From contig PXRM01000022.1 of the NCBI GenBank assembly GCA_003020985.1, forward strand, positions 1 to 64,000: DNA of 64,000 nt, read 5' to 3'. Position 1 is the first letter of the stretch. Every line of letters starts with the position of its first letter. Position numbers and translations under genes: made by a program. Origin of the DNA: Halobacteriales archaeon QS_4_70_19 (GTDB taxonomy: Archaea > Halobacteriota > Halobacteria > Halobacteriales > Haloarculaceae). The notes under the pieces are model-generated. The model saw only the letters and a list, made by a program, of their open reading frames with translations. It had not been told where the DNA came from and made no database searches. Shown here piece by piece: positions 1-64,000 of this stretch.

Positions 1-52
1 TGAGTTCTGCGTGCTGTTCGTCCGACAGTTCGACGCGGATGTTTTTGACCAT
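1..52 (-). CDS. N-terminus of a small protein truncated by the window edge (MVKNIRVELSDEQHAEL...)
   Basis: ATG at 52 on minus strand, open to window edge; resembles short haloarchaeal MKNIRV-type proteins. Confidence 0.5.
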   Translation of the reverse strand, partial: MVKNIRVELSDEQHAEL

Positions 53-82
53 ACATCTTGTTCACAACCGTAACAGATATGT

Positions 83-452
83 GTGTCGCTCGCGTTGTCC
101 TTTGTACTGCATCGGAGCCAAAAATGGAGCCGGTGCAGGGGTCGCCGTAGGCCGGCCCTAAACTCGGAGTCGTTGAACGTGTCGCTCCGACTCCCCTTGT
201 TGGGGGCGCGAAACACGGGAGTCCACCGAGAATTAAAGCGGTGTGAGCCAGCCGGTCGCCACGGCGTGTTGTCGTGGCGAACGTGCGCTTCCATACGCCA
301 ACGCCTCGCCGGATAACGCCCGGCGGGAGTACGCCCGAGGACACAGAACAGTCTCCTCCGGCAGAACGCTGTGCATGCAACCCGCCCGTGACGGTCGTGG
401 AGTATGGGCCGAAACCCCATCGTGGGGGAACGCCCATGACTTCAGTCATGGG
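83..452 (+). pseudogene. Decayed 3' end of an IS200/IS605-family tnpB with preserved right-end hairpin
   Basis: Residual TnpB C-terminus-like reading (..ALNSESLNVS..) followed by structured segment and perfect hairpin CCCATGACT-TC-AGTCATGGG at 433-452 typical of IS200/IS605 right ends. Confidence 0.55.
433..452. repeat. Perfect 9-bp stem hairpin (IS200/IS605 right-end type)
   Basis: cccatgact tc agtcatggg read directly. Confidence 0.8.
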
Positions 453-496
453 TAGCTTACTAGACGTGCGATATCATCCGCCGGCGACGACCGCCC

Positions 497-1498
497 TTAG
501 ACGACGAGGCTGTCGCCGCTGGCCGGTCGCTCCTCGGCCAGCGGGAGCGTGAACTCGACGACGTTCCCCCCGTCGTCCGTCTCGATGTGGACGGTCCCAC
601 CGAGCGACTCCGCACACCACTTCATCACGAACAGGCCGACGCCGGTCCCGTGTCGCATCGCGGTCGTCTCCTCGATGTCGTCGAGCGCTGCGACCTCCAT
701 CTCCGGGATCGGGGGAGCGCCGTCGACGATGCGGACCCGGGCCTGCCGTTCTCCCGGCTCCGCGGCCACCGTCACTTCGACCGTCGGCGCCCCGTCCGCG
801 TGTTCGACGGCGTTCTCGATGGCGTGCTCGAACGCGACCCGCAGCTCCTGGTCCGCCGACACCAGCACCCCCTTCTCGCCCTCGACGGTGATGGTCGCGT
901 CGGGACAGTCGGCCCGGAACCCGTCGGCGACAGCCTCGATGAGCGCCGTGACCGGGGTCGGGGTGCGGTCGCAGTCGTCGGTCGCGGCGACCGCCTCGAT
1001 CCTGGCCACCGCGTCGATCAGCTCGGCGATCTCCGTGGCGACCTGGACGATGCGCTCGACCCACTCGCGGTGGCCCTCGGCGTCGACCGCGTCCGACGGC
1101 TCCGGGACCGGGTCCAGCAGGAGCTCCTCGGCGTACCCTCGGACGATCATCACGTCGTTGCGGAGGTTGTGCCGGATGATGCGGTAGAGGAGCCGGAGCC
1201 GGCGCGAGCGCGTCTTGAAGGTCGTGGTGTCGCGCAGTTCCGCCAGGACGAACGGCTCGCCGCCGGACACGAACCGGCACAGCGCTGCGGCACGGACGTG
1301 ACGCTCGACCGCGGCCGGGGAGAGCCGGGACGCCTCGGCGCTGAACGCCGCCACCGGCAGCCCGCACAGTTCGTCGACGTCGTACCCGAGCAGGGCCGCG
1401 GCGGCGGCGTTGGCATCCCGGACCACCCCCGACTCCGGGTCCTGCAGGAGCAGCGGGGTCCGCACGTGCTCGGCGAAGTCCGGGAGCTGGGAACGCAT
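497..1498 (-). CDS. PAS-domain sensor histidine kinase
   Basis: 333 aa; PAS-like N-terminus, 'RIIRHNLRNDVMIVRGYAEEL' H-box, 'GVGLFVMKWCAESLGGTVHIETDDGGNVVEFTLPL' ATPase domain. Confidence 0.9.
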   Translation of the reverse strand: MRSQLPDFAEHVRTPLLLQDPESGVVRDANAAAAALLGYDVDELCGLPVAAFSAEASRLSPAAVERHVRAAALCRFVSGGEPFVLAELRDTTTFKTRSRRLRLLYRIIRHNLRNDVMIVRGYAEELLLDPVPEPSDAVDAEGHREWVERIVQVATEIAELIDAVARIEAVAATDDCDRTPTPVTALIEAVADGFRADCPDATITVEGEKGVLVSADQELRVAFEHAIENAVEHADGAPTVEVTVAAEPGERQARVRIVDGAPPIPEMEVAALDDIEETTAMRHGTGVGLFVMKWCAESLGGTVHIETDDGGNVVEFTLPLAEERPASGDSLVV

Positions 1499-2247
1499 CT
1501 ACCCTCCCGTAGCATCCAGGGACGGGTACCCTTCCCGTCGAATAGTTCGACAGTTTATGTACGATCACCCACACTCCACCGGCGGACAGCCGCGACCGTC
1601 GGCACCAGTGACGACCCGGGAACAGGTCCGACGGGCCGTTGACCGGCGGGTAACCGGGCGTCGTTTCCGAGGGGTCGGCTGAGACTTATCCGTGGCGACC
1701 ACGGCAAGACGGATAGGCGCCCGATGGGCCGGTTCCGGTGACTGTGGCTGTCTCCCCCCGGCCCGCGGGTGCCTCGGGCGACCGCTCGCCGTGTGGGCGA
1801 CTGGCGGCGCCCGAGACGCGCCCCGGCCACTGGCCGGACATTCGGCGGCCGGGGCGTGGACAGCCAGCGGCGCTCGGTTCGCAGGCGGCCCGGTGACGGT
1901 CCAGCCCTCCAGGTGGTGTGTGCCACACCCCAGCAACGCCGTCCTGCTCGGGACCCACATCCACTATATCCCGACGTTTTCTGGACAATCGCCGACCCAT
2001 CCGGCCAAATGTACAGACGAGATGGTTTTCAACAGATGAACTGACTTGAGCGAGTTTTAATTACAAAATTCGTCTTCCGTCTCCGGTCCGTAGTCCGGGT
2101 AGCGACGTCCACCCGATACACCACCAGGCGGACGGAGGCACACGGGACCCCTCCGGCGATACCGGAACGACTGCGGTGGTTCGCCCGCAGGGAATGCTAT
2201 TATCAATCATTAACTTTATCCGGGAGCGGTCCTTCGTCCGGGATACG

Positions 2248-2391
2248 ATGGATCAGCCAGCCCCACTCGTCCCGCAGATGCCGACCCCGACCGAGACGCC
2301 CGAGGAGACACGCCCGACTGCCGACGGCGGCGAGCGCCGACAGCTTCCGGAGCGGACCTTCGGCGCGCCGCTCGTCCCCGACTACCGGTAG
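2248..2391 (+). CDS. Small hypothetical protein (MDQPAPLVPQMPTPTETPEETRPTADGG...)
   Basis: 47 aa ORF preceded by an AT-rich TATA-like stretch (attaactttatcc). Confidence 0.4.
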   Translation: MDQPAPLVPQMPTPTETPEETRPTADGGERRQLPERTFGAPLVPDYR

Positions 2392-2520
2392 ACTGCCGGT
2401 CGTCCCGACAGCCCGCTGCCGACGGCCGCTGACCCGACCGACCGGTCCCCGCCAGTCGCCCGCCCGGAAGCCCGCGGTCCCCGACAGCCACCTCCGGCGC
2501 CGTCCCCGGCGCCACCACGC

Positions 2521-2718
2521 TCACTCGAACAGCGCGCCGTGGCGCTGTGCCAGGTCGGTGTACCCGCCGGAATGGTACTCGTCGAAGACGGCGTCCGGGT
2601 CGATGTCCGTCGCGGCCGGCACGACCGAGGCGGGCGTCCCGCGGAGGACGACGCCCGGCCGGACGCTCGCGTCGGCCGCGACGGACCCCTCGAACGCGTA
2701 GCCTCGACTGTCGGCCAT
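2521..2718 (-). CDS. Small hypothetical protein
   Basis: 65 aa, acidic, GC3-rich frame. Confidence 0.5.
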   Translation of the reverse strand: MADSRGYAFEGSVAADASVRPGVVLRGTPASVVPAATDIDPDAVFDEYHSGGYTDLAQRHGALFE

Positions 2719-2850
2719 GTTCGGGGGCGACGAACCCCACGGGCAAAGTCATGTGTGTTGGTATCACCCCACGAGTCCGCGTGTCGGAGGGGCCGTACAC
2801 CCGGCGCGACGACCGGCAGGCCCTTGCTCGCGGGGGCCCGACGCGGAGCC

Positions 2851-3792
2851 GTGACGGACGCCGACCACTGCAACGCCGGCTTCGAGCGCCTGTTCGCCGG
2901 CGACGGCCTCACCGTCGGAACGGGCTTCCCCCTCACCGACAACCGGCAGTCCCGCCCGCCGGTCGGGCGGGAGGTGGCGCTCGCGGCGCACGCCGAGGCG
3001 GTCGGCTTCGACGGGCTCTGGGCCCGCGACGTGCCCTTCCGCTGGCCCCGCTTTCGCGACACCGGCCAGACGTACGACACGTTCCCGTGGCTGAGCCACG
3101 TCGCCGCCCACACGGAGGACGTGGCGCTCGGTACCGCGAGCGTCGTCCTCCCGCTGCGCCACCCGGCCCACGTCGCGAAGGCGGCCGCCACCGTCGACCG
3201 GCTGTCCGGCGGCCGGCTCGTCCTCGGGGTGGCGACGGGCGACCGCGACCCGGAGTACGACGCGTTCGGCGCCGACGCCGACGAGCGCGGCGCCCGGTTC
3301 CGCGAGTCCGTCGCTGCGATGCGGGCGCTGTGGCGCGGGGAGTTCCCCGCGGTCGACTTCGGCGGCGACCGCGGCGGCCTGGAGGGTGACCTCGACCTCG
3401 TGCCGAAGCCGGCGAGCGGGACGCTCCCCCTCCTCCCGACCGGCCACTCGCGCCAGACGGTCGAGTGGCTCGGCGCGAACGGCGACGGCTGGCTGTTCTA
3501 CCACCTGCCCGAGGACACCCTCGAGTCCTACCTGGCGGACTGGCGTGCGGCCGCCGGCGAGAAGCCGTTCGCGATGGCGCTCCGCCTCGAACTGGCCGAC
3601 GACCCTACCGCCGATCCCGAGCACGTCCACCAGGGGTACCGCGCGGGCAACGAGTGGGTCGTCGACTTCCTCCGTCGGCTCGAAACGGCGGGCGTCGACC
3701 ACGTCCTCGTCGGCGTCGACGAGGCCCGCGAGGAAAGCGACCCGGAACGGGCGCTGACGCGGTTCGGCGAGACGGTGCTCGACCGGCTGTGA
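2851..3792 (+). CDS. Luciferase-like (LLM-class) flavin-dependent oxidoreductase
   Basis: 'VALAAHAEAVGFDGLWARD', 'VDRLSGGRLVLGVATGD' LLM motifs; GTG start. Confidence 0.85.
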   Translation: MTDADHCNAGFERLFAGDGLTVGTGFPLTDNRQSRPPVGREVALAAHAEAVGFDGLWARDVPFRWPRFRDTGQTYDTFPWLSHVAAHTEDVALGTASVVLPLRHPAHVAKAAATVDRLSGGRLVLGVATGDRDPEYDAFGADADERGARFRESVAAMRALWRGEFPAVDFGGDRGGLEGDLDLVPKPASGTLPLLPTGHSRQTVEWLGANGDGWLFYHLPEDTLESYLADWRAAAGEKPFAMALRLELADDPTADPEHVHQGYRAGNEWVVDFLRRLETAGVDHVLVGVDEAREESDPERALTRFGETVLDRL

Positions 3793-4044
3793 GGCGGGAG
3801 ACGCGGGGAGCCCGGAGTCGGCTGGTATCTGGACCCCGGTCACTTCACTTCGGATGCGGACATCTCTGATTTCATTCGTCCGATCGGTCGTCAGAGTTCC
3901 CAACTCTGAGAATATGTCGAAGTTTCCCATCCTACCGAGGCATGACCGGCCACACCGCGACGCACGACCAACTACTGAGCCCCGGGGCGACCGAGGGCTT
4001 GCAGCGCCCCTACAGTTTTGTCGAGGGGACTCCCAGGGCGGGGC

Positions 4045-5625
4045 ATGGCATCACACGCTACGATAGCCGACACGCTGGAGCGGACGGCGGACCTCCACCC
4101 GGACCGGGAGGCCGTCGTCTACCCGGCGAAGGACCAGCGGTGGACGTACGGGGAGTTCGACCGGAAGGCCAACCGGCTGGCGAACGCCCTGGCCGACCTC
4201 GGGGTCGAGAAGGGGGACCGCGTCTCCACGATGCTGTTCAACGGCTCGGAGATCGTCCTCGCGGTGTACGCCTGCGCCAAACTGGGCGCCGTGTTCAACC
4301 CGCTCAACTACCGGCTCCCGGCGGGCGAGGTGGAGTACATCGTCAACGACGCCGGTTCGACGGTCATGCTGTACGAGACCGACACCCGCGAGGCCGTCGC
4401 GGGCGCACGCAACGCCCTCGAGACGGTCTCCGAGTACGTCTACGTCGACGAGGACGTGCCCGGGGGCGACCACGACTTCTACGATCTGCTCGCGGACGCG
4501 AGCCCGGAGCGGCCGGACACCGTGGTCGAGGAGACGGACGCGTACGCGTTCATCTACACCTCCGGGACGACGGGCCGGCCGAAGGGCGTCGTCCACGAGC
4601 ACCGGGACATGCTGGAGCACAACCTGCTCTGCATCGCGGAGATGAACCTCGAGCGGAGGGACGTGGGGCTGTCCGCGCTCCCGCTGTACCACTGCGCGGA
4701 GCTGCACGCGAACCTGTTCCCGCGGGTCCAGCGCGGCGCGACGAACGTCATCCACCACGAGTTCGACCCCGTCCAGGTACTCGACGCCATCGAGGAGCAC
4801 GGGGTGACCGTCTTCTTCGCGGCGCCGACGGCGTGGAACGGCGTGGCCCGGACGGCGGCCGAGACCGACCACGACGTCTCCTCGCTCCGGCTGGGGCTGT
4901 ACGGCGCAGCGCCGATGCCCGAGGAGGTGCTCGACGCCTGCATGGAGCACCTCTGCGAGGACTACGTCCAGGCGTACGGGATGACCGAGATCGGCCCCTG
5001 TGGCACCTTCCAGAGCCCGGAGGAGCAGCTCACGAAGCAGGGCTCGGCCGGGCTCCCGGCGCTCAACCACCGCGTCCGTATCGTCGAACCGGACGCCGAC
5101 CCCGACCGGACCGTCGAACAGGGCGACATCGGCGAGATCCTCTTCGCTGGGCCGTGCACGATGCGGGAGTACTGGAACCGGCCGGAGGCGACCCGCGAGT
5201 CCCTCCGCGAGCACGAGGGGCGGGAGTGGTACTACACGGGCGACCTGGGCTACCGCGACGAGGACGGCTACCTCTACGTCGTCGACCGGAAGGACGACAT
5301 GATCGTCTCCGGCGGGGAGAACGTCTACCCCGCGGAGGTCGAGGACGTGCTGTTCCGTCACGAGGCGGTCGTGGAGGCCGCCGTCGTCGGCGAGGACGAC
5401 GACGAGTGGGGGCAGCGCGTCGTCGCGTACGTCGTCGGCGATACGGACGCCGCGGCGCTGGACCAGTTCTGCCTGGAGAGCGACGACCTGGCCGACTTCA
5501 AGCGCCCACGCGCGTACTACTTCGTCGAGGAGCTCCCCAAGAACCCCTCCGGGAAGGTCCAGAAGTTCCGGCTCCGGAGCGGGGACGACGACGCCGGCGA
5601 CGTCGAGAGCGTCGACGTGGCCTGA
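4045..5625 (+). CDS. AMP-dependent acyl-CoA synthetase/ligase
   Basis: 'YTSGTTGRPKG' P-loop, 'YGMTEIGPC', 'YTGDLGYRDEDGYLYVVDRKDDMI', 'PKNPSGKVQKFRLR'. Confidence 0.95.
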   Translation: MASHATIADTLERTADLHPDREAVVYPAKDQRWTYGEFDRKANRLANALADLGVEKGDRVSTMLFNGSEIVLAVYACAKLGAVFNPLNYRLPAGEVEYIVNDAGSTVMLYETDTREAVAGARNALETVSEYVYVDEDVPGGDHDFYDLLADASPERPDTVVEETDAYAFIYTSGTTGRPKGVVHEHRDMLEHNLLCIAEMNLERRDVGLSALPLYHCAELHANLFPRVQRGATNVIHHEFDPVQVLDAIEEHGVTVFFAAPTAWNGVARTAAETDHDVSSLRLGLYGAAPMPEEVLDACMEHLCEDYVQAYGMTEIGPCGTFQSPEEQLTKQGSAGLPALNHRVRIVEPDADPDRTVEQGDIGEILFAGPCTMREYWNRPEATRESLREHEGREWYYTGDLGYRDEDGYLYVVDRKDDMIVSGGENVYPAEVEDVLFRHEAVVEAAVVGEDDDEWGQRVVAYVVGDTDAAALDQFCLESDDLADFKRPRAYYFVEELPKNPSGKVQKFRLRSGDDDAGDVESVDVA

Positions 5626-5727
5626 CGGCGAGCGGCGTGACACGCCCCGGGTGCGGGGTCGGTGGCCCCGACCGCCCCGGTACCGGTGGGCGAAACAGGT
5701 TTGCCACGTCCACCCACACGTCCGCGT

Positions 5728-6861
5728 ATGTCCACGGAGACGTTCACCCTGGCTGCGGCACAGGTCGAACCGGTCTACCACGACAAGGAGGGGACGCTGG
5801 ACCGCACCTGCGAGTGGATCGAGCGCGCCGGTGACGCCGGCGCGGACCTCGTAGTCTTCCCGGAGACGTACTTCCCGGGGTACCCGTACTGGCGCGGTAG
5901 CGTCTCCATCCCCCGGTGGACGGAGCTGATGGTCGACCTCCAGAAGAACAGCCTCCACGTCGCCGACGATGCCGTCGAGGTCATCGGCGAGACGGCCGCC
6001 GAAGCCGACGTCCACGTCGCGCTGGGGACCAACGAGCGCAGCGACCGGGCCGGGAGCGATACGCTGTACAACTCCATCTTCTACTTCGACCGGACCGGAG
6101 CGCTGCGGGGTCGCCACCGGAAGCTGATGCCCACCCACGAGGAGCGGGCCATCTGGGGCCGGGGCGACCCGTCCAGCCTCGCCACCTACGACACGGATAT
6201 CGGTCGGGTCGGCGGGCTGGTGTGTTACGAGAACCACATGACTCTCTCGAAGGCCGCACTCACCGCGAACGGCGAGGAGATCCACGCCGCGGTGTGGCCG
6301 GGCTTCTGGGAGCAGCACGGCCACCCGGGCGACAAGACCCGCGCGGAGACCACCGAGGCGGTCGACACCTGCGACATCTACCCCGCGATGCGGGAGTACG
6401 CCTTCGAGACGCAGTCGTACGTCGCGGCCTGCTCGGCGTACATGAGCGACGACATCCCCGAGGAGTTCAGCGGGGAGGAACTCGGCTTCAACGTCGCCAG
6501 CGGCGGGAGCATGCTCGTCAACCCGGCCGGCATCGTGAAGGCCGGACCGCTGGTCGGCGAGGAGGGACTGCTCACGGCCGAGTTCGACCGCGACGAGCGC
6601 CGCGCCACCAAGGCCTACTTCGACGCGATGGGCCACTACACCCGGTGGGACGCGGTCAGCCTGGAGGTCAGCGACGAGACGCTGTCGCCGGTCCACCACC
6701 ACGACCACGACCCCGGTCGCGGTGCAGCCGCCGACCGGGCCCGGACGGATGGCGCCTCGGTCGCTGGCGACGAGGAGCTCTCGGCCGCCGAGGCGGAGGC
6801 CATCGCGACGGAGCACGACGTGCCGGTCGAGGCCGTCGAGGCCATCGCGGACGCGCTCTGA
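5728..6861 (+). CDS. Nitrilase-superfamily carbon-nitrogen hydrolase with C-terminal extension
   Basis: Glu 'VVFPETYFPGYPYW', Lys 'HRKLMPTHEERAIWGRGD', Cys 'GGLVCYENHM' catalytic triad motifs; His-rich linker and C-terminal helical segment. Confidence 0.9.
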   Translation: MSTETFTLAAAQVEPVYHDKEGTLDRTCEWIERAGDAGADLVVFPETYFPGYPYWRGSVSIPRWTELMVDLQKNSLHVADDAVEVIGETAAEADVHVALGTNERSDRAGSDTLYNSIFYFDRTGALRGRHRKLMPTHEERAIWGRGDPSSLATYDTDIGRVGGLVCYENHMTLSKAALTANGEEIHAAVWPGFWEQHGHPGDKTRAETTEAVDTCDIYPAMREYAFETQSYVAACSAYMSDDIPEEFSGEELGFNVASGGSMLVNPAGIVKAGPLVGEEGLLTAEFDRDERRATKAYFDAMGHYTRWDAVSLEVSDETLSPVHHHDHDPGRGAAADRARTDGASVAGDEELSAAEAEAIATEHDVPVEAVEAIADAL

Positions 6862-6948
6862 CCGCGGGGGTGGCGGGGCTCGTCCCACCCGGCTGATGCG
6901 GGGCAAAGGAACAGGATTTTAACCGCCCGCTCGGAAGGACTACCACCC

Positions 6949-7101
6949 ATGAGCAAGAAGTCGAAGGCCAAGAAGAAACGGCTGAGCAAACTCGAGAACC
7001 AGAACAACCGGGTCCCCGCGTGGGTCATCATGAAGACGGACCGCGACACCACCCGCAACCACAAGCGCCGAAACTGGCGGCGCAACGACACGGACGAGTA
7101 G
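6949..7101 (+). CDS. rpl39e: 50S ribosomal protein L39e
   Basis: [50 protein letters not shown]; absent from supplied track because only 50 aa. Confidence 0.97.
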
Positions 7102-7377
7102 ATGAGCGCGAGTGACTTCGAGGAGCGCGTGGTGACGGTCCCGCTGCGCGACGTGCAGGCCGAGGCCAAACACGAGCGCGCGGACAGGGCGATGAGCATC
7201 ATCCGCAGTCACCTCGCCCAGCATTTCAACGTCGAGGAGGCCGACGTGCGCCTGGACCCCTCCATCAACGAGGCGGTCTGGGAGCGCGGTCGCAAGAAGC
7301 CGCCCTCCAAGCTCCGCGTCCGGGCCGCCCGCTTCGAGGAGGAGGGCGAGGCCGTCGTCGAGGCAGAGACGGCGTAA
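7102..7377 (+). CDS. rpl31e: 50S ribosomal protein L31e
   Basis: 91 aa L31e-like sequence, start abuts L39e stop. Confidence 0.95.
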
Positions 7378-7378
7378 C

Positions 7379-8044
7379 GTGCTCCGCGCGGCCTTCGGGG
7401 GCTCGTCGTACATCGGCGTTTTCAGCCGCGCCACCGACGACTGCTTGCTGATCCGCCGGGACGCCGAGGACGACATCCGGGAGTCGTTCGCCGAGGAACT
7501 GGGGGTGTCCGCCGTCCCGACGACGGTCGGCGGCTCGGCCACCGTCGGCGCGCTCGCGACCGGCAACGCGAACGGGCTGCTCGTCAGCAGCCGCGCCACC
7601 GACCGCGAGGTCGACCGCATCGCGGACGCCACGGACCTCCCGGTCGGCGAACTCCCCGGGCGCGTGAACGCGGCGGGCAACGTCGTCTGCTGCAACGACC
7701 ACGGCGCCTACGTCCACCCGGACCTCTCGCGCAACGCGGTGCAGGCCGTCCGGGACACGCTGGACGTACCGGTCGAGCGGGGCGACCTCGCCGGCGTCCG
7801 CACGGTGGGCACCGCCGCCGTCGCGACGAACCGGGGCGTCCTCTGCCACCCGAAGTCGACCGACGAGGAACTCGACTTCCTCGAGGACCTGCTGGACGTG
7901 CCCGCGGACCTCGGCACCATCAACTACGGCGGCCCGCTGGTCGGGTCGGGGCTCGTCGCGAACGAGCACGGCTTCGTCGTCGGGCAGGACACCTCCGGGC
8001 CCGAACTGGGCCGCATCGAGAACGCGCTCGGCTACATCGACTGA
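7379..8044 (+). CDS. eif6: Translation initiation factor aIF-6
   Basis: 221 aa; '[17 protein letters not shown]', '[14 protein letters not shown]', '[21 protein letters not shown]'; GTG start. Confidence 0.95.
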
Positions 8045-8282
8045 GTCGGGAGAGCAGCCCGTGTATCTGCTCTGTGATACCGTATTTATCGAGTAGCTCG
8101 GCGTCGACACTGGGAGTCCCCGATGACCTCGAGACGCGGGGTCCATCGTCGGCGGCGCGTCACCCGGCAGCGCCATCGCAGGGAGTGGCGACCGGCGGTA
8201 GGCGGGCCGTCGGTCGCCACCACCGTTCTCGTCGCCGCACCTCGCCGCAACCGATTTGTCGACCGCCGCCGACCGCCGCGGT

Positions 8283-8855
8283 ATGGCCGACGACACCGAC
8301 GCCGACGACCCGGACCACGAGCGCCGCCTCGTCGAGGGCTGGCAGGGCCGCTTCTACGAGGACTTCGAGGTGGGCGACGTCTACAAGCACCCGTACGGGC
8401 GCACCGTGACCGAGACGGACAACGTCTGGTTCACGAACCTGACGATGAACGTCAACCCGATGCACTTCAACGAGGCGTACGCCGCCGAGACGGAGTTCGG
8501 CGAGCGCCTCGTGGACGGGACGTACGTGTTCGCGCTGGCGGTGGGGATGAGCGTCGTCGACGTGAGCGCCAACGCCACCGCCAACCTCGGCTACGACGCG
8601 GTGCGCCACCACGCGCCCGTCTACCACGGCGACACCGTCTTCGCCGAGAGCGAGGTGCTGAGCAAGCGGGAGCTCGATTCCCGCGAGCACGTCGGCATCG
8701 TCACCACCGAACTCCGGGCGTTCAATCAGGACGACGACCTCGTGCTGTCGCTGGAGCGGACGCCGATGGTCCTCAAGCGGGAGTTCGCGGAGCCGTCCGC
8801 TGCGGCGCCGACGGGCTGGCCCGACGGCATCGGCTTCCAGCCCGGCGCGGAGTGA
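8283..8855 (+). CDS. MaoC-like hot-dog dehydratase
   Basis: 'YEDFEVGDVYKHPYGRTVTETDNVWFTNLTMNVNPMHFNEAYA' MaoC motif. Confidence 0.9.
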   Translation: MADDTDADDPDHERRLVEGWQGRFYEDFEVGDVYKHPYGRTVTETDNVWFTNLTMNVNPMHFNEAYAAETEFGERLVDGTYVFALAVGMSVVDVSANATANLGYDAVRHHAPVYHGDTVFAESEVLSKRELDSREHVGIVTTELRAFNQDDDLVLSLERTPMVLKREFAEPSAAAPTGWPDGIGFQPGAE

Positions 8856-8862
8856 GCGGGGG

Positions 8863-10734
8863 TCAGTCGGATACCGTCGCGTTCGAGAACTCGAAGCGCG
8901 CGCCTCCGTCGGCGCTCTCGGTGACGGTCACCGTCCAGCCGTGTGCCCGGGCCACGTCGGCGACGATGGAGAGCCCGAACCCGGTGCCGTCGTCGCTGTA
9001 GCTGACGCCGTAGTCGAACACCTCCTCCCGCCGGTCGGGCGGGATGCCCGGCCCGTCGTCGGCGACGTAGAACCCGTCACCGTCCGCGAGCGGACCGACG
9101 GTGACCGTCACCCCCGCGTCGCCGTGCTCGACGGCATCGTCGGCCGCCGGCCGACTGCCCGTGGAACCGTGTTCCACGCTGTTCCGAAAGAGGTTCTCGA
9201 ACAGCCGGAGTAGCCGGTCCCGGTCGCCCGCCAGTTCGCCGCCCCCCTCGGCTACCGTCATCGTCGCGGGCTCCGTGTCGACGGCTTGCCACGCCTCCTC
9301 GGCCAGCTCGTCCAGTCGGAGCCGCTCGGCGTCCACGACGGTCGTCTCCTCCCGGGCCAGCGTGAGGAGGCCGTCGATGAGCCGCTCCATGCGGTCGTGA
9401 GCGGACTCGATCCGGTCGAGATGGCGCGGCTCCCCCGTCTCCCGGACGACCTCCAGGAAGCCGGACGCGATGGAGAGGGGGTTCCGGAGGTCGTGGGCGA
9501 CCACGCTGGCGAACTCGTCGAGCCGGTCGTTCTGCTGCCGGAGCGCCGCCTCGCGGTCGGCACGCACCAGCGCCGCCTCGACGGTCGCCCCGAGCACGCG
9601 GAACAGGTCCACCTCCCGGCTGGAGAACTCCTGCGGGGTCGTGGAGCCGGTTATCATGAGGCCCCGATCGCCCAGCGGGACGATTATCTCGCTCCCCATC
9701 GGCGTGTCGGGGTTGTGGCGGTCCGGCTGCTCGTGCAGGTGGTCGTAGATCCGGACCTCGCCGGCCTCGAACGCCTCCCACGCGAGGCTGTCCCCGGGGC
9801 CGAACTGGGGCTGGGTCTCGAGGAGCGTCGTCGCCGCCTCGGACATGAGGACCGGGAGGAGCGCGTCGCGCGTCTCGTCGTGTCGCCAGACGCCGGTCAG
9901 CGGCAGGTCGAGGATGTCGCCGGCGGCCTCGACTGCCAGCTCGTAGACGTCCCTCTCGGATTCGGCGAGATTGAGCCGCCGGGCCGTCAGCTGGAGGGCC
10001 CGGAGCTGGCGCTCGGTCCGCTTCCGGTCGGTGATGTCGTCCAGGATCGCGATGACGCTCCGGGGGGCCTCCGCCTCGTCCAGCACCGGTGCCGCCGAGA
10101 GCAGCAGGTCCAGTCGCTCGCCGTCCCGGGTCCGGCACTGGATCTCCTCGCCGCGGATCCGCTCGCCGGACAGTGCCCGCTGCCGGTACGTATCGAACTC
10201 GGACTGCCGGTCGTCGGGGACGATGGGGTTGGACTCGCCGACGACCTCGTCGCTCGCCCAGTCGAACATCTCCGTCGCCCCCTGGTTCCAGCGCAGCACC
10301 TCGCCGTCGGGGGCGATCTCCAGGATGGCCAGGGGCGCGGCCTCGATGAGCGACTCCAGCCGCTGGTTCGGGTGCTCGGGAGGCCGCGCTCGCTCGTGCT
10401 GGTCGGAGACGTCGTGGGAGAGGACCGTCAGTCCCGCCTCGTCGGGGAACGCCCGGACCTCGACCCGGCGGTCGAACGGGTCGGGGAGACGCTGCTCGAA
10501 CTGCACGGGATCGCCCGTCCGCATCGCCGTCCGGCACTGCTCCTCGAACGCCGTGCCGACGAGGCCGGGGAACGCCGTCCAGAGGGGCTCGCCGACGATG
10601 GCGCCGGGGTCGCGGTCGGCCCAGTCGGCTAGCCGCTCGTCCGCGTAGTCGACCGTCCAGTCCGTGTCGACGACGACGATAGCGTCGGCGGTCCGGTCCA
10701 GGACGCTTCGTAACTGTTCACCCCCCAGGGACAC
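8863..10734 (-). CDS. PAS/GAF multidomain sensor histidine kinase
   Basis: Two PAS segments, GAF-like region, 'FASVVAHDLRNPLSIASGFLEVVRE' H-box, HATPase 'DDGTGFGLSIVADVARAHGWTV'. Confidence 0.93.
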   Translation of the reverse strand: MSLGGEQLRSVLDRTADAIVVVDTDWTVDYADERLADWADRDPGAIVGEPLWTAFPGLVGTAFEEQCRTAMRTGDPVQFEQRLPDPFDRRVEVRAFPDEAGLTVLSHDVSDQHERARPPEHPNQRLESLIEAAPLAILEIAPDGEVLRWNQGATEMFDWASDEVVGESNPIVPDDRQSEFDTYRQRALSGERIRGEEIQCRTRDGERLDLLLSAAPVLDEAEAPRSVIAILDDITDRKRTERQLRALQLTARRLNLAESERDVYELAVEAAGDILDLPLTGVWRHDETRDALLPVLMSEAATTLLETQPQFGPGDSLAWEAFEAGEVRIYDHLHEQPDRHNPDTPMGSEIIVPLGDRGLMITGSTTPQEFSSREVDLFRVLGATVEAALVRADREAALRQQNDRLDEFASVVAHDLRNPLSIASGFLEVVRETGEPRHLDRIESAHDRMERLIDGLLTLAREETTVVDAERLRLDELAEEAWQAVDTEPATMTVAEGGGELAGDRDRLLRLFENLFRNSVEHGSTGSRPAADDAVEHGDAGVTVTVGPLADGDGFYVADDGPGIPPDRREEVFDYGVSYSDDGTGFGLSIVADVARAHGWTVTVTESADGGARFEFSNATVSD

Positions 10735-10847
10735 GATATCATCCCTCGGGGAGACAGGGCAATAAGCGTTCAGTCCAGAACGGCGGTCGCCGAGCGGCCG
10801 TTCCCGACCGCGGGGATTGATACGCGTCGCAGCCCACCGTTCCGGTG

Positions 10848-11951
10848 ATGGAGTACGTCCAGGAGCGGGTGACGACGCTCCACGACTTCACCGACCCCGT
10901 CCCCGACGCGCCGGTCGACGAGGCCGCCGTCGTCGTGCCGATGACCGAACGCGAGCACGCGAGCCTGGCGGCCGAGCGGGTGCTGACGGCGCTGGAGGAC
11001 GTGGCACCCGCGCGAGTCGTGATCGCCCTGCGGGCCGAGGCCGAGCGCGTCCCGGCAGTGCGGGCGTGGCTGGACTCGTTCGACCTTGACGTGGAGACGC
11101 TGTGGTGCGACGGCCCCCGGCTGAACGAGCTGCTGGCGGACGAGGGGTTGAACGGCCGACGGGGGAAGGGCCGGGACGTGTGGCTGGCGCTGGGCCGGGC
11201 CGCCGAGTCCGAGTACGTCGCCGTCCACGACGCCGACGCCTCCACGTACAGCAGGGCGCACGTCCCCCGACTGCTGTTCCCGCTGGCCCACGGATTCGGG
11301 TTCTCGAAGGGGTACTACGCCCGGGTGGAGAACCGCCGCCTGTACGGCCGGCTGTTCCGGCTGTTCTACGCACCGCTCGTCCGAACCCTGCAGGACGCCC
11401 ACGACGCGGCCGTGCTGGACTACCTCGGCGCGTTCCGGTACGCGCTGGCAGGGGAGTTCGCCGCCACGAGCGAGGTGGTCCGGTCGCTCCACGTCCAGCG
11501 CGGCTGGGGGCTGGAGGTCGGAACGCTCGGCGACGCGTTCCACGCCGCCGGTCTCGACGGGAGCGCGCAGGTCGACCTCGGGCTCCACGAGCACGACCAC
11601 CGCGCCGTGAGCGGGCCGGCCGGACTGTCGACGATGGCGGACGAGGTAGGCGCGGCGCTGCTGCGGGCCGTCGAGGAGGATGGCATCGACCCGGACTACG
11701 GGACGCTCCCGGACCGCTACCGCGACGCGGCCGCCGACCTCGTCGACGCGTACGCGATGGACGCCGCGTTCAACGGGCTGGAGTACGACCCCGCGAACGA
11801 ACGCGAGCAGGTCGACTCGTACGCCGACAGCATCACCCCACCCGGCGCGGACGAGCGCCTGCCGCTCTGGAACGAGGCACCGATCACGACGGACGCGGTG
11901 CGCGAGGCGGCGCTGGCCGACCTGGCGGCCGCCGAGGAGGAGCACGCATGA
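10848..11951 (+). CDS. Glycosyltransferase resembling glucosyl-3-phosphoglycerate/mannosylglycerate synthases
   Basis: 'GKGRDVWLALGRAAESEYVAVHDADASTYSRAHVPRLLFPL' and GT-A-like architecture. Confidence 0.75.
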   Translation: MEYVQERVTTLHDFTDPVPDAPVDEAAVVVPMTEREHASLAAERVLTALEDVAPARVVIALRAEAERVPAVRAWLDSFDLDVETLWCDGPRLNELLADEGLNGRRGKGRDVWLALGRAAESEYVAVHDADASTYSRAHVPRLLFPLAHGFGFSKGYYARVENRRLYGRLFRLFYAPLVRTLQDAHDAAVLDYLGAFRYALAGEFAATSEVVRSLHVQRGWGLEVGTLGDAFHAAGLDGSAQVDLGLHEHDHRAVSGPAGLSTMADEVGAALLRAVEEDGIDPDYGTLPDRYRDAAADLVDAYAMDAAFNGLEYDPANEREQVDSYADSITPPGADERLPLWNEAPITTDAVREAALADLAAAEEEHA

Positions 11952-12478
11952 CCGACGACGCCACCGACGACGCGGACGGCCCGCCGACCGACGGAGAGGG
12001 ACGACTGGCGCTCTCGCTCGACGACCTGGCGGGCATCGCGGACCTGTTCGGCGGGCTCACCCGCGCGGAGTTGGGCGAGGCGCTGGAGGAACTCGCCTTC
12101 CGCAAGGGCGTCGAGCCGCCGCCCGAGGCGGCCGTCGACGGGGCCGTCCGCGAATACGCGCTCGTCGCGTACCCCCGCGACGGGACCGGGGACGACTCCG
12201 AGTCCCTGCTCGTCCCGGGGCCGGCAGCGTTCCCGACGCTCCCCGACGGTGTCGCCGACCTCCCGCACATCCTCGATGTCGAGTCGCGGGCCATCGACCG
12301 CGACGAACTGGGCCGGGCCGTCGAGGAGCGGTTCCGCGGCGACGTAGCCCGCGCGGTCGCGGACGAGGACGCGGAACTCGTCGAGCGGCTGCTGGACGTG
12401 AGCTACGACCTCGAGACGTGGGGACCCGTCGACCTGGGCGACCTGCGCGAGCGGCTGGACGACGCCCGGGAGGGATAG
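11948..12478 (+). CDS. Conserved haloarchaeal hypothetical protein
   Basis: ATGA overlap with upstream glycosyltransferase; acidic 176 aa product. Confidence 0.8.
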   Translation: MTDDATDDADGPPTDGEGRLALSLDDLAGIADLFGGLTRAELGEALEELAFRKGVEPPPEAAVDGAVREYALVAYPRDGTGDDSESLLVPGPAAFPTLPDGVADLPHILDVESRAIDRDELGRAVEERFRGDVARAVADEDAELVERLLDVSYDLETWGPVDLGDLRERLDDAREG

Positions 12479-12567
12479 CTGCCGACCGGCGACCGGACTT
12501 TTCCCCCGGAGCGACTGCCGCCGAGACATGGCCCTCCCGCGTCTCCAGCGGGGAGTCGCCGGCGACC

Positions 12568-13041
12568 GTGGCGCTGACCGGCGGGAGCGCCGTCGAACTC
12601 CGACCCGTCCCCCCGACCGACCCCGTCTCAACCGTCGCGGGCACGGCGGTCGTCGTCCTCCTGGCGCTGCTGGCCGCGGCCGTGGCCGCGTGGGTGGTCC
12701 GGAACCTGCCGCGGGCCGTCGCCACCGAACCGACACCGGTCGTGGTGGCGGCCGCAGGCGCGGTCGTCATCGTGCTCCCGCTGGCGGTGCTCGTGCCGCT
12801 GCAGTCCGCGGCGTGGCGGACCGTCCTCTACGCCGCCACACCGGTGGTCGCGGCGGCCGCCGTCGTCGGGTACGAACGGTCGCGGTCCGTGTGGCCTCCG
12901 GCACTCGCGTTCGTCACGTACTTCATCGTCGCGGACTGGGCTATCGTCACGTACTTCGCCGTCGCGGACTGGGCGATCGTCACGTACTTCGCCGTCGCGG
13001 ACTGGGCGATCGCCACGTACGTGGCCCGGCTACTCGGCTAG
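12568..13041 (+). CDS. Small multi-TM membrane protein containing an internal tandem repeat
   Basis: GTG start; hydrophobic helices; C-terminus carries 3 x 11-aa repeat TYF(I/A)VADWAIV. Confidence 0.65.
   Translation: MALTGGSAVELRPVPPTDPVSTVAGTAVVVLLALLAAAVAAWVVRNLPRAVATEPTPVVVAAAGAVVIVLPLAVLVPLQSAAWRTVLYAATPVVAAAAVVGYERSRSVWPPALAFVTYFIVADWAIVTYFAVADWAIVTYFAVADWAIATYVARLLG
12916..13014 (+). repeat. Tandem repeat, 33-bp unit x 3
   Basis: Units 12916-12948, 12949-12981, 12982-13014 near identical (acgtacttc[gc]cgtcgcggactgggc..tcg[tc]c). Confidence 0.9.
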
Positions 13042-13187
13042 CCGGACGAGGTCGCGTTCCGGCTCGGACCGTCGTCGGGGACGGACGGGAGATGACGGTA
13101 GTTCAGTTTTCTGAAAAATAAGAGCGTCAGTACAGCATTTTCAGCTATCGTAGCTGTATTCCCGATATTATCCGATAGATTCAGATT

Positions 13188-14732
13188 CTACACGGTATCT
13201 CGGAGCCGCTGCCGGTCGATCTTGCCGGTCGCCGTGGTCGGGAACTCGTCGACGAACACGACCCGGTCGGGGACCTCGTGGTCGGCGAGGTCGCGCTCGC
13301 AGGCCCGGACGACGGTGGCATCGTCCAGGTCGGCCCCGGCCCGCGGCTGGACGACCGCCGCGACCGTCGTCCCGCGGACCTCGTCCCGGCTGTCGACGAC
13401 CGTGACCGCCTCCACGCCGTCCAACCCGTAGATGACCGACTCGATCTCGCGGGGGTGGACGTCGCCGCAGCCGGTCGTGAACATGTCCGCGAGCCGGTCG
13501 ACCACGTGGAGGTAGCCGTCCTCGTCGAGCCAGCCGATGTCGCCCGAGCGGAGCCAGCGCCGGTGGCTGCCGGTGCCGCCGTCGCTGATGCCCGACCCCG
13601 GCCCGGAGCCGGGGTCGGGCCGCCGCCCGGTGCCGTCGACCGGCCGCCGGACGAAGCGGTCGGCGGTGAGCTGGTCGCGGGTGTAACGGGGCGTGACCGT
13701 GTCGCCGGCCCACAGCAGTTCGCCGCGCTCGCCCCGGGGGAGGGCCTCGCCGGTGTCCGGATCCTCGATGCGGAGGTCGACGACCTCGTTCGCGGGCCGG
13801 CCGACGCTCCCCGGCTTCCGGCCGGCATCCTCGGGGCGCGTGAACGCCGCCAGCGGCGTCGTCTCCGTGAGACCGTACCCCTCCAGCAGCGCACAGCCCA
13901 GCGCGTCCTCGACCGCGTCGATCCGCTCGCTGGGCATCGGCGACCCGCCGACACCGACCGTCTCCAGGCTCGACAGGTCGTACGCCTCCGTATCGGCCTC
14001 CAGCAGGTCCAGCACCATCGTCGGGATCATGAACGTGTAGGTGACGCCGTACTGCTCGATGGCGGTGAGCGCAGCCTCGGGGTCCCACCCGGGGAGGAGG
14101 TGGTTGGTCGCCGCCAGGTCGAGGAACGGGGTGGTGGTGACGTTGAGCCCCGTGACGTGGAAGCAGGGGCAGACGGTCAGGGCCACGTCCTCGCGGGTCC
14201 ACTCCTTGTAGTGGACGAGCGCGCGCGCGTTCGCCTCGACGTTCCCGTGGGTGTGGATGACGCCCTTCGGGGCGCCGGTGGTGCCGCTGGTGTAGAGGAT
14301 TTCGGCCCCGTCGGCAGCCTTCCGGGGGACCGTCCCGTGGGCCGGGTCGCCCCGCTTCAGGAGGTCGTCGTGGGTGTACGCCGGGCGGGAGTCGGCGCCG
14401 ACGGTCGGGTTGCCGCCGGCGGTGACGACGAGTTCGGCGTCGGCGTCGGAGAGGACGTACTCCGCCTGCCGCTCGTCGAAGCGCTGGTTCAGCGGGACCG
14501 TCAGCGCCCCCCGCTTCAGGATGCCGAGGTGGGTGGCGACGAAGGCGACGCCGCTGGGCGCCGCGATGGCCACCCGGTCGCCGACCTCGACCCCCAGCGA
14601 CCGGAGCGCGCTCGCGACCCGGTCGCTCGCGCGGGCGAGTTCCGCGAACGTCAGCGAGGCACCCGGGTCCGCTACGGCCCGCCTCTCGGGGGCGTTCCGG
14701 GCCGCGCGGTCGACGCGGTTGGCGAAGTTCAT
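13188..14732 (-). CDS. AMP-dependent acyl-CoA synthetase with an unusual palindromic insertion
   Basis: 'LYTSGTTGAPKGVIHTHGNV', 'GYGLTETTPL', 'WLRSGDIGWLDEDGYLHVVDRLADM', 'TTATGKIDRQRLRD'. Confidence 0.93.
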   Translation of the reverse strand: MNFANRVDRAARNAPERRAVADPGASLTFAELARASDRVASALRSLGVEVGDRVAIAAPSGVAFVATHLGILKRGALTVPLNQRFDERQAEYVLSDADAELVVTAGGNPTVGADSRPAYTHDDLLKRGDPAHGTVPRKAADGAEILYTSGTTGAPKGVIHTHGNVEANARALVHYKEWTREDVALTVCPCFHVTGLNVTTTPFLDLAATNHLLPGWDPEAALTAIEQYGVTYTFMIPTMVLDLLEADTEAYDLSSLETVGVGGSPMPSERIDAVEDALGCALLEGYGLTETTPLAAFTRPEDAGRKPGSVGRPANEVVDLRIEDPDTGEALPRGERGELLWAGDTVTPRYTRDQLTADRFVRRPVDGTGRRPDPGSGPGSGISDGGTGSHRRWLRSGDIGWLDEDGYLHVVDRLADMFTTGCGDVHPREIESVIYGLDGVEAVTVVDSRDEVRGTTVAAVVQPRAGADLDDATVVRACERDLADHEVPDRVVFVDEFPTTATGKIDRQRLRDTV

Positions 14733-14862
14733 CGGGTTGGAGTTCCACCCCGTCAATAAAGATGATTGTCCCGATTTCGTTTACGTTCCCACGACCGGCA
14801 CCGGGGCGGCCCCGGCCGATTCCCGCCCGAATCCGTCCGGCATCACCGGACGGCCCGCGCGG

Positions 14863-15639
14863 TCACTCCCCGCCGAAGATACTGTTGGCCTCGATGGTGC
14901 GGGCGGCGTCCCGGACCGGCTCGGCCAGTTCCGCCGCCGGGTCCGCCGGCATCCGGTCGACGGAGCCGTAGACGGCCACGGCGCCCCGGACGCCCCGCTC
15001 GGTCACGATGGGGGCCGCGACGCCACACATCCCGCGGATGAGCTCCTCCTCGTCGGTGGCGTAGCCGTTCGAACGGACCGTCTCCAGTTCCGCCCGGAGG
15101 TCGCGCTCGTCGGTCACGGTCCGGTCGGTCCTCGGCGGGAGCCCCTCGGCGAGCAGCTCGTCGACCCGTTCGGCCGGGAGTTCGGCGAGGATGGCCTTCC
15201 CCGGCGCGTTCGAGTGGAGCCGGACCTGCATCGGGTAGGCACGGGTGTGTCGCGCCGAGCGACGCTCGCGCCGCCAGCGCGTCGCGAACAGGATGGCCCC
15301 GCGGCCGTGTTCGGCGGCGACGAGCTGGACGTGGCGGCCCTCGGCGGTGTTCCGGTCGAGCGAGAGCGCCTCGTTCCGGCCGTGGACGTACAGCTCGTGG
15401 TCGTCGCGGGCCCGCCGGCCGGCGTGGAACAGACGGGTGCTCGCGCGGTACGCCCCGTCCTCGTTGACGGCGTACCCGACACCCGCCAGCGTCCGGAGGT
15501 GGTCGTACGCGGTGCTCTTCGGGATGTCGAGCGACTCCGCGACGGCCGTCACGCCGATCGGTCCCCGGTCGGCCAGCAGCTCGATTACGTCGTGGGCCAC
15601 CTCGAGCGCGCCGACGGGGGAGTCCGGGTCCGCTCCCAT
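14863..15639 (-). CDS. IclR-family transcriptional regulator
   Basis: N-terminal wHTH 'GPIGVTAVAESLDIPKSTAYDHLRTLAGVGYAV' and C-terminal IclR effector domain. Confidence 0.92.
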   Translation of the reverse strand: MGADPDSPVGALEVAHDVIELLADRGPIGVTAVAESLDIPKSTAYDHLRTLAGVGYAVNEDGAYRASTRLFHAGRRARDDHELYVHGRNEALSLDRNTAEGRHVQLVAAEHGRGAILFATRWRRERRSARHTRAYPMQVRLHSNAPGKAILAELPAERVDELLAEGLPPRTDRTVTDERDLRAELETVRSNGYATDEEELIRGMCGVAAPIVTERGVRGAVAVYGSVDRMPADPAAELAEPVRDAARTIEANSIFGGE

Positions 15640-15670
15640 ACCGATGCACTCGATTCCCTCCCACTTCAAT

Positions 15671-15691
15671 CTGTCCGATAATGCCGGACAG
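15671..15691. promoter_or_regulatory. Inverted repeat ctgtccg-N7-cggacag upstream of iclR-like gene (candidate operator)
   Basis: Perfect 7-bp arms 32-52 bp upstream of the IclR start. Confidence 0.5.
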
Positions 15692-15850
15692 TCTCCCGAA
15701 TTTCCGTATTCCAGAAACGGCTACTGGATGCCTTCTTTCGCCCGAAATTAGCAGATACCGAATTTTCTCTTCCCCACTTGAACGAACGCGTATTTCCTGC
15801 AACAGCCCTATGACTCGGGTTCGCATTGACAGGGACGGAACGGGACTTCG

Positions 15851-17125
15851 ATGACGGACAACGACACACCATCAACGACCCGTCGTGCGATGATGAAGGG
15901 CGTCGGCGGCTTCGCCGCGCTCTCCATGTCCAACACGACTATCGGTGAGGCGGCGGAGATCATGCAGTCGGAGGGACCACCGATCGACTCGCACACGCTG
16001 GACACCTACCGGGCGATCGTGGACGCCATCGTCCCGCGGACGCCGGAGCTGGGCGACGAGCTGGGTGAGGAGCACGTCCCCGGGGGACTGGCGGTCGAAC
16101 TCGAGGAGTTCATCATCTACGACTTCAACCACTTCCACGAGATTCGGCTCGAGACGCTGGAGACCGGCGTCCCGGGCGGGAGTCCGGCGGGGAGCGAGAC
16201 CCTCCGGGACAGCCTCTCGCTCGAGAGTTTCACCGGCGGCACGGCCGTCGACGGGACGGGGCTGACCGAGGAGGAGCGCATGCCCCTCTCCGTGTTCGAG
16301 ACGACCATCGACACCACCGGGAGCGGGTCGGACCTCGACGCGCTCCTCGATCTCGCCGACGTCGACACGGTCGAGGGGGTCGATACGGACGCACTCGCCG
16401 AGCGCGTCGACTTCGGCGCGCTCGACCGGCTCGATATAGACATCGCCGACACGCCGATCGAGCCCGGCGACAGCGGCCCTGCCGACGTCGAACTCACCGT
16501 CGAGGCCGGTAACGAGGTCGTCCACCAGGTCTCACAGAACTACCGGTACGCGGAGCTGTTCCCGGTCGTCTTCGACGTCGTGGCGGCCGAACTGCTGCTC
16601 CGCGGGCGCAACGAGGACCCGCCCGCTCCGAACGAGCAGTTCCCCGCGGGCGGGACGTTCGTCCGCCTCTCCCGCGAGGACCGGCTCCGTGCCCTCTGGG
16701 ACATCGTGGACGGGGGCGTCCTCGACCGACTGGACGGGCTGTTCTCGCCGATGCTGCCCGCGGTCGGCATCCTGAAATACGTCGTGATGGCGGTGAACGG
16801 GCTCCACGGCTTCGGCTACTACACGGAGTGGTCGGCCTACGGCGACACGAAGACGGACCTGCCCCAGGAGCGCGAACTGCAGCAGCCGCCCGACGAGGGC
16901 CAGAGCCGCACGCAGACCGACTACCCGGGGCCGGCGGACGGCTACGCGGCGAACTGGTTCCACGCGGTCGACGGTGGGTTCCGCGACCCGCCCGCGCAGT
17001 CGCTGAACTACGACAGGAAGGACACGGACCTGACCGGCGACGACGTGCTGAGCGAGGACGAACTCGCCGGCAGCAGCGGGACCGACGACGGAGCCACCGA
17101 CGGCGTCACGGGTGAGACGCTATGA
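15851..17125 (+). CDS. Tat-signal protein, gluconate 2-dehydrogenase subunit 3-like (GMC partner)
   Basis: 'TTRRAMMKGVGGFAALS' twin-arginine N-terminus; overlaps start of GMC gene. Confidence 0.75.
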   Translation: MTDNDTPSTTRRAMMKGVGGFAALSMSNTTIGEAAEIMQSEGPPIDSHTLDTYRAIVDAIVPRTPELGDELGEEHVPGGLAVELEEFIIYDFNHFHEIRLETLETGVPGGSPAGSETLRDSLSLESFTGGTAVDGTGLTEEERMPLSVFETTIDTTGSGSDLDALLDLADVDTVEGVDTDALAERVDFGALDRLDIDIADTPIEPGDSGPADVELTVEAGNEVVHQVSQNYRYAELFPVVFDVVAAELLLRGRNEDPPAPNEQFPAGGTFVRLSREDRLRALWDIVDGGVLDRLDGLFSPMLPAVGILKYVVMAVNGLHGFGYYTEWSAYGDTKTDLPQERELQQPPDEGQSRTQTDYPGPADGYAANWFHAVDGGFRDPPAQSLNYDRKDTDLTGDDVLSEDELAGSSGTDDGATDGVTGETL

Positions 17126-18954
17126 GCAACCCACAGACGGACCCCGACGTCATCATCGCCGGCGCGGGGGCTGACGGACCGGCCGCGGCGTACAAACTCG
17201 CGAACGACCACGGCCTGGACGTGCTGATGATCGAGGCCGGTCCGTGGCACGGCAACCAGAAGTGGCCCCGCCCCCACGCCGACGCCGGCGGGACCGTCAG
17301 TACGGACCCGGACGACCTCGACGGGAAGCTGCTCGACGAGCAGTACACCCACCTCGAGAACGGGGCGAACGACCCGACCGCGGGCTACCTCCGCGTCGGG
17401 CCGCCGGACCACACCCGGGCTCCGTGGTTCCGGAACCTGCACCAGAACGCGTTCATCTGGCAGGTGGCGGGCGTCGGCGGGACCTCGCTGCACTACTTCG
17501 GCAACCACCCGCGTGGCTACCCGACTGCGTTCGACGACCAGCCCCACTGGCCGGACGAGATCAGCTACGCGGACATGGTGCCGTACTACCAGGAGAACGA
17601 GGAACTCACGAGCACCCAGCAGGCCCCGATGACCGGCCGGGAGGAGGTGTTCATCCAGGGAGCCAGCGAGGAGCGCAACGGGGAGTATCCGCTCCTCGAC
17701 AGCAAGAACGTCACGGATACGGGCTGGCGGCCACATCTCAACGCCATCGAAGAACCCGGCCGCGAGACCTCGAACGGCGAGCCCCTGGACGCGGACTACG
17801 GCGGCTCGTTCAGCTGGGACGACGGCTTCAAGGGCGACAACCTGTTCGGTGACAACTTCCAGGGCGCCTCGGCGCCGGTCGACGCACCCGTTCGGAACAA
17901 GTCCCGCAAGTCCAGCAACGTCGGCTACGTGCCGCGCGCGCTGGACACCAACGAGGACCCCGAGAAGGGGAACGTGGCCATCCGGCCCAACACGTTCGTC
18001 ACGAACGTCGAGACGACCGGCGGCCCCGGCTCGCTGGAGGCCAGCGGGGTCACCGTCCGCGACACCTGGTCCGGGACGACCGAGACCATCGAGTCCGACG
18101 TGGTCGTGCTGGCGGCGGGCTGCATCGAGACGCCCCGGCTCTGGCTCAACTCCGACCTCCCGAACACGGACGGCTGGGTCGGCAAGGGCCTGACCACCCA
18201 CTGGTTCGACTGGGTCGTCGGCACCTACGACGACGACACCGTCGAGGAGGCCACCCAGGTGACCGGGGCGAACCACATGGACCCGTTCGTCGGGCAGAAC
18301 TCCGCGGTCCGGTTCGACAAGCCCGGCGTCGGCGGCCTGGAGGACATCGGGATGTCGCCCGGCCTGGTCTCCTACGCCGACTACCTGTTCACGGAGGCCG
18401 GCTACTCCTTCGAGACGCCGGTCGACCCCGACGAGCCGTGGGACACCCGCGGCTACGTCGTCGGCAAGGACCTCAAGCGGCGGATGGCGAAGTACCGGAA
18501 CACCAAGGCCATCCTCATCCTGACCGACGACTTCCCCCACAAGGAGAACGGCGTCTCGCTGGACGACAGCTTCTCCGACGAGCACGGGGCCGTCCCGAAG
18601 GTCCGCTGGGAGCCCAGCGAGGAGGACGACGCGAAGCGCGACGAGCTCGCGCGCATCGCGGCCAACATCCACCGCAACGCGGGGGCCGAGACCATCCACC
18701 GCAGCGAGTGGCCGCCGCTGCTGCTTCACATGCAGTCCTCGATGCGCATCGGGAAGGTGCTCGACGAGGGCGCCGAGGCCTACGACGTGGACCGGCTGTT
18801 CGTCGCGGACCACTCCGCGCTCGCCAACGGTATCGGCGGCCCGAACCCGACCAACTCCGGGCAGGCGCTCGCCCTGCGGACGGCCGACAAGATCGCCGAG
18901 CGGTACTTCTCGAAGCAGTTCGACCCCGGGAAGGCACCGTTCACGGGCCGGTAG
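17122..18954 (+). CDS. GMC-family FAD-dependent oxidoreductase
   Basis: 'DVIIAGAGADGPAAAYKLA' Rossmann, 'LAAGCIETPRLWLNSD', C-terminal 'HMQSSMRIG...LFVADHSALANGIGGPNPTNSGQALALRTADKIAE'. Confidence 0.93.
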   Translation: MSNPQTDPDVIIAGAGADGPAAAYKLANDHGLDVLMIEAGPWHGNQKWPRPHADAGGTVSTDPDDLDGKLLDEQYTHLENGANDPTAGYLRVGPPDHTRAPWFRNLHQNAFIWQVAGVGGTSLHYFGNHPRGYPTAFDDQPHWPDEISYADMVPYYQENEELTSTQQAPMTGREEVFIQGASEERNGEYPLLDSKNVTDTGWRPHLNAIEEPGRETSNGEPLDADYGGSFSWDDGFKGDNLFGDNFQGASAPVDAPVRNKSRKSSNVGYVPRALDTNEDPEKGNVAIRPNTFVTNVETTGGPGSLEASGVTVRDTWSGTTETIESDVVVLAAGCIETPRLWLNSDLPNTDGWVGKGLTTHWFDWVVGTYDDDTVEEATQVTGANHMDPFVGQNSAVRFDKPGVGGLEDIGMSPGLVSYADYLFTEAGYSFETPVDPDEPWDTRGYVVGKDLKRRMAKYRNTKAILILTDDFPHKENGVSLDDSFSDEHGAVPKVRWEPSEEDDAKRDELARIAANIHRNAGAETIHRSEWPPLLLHMQSSMRIGKVLDEGAEAYDVDRLFVADHSALANGIGGPNPTNSGQALALRTADKIAERYFSKQFDPGKAPFTGR

Positions 18955-19131
18955 CGCCGTTTCCGGCACCGGGCCGTTCTCGTGGTGAGGCAGCCGGCGC
19001 TCGACGCTGACCGATATCTATCGGTTTTTGCTCCGAACCCCGAGTGTTTTCCCCCTATGTGGAATACGAATTCGGAATCGTTTCTGTTTTCGAGATGTCT
19101 GCCCGATGCCGAGCAGCGTTCCACCGACGGG

Positions 19132-20592
19132 CTAGAGGCTCCCCTGCAGGATGCCGCCGGTCCGGACGAAGAAGTAGAGGACGAACGCAGCCGCGAGCGC
19201 CCACTGACCGAGGGAGACGTCGCTGGCCTCACCCTGGGCGGCCTTCACAACCGGGTAGGAGGTGATACCCGCCGCGATGCCGTACGCGATGGAGAAGGTG
19301 AACGGCATCACGAAGATCGTGAGCGCCGCCGGGATGGCGAAGGAGAGGTCGTCCCACGCGATCTCGGCGACGTTCGTGAGCATGATGATGCCCACGACGA
19401 CGAGGACGAGGTGGGAGGCGTAGGTCGGCACGGCCGCGGCGAGCGGCACCACGGCGAGCGACAGCAGGAAGAGCACGCCGATGACCAGCGCCGTCATCCC
19501 GGTCCGGCCGCCCTCCTCGACGCCGGTCGCGGACTCGATGTACGTCGTGACGGTGGAGGTGCCGAGCATCCCGCCGACGGTGGTGCCGACCGCGTCGGCC
19601 ATCAGCGGTTCGTCCATGTCCGGGAGGTTGCCCTCGCCGTCGAGGAAGCCGGCGGCCTGTCCGACGCCGGTGAGCGTCCCGGCGGTGTCGAAGAAGTCCA
19701 CGAAGAAGAACGTGAACACGATGAGCGCGAACGCGAACGGCTCGACGTCGCGGAGGCCGTCCACGAACGCGCCCGCCAGCGGCGTGACGTCGTAGCTGGC
19801 GGCGTCGTAGACGATCGGCACGTCGGGGGCGAGCGGGATGGGGCTCTTCAGCGTCGCACCGGCCTGCTCGGCCGCCTCCGCCGCCCCGGCCGAGGAGAAC
19901 CCCATCGCCGAGGCCGCGTACCCGGCGATGCTCGTCACGATGACGCCGACGATGATGGAGCCACGGATGCCACGCGCGTACAGCACCAGCGTGAGGAACA
20001 GCCCCAGCACCGAGAGGATGGCGACGGGGTCGGTGGCGAACACCGGACTGAACGTGACAAACGTCGCGTCCGACCCGGCGACGATGCGCATCTCCTCCAG
20101 GCCGATGATAGCGAGGAACAGCCCGATACCGGCCCCGACGGCCAGTTTCACCGGTTGCGGAAACAGTTTGATGACGTACTCACGAGCGCCGACGGCTGTC
20201 AGCAGGACGAAGATGATCCCCTCCACGACCACGGCCGCGAGTGCCGTGTTCCAGGGGACACCCAGCCCGAGGACGACGGTGAACGCGAAGAAGGCGTTCA
20301 GGCCGAGGCCCGGTGCCTGCCCGAACGGTTGGTTGGCGTAGAACGCCATCACCAATGTCGCCGTTGCCGCCGCCAGCAGCGTGACGACCGCGAGCACCTG
20401 CTGGGCCTGGGGGATCGACAACCCGACGTCCGGCCCCGGCCCGTTCACGATGGCGGGCGCGAGAACCGCCGGATTGACGACGACGATGTAGCTCATCGTC
20501 AGGAACGTCGTCACCCCGGCGACGACCTCCGTCTCGAGGTCGGTCCCGTGCTCGTCGAACCCGAAGAATCCGGCCAACGTCTCCCGTACCAT
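19132..20592 (-). CDS. NCS2-family (AzgA-type) nucleobase permease
   Basis: 'AGVTTFLTMSYIVVVNPAVL', 'GQAPGLGLNAFFAFTVV', multi-TM. Confidence 0.92.
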   Translation of the reverse strand: MVRETLAGFFGFDEHGTDLETEVVAGVTTFLTMSYIVVVNPAVLAPAIVNGPGPDVGLSIPQAQQVLAVVTLLAAATATLVMAFYANQPFGQAPGLGLNAFFAFTVVLGLGVPWNTALAAVVVEGIIFVLLTAVGAREYVIKLFPQPVKLAVGAGIGLFLAIIGLEEMRIVAGSDATFVTFSPVFATDPVAILSVLGLFLTLVLYARGIRGSIIVGVIVTSIAGYAASAMGFSSAGAAEAAEQAGATLKSPIPLAPDVPIVYDAASYDVTPLAGAFVDGLRDVEPFAFALIVFTFFFVDFFDTAGTLTGVGQAAGFLDGEGNLPDMDEPLMADAVGTTVGGMLGTSTVTTYIESATGVEEGGRTGMTALVIGVLFLLSLAVVPLAAAVPTYASHLVLVVVGIIMLTNVAEIAWDDLSFAIPAALTIFVMPFTFSIAYGIAAGITSYPVVKAAQGEASDVSLGQWALAAAFVLYFFVRTGGILQGSL

Positions 20593-20730
20593 TATGCGTG
20601 CCGACGCGAACAGCCACCACTTAACGCTTTTTCAATTGAACCGACCGACCGTGGGGTTCCGCAACCGTTCCGCAGCCGAACGCCTGTCAGCGTCAGGTTT
20701 CGGTGACGATGTCGGCAGTTGATGGAGTGA

Positions 20731-21279
20731 TCAGTCGTCCGCGTCCAGGTCGGCGTCGGCCAGCAGGTCGGAGGCGGTCAGCAGCGACTCCAGTTCGATG
20801 TCGTGCTCGGCGAGGTTCTCGCGGGCACCCTCCTCGCGGTCCACCACCACGAGTACGCGGTCCACGACCGCCCCCGCGTCGCGGAGCGCCTCGACGGCGT
20901 CGATGGCCGACTGGCCCGTCGTGGCGATGTCCTCCAGCACGACGACCTCCTCGCCCGCCTCGAAGCGGCCCTCGATGCGGTTGCCCGTACCGTACTCCTT
21001 GGCGGCCTTCCGGACGATGACGTACGGGGTGCCGGTGGCGACGCTCGTCGCCGCGACGAGGGGGACGGCCCCCAGCGCGACGCCCGCGAGTTTCCGGTCC
21101 CCGACGCGCCGGGCGAAGGCGTCGGCGATCAGTTCGAGGCAGTCGGGCGCCGTCTCGAACAGGTACTTGTCGACGTAGTACTCGGAGGTGCCGCCGTGCG
21201 AGAGCTCGAACTCGCCGAACTTCACCGCGTCCGCGGCACGGAGGGCCGCGACGAGGTCCGCGCGTTCCGTGTCGGTCAT
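20731..21279 (-). CDS. pyrE: Orotate phosphoribosyltransferase
   Basis: '[18 protein letters not shown]', PRPP loop '[28 protein letters not shown]'. Confidence 0.93.
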
Positions 21280-21409
21280 GGCTGGTCGTGTGGGTGGTGG
21301 TGGGTTAAGCGGCCCGGAAGCCGACCGCGGCTCCCGCGAAGTTTGGAACGAGTTGCCAGTAGCGTGATTACGACTGCCACGAATCGGGGAGTGAGAGACG
21401 GGACCCCGC

Positions 21410-22084
21410 ATGCAATACGTGACGTTCACGCTCCGCCCCGAGGGGGGCTGGTTCTACGATGTCGGTCGGGTACTGTTCGAGGACCCGGAGACGACCGCGG
21501 CGGCGATCCACCACATCGGTCTACTGGAGGACGACACCGTCGTCAGCCTGTACGAGGTGTACGGGGACGGCGAACGCGTTCGCGACCGGGTAGCCGGCCT
21601 CGGCGACGTCATCGACTGCCAGTACACGCAGGTCGGAGACGGCGTCCTGCTCCACATCCACTCCGAGCCGACGGAGACGCTCCGAGCGCTGCTCGCCATC
21701 CCCCGACAGTACGAGATCACACTCGACACGCCGCTGTCGTTCGCGGCCGACGGCGGGGTCCAGGTGACCGTGGTCGGGGAGGCGAGCGTCCTCGGCGAAG
21801 CCGTCACCGCCTGTAGGGAGCTGACGAGCGTCTCCATCGACCGGACCGGCTCGTACCGCCCCGACGACGACCGGCTCCTGGCCGAACTCACCGAGCGCCA
21901 GCGGGAGGTGCTACGGGTCGCGTGGGAGCTGGGCTACTACGAAATCCCCCGGGAGGCGACCTACGAGGACATCGCCGAGCGGCTCGGTTGCACCACGGCG
22001 ACCGTCGGGCAGCATTTCCAGCGGATCGAGGCGACACTGCTTGGAGCGCTCGCGAGCCGACTCGGTGCCCCCCCGTCCTCATAA
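21410..22084 (+). CDS. Bacterio-opsin-activator-type HTH (HTH_10) regulator
   Basis: C-terminal '[52 protein letters not shown]'. Confidence 0.92.
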
Positions 22085-22138
22085 ACAGGCAGAAATGTCC
22101 GCAAGTGGAGCTACCTTCCCGTCCCCCTGCCCGTACCC

Positions 22139-25126
22139 ATGCACGAGTCAGGTGGGAACCCGAGCAGACGCGCCTACCTTCGAGGCGTCGGATGGCTGGG
22201 TCTCGGCGGCGCAGTGACCGGGCGAGCGGGCGCGGTCTCCCGTCCGGACCGGGACGGCGACCGTGACGCCGGGCGCGGGCTGGAACCGCGTGCCCTCCGA
22301 GTCGAGCGCGAGGCCGACCCGGACAACCTCCCACCGGTCGCGCCGGGCGGCGCCGTCGGGGCGGACGAGCCGTTCGCGCCACGGTTCGACTGGCGCGTCG
22401 ATGCGGCCGACAGAGGAACTTCACAGGTAGCGTACCGGCTACTGGTTGCCTCGGACGCGGCGACACTTGCGCGCGACCGCGGGAACGTGCTCGACACTGG
22501 ACGCGTCGCGTCGGGCGAGAACCGCCACACCTACGACGGCCCGCCGCTCGAACCGGAGACCACCTACCACTGGAAGGTCCGGGTCTGGCACGAGGACGAC
22601 GGCGACGGCACGGTGGTCAGCGAGTGGAGCGAGCCGTCGACGTTCGCGACGGCCATCCCGGACACCCCGGGCGAATGGGGTGGCCAGTGGGTCGGCGCGC
22701 ACGACGACCCGGCCGACGGCGTCGCAGCGGTCCCGAAGACGGCGAAGGCCGCACCGCGACCGGAGCCGGTTTACGACCAGCAGAGCCCGCTGCTACGGAC
22801 GGATTTCACGGCGGCGAAACCGGTCGCGTCGGCGCGGGCCCACGTCGTGACGCTCGGTTACGGCGAACTGTACGTCAACGGCGAGCGACAGGGTGAGGCG
22901 GTGCTGGACCCGGCGTGGACCACGTTCCATCGCCGGGCACTGTACACGACCCACGACGTGACCGACGCGCTGCGGGATGGCGAGAACGCGGTCGGGCTCT
23001 GGCTGGGCCGGGGCTGGCACTCCAAATCCGGCGAGCTCATCATCGGCTACCGGCAGGGGTACGGCCAGCCGCGCGCGCTCGTCCAGCTGAACGTCGAGTA
23101 CGCCGACGGCACGACCGACTCGGTGGTAACCGACACCTCGTGGACGGCCGCGCCGAGCCCCATCACCGCCAACGACATCTTCGACGGTGAGCGCTACGAC
23201 GCCCGGCTGGAGCAGGCGGGCTGGGCGACACCGGGGTTCGATGACGAGGACTGGGCGGCCGCTACCCGGGCCGGCCCCCCAGTGCCCGGCTCGCAGGGCA
23301 CCTCGTCGGCTGCCCGGGGGCGCCCGGCCGCACCCGACGACCCGGTCCAGTACCCCCAGCGTACCCAGCCGATTCGGGTACTCCGCGAGATCGAGCCGGT
23401 GTCGGCCCACGACCACGGCGACGGCGTCGTCGTTGACCTGGGACAGAACTTCGCGGGCTGGATCGAACTCACCGTCGAGGGGGCCGCCGCGGGTGAGGAG
23501 ATCGTCATCGAGCACGCCGAGTTGCTGACCGAGGACGGCGGTCTCGACACGTCGAGCAACGTCGACGCCGAGGCGGTTGATCGATACGTCGCCGCCGGCA
23601 CTGGCACCGAAACCTACGAGCCTCGCTTTACCTACCACGGGTTCCGGTACGTAAAGGTAACCGGCCACGAGGTCGGCGTCGGGGACGTGACCGGGAAGGT
23701 CGTCGGAACGGACCTGCCCGAGCGGGGCGCGTTCGCGTGCTCGAACGACGACCTGAACGACGTGCAGGAGGCGGCGCTGTGGAGCCTCCGCTCGAACGCG
23801 ATGGGTGTCCCGACCGACTGTCCCCAGCGCAACGAGCGCCAGGGCTGGACCGGCGACGCGCACATGACTGGCCGGGCGGACCTCTACAACTTCGAGGCCG
23901 AGCGCTTCTACGAGAAGTACCTGCGCGACCACGCCGACAACATCGGCGCCGAAGGGAGTCAGTCCGACACCATCCCGCACGTCAACGGCTCGCCGGAGGA
24001 CTCGGACCCGAACTGGGCGAAGACACAGGTGACGCTCCCCTGGTTCCTGTACGTCCACACGGGAGACGAGACGATACTGTCGCGTCACTACGACGCGATG
24101 CGGGCCTACGCCGACTACCGTCACCGGAAGGCACCCGTCGGCCTGGTCCAGCCGGAGGACGTCCATTACGCCGACTGGCTCGCGTTCGAGGGGTCGAACA
24201 AGGTGCTGGTCGGCTCCTTCGGCCACTATCAGGTCCTCGACCGGATGGCACGGACGGCCGCCGTGCTGGGCGAGACCGACGACGCCGAGACGTTCCGGAA
24301 CCGCGCCGAGACGTGTGCGGAGAGTCTCAACACGGTCTTCCTCGACCGCGAGAACGCGGTGTACGCGAACGGAACCCAGACCGAGCAGGCGACGATGCTG
24401 TTCGAGGGGATCACGCCCGACTCGGCCGCCGACGAGGTCGCCGAGACGCTCGCCCGAACCGTGCGTCGGGAGGACGGTGGCAAGGTACGGACCGGGTTCG
24501 TCGGCACCCGCCCGCTGCTGTTCGCGCTCACCGAGTACGGCTACGCGGATGTCGCGTACGAAGCGGTGAGTCAGCCCGAACGCCCGGGCTGGACGTATAT
24601 CACGCGGAACGGGGGGACCGCCCTCTGGGAGTGGTTCGGCGTCGGCTCCGGCGCCGGGCTCGAACCCGAGCGCGGCGCCCGGATCGACCGGGTGGCGACG
24701 CTCACCTCCCGAAACCACCGACCGCTCGCGCTCGTCTCCGAGTGGTTCTACCGCGCGCTGGCGGGCATCGAGCCCGCCACCCCGGGGTTCGAGCGCATCA
24801 GCATCGCCCCGGAACCGGTCGCGGACCTCTCGTGGGCCGAGGGGAACTTCGACACGCCCCGCGGCGAGGTCGCGTCCCGGTGGGCCGAGACCGACCGGGG
24901 CTTCCGGCTCGACGCGACGGTCCCGTGGAACACGACCGCGACCGTCCGGCTCCCGACGTTCGGCAACCGGATCCGGCTCCGCGAGGGGAACCGGCCGATC
25001 TACGACGACCGGCGCGACGGGCAGGGGCAACTCCCCGGCGGCGTCGAGACCGTCGCTCGCGACGGCGACACCGTCGAGGTCGTCACCGGGAGCGGGGAGT
25101 ACGCCTTCCTCGTCGAGGAGGTGTGA
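22139..25126 (+). CDS. Tat-exported alpha-L-rhamnosidase (GH78)
   Basis: 'SRRAYLRGVGWLGLGG' Tat motif; 'GVPTDCPQRNERQGWTGDAHM' GH78 motif; 'NGGTALWEWFG'. Confidence 0.93.
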   Translation: MHESGGNPSRRAYLRGVGWLGLGGAVTGRAGAVSRPDRDGDRDAGRGLEPRALRVEREADPDNLPPVAPGGAVGADEPFAPRFDWRVDAADRGTSQVAYRLLVASDAATLARDRGNVLDTGRVASGENRHTYDGPPLEPETTYHWKVRVWHEDDGDGTVVSEWSEPSTFATAIPDTPGEWGGQWVGAHDDPADGVAAVPKTAKAAPRPEPVYDQQSPLLRTDFTAAKPVASARAHVVTLGYGELYVNGERQGEAVLDPAWTTFHRRALYTTHDVTDALRDGENAVGLWLGRGWHSKSGELIIGYRQGYGQPRALVQLNVEYADGTTDSVVTDTSWTAAPSPITANDIFDGERYDARLEQAGWATPGFDDEDWAAATRAGPPVPGSQGTSSAARGRPAAPDDPVQYPQRTQPIRVLREIEPVSAHDHGDGVVVDLGQNFAGWIELTVEGAAAGEEIVIEHAELLTEDGGLDTSSNVDAEAVDRYVAAGTGTETYEPRFTYHGFRYVKVTGHEVGVGDVTGKVVGTDLPERGAFACSNDDLNDVQEAALWSLRSNAMGVPTDCPQRNERQGWTGDAHMTGRADLYNFEAERFYEKYLRDHADNIGAEGSQSDTIPHVNGSPEDSDPNWAKTQVTLPWFLYVHTGDETILSRHYDAMRAYADYRHRKAPVGLVQPEDVHYADWLAFEGSNKVLVGSFGHYQVLDRMARTAAVLGETDDAETFRNRAETCAESLNTVFLDRENAVYANGTQTEQATMLFEGITPDSAADEVAETLARTVRREDGGKVRTGFVGTRPLLFALTEYGYADVAYEAVSQPERPGWTYITRNGGTALWEWFGVGSGAGLEPERGARIDRVATLTSRNHRPLALVSEWFYRALAGIEPATPGFERISIAPEPVADLSWAEGNFDTPRGEVASRWAETDRGFRLDATVPWNTTATVRLPTFGNRIRLREGNRPIYDDRRDGQGQLPGGVETVARDGDTVEVVTGSGEYAFLVEEV

Positions 25127-25129
25127 ACG

Positions 25130-27400
25130 ATGGGTGACGAACCCGAACCGTCGCGAGGACGTGAGAGCGCGACCGGCGGACCCGGGGACGGTGAATCGCG
25201 GGACTCGGACGAGACGGAGGGGCTCGCCCCGTCACGACGCGCGATCCTGGGGGCACTGGCGGCCGGCTGTGGACTCGCCGGGGTCCCGGGTGCCGAGGCG
25301 CATCCGGACCCGTATCCGGGCGCGACCGACCAGCCCGGAACCGACGCGACGCCCGAGGAACTCGCTGCGGCGATGACGTTGGCCGAGAAGATCGACCGGG
25401 TCCACAACCACGTCGGCCCGCTACCGGATTTCGCCACCGGCTACGTCCCGCCGACCGATCGGCTCGACGTTCCGGACGCCGAACTCTGTGACGGCCCCGT
25501 CGGCATCAGACATCCCCTGTTCGGCGACGAACCCGACGTTCGGCATCCGGACCGTATCGGGGTGGCGGACGTCGCCAGCGGTGGCCCCTCGACGGCGTTT
25601 CCCGCCTCCATCTCGCTGGCGGCGTCGTTCGACCCGTCGCTGTGGCGAGCGTTCGGCCACGCGCTCGGCCGGGAGGCGAAGGCGAAGGGACAGCTCGGCG
25701 TCTTCGCCCCCGCGTTCAACATCGCCAGGGTGCCGACCTGTGGCCGGAACTTCGAGTACTTCGGCGAGGACCCGCATCTCGTCTCGCGGGCCGCTGTCGG
25801 CGTCATCGAGGGGGTTCAGTCGGCCGGGACGATGGCGACGGCCAAGCACTTCGCCGCCAACAACCAGGAGACGAACCGGCGGACGATCAGCAGCGAGGTC
25901 GGTGAGCGGGCGCTACGAGAGCTCTACTTCCCCGCGTTCCGCGCGGCGGTCGAGGAGGCCGGTGTCGATTCCGTGATGGCGGCCTACAACCGGTTGAACG
26001 GCACCTACTGCACCGAAAACGAGTGGCTCCTCACCGACGTCCTCAAAGAGGAGTGGGGGTTCGACGGGTTCGTCATCAGCGACTACGGCGCCGTCCACAG
26101 CACGGTCCCGGCGGCGAACGCCGGCCTGGACTTCGAGGCACCCGCCCGGGAGACCCAGTACTTCGGCGCGCCGCTCCGTGCGGCGGTCGAACGCGGCGAC
26201 GTGCCCGAACTACGGGTCGAGGACATGGTCGAGCGTGTCCTCGGCCGACTCGACGCCGTCGGGCGACTGGACGGGAACCGCGGGGGACCGCCCGGCGCCG
26301 TTAACACGGTCGAACATCAGGAGTTGGCCCGCCGGATCGCGACCGACGGCGCGGTGCTGTTCGAGAACGACGGGCTGCTCCCGCTCGACGCACCGGACTC
26401 CATCGCCGTGATCGGTTACGAGGCGACCCGGGCGAAGGTGGGTGGTGGTGGCTCGTCGAACGTCACGCCACCGTACGAGGTGAGCCCGCTGGCGGGTATC
26501 CGGGCCCGTGCAGCCGACGAGACGACCGTTCTGCACGCGACCGGTGACGCCGTGGCCGACGCCGAGGCGGTCGCGGCCGCCGCCGACGTGGCCGTCGTCG
26601 TCGCCGACGGTTCCTCGCTCGAAGGGCGGGACCGCGACGACATCACCCTCGACGACGACCAGAACGGGCTGATCCGGGCCGTCGGCGAAGCGAACCCCCG
26701 GACTGCGGTCGTACTCCGTGTCGGAGGGCCGGTCCGGATGCCGTGGCGCGAGGACGTGGCGGCGACGCTCACCACCTGGTATCCGGGGATGGAGGACGGT
26801 AACGCCACCGCCGAGTTGCTGTTCGGCGACTGCGAGCCGCGCGGACGGCTCCCCCTGACCTTCGGCCGGGAGTTCGCGGATTACCCCGCGAACACGCCGG
26901 AGCAGTATCCCGGCATCGACGGCGAGGTCAGCTACACCGAGGGCGTGTTCGTCGGCTATCGCCACTTCGACCGGACGGGAACCGAGCCCCTGTTCCCGTT
27001 CGGCCACGGCTGCGGCTACACCACGTTCGCTTACGACTCGCTGACGGTCGACCGGTCGGCAGCACCGACCCGGGACCCCTCGTTCGAGGCGACCGTCCGG
27101 GTCCGGAACGTGGGGCCCCGGCCCGGCACGGAGGTCGTCCAGTGCTACGTCGCTCCGGACGAGCCGCGGGTACCGCGGCCACCGAAGGAACTGGGCGCGT
27201 TCGAGACGGTGCGGCTCGACCCCGACGAGACGCGGACGGTGCGGTTCGAGCTGGACGCGGACGCGTTCGCCCTGTTCGACGGGGCGTGGGTCGTCGACCC
27301 CGGTGCGTACGACCTCCTCGTCGGGCGCTCGGCGGGCGACATCCGGCACCGGGCGTCGATCCGGCTGGGTGGAAGCAGGCGGGCTATCGACGGGCGGTGA
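25130..27400 (+). CDS. Tat-exported beta-glucosidase-like glycoside hydrolase family 3
   Basis: 'SRRAILGALAAGCGLAG' Tat motif; 'AKHFAANNQETNRRTISSEVGERALRELYFPAFR', nucleophile 'GFDGFVISDYGAVH'. Confidence 0.93.
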   Translation: MGDEPEPSRGRESATGGPGDGESRDSDETEGLAPSRRAILGALAAGCGLAGVPGAEAHPDPYPGATDQPGTDATPEELAAAMTLAEKIDRVHNHVGPLPDFATGYVPPTDRLDVPDAELCDGPVGIRHPLFGDEPDVRHPDRIGVADVASGGPSTAFPASISLAASFDPSLWRAFGHALGREAKAKGQLGVFAPAFNIARVPTCGRNFEYFGEDPHLVSRAAVGVIEGVQSAGTMATAKHFAANNQETNRRTISSEVGERALRELYFPAFRAAVEEAGVDSVMAAYNRLNGTYCTENEWLLTDVLKEEWGFDGFVISDYGAVHSTVPAANAGLDFEAPARETQYFGAPLRAAVERGDVPELRVEDMVERVLGRLDAVGRLDGNRGGPPGAVNTVEHQELARRIATDGAVLFENDGLLPLDAPDSIAVIGYEATRAKVGGGGSSNVTPPYEVSPLAGIRARAADETTVLHATGDAVADAEAVAAAADVAVVVADGSSLEGRDRDDITLDDDQNGLIRAVGEANPRTAVVLRVGGPVRMPWREDVAATLTTWYPGMEDGNATAELLFGDCEPRGRLPLTFGREFADYPANTPEQYPGIDGEVSYTEGVFVGYRHFDRTGTEPLFPFGHGCGYTTFAYDSLTVDRSAAPTRDPSFEATVRVRNVGPRPGTEVVQCYVAPDEPRVPRPPKELGAFETVRLDPDETRTVRFELDADAFALFDGAWVVDPGAYDLLVGRSAGDIRHRASIRLGGSRRAIDGR

Positions 27401-27589
27401 ATCGGAACGGGACGGGAGGCCGAACGGTCCCCGGCCGAGGGATCGTCGCGCTCGCTGGTGTCCTCGGTCATAGGTGGTCGTACGGGGGGTGACGGGTCAG
27501 GCGGCCCGGACCGCGGCCACCCGGCGAGGGGGTCGGTCCTGCGCCCGGGCCGACGGAGGCGGGACCGCGTCCGGCGCGACGGGTCGGTC

Positions 27590-29086
27590 CTACTCCCGGA
27601 GCACGTAGAACGCCCCCGCGGCCAGGGCGACGACGGCCGCGCCGCCGAGCCCGAGCGCGCGCAGGCCCTCGCGGGCGCCCGCGCCCGGCGTGGCTCCCGC
27701 GGCGGTCGACGCGTTCACGCCGAACGCGCCGAGCAGGCGCTCGTCCCGGGTCGGGGCGAACTCGAGGAGCGCGGCCGCGCAGTCGGCCACTCGCCGCTGG
27801 TCGAACGCCGCACTGCCGCTCAGCGCGACCGTCCGGTTGGCGTCGAACGAGGCGGCGGGGGGACCGCCGGGCTCGTCGCCCAGCGCGACCCGTTCGGCGT
27901 CGTACGGCTGCCACGGCACGTACACCTCCCAGACGACGCGGCCGGCGGGCGTGACCTCCAGCACGCGGTGCCCCCGGCGGTCGACCACGAGGGTGTTCCC
28001 GTTCGGCAGCCGGTCGGCGTCGCGGGGCTCGTCCAGCCCCCCGCCGACCAGCTCCCAGGTGAGCGTCCAGTCCTCGCCGCCCGGACTCCCGGCGGGTGCC
28101 GCGCCGGGCGTGTGGGCGTACTCGACGACGCGGTCGTTGCCCCCGTCCGCGACGAGGACGGAGATGCGGCCGTCGGAGCCGGCCGACGACTGGCCCGGTC
28201 CGTTCGTCGTCTCGCCGGCCCGGAGCAACTGCGGGTTCGAGGGCCGGTCCAGCGTCCGGAACGCCTCGTCGCGCCCCAGCCGGCGGGCGATCTCGCCGGT
28301 CGAGCGGTTCACCAGGAGCACCTGGTCGAGGTCGCGGGCCGAGGCGAGGTACTCGCCGCGCGCGACGCGGTCGACGTCGTTGATGCGGACCCGCTCGTCC
28401 TCGCTGTCGGGCGAGCGCCGGAGGCCCCCGTCGCCGGCGACCGTCCAGTTCCAGACGACTGCCTCCGCGCGGGGGTCGTAGACGAGCAGCCGTTCGCGCC
28501 CGGGCGTGGCGTCGGCGACGAGCAGGTTCCCGTTCGGGAGCCGGTCGACGTCGGTCGCGACGGTCACGTTGGGCGTGCGCGCGAACCGCTCGACGCTCGT
28601 CCGCTCGCCGGTCGCGGGGTCGACCCGCTCGGCGATGGCGACGCCCGGCTCCGTCGTCGCCAGCAGCAGGTCGCCCGTCGGCAGCGGGTCGACGTCGTAC
28701 GCCCAGAACCGGCCGCGGGCGGTGGCGTTGTACGCGTACTCGAACCCGCCGTCGGGGGCGAAGCCGACCGCGAGCGCGGGCTGTTTGACGTAGCGACCGT
28801 CGTCGAAGGCGATCCCCTGGACGGTGACGACGGTGGTCCCGTTCGGCGTCCGCTCCATCCGCCCGACGCAGGGGTTCGACGCGCCCGTCGCGTTCGGCTG
28901 CAGCGTCGCCGGCGCGGGCCCGTCCGCACCCGAAACGGTCCCCCAGGCGACCGGGAGGGCCAGCGTCCCCGCGAGGACGGCCAGCGCGAGGAGCGAGACG
29001 GCGACGGGCCGGGGTTGCACGCCCCCCTCTGGTCGGCGCTCCGGCTTGAGCCTTCGGCTCCCGCAGCACCCGCCGTCGGTCGGCAT
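27590..29086 (-). CDS. Arylsulfotransferase-like (ASST) beta-propeller membrane protein
   Basis: Repeated 'DVDRLPNGNLLVAD', 'DADRLPNGNTLVVDRRGHRVLEVTPAGRVVWEV'; signal and C-terminal TM. Confidence 0.85.
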   Translation of the reverse strand: MPTDGGCCGSRRLKPERRPEGGVQPRPVAVSLLALAVLAGTLALPVAWGTVSGADGPAPATLQPNATGASNPCVGRMERTPNGTTVVTVQGIAFDDGRYVKQPALAVGFAPDGGFEYAYNATARGRFWAYDVDPLPTGDLLLATTEPGVAIAERVDPATGERTSVERFARTPNVTVATDVDRLPNGNLLVADATPGRERLLVYDPRAEAVVWNWTVAGDGGLRRSPDSEDERVRINDVDRVARGEYLASARDLDQVLLVNRSTGEIARRLGRDEAFRTLDRPSNPQLLRAGETTNGPGQSSAGSDGRISVLVADGGNDRVVEYAHTPGAAPAGSPGGEDWTLTWELVGGGLDEPRDADRLPNGNTLVVDRRGHRVLEVTPAGRVVWEVYVPWQPYDAERVALGDEPGGPPAASFDANRTVALSGSAAFDQRRVADCAAALLEFAPTRDERLLGAFGVNASTAAGATPGAGAREGLRALGLGGAAVVALAAGAFYVLRE

Positions 29087-29201
29087 GTGGGGTCTCGGCC
29101 GGTCGGGAAGAGGAACGCGTCTCGCGGGTAATTAGAGCTATTATCTACGAACATCCGACGCTCGTTGATAATTCCCTTACCTCACCGACTATATCGAGTA
29201 T

Positions 29202-30206
29202 TCACTCCGAACTGCCGAAGTTACCGAGTCCCGCCTGCCGGCGGCGCTCACCGGCATCGGGGTCCCAGGGGGCGGCGTCGGCGCGGGCGGCCGCCGGGTC
29301 GACCTCGGGAGCGGTTCCGGGCTCGTACCCGCCACACGCGGGGCCGCACTCGCTGCCCGGGTCCACGATGCGGCCCTTCCAGGGGCAGTCCGGGACCGGT
29401 CCCGTCCCGGCGCACTCGCCGACGCTGACGCGGGCGCAGTCCGGCCACGCCGCGGCGTCGGGCCGCCAGCCCTTGCCGAAGGCGCGCTCCGCGAGGCGAC
29501 GCCGAGCGACGCGCTTCTCGGCGGCGGGCACCACCCGGATGTCGGTCCGTCCGGGGCGGCGGTCGAGCGGCTCGACGCCGGGGCCGTCGCTGTCGAGCGG
29601 CGTCGGCTCGCGGACCACCTCGCGCTCGCCCGTCTCCGGGTCGAACCGCCAGACACCGACCGCGTCGGGGATGCGGTTCAGGTGCGCGCCGGTGACGTGC
29701 GAGGCCGTCGCAAGCACCACCTCGTCCAGCAGGGCGAGCGACACGTCCGTCCGGAGCTGGCGTCTCAGGTCGCCCGGACGCCCGAGGTCGGGCTTGTTCT
29801 CGATGCCGCGGAGCCGGCCGACCCAGTGGGCCGGGTAGCGGCCCGTGGCCCGCACCAGGTCGCAGCCGTCCCGGCGCTCGCGGTCGAGGTAGCCCGCGTC
29901 GACGGCCGCGTCGACGATGCCCTCGACACGGTCGGGGTGGACGTCGAGCGCCCGCCGGGGGTCACGGGCGGTCCCGGGGCCGATGTCGGTCTCGAGGACC
30001 GGCACCGGGATGGACCCGGGACAGAGCGAGACGCGGTCGTCGAACTGCGGCCCCGGCACCACCTCGACGACGTCCATCACGCGCGAGCCGTGACAGGCGG
30101 CGCCGAGCTGGCGCGCGAGGAGCCCGTCGGTCCCGGGGGCGGAGGCGGAGCCGTCCCCGGACTCCAGGTGGGCACAGAGGGCCAGTTCGAAGGCGTACTC
30201 GCGCAC
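29202..30206 (-). CDS. Conserved haloarchaeal protein with Cys-rich C-terminus
   Basis: GTG start; C-terminal 'CARVSVGECAGTGPVPDCPWKGRIVDPGSECGPACGGYEPG'. Confidence 0.8.
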   Translation of the reverse strand: MREYAFELALCAHLESGDGSASAPGTDGLLARQLGAACHGSRVMDVVEVVPGPQFDDRVSLCPGSIPVPVLETDIGPGTARDPRRALDVHPDRVEGIVDAAVDAGYLDRERRDGCDLVRATGRYPAHWVGRLRGIENKPDLGRPGDLRRQLRTDVSLALLDEVVLATASHVTGAHLNRIPDAVGVWRFDPETGEREVVREPTPLDSDGPGVEPLDRRPGRTDIRVVPAAEKRVARRRLAERAFGKGWRPDAAAWPDCARVSVGECAGTGPVPDCPWKGRIVDPGSECGPACGGYEPGTAPEVDPAAARADAAPWDPDAGERRRQAGLGNFGSSE

Positions 30207-30289
30207 ACGTGAGACTGGGTCGCCACGAGCATAAGCGGCAGGTCGGGCGGCGGGGTAGTGTTCGGATGAGGGAGTGAGTGTGGACGCCA

Positions 30290-30490
30290 CCGCTCCGGAA
30301 ACTGGCGGTGTCGAACGCCCCCGCGCGCTCGCCCGTCCGGGCCTCGCTGCGCGCTTTGCGGGGCGTGCGGCGCCCTCCGGGCGCCGTGCCGGGCGTGTCG
30401 CTCCAGTGCTTACATCGTTCGGGACGGGGCGAGCACACGGGCCCTTTCAGTCCCACCCCGTGGCTGATTCACCCGGCCATCGCGGGGGCT
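30290..30490. repeat. GC-rich palindromic intergenic element
   Basis: Hairpin cggcgccc-tcc-gggcgccg near 30370-30388 plus acgggg..gggccctttcagtccca..ccccgt; no gene-like coding content. Confidence 0.45.
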
Positions 30491-30532
30491 TACCTGAACA
30501 CCGGCGGCGTGGCCGGAGGCGGCCGGGCGGGG

Positions 30533-31900
30533 CTAGGCGTACGCCTCGAACTCCCGCCCGTAGACGGCGAAGTAGCCGACGCCGACCAGCCCGACGGCCG
30601 TCGCGAGGCCGAAGGCGAGGCCGGGGCCGGCGCTCACCGTCCAGCCGCCGACCGCGGCCGGGAGGGCGAGGCTCCAGTCGCTCCCGTAGAGCCAGCCGCC
30701 CAGCGCCGCGCTCGGGATGACGACCGTGTTCCGCAGCAGGTAGTAGGTCCCCGTCACCCGGCCGCCGGCGTCCTGCTCGGCGGGGCCGACGATCATCGCC
30801 TTGTGGGCCGGGAGCCCGGCGAACCGGAGCCCGGAGAACGCGAACAGCGCGACCAGGACCCACTGATCCGCCGGCGCGTTGACGAGCAGCACCGGGAACG
30901 CCGCGTAGACGAGAAAGCCCAGCCCGACGACCGGTTTCAGGCCCGTCCGCTCCGCGAGTTTCGAGACCGGCGCCTGCGTCAGGACGGCGACGACCATCTC
31001 GACGCCGAGGAGGACGCCGAAGAACGCGTCCGGGCGCAGCGCCACGCCGAACCCCCGGAACCCGACCTCGAGGACGCTCGTGACGACGATGACGAAGAAG
31101 ACGTACACCATGCCGTTGGCGAAGCGGACCAGCGTGTCCGCGACCAGCAGCGGGCGCAGCGTCGCGGGCATCTCCCGGAGGTCCCGACGGACTCCGGCCA
31201 GCCCCGCGAACGAGTCGCCGACGGTGTCCTCGCTGGCGTCGTACAGGTGGTGCTGGGCGACGGTCGCGACGACGCCGAACGCGATGGCCAGCAGCAGGAC
31301 GCGCTGGAACCCGTCGACGAAGGTGGCCGTGACGGCGAGCAGGCCCGCCGCGAACAGGGGGCCGAGCAGGAAACCGACGCGGCGGAAGATCTCCGTCGAG
31401 GCGAACCCCATCGCCAGCCGGTCGGGCGGGACGCTCTGCTTGACGATGGCGAAGGTCGCCCCGAGGCCGAGCGATTTCCACGCCTGCGCCAGGAACAGGC
31501 CGAGGAAGATCCAGGCCCACGCCGGGACGACGCGGCCGGCGACCCCGGCGGCGCCCAGTTCGGGCGCGAGCCACCAGAGCCCGAAGCCGACCGTCGTCAG
31601 TACGGCAAAACCCGTGAGCGCGATGCGCGACCCGACCCGGTCCGAGAGCGCACCGCCCGGGTACGGGTACACTGCGCCGACGAGGTTGCCGACGCTCCCG
31701 TAGAGGCCGATGACGCCGGCGCCGGCGCCCAGCACCCGCATGTACTCCGGGACGTAGCGGCTGGTCATCTGGAAGCTCAGGCTGAACGCCAGCATCGCCA
31801 GCGAGAGCACGAGGACCTCCCGTTCGAGGGCGAAGAACTGGCGGAACGAGGCGAACAGGTCGAACGACTCCGGATCCCGGCCGGTCGCCACCCTGGTCAC
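30533..31900 (-). CDS. MFS transporter
   Basis: 12-TM pattern, 'GGALSDRVGSRIALTG', 'PVSKLAERTGLKPVVG'. Confidence 0.9.
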   Translation of the reverse strand: MTRVATGRDPESFDLFASFRQFFALEREVLVLSLAMLAFSLSFQMTSRYVPEYMRVLGAGAGVIGLYGSVGNLVGAVYPYPGGALSDRVGSRIALTGFAVLTTVGFGLWWLAPELGAAGVAGRVVPAWAWIFLGLFLAQAWKSLGLGATFAIVKQSVPPDRLAMGFASTEIFRRVGFLLGPLFAAGLLAVTATFVDGFQRVLLLAIAFGVVATVAQHHLYDASEDTVGDSFAGLAGVRRDLREMPATLRPLLVADTLVRFANGMVYVFFVIVVTSVLEVGFRGFGVALRPDAFFGVLLGVEMVVAVLTQAPVSKLAERTGLKPVVGLGFLVYAAFPVLLVNAPADQWVLVALFAFSGLRFAGLPAHKAMIVGPAEQDAGGRVTGTYYLLRNTVVIPSAALGGWLYGSDWSLALPAAVGGWTVSAGPGLAFGLATAVGLVGVGYFAVYGREFEAYA

Positions 31901-32129
31901 CCCGGCGGGAGGACGGTGGCCCCGGACGCGCCCGCCGCCGGTGTCGACGGGGGCCGTCGAGTGGATGGTGTCCTCATCGCTTGGAGACGCCTCCGTCCGC
32001 CCCGGGAAACAAGCTTTCCCTGCCCTTCCCGGGGCGGCCGGAGGAGCGGAAGCCGAGGGGGCAGCGACGAGCGGGCGCGACCGGACACGCAACCACAGCC
32101 CTTTGGCCCGACCCGTCGAACGCCCGCGC

Positions 32130-33065
32130 ATGGAGCGTCTCAACGTGATGGCCGTCGAACTCGTCGACGAGGCCATCGACTTCCGCGACGAACTCGCCAT
32201 CGACACCCACGAACTCGACAACGGGGCGACGGTGCTCGACTTCGGCGTGGAGACGTACGGCGGCATCGAGGCCGGCCTGCTGCTCGCCGAGATCGCCACG
32301 GGCGGGCTGGCGACGGTGCAGGCCGACGCCTCCGGCACGGTGAACGACGCGACGATACCCCACGTCGAGCTGACCTGCGACCACCCGGCGCTGGCGCTGC
32401 TCTGCTCGCAGAAGGCCGGCTGGGACGAGTTCCCCGGGGACTACGAGGGGCTCGGGAGCGGCCCCGCCCGCGCGCTGGTGGCCGAGGAGGAGGAGTTCCG
32501 GCAGACGGGCTTCCAGGACGAGGCCGACTTCGCGACGTTGCTCGTCGAGTCCGACACGCTCCCCGACGAGGCCGTCGCCGAGTCGGTCGCGGACCTGACG
32601 GGCGTCGACCCGGGCAGCGTCTTCCTCCCCACCTACCGGACGGGCTCGATCGCGGGGAGCGTCACCACGGCCGCCCGCGCGGGCGAACTCGCCGTCTACC
32701 GGCTCTCGGAACTGGGCTACGACCCGCTGGACGTGCTGACGGTCACGGCCCGGGCCCCGGTCGCGCCGGTGGCGGGCGACGAGGCGACCGCGATGGCCCG
32801 GACGAACGACGCGCTGGCGTACGGGGCGCGCGTCCACCTCACCGTCGACCGGGAGTTCGACCGGTTCGACGAGGTCCCGTCGACCGCGAGCGAGGAGTAC
32901 GGCACCCCGTTCGAGGAGTTCTTCGACGGGGTCGACTGGAACCTGGAGGCGGTCCCGCGAGAGGTGTTCGCCCCGGCGCAGGTCACCGTCGACGTGCTGG
33001 GCGGGCCGACCCACGCCGTCGGTGCGACGGACGAGGGGCTGCTGGCCGAGAGCTTCGGGCTCTGA
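32130..33065 (+). CDS. mch: Methenyltetrahydromethanopterin cyclohydrolase
   Basis: 'MERLNVMAVELVDEAIDFRDEL', 'GGIEAGLLLAEIATGGLATVQ', 'CSQKAGWDEFPGDYEGLGSGPARAL'. Confidence 0.93.
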   Translation: MERLNVMAVELVDEAIDFRDELAIDTHELDNGATVLDFGVETYGGIEAGLLLAEIATGGLATVQADASGTVNDATIPHVELTCDHPALALLCSQKAGWDEFPGDYEGLGSGPARALVAEEEEFRQTGFQDEADFATLLVESDTLPDEAVAESVADLTGVDPGSVFLPTYRTGSIAGSVTTAARAGELAVYRLSELGYDPLDVLTVTARAPVAPVAGDEATAMARTNDALAYGARVHLTVDREFDRFDEVPSTASEEYGTPFEEFFDGVDWNLEAVPREVFAPAQVTVDVLGGPTHAVGATDEGLLAESFGL

Positions 33066-33069
33066 GCGG

Positions 33070-33606
33070 ATGCGGTTCAAGATCGTCCCCCCCCTCCACG
33101 ACGCGGCCCGGACGGACCCGGCGGCCGCGCTGGACCTGCTCTCGCGGGCGCGCGACGCCGTCCCGCTGGTCCCGAAGTCGGAGGACGACTGCTGCATGCG
33201 GGTCGTGAACGCCGGCGTCGTCGGCGCGCGCGACGCGGCCAGCGAGTGGCTCACCTTCGCGCGGGCACTGGGGCTGGTCGCCGAGTCGGACCGCGGCTAC
33301 CACCGCGTCCGGGACGCCCCGGACCCCACGGCCGAGGCGGGGCGGGCGGCGCTCGCGACCCGGTTCCGGGAGCGCGTCTTCGGTGCCGAGGAGCTGCTGG
33401 CGGCACTCGACGCGGCCGACGGAGGCCTCACGGCCGACGCCGCGTTCGACTGCTTCCGCGACCGCATCCCGAACTGGGAGCGGCGGCGCCACGCCGACCC
33501 GGCGGAGGTGTGGCGGGCGCGGGTACGGAACCTGCTGGACTGGGCGGTCGTCCTCGGGCTCGCGGCCCGGGACGGCGAGCGCTACCGCTCCCGGGACGGT
33601 CACTGA
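33070..33606 (+). CDS. Conserved haloarchaeal protein
   Basis: ORF begins just after mch stop; GC3-rich; coherent protein. Confidence 0.8.
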   Translation: MRFKIVPPLHDAARTDPAAALDLLSRARDAVPLVPKSEDDCCMRVVNAGVVGARDAASEWLTFARALGLVAESDRGYHRVRDAPDPTAEAGRAALATRFRERVFGAEELLAALDAADGGLTADAAFDCFRDRIPNWERRRHADPAEVWRARVRNLLDWAVVLGLAARDGERYRSRDGH

Positions 33607-33852
33607 CCCGCGGCCGGCGGCCCGTCACCCCTCGCCCGTGAGAACGCTGTCGGGACCGACCCCTCTCGGCGCGGCGGCGGCGCGTGCCCGCGAAGCTGTG
33701 GACGCGGAGTACACACGGCCCACCCCCGCACGCGTTGCAGCCGGCCACCCCCGGCTACTACTACCGGAAGCGACAGCGTTCCGTCGGAGGACCGGTTTTT
33801 TCGATGAACGATCAGTCGATCATTCTGCCCGGCGCGACGGCGCGACCCGGGT

Positions 33853-34740
33853 TCACGGTCGCGCATCCGGGGGCGGCAGGTCCACGTCGGGACCGAGGAA
33901 CCGGTGTGCGGCGCCGCGGAACAGGGCGTCGAACGCGGACTGCGAGAGGTCCCGGTCGAGCAACCCCTCGTACTCGCGGGCGTAGTCGTGGGGCATGTTC
34001 GGGAAGTCGGAGCCGTACAGCACCTGGCCGGCGAGGTCCTCGAAGACGGCGTCCGGGATCGACGCGGGGTCGAAGTCGACGTAGTCGTCGACGACGGTCG
34101 CCATCGCAAAGCAGGTGTCGAGGAAGACCTGCTCGTGGTCGCGGGCGAGGTCGACGAACGCCTCGTGCTCGAAGGTGCCCATGTGAGCCGCGCAGGCGCG
34201 CACGTCCGGGTAGCTCTCGACGAACGGCGCGAATCGGTCGATGCCGACGTGCGGCGAGTCCTCGAACATCGGCGCGGTACCGGCGTGGAACAGGACCGGG
34301 CGGCCCCGCTCGGCACACAGCTCGTACGCCGGCGCCAGTCGCTCGTCGTCGGGCGCCACCTCCTGGACCGGGCACTGGAACTTCAGTCCGCGCGCGCCCG
34401 CGCCGAACGCCTCGCGCACGACCGCCCGGACGTCGTCCTCCGGGTGGACCGTCGCGAACGGGATGCACATCCCCGAGTCGGCCGCCGCCTCGACCTGCCA
34501 GGCGTTCAGGTCGCGGGCGATGCCGGGGCGGTGGGCGTACGGGAGCGCGACGTAGCGGTCGACGCCGTGACGACGGAGTTCGGCCTCGATGGTGTCGACA
34601 TCGGCGCCGTGGGGGAACTCCCATCCGGCGACGTCGTTGAGCGAGTCCCGGATGGCGGCCATCAGCCGCTCGGGCATCAGGTGGACGTGGGCATCGACGG
34701 CGGGCGTGAACGGCTCCCCCGGCCCTGAACGGTCGGTCAT
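33853..34740 (-). CDS. TIM-barrel amidohydrolase
   Basis: 'VDAHVHLMPERL', 'GARGLKFQCPVQEV', 'VLFHAGTAP', 'VLYGSDFPNMP'. Confidence 0.9.
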   Translation of the reverse strand: MTDRSGPGEPFTPAVDAHVHLMPERLMAAIRDSLNDVAGWEFPHGADVDTIEAELRRHGVDRYVALPYAHRPGIARDLNAWQVEAAADSGMCIPFATVHPEDDVRAVVREAFGAGARGLKFQCPVQEVAPDDERLAPAYELCAERGRPVLFHAGTAPMFEDSPHVGIDRFAPFVESYPDVRACAAHMGTFEHEAFVDLARDHEQVFLDTCFAMATVVDDYVDFDPASIPDAVFEDLAGQVLYGSDFPNMPHDYAREYEGLLDRDLSQSAFDALFRGAAHRFLGPDVDLPPPDARP

Positions 34741-34883
34741 GCGCCACCCTTCGCGGGTCGGCATCCAAAGCTTTCCGACGACCGGGGGACGACTGCCGAC
34801 CAGCGTGCCGATCCGCCCGGCACGCCGACCGGTACGATACACGGCCCCGAACTTTCTTGCAGAACCCGTCCGCACCGTCGCCC

Positions 34884-35309
34884 ATGAGCGACGACTGCAT
34901 CTTCTGTGCCATCGTGGCGGGTGATATCCCCTCCCGGACCGTCTACGAGGACGACGACGTGCTCGCCTTCCTCGACGCCAATCCGCTGTCGCCGGGGCAC
35001 ACGCTCGTCATCCCGAAAGCCCACCACGAGCGGCTGAACGACCTGGACGGCGATCTCGCCGGGCGGGTCCTCGCGACCCTGCACGACCTCGTCCCGGCGG
35101 TGGAGGGCGCCGTCGACGCGCCCGCCAGCACCGTCGCGTTCAACAACGGCCCGGAGGCCGGCCAGGAGGTACCCCACGTCCACGGCCACATCGTCCCGCG
35201 GTTCGCGGACGACGACGGCGGCCCCATCCACGCCGCCATGGGCACGCGCCCGGACCTGAACGACGAGGAACTCGACGACGTCGCCGCCAGTATCCGGGAC
35301 GGACGGTAG
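34884..35309 (+). CDS. HIT-family hydrolase
   Basis: 'CIFCAIVAGDIPS', histidine triad 'HVHGHIVPR'. Confidence 0.95.
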   Translation: MSDDCIFCAIVAGDIPSRTVYEDDDVLAFLDANPLSPGHTLVIPKAHHERLNDLDGDLAGRVLATLHDLVPAVEGAVDAPASTVAFNNGPEAGQEVPHVHGHIVPRFADDDGGPIHAAMGTRPDLNDEELDDVAASIRDGR

Positions 35310-35416
35310 CGAGTAATGGATTTGTTCGACATATACGGCGCCGATAGTAAACGTTCAGTACGAACAGGCGCGATAATCTCGTATTTTCCCCACTAGCAGT
35401 CGAACGCGCCGTCCCG

Positions 35417-35662
35417 TCAGGTGTGGCTGACGAGTCGGAGCCTGTCGCCGGGCGTGACGGTGGCCCGGGCCGAGAGCGACTCGGACCCCACCGCCGACTC
35501 GCGGATGGCGGTCGTGTCCGACGAGAGGCGCTCGGGGCCGAACTCGGCGGCCAGTGACTCGACGACCTCCGCGACGGTCGTCTCATCGTCAACTGAGACG
35601 TACGCCCCGCTCGTCCCCACGCGCTCGGTGAGCCGCTCGGAGAACTCCACCTGGACAGTCAC
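35417..35662 (-). CDS. MoaD/ThiS/SAMP-like beta-grasp protein lacking C-terminal GG
   Basis: 'VTVQVEFSERLTERVG...VSVDDETTVAEVVESLAAEFG...VTPGDRLRLVSHT'. Confidence 0.6.
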   Translation of the reverse strand: MTVQVEFSERLTERVGTSGAYVSVDDETTVAEVVESLAAEFGPERLSSDTTAIRESAVGSESLSARATVTPGDRLRLVSHT

Positions 35663-35826
35663 GTCAGGACGACAGGACCGCGTCGGTAAAAAGTTTACTC
35701 GAAGTCGAGTATCAATATCAGCCCGCGTGCCGCCCTCCCCGTGCTGGGGGAGCAGTCGCGGCCGCGGCGCGATTCGCTCCCGTCTCGTTCGACAGATTTT
35801 ATCAGATATCGAGCGCAACGAAGAGC

Positions 35827-36618
35827 ATGGTCGACAGCGAGAACACCGGAGCGGACGGGATCGAGAAGGGGGCGACCACGCTGGCGCTGGCGGGCGCCGT
35901 CGGCGGGGCGGGGACGACCCGGCTGACCGTCGAGTGCGCCGCTGCGCTGGCCCACGAGGCCCGGGACGTGGCAGTGCTGGACGCCTCGTACGCCACGCAG
36001 GGGCTGGCCGACCACTACCACGGGCGCATCGACCCGGACGCGACGGCCTGTGTGGCCGAGGAGCGACCGCTGGACGAGGGGCTGGTGACCCTGTCGGTGG
36101 ACGCACCGGGGCGGGTGGCCTGCCTGCCGGCACACGCGCCGTTCGAGCGGCTGGCGCGGGCGAAGACCCCCGAGGCGGCACAGCGGCTCGAGGGACTCGC
36201 CGCGACGGCCGCCGACCGCTTCGACGCCGTCCTCCTCGACACGCCACCGGTCGCGGCGAACCAGGCGGTCGCGGCCGTCACCGCCGCCGACCGGGTCGCA
36301 CTGGTCGCCCCGGACTCCCGGCGCGGCGCGGACGCGCTCCCCCGGGCGGCCGACCGCCTGCGCGACCTCGGCGTCGTCCCCGACTGCGAGGTGGCGAACG
36401 CCGGCGTCGGCGGAGGCGCGAGCGAGGGGACCGTCGAGCGGGCCGGGGTGACGGTCCCGGCGAGCGACGCCACGACGCCCGGCGACGCACCGGCGTACGG
36501 GGCGGGTGGGCCGTTCGCCGACGCGGTCGCGCGGCTCGTCGCCGAGACGCTCGGGATCACCGTGGAGCCGTCCGTCGACGGGGGGCTCGGCGACTACGTT
36601 CCCGGGCTCTCCGGCTGA
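35827..36618 (+). CDS. ParA/MinD-like ATPase homolog with degenerate P-loop
   Basis: 'LAGAVGGAGTTRLTVECAAALAHEARDVAVLDA', 'FDAVLLDTPP'. Confidence 0.85.
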   Translation: MVDSENTGADGIEKGATTLALAGAVGGAGTTRLTVECAAALAHEARDVAVLDASYATQGLADHYHGRIDPDATACVAEERPLDEGLVTLSVDAPGRVACLPAHAPFERLARAKTPEAAQRLEGLAATAADRFDAVLLDTPPVAANQAVAAVTAADRVALVAPDSRRGADALPRAADRLRDLGVVPDCEVANAGVGGGASEGTVERAGVTVPASDATTPGDAPAYGAGGPFADAVARLVAETLGITVEPSVDGGLGDYVPGLSG

Positions 36619-36741
36619 GGGACGCCCGACCGATAGCGGCCTGGGTCATCCCCAAAAGGAGGTCGGTCGCGGCCATCGCGGGCCCGGGGCGCGGGCGACG
36701 GCCGGCGATACGTCGGTTCGGCACTCGGCTCCTCCTCTCCT

Positions 36742-37350
36742 TCAGGCCGGAGGGACGTCCACGTCACCGTCGTCCTGGTCCTCCTCGGCCTCTGACTCGC
36801 TGCCCACGTCGGCGTCGGGCCCGTCGTTGTCGGTGACGGCCGTACTGTTCGACCCGACATCGGCATCGGGCTGGTCGTCGTCACCGACCGCGTCGTTGTT
36901 CGTCCCGACGTCGGCGTCGATGTCGTCGGAGTCGTTGTTGGCGCTGCTGTTGTGGGTGCCAGCGTCGACGTCGAAGTTGTCACAGTCGCTCTCGTGCTCG
37001 GAGTCGGACTGGACGTTCACGTCGAGGACGTCGTCGTCCTCCTGTGCCGACTCGTTGGCGGAACTCTCTCCGCCGATCGCGACGGCGATGGGGTCACCGT
37101 TGCCGCTGCACTGGGTCGCCGTCTCGTTCCCGCCGCCGTCGGGGGTCTCGTCACAGGCGTCGCCCTCGCCGTCGTCGTCGCTGTCGGCCTGGTCGGGGTT
37201 CGCGGTGTCGGGACAGTTGTCCTCGTCGTTCGGGACTCCGAGAACAGCGTATCCGTCGTAGTGTGTGTTTGAACGGTCTGTCAGGACCGTCGGTACGGCC
37301 GGGGTGAACCGCTCGGAGCGGGGGGCCACTGTGGCCTGAGAACCCGACAC
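36742..37350 (-). CDS. Very acidic thrombospondin type-3-like and DADVG-repeat protein, N-terminus uncertain
   Basis: 'NDEDNCPDTANPDQADSDDDGEGDACD' TSP3 motif; ~17-aa repeats. Confidence 0.65.
   Translation of the reverse strand: MSGSQATVAPRSERFTPAVPTVLTDRSNTHYDGYAVLGVPNDEDNCPDTANPDQADSDDDGEGDACDETPDGGGNETATQCSGNGDPIAVAIGGESSANESAQEDDDVLDVNVQSDSEHESDCDNFDVDAGTHNSSANNDSDDIDADVGTNNDAVGDDDQPDADVGSNSTAVTDNDGPDADVGSESEAEEDQDDGDVDVPPA
36745..37026 (-). repeat. ~17-aa degenerate protein repeats (DxDVG..), about five copies
   Basis: LDVNVQSDSEHESDCDN / FDVDAGTHNSSANNDSDDI / DADVGTNNDAVGDDDQP / DADVGSNSTAVTDNDGP / DADVGSESEAEEDQDDG. Confidence 0.8.
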
Positions 37351-37430
37351 ACGGCAGTTCGCGCCGGCGTTTGGACACGTCTGTCAGAACCTTTTGAGTG
37401 GAACGGGGTGTTACCACGGACAGACCAACC

Positions 37431-40232
37431 GTGTCCGAGCATCCGTTCACCGACGCCGGTATCTCGCGTCGGCAGTTCGTGCGGCTCTCCGCCGCGACGG
37501 GGGCGGCACTCTCGCTGCCCGGCAACGCGACCGCCGACGCCACCGCCGACGCCTTCGGCGCCGAGTACCAGTTCGTCCAGAACCACACGCCAGCCGACCA
37601 CGCGGTCCCGACGGCCGTCGCGTTCAGCGACGCGGCGGGGCTGTCCGCGGTCGCGTCCATCGCGCCGGACGCCCGGACGACGACCGAACCCGCGCCGGCG
37701 GCGTACGCCCGCCTGACGACCGCCCAGGCCGAGCAGGTCGCCGACCTGCCGACGGCGGCGGACCTCCACTTCGCCCCCGGCGGCAATCCGTTCTGGCGGC
37801 TGGGCTACTACCCGCTGGGCGTGTTCCCCGACCCGTCGAACTGCGTCGACTACCTCGACATCGAGGAGGTCGCCGCCGGGTTCGACCACCTCGCCGACGA
37901 GCACGCCGACCGGATGCGGACCGTCGGCATCGGCCGGAGCGCCGGGAAGTACAACCGCCTGTCCGACCGCCGCGACCCGCGGGACGTGATGGTGGTGGAG
38001 GTGAGCGAGGACATCGACGACCGCGAGGCGTTCGCCGGGAAGCGGCAGGTCCTGATCAACTGCACCATCCACGGCAACGAGCGCGCCGGCGGCGAGGCGG
38101 GCCCCCGGTTCATCGAGCGGCTGCTGACGGGCGGCGAGTCGGCCATCGCCGAGTTGCTCGACGACTACGCGCTGATCTTCACGTTCACGAACCCCGACGG
38201 CTGGGCCGCACGCCGGCCGCAGTACGACAGCAACGGGGTCCCGTTCGCCCCGCTCCACGAACGGGGGAACCTCGGCGGGGACACCAACCGCCAGTACCCG
38301 AACCCCGGATGGGTGTCGGCCGCCCACACCATCGCCGAGCCGCTCGGGCGCAGCCTGGACGGGACGACCGACCCGCCGGACTACGTGGCCGACACCGTGC
38401 CGGACACGCTCGCCTTCGTCGAGCACTGCCGGAGCTACGAGAACCTGATCTGTGGCATCGACCTCCACGGGATGCTCTCCTCGAAGGACTTCGTCCTCGC
38501 ACTGGACGGGGCCTCCCAGTCCGACACCGGTACGCTGCAGAACAGTTTCGAGCTCATCGAGCGCATCGGCGAGGAGATCACGGAAGCGCTGCCCGAGTGG
38601 GAGACCGCCGGCCGGACCGTCTCCGGAGTGACCGGCGGCACCAACCCGGGCGTCTTCGGGCTCACGGCGGTCCCGGAGCAGGCGTTCAACTACGGCACGC
38701 CCGTCGAGACCATCGGCTACTCCGGCACCGGCTTCGTCGACGAGTGGATGTCGTTCCCCGAGGAGCTGGGCGGGCTGGGCATCCCCAGCCTGACGATGGA
38801 GATGGCCTACTCCAACCTCGTGGGCGGCAACGCCTACGACCCAGCGCGCGTCGGGATGCAGGTCGACGGCTACCAGGCATCCATCCGGGGCGCCGTCGAG
38901 TACGCCACCCGGGAGGTGGAAGGGCGCTTCGAGTCCGACGGCGACGTCGCCTTCGTCGACACGGACGAGCTGGTCCGGTCGGCCGGCGACCTGCCCCACG
39001 TCGATGGAGACGACGACGGCACGGCCGAGGCCGGCGACGACCCCGACACTACGACGGCGGCGAGCACGACCACCCGGGATGCGACGCTCCCGGCTGGCGG
39101 GACGACGGCCCTCTCCTACACCGTCGACGCGGACACGGACCGGTTCGCCGTCTACCCGCACGTCCACGAGTCGGTCGCCAGTGCGGAACTGGTCGCGCCG
39201 GACGGCCGGACCGTCCGGACGTTCGACGCGACCGAGGGGCGGGCCCTGGGCGGTGCCTGCTGTGCGCTCCCGACCTGGGAGGTGCGCGACCCCGCGGCCG
39301 GCGAGTGGACGCTCCGGTTCGTCGACGAGCAGGGCGCGGGGAGCAGCGCCGAGGCGGAGTTCGCCGCCACCCGCGGGACGGCCGCCGACGCGCCCGACCC
39401 CGAGACGGAGCTGGGGTACGAGCAGCGCGTCTACGAGGTCGACCCGCTCCAGTACTTCCGCGACCTCGACGCCGACGCCACGGACGACGTGGACGGCCTC
39501 GGGGTCGGCACCATCGCCGGCAAGGACGACGAGGACACCGAGGAGGTACCGGAGGTACCGCCCCGCGTCATCGAGCTGCTGGGACGGAACCCGTTCCGGG
39601 ACGAAGTCGACGAGGACGACGGGCCGGCGGACCCGCTCGCTGGCTACGACCACCTCGTCGCGGTCCACGACGACGGGGTCGAGAACGACGACTACGTCGC
39701 GGCCATCGAGCGGTTCGTCCGGGAGGGCGGCAACCTCGTCCTCACGGACGCGGGGCTGCACCTGCTGGCCGCGATGGAGGACGTCCCCATCGAGCCCGGC
39801 GACGTCACCACGAGCCGGGACAACTACGTCGCCCAACTGGAAGACGTGAACGACGACCACCCGCTCGTCACCGACCGGGCCCCCATCCAGGACCACCTCT
39901 GGTACATCGCGCCGCTGGGTTACGCGGAGGACGAGGCGCCGGTGACCGCCGTCGACAGTGCCGCGTTCGAGGACGCCGGTGGCACCGTCGCGGGCACGGT
40001 CGGCGGCGACGTGGTGGTCGGTGCGCTGGAACTCGGCGACGGGACCGTCCAGGTCGTGGGGAGCCTGCTCCCCCCGGCCAACCAGGGTAACCTCCACCCG
40101 TTCGGGATGCTGGACTACGCGGCGACCTACTTCGGTCACCTCGTGATGACGAACGCGCTCCGGGCCCAGCAGGTCCGCGAGGTGGACGGCGAGGAGGTGC
40201 TGCGGATCGGTCGCGGGAGCGACGGGGCCTGA
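37431..40232 (+). CDS. Tat-exported M14-family zinc carboxypeptidase
   Basis: 'ISRRQFVRLSAATGAALSLPG' Tat; 'TIHGNERAGGEAGPRFIERLL' HxxE zinc site; 'GIDLHGM'. Confidence 0.88.
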   Translation: MSEHPFTDAGISRRQFVRLSAATGAALSLPGNATADATADAFGAEYQFVQNHTPADHAVPTAVAFSDAAGLSAVASIAPDARTTTEPAPAAYARLTTAQAEQVADLPTAADLHFAPGGNPFWRLGYYPLGVFPDPSNCVDYLDIEEVAAGFDHLADEHADRMRTVGIGRSAGKYNRLSDRRDPRDVMVVEVSEDIDDREAFAGKRQVLINCTIHGNERAGGEAGPRFIERLLTGGESAIAELLDDYALIFTFTNPDGWAARRPQYDSNGVPFAPLHERGNLGGDTNRQYPNPGWVSAAHTIAEPLGRSLDGTTDPPDYVADTVPDTLAFVEHCRSYENLICGIDLHGMLSSKDFVLALDGASQSDTGTLQNSFELIERIGEEITEALPEWETAGRTVSGVTGGTNPGVFGLTAVPEQAFNYGTPVETIGYSGTGFVDEWMSFPEELGGLGIPSLTMEMAYSNLVGGNAYDPARVGMQVDGYQASIRGAVEYATREVEGRFESDGDVAFVDTDELVRSAGDLPHVDGDDDGTAEAGDDPDTTTAASTTTRDATLPAGGTTALSYTVDADTDRFAVYPHVHESVASAELVAPDGRTVRTFDATEGRALGGACCALPTWEVRDPAAGEWTLRFVDEQGAGSSAEAEFAATRGTAADAPDPETELGYEQRVYEVDPLQYFRDLDADATDDVDGLGVGTIAGKDDEDTEEVPEVPPRVIELLGRNPFRDEVDEDDGPADPLAGYDHLVAVHDDGVENDDYVAAIERFVREGGNLVLTDAGLHLLAAMEDVPIEPGDVTTSRDNYVAQLEDVNDDHPLVTDRAPIQDHLWYIAPLGYAEDEAPVTAVDSAAFEDAGGTVAGTVGGDVVVGALELGDGTVQVVGSLLPPANQGNLHPFGMLDYAATYFGHLVMTNALRAQQVREVDGEEVLRIGRGSDGA

Positions 40233-40239
40233 GGCCGGC

Positions 40240-40734
40240 TCAGAGGAACTCGTCCGTCTCGCTCCGGGTCTCGGCCAGCGGGTCGCCGGTCTCGACGGCG
40301 AGTGCGCCGTCGACGGCCTCCCGGGCGCCGGGGATGGGGTCGTGGGTCTCGACGTAGACGGCGAGCGCGAAGTCGACCGGGTCACCGCCCGCGAGTTCGA
40401 CCGCCTCCGTCCGCGACAGCCGGGCGTCGAGCCAGTCGCGGACGACCTCGCGGCCGGTCGGGCCGAGCGGCTGGACGGGCTCGCCGAGCCGGTGGAGTGC
40501 CTTCGCGCCGGTGACGGGTGCTACCTCGGCCTCGCGGGCCGCGTCGCCGACGCTCGCCCCGCGCGTGTACGCCGTGACCAGTGTTGCCGCCGCTTCGGGC
40601 GTGCAGGGGAGCCCGCCCGCGAACTCGCGGAGCCGCTCGGGGAGGGGCGCGTCCGTGTCGTCGACGGTCGCGACGCCGCGTGCCTCCTGCTCCGTCGTCA
40701 CCTCCAGCCCGGCAGCGATCTCCGAGAGCGTCAC
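40240..40734 (-). CDS. Conserved haloarchaeal HTH-like protein
   Basis: 164 aa; predicted HTH-like 'TRGASVGDAAREAEVAPVTGAKALHRLG'. Confidence 0.75.
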   Translation of the reverse strand: MTLSEIAAGLEVTTEQEARGVATVDDTDAPLPERLREFAGGLPCTPEAAATLVTAYTRGASVGDAAREAEVAPVTGAKALHRLGEPVQPLGPTGREVVRDWLDARLSRTEAVELAGGDPVDFALAVYVETHDPIPGAREAVDGALAVETGDPLAETRSETDEFL

Positions 40735-40903
40735 GGGCGGAGGTTGCTCCGGAACCGTAATTAAATTTTGTCCAGCGGTGGGGAGAATCGAGCCGAGCGC
40801 GGAGAGCTACCTACCGGTGACCGGTCGGTAGTTCGCGGCCGCTCCCGGTCGAACGCGGCGGTTGCGGTCCTTCTTGAAGGGGTATCGCGCCCAACCCTCG
40901 CAC

Positions 40904-41821
40904 ATGAGCACGACGGCGACCACGTGCCCGGAGTGCGACGGTCGACTGCACAGCGAGGGAACCGAGACGGTCTGCGGGGAGTGCGGCCTAGTGGTCGACG
41001 AGGACGCCATCGACCGCGGTCCCGAGTGGCGGAACTTCGCGGACGACGACACGAATCCCCGCCGGACCGGCGCGCCGTTGACGCGGAGCCGCCACGACCG
41101 CGGCCTGTCGACGGAAATCGGCCGGTCGACGCGGCTGAAGGGTCGCAAGCGCCGGCGCGTTGCCCGGATGCGCACGCACCACCGGCGCGCCTCGGTCGGC
41201 GACAAGGCCGACCGGAACCAGATGTACGGGTTCACGGAGATCCGGCGGCTCGTGAGCCAGCTGGAACTCCCGGAGAGCGTCCGGGACCGGGCCTGCGTCC
41301 TGTTCGAGTCCGCACAGGACGCCGGGCTGTTGCAGGGGCGCTCCATCGAGGGGTTCGCCGCCGCGGCGACCTACGCCACCTGCCGGACGGCGTCGGTCTC
41401 GCGGACCCGGACCGAGATCGTCGACCGGGCCCGGGCGGACGCGGGTGAGCTCGCGGCCGCCTACGACGCGCTCAACCGCGAACTCGGGCTCCCGACCGGG
41501 CCCATCGACCCGACGGAGTACCTCGCCCGCTTCGCCTCGAAGCTCGACCTGCCGAACGCGGTCGAGCGCCACGCCCGTGCGCTCGCCGAGGCGGGCGCCG
41601 AAGCCGGCCTCGTCAACGGTCGCAACCCGAGCGGGTTCGCCGGGGGCTGTCTGTACGCGGCGGCGCGAGAGCACGACCACGACCTCACCCAGCGCGAGGC
41701 CGCCGAGGTGGCCGACGTGACGCCCGTCACGCTCCGCTCGGCCTACCGCGACGTCCGCGACCTGGAGCCGTCGGAGGGGCCCCCGGAGACGGCGGCCGGC
41801 GTCGCGCCCGCCGACGACTGA
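40904..41821 (+). CDS. tfb: Transcription initiation factor IIB (TFB)
   Basis: 'CPECDGRLHSEGTETVCGECGLVVDEDAIDRGPEWRNF' Zn ribbon, two cyclin repeats. Confidence 0.95.
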   Translation: MSTTATTCPECDGRLHSEGTETVCGECGLVVDEDAIDRGPEWRNFADDDTNPRRTGAPLTRSRHDRGLSTEIGRSTRLKGRKRRRVARMRTHHRRASVGDKADRNQMYGFTEIRRLVSQLELPESVRDRACVLFESAQDAGLLQGRSIEGFAAAATYATCRTASVSRTRTEIVDRARADAGELAAAYDALNRELGLPTGPIDPTEYLARFASKLDLPNAVERHARALAEAGAEAGLVNGRNPSGFAGGCLYAAAREHDHDLTQREAAEVADVTPVTLRSAYRDVRDLEPSEGPPETAAGVAPADD

Positions 41822-41902
41822 TACGGATTACGCTAACTGTTTACCACGATGACCGCCTGAGGGCAAGCGGTCAATGTGGAACGGACGTAGCGTAATCCGT
41901 AT
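41821..41902. mobile_element. MITE-like solo palindromic element with 15-bp perfect terminal inverted repeats
   Basis: atacggattacgcta (41821-41835) ... tagcgtaatccgtat (41888-41902); internal gaccgc/gcggtc stem. Confidence 0.6.
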
Positions 41903-41922
41903 AACGCGGGGGAGTCCGGCGC

Positions 41923-42201
41923 TCAGCCCAGCACCACGACCGACCCGGCCTCGCACTCGACCCGCCGGGCGAGAATCGCCCGCTCGACAGCCGTGAGCGA
42001 CCCGTCCGACGTGACGATCGGCACGCCGGCCCGCGTCCGGAACGCCTCGACAACCGTCGCTCGCCCCGCTAGCACGTCCCGACCGTCGGGTCCCCGGCCC
42101 GCCCCCGTGACTGCACCCGTCGTGTCGAGGAGCCCTCCACCGAGGGTCGCCGCGAGGCCGAGCGCGGGAGCGGCGACACCCGACTGGATGCGGACTCTCA
42201 C
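41923..42201 (-). CDS. Small conserved haloarchaeal protein
   Basis: 'VRVRIQSGVAAPALGLAATLGGGLLDTTGAVTGAG...VECEAGSVVVLG'; overlaps the downstream end of the next minus-strand gene. Confidence 0.65.
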   Translation of the reverse strand: MRVRIQSGVAAPALGLAATLGGGLLDTTGAVTGAGRGPDGRDVLAGRATVVEAFRTRAGVPIVTSDGSLTAVERAILARRVECEAGSVVVLG

Positions 42202-42944
42202 GGCCCCTGTTCCCCGTCCGCGCCCCTCACCTCGCTCCCACAGTCCGCGCCGTCCCTCCCACCTGTGTCCTCCGTTCCACCCGGCCCGCGGACCGCCGCC
42301 AGCCGCTCGTTCAGCGCGGCGGCTCGCGCTTCCAGCGCGGCGAGCGTCTCCCGGTCCACGACGACCGTCGCGTGCCCCGGCGAGCGGTCCCGCCGACCAC
42401 GCTCGACGGCCGCCACACGCCGCTCCAGTGCCCCGAGCCACGCGGCGATGGCCGGCGGGAGCGCGACCCCGGCGCCGTCCGGGCGGACCGGTTCGTCGGC
42501 GGACCGCGGCTCGTCACCGGTTGCCCCGTCGGCGTTCGGCCCGGCCGCAGGCTCCAGTTCCCCCTCGGCCGCCAGTCCGGCGGCGGCCCCGTCCGGCGGG
42601 CGTGGAGCGGGGACCGTCGGCCCCGCGGCGTCGTCTCCGTCGGCCGGCCCGTCGCCCGCGTCCCCGGCTCGCGCGACCGCGTGGTGGGTCAGTTCGACCG
42701 GCCGCTCGCACGGCGGCGCGGGGCTGGCGTACCCCAGCGCGGCGTGCTCGCCGGGGGCGAGCAGGCAGGTCGCGGTCCCGTCGGCCCACGCGGGGCCGGG
42801 GCTGTCAGCGGGTGGCGTCCGGACGGGACCGTCGAGCCGGTTCGCCAGCCGGACCCGGCGGCGGTCGGCGGTGTCGTTGTGGACGATGCACTCGACGAGC
42901 GTGAGCCCGCCGCGGCGGTCGACCTCGCACTCGAGCGTCGGCAC
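42198..42944 (-). CDS. Conserved haloarchaeal protein
   Basis: GTG start 'VPTLECEVDRRGGLTLVECIVHNDTADRRRVRLANRLDGPV'; overlaps next gene. Confidence 0.75.
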   Translation of the reverse strand: MPTLECEVDRRGGLTLVECIVHNDTADRRRVRLANRLDGPVRTPPADSPGPAWADGTATCLLAPGEHAALGYASPAPPCERPVELTHHAVARAGDAGDGPADGDDAAGPTVPAPRPPDGAAAGLAAEGELEPAAGPNADGATGDEPRSADEPVRPDGAGVALPPAIAAWLGALERRVAAVERGRRDRSPGHATVVVDRETLAALEARAAALNERLAAVRGPGGTEDTGGRDGADCGSEVRGADGEQGP

Positions 42945-42999
42945 GGGGACGGTGGTCCCGGCATGGTACGTGAAGCTACGCCCGGCGCGAGGGTCGCTC

Positions 43000-43788
43000 T
43001 CAGTGCCCCTCGAACTCGGGGCGGTCGTCGTTCCCCAGCGCGGCGATGGCCCGGGCGTGGTCGTCCGTGTCGAGGGCGACCGCCTGCCGGTACGCCTCGT
43101 CGTCGAGCGCGGCGTCGAGGTCGGCGTCGGCACCGTGGAGCAACGCCGCCTTGATGCTCCGCAGCGCGACTGGCGGGCCGCCGGCGATAGACGTGACCAG
43201 GTCGTCGACGTGTGCCGCGAACGACTCGTCGGGGACGGTCCGGGCGACGAGCCCCAGTTCGGCGGCCGTCTCCCCGTCGACGATGCGCCCCGTCGCGGCC
43301 AGTTCCACGGCGGTCGCCCAGCCGACGCGCCGGGGGAGCGTGTACGAGAGCCCGCAGTCCAGGCCCAGCCCCAGGCGGACGTGCGAGAACCCGATGCGGG
43401 CCCGCTCGCTGGCGACCGGGATGTCGCAGGCGAGCGCGAACCCGGCCGCATCGCCGACGGCCGGGCCGTCGACCGCCGCGACGGTCGGGAGCGGGTGCGT
43501 GAGGATCTCCCGGGCGAGCGCCTGCTCGTTGTCCCGGATGGCGGCCACCCGCTCCGGGAGCGACCCGGCGGCGTGCGCCGGGTCCATCGCCTCGACGTCG
43601 AACCCCGAGGAGAACGCGTCCCCGGCACCCCGCAGGAGAACACACCGGGCGTCCCCGTCCCGCGCAGCCCGGAAGGCGTCGTGGATGGCGCGGTACTCCG
43701 CGCGTCGGAGGGGGTTGTCCCGCTCGGGCTGGTCCATCGTGACCGTGTGGACTCCGTCGGTCAGGTCGGTCGTGATGCGGTCGGACAT
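43000..43788 (-). CDS. Enoyl-CoA hydratase/isomerase family protein
   Basis: 'VLLRGAGDAFSSGFDVEAM', 'PTVAAVDGPAVGDAAGFALACDIPVASERARIGF'. Confidence 0.92.
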   Translation of the reverse strand: MSDRITTDLTDGVHTVTMDQPERDNPLRRAEYRAIHDAFRAARDGDARCVLLRGAGDAFSSGFDVEAMDPAHAAGSLPERVAAIRDNEQALAREILTHPLPTVAAVDGPAVGDAAGFALACDIPVASERARIGFSHVRLGLGLDCGLSYTLPRRVGWATAVELAATGRIVDGETAAELGLVARTVPDESFAAHVDDLVTSIAGGPPVALRSIKAALLHGADADLDAALDDEAYRQAVALDTDDHARAIAALGNDDRPEFEGH

Positions 43789-43893
43789 GTCGGGCGCCTC
43801 GCCCGACCGGTGGGTAAGCGTTCCGGCGGTCGCGAGGCCCGTCCCGGTCGCCGCCTCCCCGACGCTTATCGCTCGACCGTCACAGGAACGGGT

Positions 43894-44307
43894 ATGACCG
43901 ATGCGAACCACGAGTTCCTCGCGAACCACGACCACCTCCGCGACCTCGGTATCACCATCGAGACCCAGGAGGAGGGGTGGGTCCGGGCCACCCTCCCCCA
44001 CCGCGAGAGGCTCACCAACCCCGGGAGCGACGTCATCCAGGGCGGCGTGGTCGCGACGCTCATCGACCACCTCGGCGGCGCCGTCCTCCGGACCACGCTG
44101 GCGGAGCCGCTCGGGACGCCCCACGCCTCGACCGACCTCAACGTCTCCTACCTCGAACCGGCCGACGGCGACCTCACCGCCGAGGGCACCGCCCTCCGGG
44201 TCGGCGGCTCGATGGGCGTCGTCCGCGTGGCGGTCCGGACCGGCGAGGGCGACGACGAGCGGCTGGTCGCGGAGGGCCGGGTCACGCTGCACATCAACCG
44301 GGGGTAA
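43894..44307 (+). CDS. PaaI-like hot-dog thioesterase
   Basis: 'NPGSDVIQGGVVATLIDHLGGAVLRT', 'STDLNVSYLEPADGDLTAEG'. Confidence 0.92.
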   Translation: MTDANHEFLANHDHLRDLGITIETQEEGWVRATLPHRERLTNPGSDVIQGGVVATLIDHLGGAVLRTTLAEPLGTPHASTDLNVSYLEPADGDLTAEGTALRVGGSMGVVRVAVRTGEGDDERLVAEGRVTLHINRG

Positions 44308-44385
44308 GCCGAGGACGGTCGGACGCCGTATACGAGATCATCGTCGGAACGGGGCCGTTCGTCCGTAATCCGTCGAATTACCGGA

Positions 44386-44400
44386 TAATCCGCGGGATTA
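44386..44400. promoter_or_regulatory. Palindrome taatcc-gcg-ggatta upstream of cupin gene
   Basis: Perfect 6-bp arms ~53 bp upstream of ATG 44453. Confidence 0.35.
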
Positions 44401-44452
44401 CGCCATCAACCGTGGCCCTGGAGTTATGTGCGCGGCCCCACAGCGGGTGAGT

Positions 44453-44977
44453 ATGGAGAAGGTCGACATCGACGCGGTCGAGCAGGCAGCGCTGAGCGGC
44501 CCGACCGACCGGCGCGACCTCGGGCGGGCGCTGGGCGCGACGGACGTGGCGGTGATGTACTACGAACTCGACCCGGGCGACAAGTTCTCCGGCGGCTACC
44601 ACACCCATCTCGACCAGGAGGAGATCTTCCTCGTGCTGGAGGGGGAGGCGGAGTTCAAAACGAGGGAGCCGCTACGCGGCTCCGAGCCAGCGAGCGGCGA
44701 CGCCGCGAGCGAGGGAGCGAAGCTGACCGTCGGCGCGGGCGAGGCCATCCGGTTCGCGCCCGGGGAGTTCCAGACCGGCTACAACCACTACGACAACGAC
44801 GACCCGGTCCGGGGGCTGGCGCTGGGTGCGCCCGCCGGGATGGACGAGACGGTGTCCATCGTGACGTGCCCCGACTGCGGCGAGGAGGGGGAGCACGACG
44901 TCGACCTCGACGAGACCGGCGGCGTCGTGACGACGACCTGCCGGAACTGCGGGTTCGTGATCGAGACCGAGCCCTGA
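44453..44977 (+). CDS. Cupin-domain protein with C-terminal zinc ribbon (paralog 1)
   Basis: 'GGYHTHLDQEEIFLVLEGEAEF...GEAIRFAPGEFQTGYNHYD', C-terminal CPDCGEE...CRNCGF. Confidence 0.9.
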   Translation: MEKVDIDAVEQAALSGPTDRRDLGRALGATDVAVMYYELDPGDKFSGGYHTHLDQEEIFLVLEGEAEFKTREPLRGSEPASGDAASEGAKLTVGAGEAIRFAPGEFQTGYNHYDNDDPVRGLALGAPAGMDETVSIVTCPDCGEEGEHDVDLDETGGVVTTTCRNCGFVIETEP

Positions 44978-45733
44978 CTACAGCCGGATCACGGGAGCCC
45001 CGAGCCAGTCGCTCGCAGCACTCGCGGCCGGGAACCGGCGGGCGACGAGGACGACCGGCGCCGTCAGCGGCGCCCCCCGCGCCAGCGCCAGCCGCGCCGT
45101 GACGGGGTCGGCCGCGTCGACGGTGGTCGCCCGGGCGCCGGGGGTCGCGACGACGGCCGCGTCGACCCGTTCACGGACACGCCGGGCGAGCGTCGCACGT
45201 GCCTCGCGCCGGGCGTTCGCCAGCCGGTCCTCCAGTTCGAGACGGCGCTCGCGGGCATCACGCGCCTCGCGGGCCCGCTCCCGCGCCCGGTCGAGCGCCT
45301 GCCGGGCGGCCGCGCGCTCGGTCTCGGCCTCCGACAGCGCGCTCGCGGCCGCCGCCAGGTCGGCTTCCGCGTCGGCCGTGTCCGCGCCGGCCTCGCGGAG
45401 CGCCTCCAGTCGCCCCCGACACGCCGCGACCCGCTCGCGCCGGCGCTCGACGTCCGCCCCGGCCGCGGCCACCCGCTCCCGGGCGGCCCGCAGGTCGGCG
45501 GACGGCGGGTCGAGGTCGGCGAGGCGGGCTTCGAGCGCCTCGATGCGGTCGCGGGTCGACGCCCGGTGGCCGAGCGCCCGTGCGACGGCCGCCAGCGCCC
45601 GTCGCCGTGGGAGCGACCGTGGGGCGACCAGGCCGGCGAACTCGTGGACCGGCCCGGGCGTGGGACAGCGGACGCGGGCGTCGTCACCGTCGCGGACGGC
45701 GGCCGCGAGCGTCGACGCGGCCGCGTCGCTCAT
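44978..45733 (-). CDS. Coiled-coil conserved haloarchaeal protein
   Basis: 251 aa; heptad-rich; overlaps next gene by ATGA-type junction. Confidence 0.8.
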   Translation of the reverse strand: MSDAAASTLAAAVRDGDDARVRCPTPGPVHEFAGLVAPRSLPRRRALAAVARALGHRASTRDRIEALEARLADLDPPSADLRAARERVAAAGADVERRRERVAACRGRLEALREAGADTADAEADLAAAASALSEAETERAAARQALDRARERAREARDARERRLELEDRLANARREARATLARRVRERVDAAVVATPGARATTVDAADPVTARLALARGAPLTAPVVLVARRFPAASAASDWLGAPVIRL

Positions 45734-46080
45734 CGTTCCCGGGGGAGCGCCTGCGCCTTCAGCGCCTCCGGCGACGGGTGGTCGGTGCCGGCGGCGAACC
45801 GGCGGTACGGGGTACTCGGCTCCTCGCGGGTCTCGTACGCCGCTGCGGCCTCGCGGACCGCGGCGTCCGTGTCAGTGAACTCGTTGAACGGGCGGGTCCG
45901 CTCGACCTGCACGTCGTCGGGGTGCTTCTCGCACAGGCGGAGGGCGAGGAAGGCGCCGTGACCGGTCGCCGCGAACAGGGCCGCGCGGCCGAACCGCCGG
46001 ACGACGGTCTCCTCGTGGGCGCGACAGACGTTCCGCAGGTCCCGGCGAGCCCCCCGCGAGTAGGTCACCACCAGCAGCAC
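45730..46080 (-). CDS. Conserved haloarchaeal protein
   Basis: 'MLLVVTYSRGARRDLRNVCRAHEETVVRRFGRAALFAATGHGAFLALRL'. Confidence 0.8.
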   Translation of the reverse strand: MLLVVTYSRGARRDLRNVCRAHEETVVRRFGRAALFAATGHGAFLALRLCEKHPDDVQVERTRPFNEFTDTDAAVREAAAAYETREEPSTPYRRFAAGTDHPSPEALKAQALPRER

Positions 46081-46238
46081 GCCCGGGCCTGACGCCTGCT
46101 GCTACGTAAATTTACTGCATGGAATCAACTTCGGAAGGAAGTCGGTGGCACGGGGCGCCCGGCGGCCCGCCAGGGCGGCTGCGGCGCGTCGCGGCGGGAG
46201 TCGTGCGATTCAAGTAGTCGCTCGGCCTCGTTGCGCGT

Positions 46239-46613
46239 ATGAAATTCCAGGGCCGCTCCGAGACCAAGCGAACCGGGGGCCGACGCCGACGGACGAGCAA
46301 GAAGCGAAAGCACGAGCTGGGCCAGTCGCCGACGGAGACCCGTGTCGGCGAGCCCCGCCTGAAAACGGTCGACGCGCGCGGCAACAGCACGAAGGTCCGC
46401 GCCATCACCACCGACCGCGCGACCGTCGCCACCGACGACGGGACGGTCGCCGCCGAGGTGCAGAACGTCGCCGAGAACGAGGCCAACCCGAACTACGTCC
46501 GACGGAACATCGTCACGAAGGGCGCCATCGTCGAGACGAGCGAGGGCCGCGCCCGCGTCACCTCGCGTCCCGGGCAGGACGGCCAGATCAACGCCGTCCT
46601 CGTCGAGGAGTAG
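46239..46613 (+). CDS. rps8e: 30S ribosomal protein S8e
   Basis: 'MKFQGRSETKRTGGRRRRTSKKRKHELGQSPTETRVG...VTSRPGQDGQINAVLVEE'. Confidence 0.96.
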   Translation: MKFQGRSETKRTGGRRRRTSKKRKHELGQSPTETRVGEPRLKTVDARGNSTKVRAITTDRATVATDDGTVAAEVQNVAENEANPNYVRRNIVTKGAIVETSEGRARVTSRPGQDGQINAVLVEE

Positions 46614-46703
46614 TCGGCGCACCGACCACCGGTTCACGGGCTCTTCTCGGGCCGGCCGCTCGCATCGGAAAGACCCATCCAGCTCCGCCGCCTCCGTTCG
46701 ACC

Positions 46704-46997
46704 ATGACGCGAACGCTGGACGGCGAGGTACTGCACGTCGTCCCGCCGGAGGAACTCGACGACCACGACGTCGAGGAGGAGCTGCGAGAACTGGCCGACT
46801 CGCGCTACGTGCTGGTCTGCCGCGCCGGGGGAGAGCCGTCCTGGTTCGAGCGGCTCCGTTCGTTCCTCACCCGGCGCCCCATCGAGGCGGCGACGCTCGT
46901 CTCGGAGACGAGGGTCGAGGAGGGCGACGAGGTGACCGCCACGGTCCGGGAGACGGACCTGCCGGGCGTCTACGAGGCGACCGACCTCCGGACCTGA
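46704..46997 (+). CDS. Conserved haloarchaeal protein
   Basis: 97 aa acidic ORF, GC3-rich. Confidence 0.75.
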   Translation: MTRTLDGEVLHVVPPEELDDHDVEEELRELADSRYVLVCRAGGEPSWFERLRSFLTRRPIEAATLVSETRVEEGDEVTATVRETDLPGVYEATDLRT

Positions 46998-47039
46998 ACG
47001 GGGAACGGTGGCGGGAGCGACCGGAGCGGTCGGGAGGGG

Positions 47040-48218
47040 TCAGAACCCGCCGACGTACTGGAACGGGACCGGCGTGAAGCAGAGCAGTCCGAGCACGAAC
47101 GTCAGCGCGCCGACGACCATCCGCTTGCGGTCGAGCGGCTCCTCGTAGATGGGGGTTGCGTGGCCGGCGTACGCCAGGCCGACGGTGATGAACCCCCAGA
47201 ACGTCCAGATGGCGACCGAGTCCCGGACGTCGAGCCCCTGGACGAAGTAGAGATAGCCCGCGAGGGCGAACAGGGTCAGCGGGACGAACGCGGCCACGCG
47301 CTCGGCGTTCTCCCCGGCCATCGCCCGGACGATGTGGCCACCGTCCAGTTGCCCGACGGGGATGAGATTGAGGAAGGTGACGAACAGCCCGATCCACCCG
47401 CCGAACACGACCGGATTGACGGCCGTTCCGGGGTCGCTGTAGGTGAGCGGCTGCCCCGTCAGCATCGACAGCCCGTGGAGCAGCGGCGGGTAGCCGAAGT
47501 CGATGACGATGGCGTCGGGACTGTTCTGGACGCTGGCCGGCACGGAGATGGGGTCCATCAGCAGCCCCACGGTCGAGACGACGATGGCCGCCACGAGCCC
47601 CGCCAGCGGCCCCGCCACGCCGATGTCGAACAGCGCGTCCCGGTCGGGGATGCGCCCCTTCATCCGGATGACGGCACCGAGCGTCCCGATGAACGTCGGC
47701 ACCGGGATGAAGTACGGCAGCGAGGCGTCCACGTCGTGGTGGCGCGAGAGGACGTAGTGGCCGAGTTCGTGGATGCCCAGCACGGAGAGGACCGCGACGG
47801 AGAACTTCCAGGAGTCGCCCGTCACCAGGTCGAGCGGCGAGTTCAGCGGCTCGTAGTACCAGATGGTCCCCGCGAACAGCGTCGTCAGGATCGTCAGCAG
47901 CAGCATGACGACGTTCGTCCACGGGACGCCGTCGATGCCGGTGCTCCGCGGGTGCGCGACGAGTGCATGGCGGCTCTGGTGGAGTTCGACCCCGGAGATG
48001 GGGTCGGTCTCGCTCTCCTCGACGGTCGTCAGTCGGACCTCGTAGCCGTGGTCACGAAACAGGGGCCAGACCTCCCGTTCGAGGGCCTGCTGACCCACCC
48101 GCGGCTCGCCAACGTACACCAGCCGGTCGCCGTCACGTCGGACCTCCTCGACGTGGAATGCCGACGAAAACGCCGCTGCCGGCGGTCCCTCCGCCGGTGC
48201 GTCCCGGTCTTCCATCAC
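47040..48218 (-). CDS. Site-2-protease-type (M50) membrane metalloprotease
   Basis: 'LGIHELGHYVLSRHHDV' HExxH and 'NLIPVGQLDGGHIVRAM' motifs. Confidence 0.93.
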   Translation of the reverse strand: MMEDRDAPAEGPPAAAFSSAFHVEEVRRDGDRLVYVGEPRVGQQALEREVWPLFRDHGYEVRLTTVEESETDPISGVELHQSRHALVAHPRSTGIDGVPWTNVVMLLLTILTTLFAGTIWYYEPLNSPLDLVTGDSWKFSVAVLSVLGIHELGHYVLSRHHDVDASLPYFIPVPTFIGTLGAVIRMKGRIPDRDALFDIGVAGPLAGLVAAIVVSTVGLLMDPISVPASVQNSPDAIVIDFGYPPLLHGLSMLTGQPLTYSDPGTAVNPVVFGGWIGLFVTFLNLIPVGQLDGGHIVRAMAGENAERVAAFVPLTLFALAGYLYFVQGLDVRDSVAIWTFWGFITVGLAYAGHATPIYEEPLDRKRMVVGALTFVLGLLCFTPVPFQYVGGF

Positions 48219-48444
48219 GGGCTAGTCGGGGACGACAGCGAATAAATGCACGGGCCCCGGTCACGTCCCGGACACGCAGCAGATCGACCCCATACAGATG
48301 TACGAGCGGTTCCGGCAGGTCCGGGCGAGCGCCCCGGCCGCCCGGACGCGGGCCATCGCCGCTGACATCGCCACCGACCTCCCCGCGGCCGTCGGACACG
48401 AGCCCGCTGGCCGGCGGGGCGTCGGTCCCCGTGTCCGGCCGGCG

Positions 48445-49827
48445 TCAGTCCTCGAGTTCGTCGACCAGTTCGTCGCCGAGGCCCGTGTAGTCGGCGGGCG
48501 TGAGGGCCCGCAGCTCCTCGCGGACGGACTCGTCGACGTCGAGGTCGTCGAATAGGTCGCGGAAGTCCGCGAGCGAGGCGCGCTCCCCCCGGGTGAGCGC
48601 TTTCACCTGCTCGTAGGCGTCGGCCTGCCCCTCGCGCCGGAGGATGGTCTGGACGGCCTCGCCGATCACCTCGGGGTTCCGCTCTATGTCCTCGGCCATC
48701 ACGCCCGCGCGGGGGACGACCTTGTCCAGCCCGCGGGCGGTTTTCTCGTAGCCGATGAGACAGTGTGCCAGTGCCGCGCCCGTGTTGCGCTTGACCGTCG
48801 AGTCCGAGAGGTCGCGCTGGAGCCGCGACGTCGTGACGTAGTCGCCGAGGAACTGCAGGTCGCTGTTGGCCTTCGAGCAGTTCCCCTCCCCGTTCTCGAA
48901 GTCGATGGGGTTGACCTTGTGCGGCATCGTCGAGGAGCCCGTCTCCCCCGCGACGGCCTCCTGTCCGAGGTAGCGCTGGCTGACGTAGAGCCAGCAGTCC
49001 AGGTTCAGGTCCAGCACCACGTTGTTCGCGCCCCGGAGGGCGTCGAACAGCGTCGCCAGGTCGTCGCAGGGGTTCACCTGCGTCGCCAGCGGCGCGTGCT
49101 CGAGTCCGAGCGACTCGACGAACGACTCGGCGAACGACCGCCAGTCCACGTTCGGGTAGGCGGCGTGGTGGGCGGCGTAGGTGCCCGAGGCCCCCGCCAG
49201 CTTGCCCGAGAGTCCGCGTGCGGCCTCCTTGATCCGCCCCAGCGCCCGCGCCAGCCGCGCGGCGTAGACGGCCATCTCCTTCCCGAACGTCGTCGGGGTG
49301 GCGGGCTGGCCGTGGGTCCGCGCGAGCATCGGCAGGTCGCGGTGCTCGCGGGCCAACTCGGCCAGCGCGTCGCGCACGTCCCGCAGCGCCGGCACCACCA
49401 CCTCCTCGACGGCCGGCTGCAGCAGGAGCCGGTGGGCGAGGTTGTTCACGTCCTCGCTCGTCAGCCCGAAGTGGATCCACGGGTGGATGCGGTCGGCGGT
49501 GTGCTCCCGGAGGAAGTACTCGATGGCCTTCACGTCGTGGTTGGTCGCGTCGTAGCCGGCCCACCCCTCCGTCTCCAGTTGCTTGATGGCCTTCGCGTCC
49601 GTCTCGCTGAACTGCCGGTAGCGGTCCCGGAGCAGCTCGCGGTTCTCCTCGTCCAGCGCGAGCGGGACGGCGTCTACGTCGGCCAGCGCACGGAGGTACT
49701 CCACCTCCACCTCGATGCGGGCCCGCATCAGCGCCGCCTCGCTCGCGTACGGCACCAGCGGCTCCGTGTAACGCGCGTACCGCCCGTCGAGGGGGGAGAC
49801 GGCGTACAGCGCGGAACGGTCGGTCAT
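48445..49827 (-). CDS. purB: Adenylosuccinate lyase
   Basis: 'YAVSPLDGRYARYTEPL', 'GETGSSTMPHKVNPIDFENGEGN' fumarase/ASL signature. Confidence 0.95.
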   Translation of the reverse strand: MTDRSALYAVSPLDGRYARYTEPLVPYASEAALMRARIEVEVEYLRALADVDAVPLALDEENRELLRDRYRQFSETDAKAIKQLETEGWAGYDATNHDVKAIEYFLREHTADRIHPWIHFGLTSEDVNNLAHRLLLQPAVEEVVVPALRDVRDALAELAREHRDLPMLARTHGQPATPTTFGKEMAVYAARLARALGRIKEAARGLSGKLAGASGTYAAHHAAYPNVDWRSFAESFVESLGLEHAPLATQVNPCDDLATLFDALRGANNVVLDLNLDCWLYVSQRYLGQEAVAGETGSSTMPHKVNPIDFENGEGNCSKANSDLQFLGDYVTTSRLQRDLSDSTVKRNTGAALAHCLIGYEKTARGLDKVVPRAGVMAEDIERNPEVIGEAVQTILRREGQADAYEQVKALTRGERASLADFRDLFDDLDVDESVREELRALTPADYTGLGDELVDELED

Positions 49828-49914
49828 GCTAGGTGCCTGTGTGAGTGACGGGAAAGCCGTGTCGAATGTGCGTGGAGTTCTCGTGTGTCCGCACAATGGC
49901 GGCGACGGCGACAC

Positions 49915-49983
49915 CTACGAAGCCCTCGGCCGCACACACCGCGACGACGATAATCAGGATACCTACGAAGCCCTCGGCCGCTC
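49915..49983 (+). repeat. Direct repeat of acctacgaagccctcggccgc (49915-49935 and 49963-49983)
   Basis: 21-bp identical copies 48 bp apart. Confidence 0.85.
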
Positions 49984-50433
49984 GTATTGCCGGGCCTCGC
50001 TGCGCTCCTCGCTCCCCTCGGTCGCTGCGGTGCTTGTTCCGGGAGACGTTCCTGCTCGCTCGCTACGCTCGCTGCGCGGGCTGCGACTCTCGTCGTTCGG
50101 CCTGCGGCCTCACCGTCGTCCGGGAAACGACGAGCGGCCTCGCCCTTCGAGTCCGCCAGAACGTTGGTCGTGGCACGGAGCGGCGCCCCTGCCCTTCCCC
50201 GCGTCACGCGGGCTCGCTTGCGCTCGCCACGCGCTCCCGGCCGGAGAGCGGTTGCCCGGCCGGTCGGTTCCGGAGGGAACCACCAGGAGCGTCGCTCGAC
50301 CCGAAACCCTCCCCCTGGCGGAATCGAAGGGCGAGCGCTCTCGACCCGGTGAGACGACGCAAGCACCGCAGCGACCACAGGGAGCGAGGAGCGAAGCGAG
50401 TCGCAACCGGTCGAGAGCGCGAGGGCTTCGTAA
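49963..50433. repeat. ~470-bp element bounded by ~74-bp imperfect inverted repeats with nested inner repeats
   Basis: Left arm 49965-50038 vs reverse complement of 50360-50433 (both ..tacgaagccctcg....ctcctcgctccc...ggtcgctgcggtgcttg); inner arms ~50131-50155 vs ~50314-50338. Confidence 0.7.
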
Positions 50434-50467
50434 ACTCCGTTCCAGCCACATTATACAATAGAAGAGA

Positions 50468-50484
50468 GGATTAGTCACTAATCC
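50468..50484. terminator. Perfect 17-nt palindrome ggattagt-c-actaatcc downstream of cupin paralog 2
   Basis: 8-bp arms in the AT-rich segment between the inverted-repeat element and the minus-strand cupin gene; terminator or protein site unresolved. Confidence 0.35.
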
Positions 50485-50525
50485 CCACGGTAGATACACA
50501 GAAATAGAACTAATCTATTTGTCCG

Positions 50526-50996
50526 CTAGCCCGGCATCTCGTGCGTCTCGCCGCACTCCGGACACTGCAGTTCCATGCCGCCGTCGCCGGGAACGAAGCG
50601 GAGCGTGTCGGACTCCCCGCAGGCCGCACACGGCTGTGGGACCCGGACGTCCGTCGAGGGCTTCGGAGCGCCGATACCGAGCAGGCGGGCCGACTCGTCG
50701 GACTCGTTCTTGCCCTGCTGGAAGTCGCCGGGCGCGAACCGGACCGCCTCGCCGCCCTCGACCTCCACATCGCCGTCGAGCGTCCGGAACGTGAGCGTCC
50801 CGTCGAGGACGTAGAAGATCTCCTCCTGGTCCATGTGGGTGTGGACGCCGCCGGAGAGGTTCTGCCCGGCGTCGAGTTCGTAGTAGCTCAGGCCCACGTC
50901 CTCCGTGCCCAGCGCCTCGCCGACCCGCCGAGCCGACTCCTCGCCGCCGCCAGGGTTGTTGTCCGCGTCGAGCTCCTCGAATGTCACTTTCTCCAT
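50526..50996 (-). CDS. Cupin-domain protein with C-terminal zinc ribbon (paralog 2)
   Basis: 'GGVHTHMDQEEIFYVLDGTLTFRTLDGDVEVEGGEAVRFAPGDFQQGKNESD', CAACGE...CPECGE. Confidence 0.9.
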   Translation of the reverse strand: MEKVTFEELDADNNPGGGEESARRVGEALGTEDVGLSYYELDAGQNLSGGVHTHMDQEEIFYVLDGTLTFRTLDGDVEVEGGEAVRFAPGDFQQGKNESDESARLLGIGAPKPSTDVRVPQPCAACGESDTLRFVPGDGGMELQCPECGETHEMPG

Positions 50997-51079
50997 GCAC
51001 GGCGCCACGGCTGGCGGGCACATGAAAGAGGGGGGCGTGGGGGCGCCGGAGCGGGGAGGACGACGGGGGGAGGGGACGG

Positions 51080-51195
51080 TCACTCCGCGGTGGTGTCGGT
51101 GCCGGGAACCTCGGCCTCGGCGGTCGGGTCGTCGCCGCCCTCGGGGGCGACGAAGAGTCCGAGGATGCCGACCCCGGTGATGGCAAGGATGTCAG
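51080..51195 (-). pseudogene. 3' remnant of a truncated gene (..DILAITGVGILGLFVAPEGGDDPTAEAEVPGTDTTAE*)
   Basis: Open, GC3-rich, protein-like C-terminus with TM segment but no start; stop codon in front at ~51195. Confidence 0.5.
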
Positions 51196-51309
51196 ATTAT
51201 CCCCGTTCATTGCGATTATCTCCACGCTACCCCGTGTAACCGGTATTTGGAGTCGAAAGCGTCGACGTTTCGAAGAAACCAGCAGTATCCGCGGACGGCT
51301 CCCCGCCGC

Positions 51310-52593
51310 TCAGGTCACGCCGCCGTCCGGGCCGTCGTACCCCTCGTGTTCGCCGGCGTCCAGTACCGACCGGATGGCGTCGATGCCGTCCCAGACGTCC
51401 GTGAAGCCGGCGTGGGTGGGCGCCGGGCAGAGACGGACCACGTCCGGCGGGCGGAAGTCGACCACCACGTCGCGGGCGGCGAGCGCCTCGCAGATGCCGT
51501 ACGCGTCCGGGTGCTCCAGCGCGACGTGGCCGCCGCGCCGGGCGGGGTCACGGGGGGTCGCTACCTCGCACTCCGAGAGGCGCCGGTCGGCGAGGTCGAT
51601 GAGGTAGTCGGTGAGCGCGAGCGAGCGCTCGCGCAGGGCCGCCACGTCGACGTCGTGCTCGTCGAACAGGTCGAGGACGCCCCGGAGCGGCGCCATCGAC
51701 AGCAGCGGCGGGGTCCCGATCTGCCACGCACCCGCACTGTCGGCGGGCGTGAACCGGTCGTGCATCTCGAACTGGGTCGCCTTCTCGTGGCCCCACCAGC
51801 CCGCCAGCGACGGCATCGTCCCGTGGTGGCGGCGGTTGACGTACAGCCCGGCGACGGCGCCGGGGCCGCCGTTGAGATACTTGTAGCCACACCAGACCGC
51901 GAAGTCGACGCCCAGCTCCGCGAACTCGTGTGGGACGACGCCGACGGAGTGGGCGCAGTCGAAGCCCACGACCGCATCGTGGGTGTGGGCGGCCCCCGTG
52001 ATGGCCTCGATGTCGAGTAGCTGTCCCGAGCGGTAGAGGACCGACGGCATCAGGACGACGCCCACGTCGGGGTTGGCCTCCAGCGCCGCCGTCACGTCCG
52101 CCGCGTCGATGGTCCGGCCGTCGCGCGACTCGACCGCCACGAGGCCGGCGTCCGGGTCGAGGCCGCGCTCGCGGAGCTGTGCGCGGACGGCGTAGTGGTC
52201 GCTGGGGAAGTCGAGTTCGTTCGCCAGCACCGTCCCGCCCGCGGACTCGCGGAGGAAGGTCCCGACGAGGGTGTGGACGTTGACCGTCGTGCTGTTGGCG
52301 AGGACGACCTCGTCCGCGCGGGCGCCGACCATCGGCGCGACCCGCGACCCCAGGCGCTCGCCGTACTCGAACCAGTCCGACTCGCTCCAGCCCTCGACCC
52401 CCAGGTCGCGCCACTCGTCCACGAGGTCCCGGACGGCGGTCGCTGCGTGGTCGGAGACGGGGCCCAGCGAGTTCCCCTCCAGGTACGTCCCCGGCGCGTC
52501 GAACGCGTCCGCGAGCGACCAGCCCGTCTCGTCCCGCGCGACCGCCCAGTCGCGCGTCAGTCGCTCCGGACTCCCGTCCGGCGTTTCGGTCAT
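51310..52593 (-). CDS. kynU: Kynureninase
   Basis: 'YLEGNSLGPVS', 'VGFDCAHSVGVVPHEFAELGVDFAVWCGYKYLNGGPGAVAGLYV', 'WWGHEKATQFEM'. Confidence 0.94.
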   Translation of the reverse strand: MTETPDGSPERLTRDWAVARDETGWSLADAFDAPGTYLEGNSLGPVSDHAATAVRDLVDEWRDLGVEGWSESDWFEYGERLGSRVAPMVGARADEVVLANSTTVNVHTLVGTFLRESAGGTVLANELDFPSDHYAVRAQLRERGLDPDAGLVAVESRDGRTIDAADVTAALEANPDVGVVLMPSVLYRSGQLLDIEAITGAAHTHDAVVGFDCAHSVGVVPHEFAELGVDFAVWCGYKYLNGGPGAVAGLYVNRRHHGTMPSLAGWWGHEKATQFEMHDRFTPADSAGAWQIGTPPLLSMAPLRGVLDLFDEHDVDVAALRERSLALTDYLIDLADRRLSECEVATPRDPARRGGHVALEHPDAYGICEALAARDVVVDFRPPDVVRLCPAPTHAGFTDVWDGIDAIRSVLDAGEHEGYDGPDGGVT

Positions 52594-52685
52594 TGCTTCG
52601 GTGTACGGGCCGACCGACATGCCTCTTGTGTCGGACGCCGGCGCGAGGAACGGTCGACGGTGCGGTCGCCCACCAGGGCCCGGAA

Positions 52686-53045
52686 TCAGGACTCCGCCGT
52701 CGGCGTGATGGCGATCTCCCCGCTCGAGTCGACCCGGACCCGGTAGCCCTCGACGACGAACTCGATGTGCCCCTCGGTGCAGGCCGTACCGTCGGGGCGG
52801 GTCCGGAACACGCGGTCCAGCCCGTCAGGGTCGACGTAGTTCGCGAAGTCGGAGATGATCGCCGTGGGGGAGACGCCGGCGACCTCCGCGACGGCGAGCG
52901 AGACGGTCGTCGTCAGCCCGTCCCTGTCGAGGTCGTGGGACGCGTAGTAGACGCCGTTCTCCTCGGCCTCGATGACGCTCGGCCCCTCGTCGTCCTGCGA
53001 CGAGCCGGGGGTCATGCCGGAGCCACTCCGGGCAGACGAGGGCAT
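52686..53045 (-). CDS. HalOD1 output-domain protein
   Basis: 'YYASHDLDRDGLTTTVSLAVAEVAGVSPTAIISDFANYVDPDGLDRVFR'. Confidence 0.85.
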   Translation of the reverse strand: MPSSARSGSGMTPGSSQDDEGPSVIEAEENGVYYASHDLDRDGLTTTVSLAVAEVAGVSPTAIISDFANYVDPDGLDRVFRTRPDGTACTEGHIEFVVEGYRVRVDSSGEIAITPTAES

Positions 53046-53218
53046 CCTCACGACCCACCTCTTTTAAACACGCGGCGTATAGCAGGCTTTCTCGCGTGCA
53101 TCATATAGGGGGAGGGAAACCCACGGTGATAAGTCTCACGGCCGAGCCCGGGGATGAGGGGGAAGAGTGGAGAGGCAGAACGACCCGATTCAAGTGACCC
53201 CCCGCCGACGACCCGGCA

Positions 53219-54118
53219 ATGCTCGATGACACGGTGCAGATGGTCTGTGGCGGCGGTGGCGGGCTGGGCGAGGAGACGGCGGTCGCGATGGCCGAGCACG
53301 GCGCGACGGTCGTGGTCAACGACCTCGGCGTGGACGTGAGCGGCGAGGGGAGCGACGCGCAACCGGCCCAGGAGACCGTCGACCGCATCGAGGCGGCGGG
53401 CGGCGAGGCGATGGCCCACTTCGGCGACGTAGCGGACTGCTCGTACACCGAGGAACTCGTGGCCGACACCGTTGACGAGTACGGCGCGGTGCACGGCGTC
53501 ATCAACTTCGCCGGCATCCTCCGGGACTCGATGGTGTTCACCATGGACGAGGACGAGTGGGACGCGGTCGTCGACGTCCACCTGAAGGGCCACTTCTCGC
53601 TCGTCCGGGCGGTCTCGGCCCACTGGCGCGAGCGGTACAAGGCCGAGGGCGGATTCGACCGCCAGCGCGCGCTCACCTGCGTCTCCAGCGGCGTCGCGGC
53701 CGGGAACCCGGGGCAGGCGAACTACTCCGCGGCGAAGGCCGGCATCCTGGGCCTGATGCGGACGGCCGCGCGCGAACTCCACCAGTACGACGTCCGCGTG
53801 AACGCGCTCTGGCCGACGGCCCTCACCCGGATGACCGAGGACCTGCCGGCGATGGCCGGCGCCGACGAGGAGACGATGGGCCCGCAGCTGGTCCCCGGGG
53901 CGCCGGTCTTCCTCGCCAGCGAGGGCGCCGAGGACGTGACCGGCGTCACGGTCGCCATCGCCGGCGGCAACCTCGCCATCGTCTCTGACCCCGAGCGCGA
54001 GCGGACGCTCTCGAAGGACCTCGGCGAGGGGGGCGCCTGGACCGCGGCCGGGATCGACGAGCGCTGGGACGAACTCGCCGAGGGCTTCGAGACCACCCGG
54101 ATGAGCCCCGGCTACTGA
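53219..54118 (+). CDS. SDR-family dehydrogenase (MFE-2-like)
   Basis: 'GGGGGLGEETAVAMAEHGATVVVNDLGVD', 'NYSAAKAGILGLMRT'. Confidence 0.93.
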   Translation: MLDDTVQMVCGGGGGLGEETAVAMAEHGATVVVNDLGVDVSGEGSDAQPAQETVDRIEAAGGEAMAHFGDVADCSYTEELVADTVDEYGAVHGVINFAGILRDSMVFTMDEDEWDAVVDVHLKGHFSLVRAVSAHWRERYKAEGGFDRQRALTCVSSGVAAGNPGQANYSAAKAGILGLMRTAARELHQYDVRVNALWPTALTRMTEDLPAMAGADEETMGPQLVPGAPVFLASEGAEDVTGVTVAIAGGNLAIVSDPERERTLSKDLGEGGAWTAAGIDERWDELAEGFETTRMSPGY

Positions 54119-54163
54119 CGCCGCTCGGCTGCTGGGGAAGGGGGGACGCTCCGGACGGCCGCG

Positions 54164-56599
54164 TCAGTCGTCCGCGACCGGGGGGACGGTCGCGAGCTCC
54201 GGCCCGGCGACCGGCTCCACCGGGACCGGCGTCCACTCCAGGTCGCCCTCGTAGTGGAACGCGCGGTGGTCCTGCGCCGGGTCGACGACGGTCAGCGAGA
54301 GCCAGCTGTTGTCCAGCAGCTCGGTCAGCGCCGCGTTGTCGGCCAGGACCTCGGTCACGCGCTCGACCGGCGCGTGGACGACCGTGGAGAGACGGAGCGG
54401 CTGGTGGTACGGCTCGTCGTCGGCCTGCATCAGCGACTGCAGCGGGAGCCCGGTCATCAGGTCGCCGCCGTTGCCCTGGTAGACCCCGACGTTCCCGACG
54501 GGGTTGTGGGTCACCTTCGACCCGCTCCCGTACACCGCGTTGTCGACCGTCGCGAAGTAGTACTGCGTGTTGATCCACTGGGTGACGACCATCGGCCCGG
54601 TCATGATGGCTTCGAGGGCCTCGCCCTCGGGGTCGGTCGTCCAGTCGTAGGAGTGGAGGAACGACCGGCCGTCGAGGTCGAGCCCGTCGGTGAGCGCCCG
54701 CGGACCGATGACGAACCCCGCGTTGCCGGCCAGCCCCCACTCCGGGCGCGTCTCCGCCCAGTCGGCGGCCCGGCGCTGCGTCTCGCGGACGCCGGCGTCC
54801 TCGTCCGCGCCCATGTCACCGGCGCGTTCGGCGGCCGCGCCAGCGCGCGCGTCCGCGAGGTCCGCGCGGAGCTGCTCGATGTCGTCCGCGTGCGTCTCCG
54901 GCACGTCGTGCGCGTACAGCTCCACCTCGTCGGTGGTCGTGTTGTGCTCGCCGGCGACGAAGACGGTGTCGTCGGGGATCTCGATGCCGCGCTCACGGAG
55001 TTCGGCCCTGACCGCCTCGTCGTTGCAGATGGCCGCGAGGACGCGGGCGTTCGGGCCGCCGGGGTTGCCGGCGCAGGCGCCGCAGTCGAGGCTCGAGTCG
55101 AACGGGTTGTTCGCCGTCTCGCTGGCGTGACCGGCGAAGACGACAACGCGGGCGAACTGCTTCCACCCCATGAGTTCGAACGCGTTCGCGGCGTACTCGA
55201 CCTTCTCGTCGAGCGTGAGCCCCTCGCGGAGTTCGTTGACCGAGTCCGGGTTGTAGTCCACCGACGGCTCGCAGAACTCGTGGGTGTCCGGGACGCGCTC
55301 GCCGGCGGTGTCGAGCAGGTGGTGGACGCGGCCCGGCAGGAGCGTCCGCGCGGTCAGGGCAGCGCCGTAGCCCGCGCCGGCCCCCTCGACGAAGCTGAAC
55401 GCGGTCGCGGCGTTGGTCGTGAGGCGCTTGACCGCCGACCGGGCGGCGTCGAGCGTCCCGTGCCAGTGGTCGTGCGCCGCCTGCTCGTCGTCCGCCGGCT
55501 TCGTGGGGTGGTCCGCGATGCGGTGTTGCGCGTCGAGGATAGGCGGGCAGGCGTCGACGGTGACGTCGGCGTCGTAGCCGGCGTAGCGCATCGGGATACC
55601 GAAGAACCCGGCGTAGCCGTGCGTCTCGTAGTCGCCGGTCGCCTCGACGTGCCGGCGGATGATCTCCGAGCGGGTGTCGATACAGAACACCAGCTGTGCG
55701 TCCGGGCGGTCGTCGGTGGCCGACCCGGCGACCGACTCGCTCGCGTCGGTGAGCGAGTCGACCAGATCCGCACGGTACGTCGCCTCCCAGGCGCTCAGCC
55801 AGACCTCGGGGAGCGGAATCCGGCCGTCGTCCGCACCGGAACCGTCGGCCGCATCCCCGGGTGCCTCGTCGGGGGTGAGCGGCGCGTCGAACAGGTCCGC
55901 GAGCGTCAGCCGGACCGCCAGATAGCCCGACAGGGTCGCCGGGTACGCCGACTGCCAGGCGTCGCCGTCGGCGGCGCGCTGCTCGAGGAACCCCGTCCAG
56001 CCCGGGAGCGCGGCCAGGTGGAACTCGAAGACGTCCTGCCACTCGCCGATGTGGTGCCCCGAGAGGCGGTCCCGGATGGCATCGACGGGGTGGTCGGGGA
56101 GGTCGGCGATCGCATCACCGTCCGGGATGTCGCCGTCGTGCGGGGCCACGGCCCGGAACGCCTCGTAGAACCCCTGCTCGCGGTTCGGCATCGACCACTC
56201 CGCCCGCCCCTGGTCGAAGAAGGCCGCCAGCCACTTCGTCAGCACCGCGTCGACCCGATCGGTGGCGGTCGTCGACCCGCCCGTCGCAGCGGGTGCCTCG
56301 TCGGCCGCCATGCGGTCGAGCGACGCCTCGGGGTCGCCCTCGTAGCCGTGGTCAGCCAGCTGCGTCTCGACGATGTCGGAGTCGACGGGCCCGCGCTCCC
56401 GGGCACGGCGGAACACTTCGGCGCTCGGGTAGCCGTCGCCCCCGAGCACCTGCTCGGCGTCCGCGACGGCCTCGTGGAACGGCCGGTCCTCGAACCCGGC
56501 GAGCGGGTTCGCGGTCACGAACGAGTGGAGCGGCCAGACGGACCCGACCGCCTCGGCCGCCGCGTCGATACTCTCCTCGATTCCGGATTCAGTACTCAT
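54164..56599 (-). CDS. dabA: DabA-like (DUF2309/UPF0753) inorganic carbon transporter subunit
   Basis: 'LHSFVTANPLAGFEDRPF', 'VFCIDTRSEIIRRHVEATGDYETHGYAGFFGIP', 'SLDCGACAGNPGGPNARVLA'. Confidence 0.9.
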   Translation of the reverse strand: MSTESGIEESIDAAAEAVGSVWPLHSFVTANPLAGFEDRPFHEAVADAEQVLGGDGYPSAEVFRRARERGPVDSDIVETQLADHGYEGDPEASLDRMAADEAPAATGGSTTATDRVDAVLTKWLAAFFDQGRAEWSMPNREQGFYEAFRAVAPHDGDIPDGDAIADLPDHPVDAIRDRLSGHHIGEWQDVFEFHLAALPGWTGFLEQRAADGDAWQSAYPATLSGYLAVRLTLADLFDAPLTPDEAPGDAADGSGADDGRIPLPEVWLSAWEATYRADLVDSLTDASESVAGSATDDRPDAQLVFCIDTRSEIIRRHVEATGDYETHGYAGFFGIPMRYAGYDADVTVDACPPILDAQHRIADHPTKPADDEQAAHDHWHGTLDAARSAVKRLTTNAATAFSFVEGAGAGYGAALTARTLLPGRVHHLLDTAGERVPDTHEFCEPSVDYNPDSVNELREGLTLDEKVEYAANAFELMGWKQFARVVVFAGHASETANNPFDSSLDCGACAGNPGGPNARVLAAICNDEAVRAELRERGIEIPDDTVFVAGEHNTTTDEVELYAHDVPETHADDIEQLRADLADARAGAAAERAGDMGADEDAGVRETQRRAADWAETRPEWGLAGNAGFVIGPRALTDGLDLDGRSFLHSYDWTTDPEGEALEAIMTGPMVVTQWINTQYYFATVDNAVYGSGSKVTHNPVGNVGVYQGNGGDLMTGLPLQSLMQADDEPYHQPLRLSTVVHAPVERVTEVLADNAALTELLDNSWLSLTVVDPAQDHRAFHYEGDLEWTPVPVEPVAGPELATVPPVADD

Positions 56600-58073
56600 T
56601 GTAGTCCTCCTTGGATGTCAGCAGGGTGTCGGCCGCCGGCTGGGACGCGTTCAGCAGCGCGACGTACAGCCGGTCGCTGCGTCTGTAGATGCCGCTCTCG
56701 ACGGCGAGGTAGGCCAGGACGAACGCTACGGCGACGAGCCCGTGGACCACCGTCAGTTCCGCGGGCTGGCCGACCGCGGGCAGCCCGGCCAGCAGCCCCT
56801 CGATCAGCTGGTACAGCCCGGCGTAGATCGCGATGGCCGGCAGGGCGACCAGCGGGACGGCCCCGTAGCGGACCGCGGCCGGGACCGATGCGGTCCCGAC
56901 GATCTCGCGGGCGGTGTGCAGCACCGTCAGGACCACCACCAGCGTGAGCAGGAGTCCGCTGTCCAGCTCGGTCCCCTTGCCGGTGAGCAGGGCGAACAGG
57001 CCGCCGCCCGCGAGCGCGGTGAGGGCGATGACGACGACGCCGACGGGCCCGGCTGACCCGGACTTCGTCGCCGCCGGCGGCTCGTGGGCGACCCGGCCCC
57101 CCGACGCGAGGAACTGATACGCCTTGTAGAACCCGTGCAGGATCAGGTGGGCGATGGCGGCGCCGAAGAAGCCAAGCCCGGCCTGCATGATCATAAAGCC
57201 CATCTGCCCGACCGTCGAGCAGCCGAGTTTGCCCTTGACGTCCGTCTGGACGGTCTTCAGGAGCTTCCCCAGGAGCGCGCTCGCGGCTCCGACGAGCACG
57301 ACCCCGAGCATGAAGCCGGCGTCGACGGTGACGACGGGCGCGAAGCGCACCAGCAGGATGCCGCCGGCGTTGACGAAACCGGCGTGCATCAGTGCCGAGG
57401 CGGGCGTCGGAGCCGTCATCGACGAGAGCAGCCACGTGTGGAAGGGGACGAGCGCCGACTGGACCATCGCCGCCAGCAGGAGTGCCCCGGCCGCCGCCAG
57501 CACGACGGTCGACGGGGCGGTCCCGACGGCCGACGCGATCCCCGAGACCGTCGTCGCGCCGGTTTCCCACCACAGCGTCGCCAGTCCGACGACGAGCAGG
57601 CCGCTGCTCGCGACGAAGTACCGGCGTGCGAGGGCGGCTGCGGCCTGTGCCTGGGGCCAGTCCTCGGCGTGGCCGATCAGGTCGGCCATCACGAGCCCCA
57701 TCGCGAGCCACGCGATGCCGAACAGGACGAGGTGGTCGGCCGCGACCAGCACCATCACGACCAGCGTGAACGCGAACACGCGGCCGAAGAAGCGGTCGAT
57801 GGTCCGGCTCCCGGCCATGTACCGCCGCGAGTAGCTGTGGACGATCCCACTGAAGAACGTGACCGCCACCCACATCACGACGGTCAGTCCGTCGACGGCC
57901 ACGAGGCCCGCGAACGCCCAGCCCTCGCCGGTCCAGAGTCGGGCGGCGAGCACACCGAGACACGCGGCCCACAGAAGCCACACGAGTCGCGTCAGCGCCG
58001 TCGGCACGCGAGAATCCGAACGTTCCGGTGTCGGAAGCTGTCCCACGGTCGTCGCCCCGTCGTGTCCTGTCAT
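56589..58073 (-). CDS. dabB: DabB-like NuoL/MrpA-related membrane subunit
   Basis: NuoL-type antiporter core 'VQSALVPFHTWLLSSMTAPTPASALMHAGFVNAGGILLVRF'; overlaps dabA by 11 bp. Confidence 0.88.
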   Translation of the reverse strand: MTGHDGATTVGQLPTPERSDSRVPTALTRLVWLLWAACLGVLAARLWTGEGWAFAGLVAVDGLTVVMWVAVTFFSGIVHSYSRRYMAGSRTIDRFFGRVFAFTLVVMVLVAADHLVLFGIAWLAMGLVMADLIGHAEDWPQAQAAAALARRYFVASSGLLVVGLATLWWETGATTVSGIASAVGTAPSTVVLAAAGALLLAAMVQSALVPFHTWLLSSMTAPTPASALMHAGFVNAGGILLVRFAPVVTVDAGFMLGVVLVGAASALLGKLLKTVQTDVKGKLGCSTVGQMGFMIMQAGLGFFGAAIAHLILHGFYKAYQFLASGGRVAHEPPAATKSGSAGPVGVVVIALTALAGGGLFALLTGKGTELDSGLLLTLVVVLTVLHTAREIVGTASVPAAVRYGAVPLVALPAIAIYAGLYQLIEGLLAGLPAVGQPAELTVVHGLVAVAFVLAYLAVESGIYRRSDRLYVALLNASQPAADTLLTSKEDYNEY

Positions 58074-58495
58074 CGTTGTCTGCCGACGACCTGCATCGGT
58101 CGTCCTCACCCAGTGCTACGAACAGACTGTGCATTAAGAGTTCCTAAACGACCATATCGTTCGTCAGAGTTGGATTATAGAACGTGATAGTCACGATGTA
58201 ACACGCGTGAAGTGTTGCCAGGCCACATCGTTTCGGAGGGGCTCCCCACGGGATTCGGGACTTTCAGGAGCTGTCGGACCCGTCTACCGGGTGCTCGCTC
58301 CCACATCGGGCGGCTGGCCGCCCACCGGCTGCCGGGCAGATGGATGTTCGGCGTCCGGGCCGCTTCAGGAGTCCACGTTCCCGGACGGCGATTCGATACC
58401 GGACTGTTCGAAATGGAGGCGATATCGAACGGGCTGGGATTCCTCGGCGGCCGGAGGGTCGGCCGGCCGGCCCGTACTGGCGGGGTGCCGGGGAG

Positions 58496-61298
<2,803 letters not shown>

Positions 61299-61319
61299 TC
61301 GCGACCGACCGGCCCGCTC

Positions 61320-62474
<1,155 letters not shown>

Positions 62475-63078
62475 ACCCCGCTCGTCGGACGCCTCACACT
62501 AAGGGATTCGTGTGCGGGAACTGGCACGACCCGTCGCCGTCGAGGGCTGTCCGGAGGAGCAGTGCTGACCCGCGGCCGGTCGTCGTGTGTCGAGTTCCCC
62601 AGAGATTCGGAGGAGAGCGAAGTCACCAAGCATCCCGGCGAGATAGCCGGAGGAATCGACCGGAACGGGGTCGGAGTTTCGCCGTGTGCCCCGCCTGAGC
62701 GGAACGGATCGGCTCCCGGTCGAAACTCGACCCTCTCCGCAGCGTCGCCACTCCTGACCAGCGAACCCATCCGCGAGCCGAACTACCCGCAGGGGACGAG
62801 AATGCAGGCGAACGGTTTGATGGTCTCGCCCGCGGTCACGACCGGTCGGTCCCGGACAGGCCCGTCGACTTCCGCGGCCTCTTTTGAATGGACTGGAGCG
62901 TTCGAATTAGAGGCGGGACGTTCTCGCGACGTTCGGCGGGCGCTTTGATCTACAACGTTCCGGAGGCACCACCTACCGGATTCGGTCGGACCAGGTGAGT
63001 ACCACCGCCGAGATGACGCCGGCGCGTGTCCGGATGGAGCCGTACGGACCGCGTTCTATCGGTTCTGGACCGTACCTC

Positions 63079-63663
63079 TCAGCCGTCCGTAGTGTCGGTT
63101 TCCGTCCCGGGATTCAGGGTCTCGTAGCGGTTCTCGCGGATGTATTCTTCAGTGAGTGCAGGTGAGTGGCTTAGAAGCTCGATACCGGCTTCGTCGCCGC
63201 CCTCGGTGAACGTGCCACGAGGAAGTGGGGGGTGGCCGGGTGTCGGCGTCGGTTCTGGCCGTCCCGACTCGCCCCAACTGACGGCGAACGAGTAGCGCCC
63301 TTTGGCGACGAACAGTTCCCAGCCCAACTCCTTCCAACGTACGCCCGCCTTATTGCCGCTATCGGCCTCGACGGGATATCGGACGACTATTACTACGTGT
63401 TCGTCTCCGTTCGGTGACTCGTAATACGTTTCGTATCCCTCAACCTCGCCTAAATCCCCGACTGATGCGTATCCCTCACTCTCGACAGTCCAGCCATTCG
63501 GTGCCGTGGGCATCAATACCTTCGGTGGCTGTGCCGTTGCGGTGGGACTCTTCTCGGTGTGCGACCGGGGTTTGGTTTTCGACGTGTTGCTATCCCCTGA
63601 TGTGTTTGTACATCCTGTGAGTGTGAAGACAGCAGAACAGGCGAGGAGTTCCCTGCGTCTCAT
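63079..63663 (-). CDS. Lipobox-containing secreted hypothetical protein
   Basis: 'MRRRELLACSAVFTLTGCTNTSGDSN' signal with LTGC lipobox. Confidence 0.8.
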   Translation of the reverse strand: MRRRELLACSAVFTLTGCTNTSGDSNTSKTKPRSHTEKSPTATAQPPKVLMPTAPNGWTVESEGYASVGDLGEVEGYETYYESPNGDEHVVIVVRYPVEADSGNKAGVRWKELGWELFVAKGRYSFAVSWGESGRPEPTPTPGHPPLPRGTFTEGGDEAGIELLSHSPALTEEYIRENRYETLNPGTETDTTDG

Positions 63664-63676
63664 CGTAGGAGTCGAA

Positions 63677-64000
63677 TCAGTGATTATGGTTTTCTGCTGA
63701 ATGGTCAGCGCCGTACTGCATCGCCTCCATCTCGCACTGGGATGGTTTTGACGTCATCTTATTCGTGGCTCCCGAGACGTTATAGTAGTCTCCTTGGATA
63801 ATACTGTTATCACCTTTACCCAGCGCCGTCTCCCATCGTTTCCCGTTCCCGTACAAGTTCTCGAAGAACGTTCCAAGTGAGTGCTCTTCGTAACGAACAC
63901 CGTGTTCTGTGCAACGACCGGCTGGGAAATCCGGACGGCACCGAACTCGTACCGTTGTCGCGCCGTGCCGTCCTCGTAATCGAGAACAACGAGTCGACCG
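63677..64000 (-). pseudogene. C-terminal part of a PQQ-like beta-propeller protein with apparent frame switch, truncated by window edge
   Basis: Edge part reads LVVLDYEDGTARQRYEFGAVRISQPVVAQNTVFVTK in one frame; from ~63882 downstream the coding-like frame changes to ..LGTFFENLYGNGKRWETALGKGDNSIIQGDYYNVSGATNK..*. Confidence 0.45.

Follow-up and report, generated by a model that had tools for sequence, protein, structure and literature searches.

Palindromic elements that encode protein segments are known above all from Rickettsia and related bacteria. The Rickettsia palindromic elements (RPEs) are bacterial repeats of about 150 bp that fall into about ten families (PMC10969869). Other related systems are the REP/RAYT repeats, which carry GTAG and CGTC tags (PMC3733652), and the archaeal MITEs of Halobacterium and Haloquadratum (cited in PMC10969869). 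Here, we analyzed a stretch of 64,000 nucleotides from Halobacteriales archaeon QS_4_70_19 (contig PXRM01000022.1; hereafter the window), in which a cupin gene carries a palindromic insert. It is highly probable, in our assessment, that this insert represents one copy of a short palindromic repeat, non-autonomous and distributed across the haloarchaea, that has invaded protein-coding genes. We observed a family of copies, a common structure, its dispersal, its presence and absence between close relatives, and a bias of strand and frame. Family membership and in-frame invasion are held with strong confidence, and any specific mode of transposition must be regarded as doubtful.

The insert of the window cupin gene

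An earlier note on this DNA had described a palindromic, GC-rich segment inserted in frame into a cupin gene, and its letters and coordinates were found to be correct (Table 1). The segment is missing, as claimed, from the second cupin gene of the window. More telling is the direct ortholog from a congeneric genome (G049:C1:4455686-4456159; 84% protein identity, 477 versus 525 nt), which is the closest ortholog and, as the note had predicted for orthologs, is free of the insert. The net gain of 48 nt, or 16 aa, held against both the paralog and this ortholog, and corresponds to the element listed in Table 1 plus one flanking nucleotide. The frame stays open through the insert, where the window cupin reads EFKTREPLRGSEPASGDAASEGAKLTV and the ortholog reads EFRTEDGKVAV. 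The outcome that would have refuted the note, namely an ancestral, conserved loop encoded by non-palindromic DNA, was not found. The empty site of the window cupin was called from this single close ortholog.

Table 1. Positions of the cupin genes and of the element parts in the window
Feature	Position	Strand	Evidence
Host gene: cupin with C-terminal zinc-ribbon-like CxxC...CxxC tail, 174 aa	44453..44977	+	translation; Pfam Cupin_2
Palindromic element, R1 positions 1-55	44665..44711	+	cmsearch; insert-free ortholog
Hairpin 1, GGAGCCGC-TAC-GCGGCTCC, 8-bp stem, NAC loop	44665..44683	+	inverted repeat, fold, model helix 1
Hairpin 2, GA-GCGGC-GAC-GCCGC-GA, short-loop version	44692..44708	+	letters, inverted repeat, R1
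Cupin paralog without the element, comparison gene	50526..50996	-	sequence comparison

The Pfam Cupin_2 score of the host gene was 26.5 bits (E=5.4e-6), only slightly below the cut-off of 27.2, against 44.1 bits for the paralog, which is probably due to the insert splitting the domain. In a two-sequence AlphaFold model of medium confidence (mean pLDDT 65), the inserted residues (~72-89) were predicted to be largely coil, flanked by strands 65-70 and 90-94, and confidence was lowest at residues 79-81. In the absence of an experimental structure, it is inferred from this model that the insert likely forms a surface loop between two beta strands with little effect. A PDB search with the loop peptide gave no match, and the first contig scan with the cupin protein gave no relative.

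A family of two-hairpin repeats

The DNA query for the family search was the best-preserved cupin insert, that of genomes G047 and G050 (EVLASQRDAERSSGERSDPRDISERETV), which found copies in all five genomes of the genus, mostly in unrelated genes. A covariance model (R1; 55 positions, 18 pairs) was built from 12 aligned non-cupin copies. The core of the element, ~55 nt in length, consists of hairpin 1, a short spacer and hairpin 2. The stem of hairpin 1, usually of 8 bp, varies freely in sequence yet remains complementary, and its loop has three bases, frequently NAC or GNA. Hairpin 2 takes the form GTC-GA-GCGGS-GA-GC-GNA-GC-GA-SCCGC-GA-GAC, in which the opposed GA steps make tandem G.A mismatches. 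The GC-GNA-GC cap is found on hairpin 2 and on some copies of hairpin 1, and is a documented motif of very stable DNA mini-hairpins. The d(GCGNAGC) mini-hairpins (GCGAAGC) thus present the same motif as the hairpin 2 cap, but they are a chemical motif, as opposed to the element family considered here. The window copy lacks the cap; its hairpin 2 reads GCGGC-GAC-GCCGC at positions 44694-44706 with GA on both flanks, from which we infer that this copy may be able to form the family's tandem G.A step.

The single-strand fold z-scores were weak for most single copies, and that of the window insert was only -1.1; the structural argument rests on covariation and not on stability. Over 92 copies, 97.8% of the cells were paired, double changes occurred in 14 of the 18 pairs, and none of 500 shuffles matched this result; the stem signal was lost when the partners were slid by 1-3 columns. 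The 92-copy alignment was fitted to R1 and leans towards the modelled structure; the 12-copy alignment gave the same picture. By analogy with REP sequences, the pair of hairpins suggests a single-stranded intermediate.

A narrower form of the explanation proposed above is that the repeat is of the REP/RAYT type and owes its mobility to a dedicated haloarchaeal Y1 (HUH) transposase. The paired imperfect hairpins with non-canonical G.A steps fit this idea, single-stranded hairpins are the substrate of the Y1 class, and Y1 transposases are present in all five genomes of the genus. However, the stem sequences are not conserved, the consensus has neither a GTAG nor a CGTC tag, and no clear copies of the element flank the Y1 loci of the genus (10 loci, one weak match nearby at 22.6 bits). 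Although the latter result does not exclude action in trans, we consider this form unlikely.

In intergenic copies (e.g., L166, L169, L159, L277 and L286), the arms of hairpin 1 tend to be longer and to be capped by GAGCGNAGCGAG or GAACGGAGTGAGC, and hairpin 2 often carries GCGAACGG...CCGTGAGCA. These copies may form a source subfamily that has its own role.

Taken alone, the palindrome could be a coincidence in an ordinary beta-hairpin loop of variable length, enlarged by slippage or by random indels in DNA rich in G and C. The corresponding segment ranges from 25 to 51 residues in cupin relatives, the fold z-score of the insert is weak, and single palindromes of such size are expected by chance: the window has seven perfect 8-bp/3-nt hairpins, and 4.2 would be expected from a first-order Markov sequence. 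A search for the bare hairpin 1 returned only the window copy and a few in G050. The palindrome highlighted in the earlier note is real but, taken alone, lies within chance expectation, and its significance derives from membership in a sequence-and-structure family. R1, although built from non-cupin copies, matched the insert at 45 bits (E=2.3e-7), with the second-best site of the window at 18.3 bits, and in the whole-genome search the insert was recovered at E=1e-5. Unrelated genes contain the same two-hairpin sequence, and slippage does not produce covariation of stems. A coincidental palindrome is therefore very unlikely, and the slippage origin that the note had entertained is unsupported.

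The insert is better read as a member of the repeat family, of which R1 found 14 copies in the source genome at E<=0.01. The best copies of the element scored 80 bits against the 45 bits of the window copy, which is shortened in hairpin 2. Rfam 15 gave no above-gathering match in five copy-bearing loci. When the window insert was used as a BLASTN query against its own genome, only one other significant place was found, in the loop of another cupin paralog, and the remaining matches were mostly chance matches of GC-rich sequence. The recurrence in unrelated genes that the note had expected was nevertheless met through the better-preserved copy and the covariance model, and its idea of a selfish-type element is supported by related DNA in numerous genes that have nothing in common, both in this genome and across the class.

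Look-alike inserts occupy the same loop in other cupin paralogs of the genus, and several of the orthologs of these paralogs are without one. R1 scored 80 bits on the cupin inserts of G047 and G050, and 49 and 55 bits on those of G087 and G089, whose hairpin 2 is read in the second sense frame. In a further paralog, the C26 cupin of the source genome (G000:C26:8986-9477; L002, L214), 21 of 22 nt around hairpin 2 of the same-loop insert are identical to the window copy. R1 gave 28 bits on the G050 ortholog of this paralog; the insert of the source genome itself reached 14 bits and was not found by R1. It was treated as either a degenerate copy or a product of gene conversion, and not taken as proof.

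These paralogs could suggest that gene conversion among cupins moved a single loop and that no genome-wide element exists. The stretch GAGCGGCGACGCCGCGRGCGAG, common to the inserts of the window and C26 cupins, agrees with this, and conversion could explain the shared site. However, copies in LysZ, GlmS, CobN, LeuRS, PheT, PyrC and others lie in genes non-homologous to cupins. As a general account, conversion is contradicted by these copies and very unlikely; for the C22/C26 cupin pair alone it remains possible.

Distribution, empty sites and reading frames

R1 matched, at E<=1e-3, in at least 307 of 394 sampled haloarchaeal genomes and at least 74 of 86 genera. These are lower bounds, as 14 candidates were scored per genome; deeper scans of three genomes gave copy numbers of 41, 43 and 69. 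In a phylum-wide sample, all 59 genomes matching at E<=1e-5 belong to the order of the window. The exact hairpin-2 core was searched in 84,980 bacterial and archaeal species genomes and found in 21 stretches, all of them haloarchaeal, from genera including Haloglomus, Halosimplex, Haloarcula, Natrialba, Natrinema, Halorubrum and Halobacterium. Neither the phylum-wide R1 sample nor the exact-core species scan, which were run without a shuffled-genome control, revealed the element outside the haloarchaea, and the exact core had no match in viral contigs.

Repeat-rich regions were also encountered. Seven head-to-tail copies of a relative of the element, with a 77-bp period, lie in an apparently non-genic region of another genome (G399:C1:2168911-2169431; L307), and the same contig has further short arrays at 2360809-2361027 and 2739143-2739321. 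In the window, the region between purB and the second cupin gene (49880-50470) is dense in inverted repeats, with arms of 73 nt at 79%, 29 nt at 86% and 13 nt at 100%; it holds hairpin cores of the GAGCGAAGCGAG type and gave a partial R1 match of 15.7 bits.

Filled and empty sites were compared between close relatives. The site in LysZ is filled in the source genome and G048 and empty in G047, G049 and G050 (57 nt), and that in GlmS is filled in G047, G048 and G050 and empty in G049 (net 45 nt). A third cupin is filled in G047 and G050 and empty in three genomes (57 nt). The C26 cupin is filled in two and empty in two, with an ambiguous state in G048, and the window cupin is filled in the source genome and empty in G049 (48 nt). 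Net gains at the compared sites were 33, 45, 48 or 57 nt, with the frame preserved. No target-site duplication was recognised at five filled/empty comparisons, in which the flanks had diverged. An identical 20-nt hairpin 1, CGAGGCGCCACGCGCCTCGG, occurs in four unrelated genes of genome G124, an identity that points to within-genome copying, as far as sequence alone can tell.

Coding context was called from an open frame and a third-position GC bias on both flanks. By these criteria, 73 of 92 matches (E<=1e-5) were intragenic, and all 73 lay on the sense strand. As to the frame, 63 read SSGERSDPRD, 10 read the second frame (SRAGSEATRE and relatives), and none used the other four. The 73 copies include orthologs and best-scoring hits and are not 73 independent events; the tally is alignment-based and replaced a noisy regex-based one. 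In the partly overlapping exact-core set from named genomes, 14 of 15 intragenic calls were sense and one was doubtful. The window insert, REPLRGSEPASGDAASEG, has the strand and frame of most other copies (sense, acidic frame). Host genes in the source genome include those for a LysZ-type acetylglutamate/aminoadipate kinase, LeuRS, PheT, SufD, LeuD, Hel308, dihydroorotase, MoeA and a Rad3-like helicase. In Halorubrum lacusprofundi, the gene annotated as cobN carries a copy, at 89% identity, on the gene's own strand. One LeuRS gene, outside the window, has two copies (G000:C22:88908-88955 and 89511-89558; L213).

Archaeal introns are cut at structured sites, and the strong hairpins inside essential genes could call to mind such an intron or a translational bypass, but removal or skipping of the segment at the RNA or ribosome level is scarcely credible, because the examined intragenic copies are stop-free, preserve the frame and use two sense frames only, mostly the acidic one, and such confinement would be meaningless unless the copies were translated. 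Although no transcript or protein data are at hand, this bias of strand and frame speaks for translation of the segment, as opposed to splicing or bypass. In each of the six frames of the element, stop codons occur only rarely and thus do not explain the bias. The mean net charge of the used frame is -0.8, which makes it the only acidic one, against +2.0 to +4.1 for the others, and it is also the most hydrophilic. Our inference is that, in an acidic proteome at high salt, selection retains copies only in sense orientation and mostly in one frame.

In the explanation we favour, that of a dispersed repeat, copies would be moved by an unidentified activity on single-stranded DNA hairpins or by copying from another place. 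Those in genes would be translated as a hydrophilic loop such as SPRDAERSSGERSDPRD, and purifying selection would remove copies in other frames, which are predicted to encode basic or less hydrophilic peptides. The element probably adds a tolerated hydrophilic loop to each host protein. Tolerance and an apparent one-frame filter are what the data contain; no function has been seen to be gained, and the term 'domesticated' used in the earlier note goes beyond them. As a tentative proposal, to which we give slightly less than even weight, the repeats may constitute an undescribed haloarchaeal class of palindromic DNA that invades proteins. Such DNA would be recognised by the shape of its hairpins (variable stems, tandem G.A steps and GNA caps) and not by a fixed sequence, would be spread by an unidentified archaeal enzyme and would still be adding acidic loops to core enzymes, with the acidic proteome making one of six frames tolerable.

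Comparison with known systems

No earlier description of the element, its peptide strings included, was found in the open-licence literature. A class-wide archaeal counterpart of the Rickettsia elements would allow the emergence of new protein segments from selfish DNA to be tested in haloarchaea, where relatives that can be cultured offer clean empty sites and insertions lie in LeuRS, PheT, GlmS, LysZ, SufD and CobN. For annotation and structural biology there is also a warning, namely that dispersed repeats account for some of the 'haloarchaeal insertions' in conserved enzymes.

Like the MITEs, the element is a small, non-autonomous repeat, but no long terminal inverted repeats or target-site duplication were recognised, the flanks at the compared sites having diverged, and it has an internal double hairpin instead. 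It resembles REP sequences, whose mobile form is thought to be a single-stranded hairpin, in consisting of short imperfect hairpins that are often paired and sometimes intragenic (PMC3733652). It departs from the REP/RAYT systems of the same report in having no GTAG or CGTC tag (alignments A1 and A2) and variable stem sequences, and no RAYT neighbour was found.

The parallel with RPEs drawn in the earlier note applies to behaviour and not to descent. Both RPEs and the haloarchaeal element are short dispersed palindromes that occur in frame in unrelated genes as well as between genes and encode a conserved peptide (PMC10969869). The RPE length of ~150 bp is not met by inserts of 33-57 nt. There is no sign of common descent, although this judgement comes from the exact-core scan, which returned haloarchaea only, and not from a direct alignment to RPE sequences. 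In contrast to RPEs, the element adds about 33-57 nt net, is built of two GC-rich hairpins with variable stems, and is archaeal and class-wide; it is, as judged from the sequences compared, unrelated to RPEs in sequence and RPE-like in behaviour.
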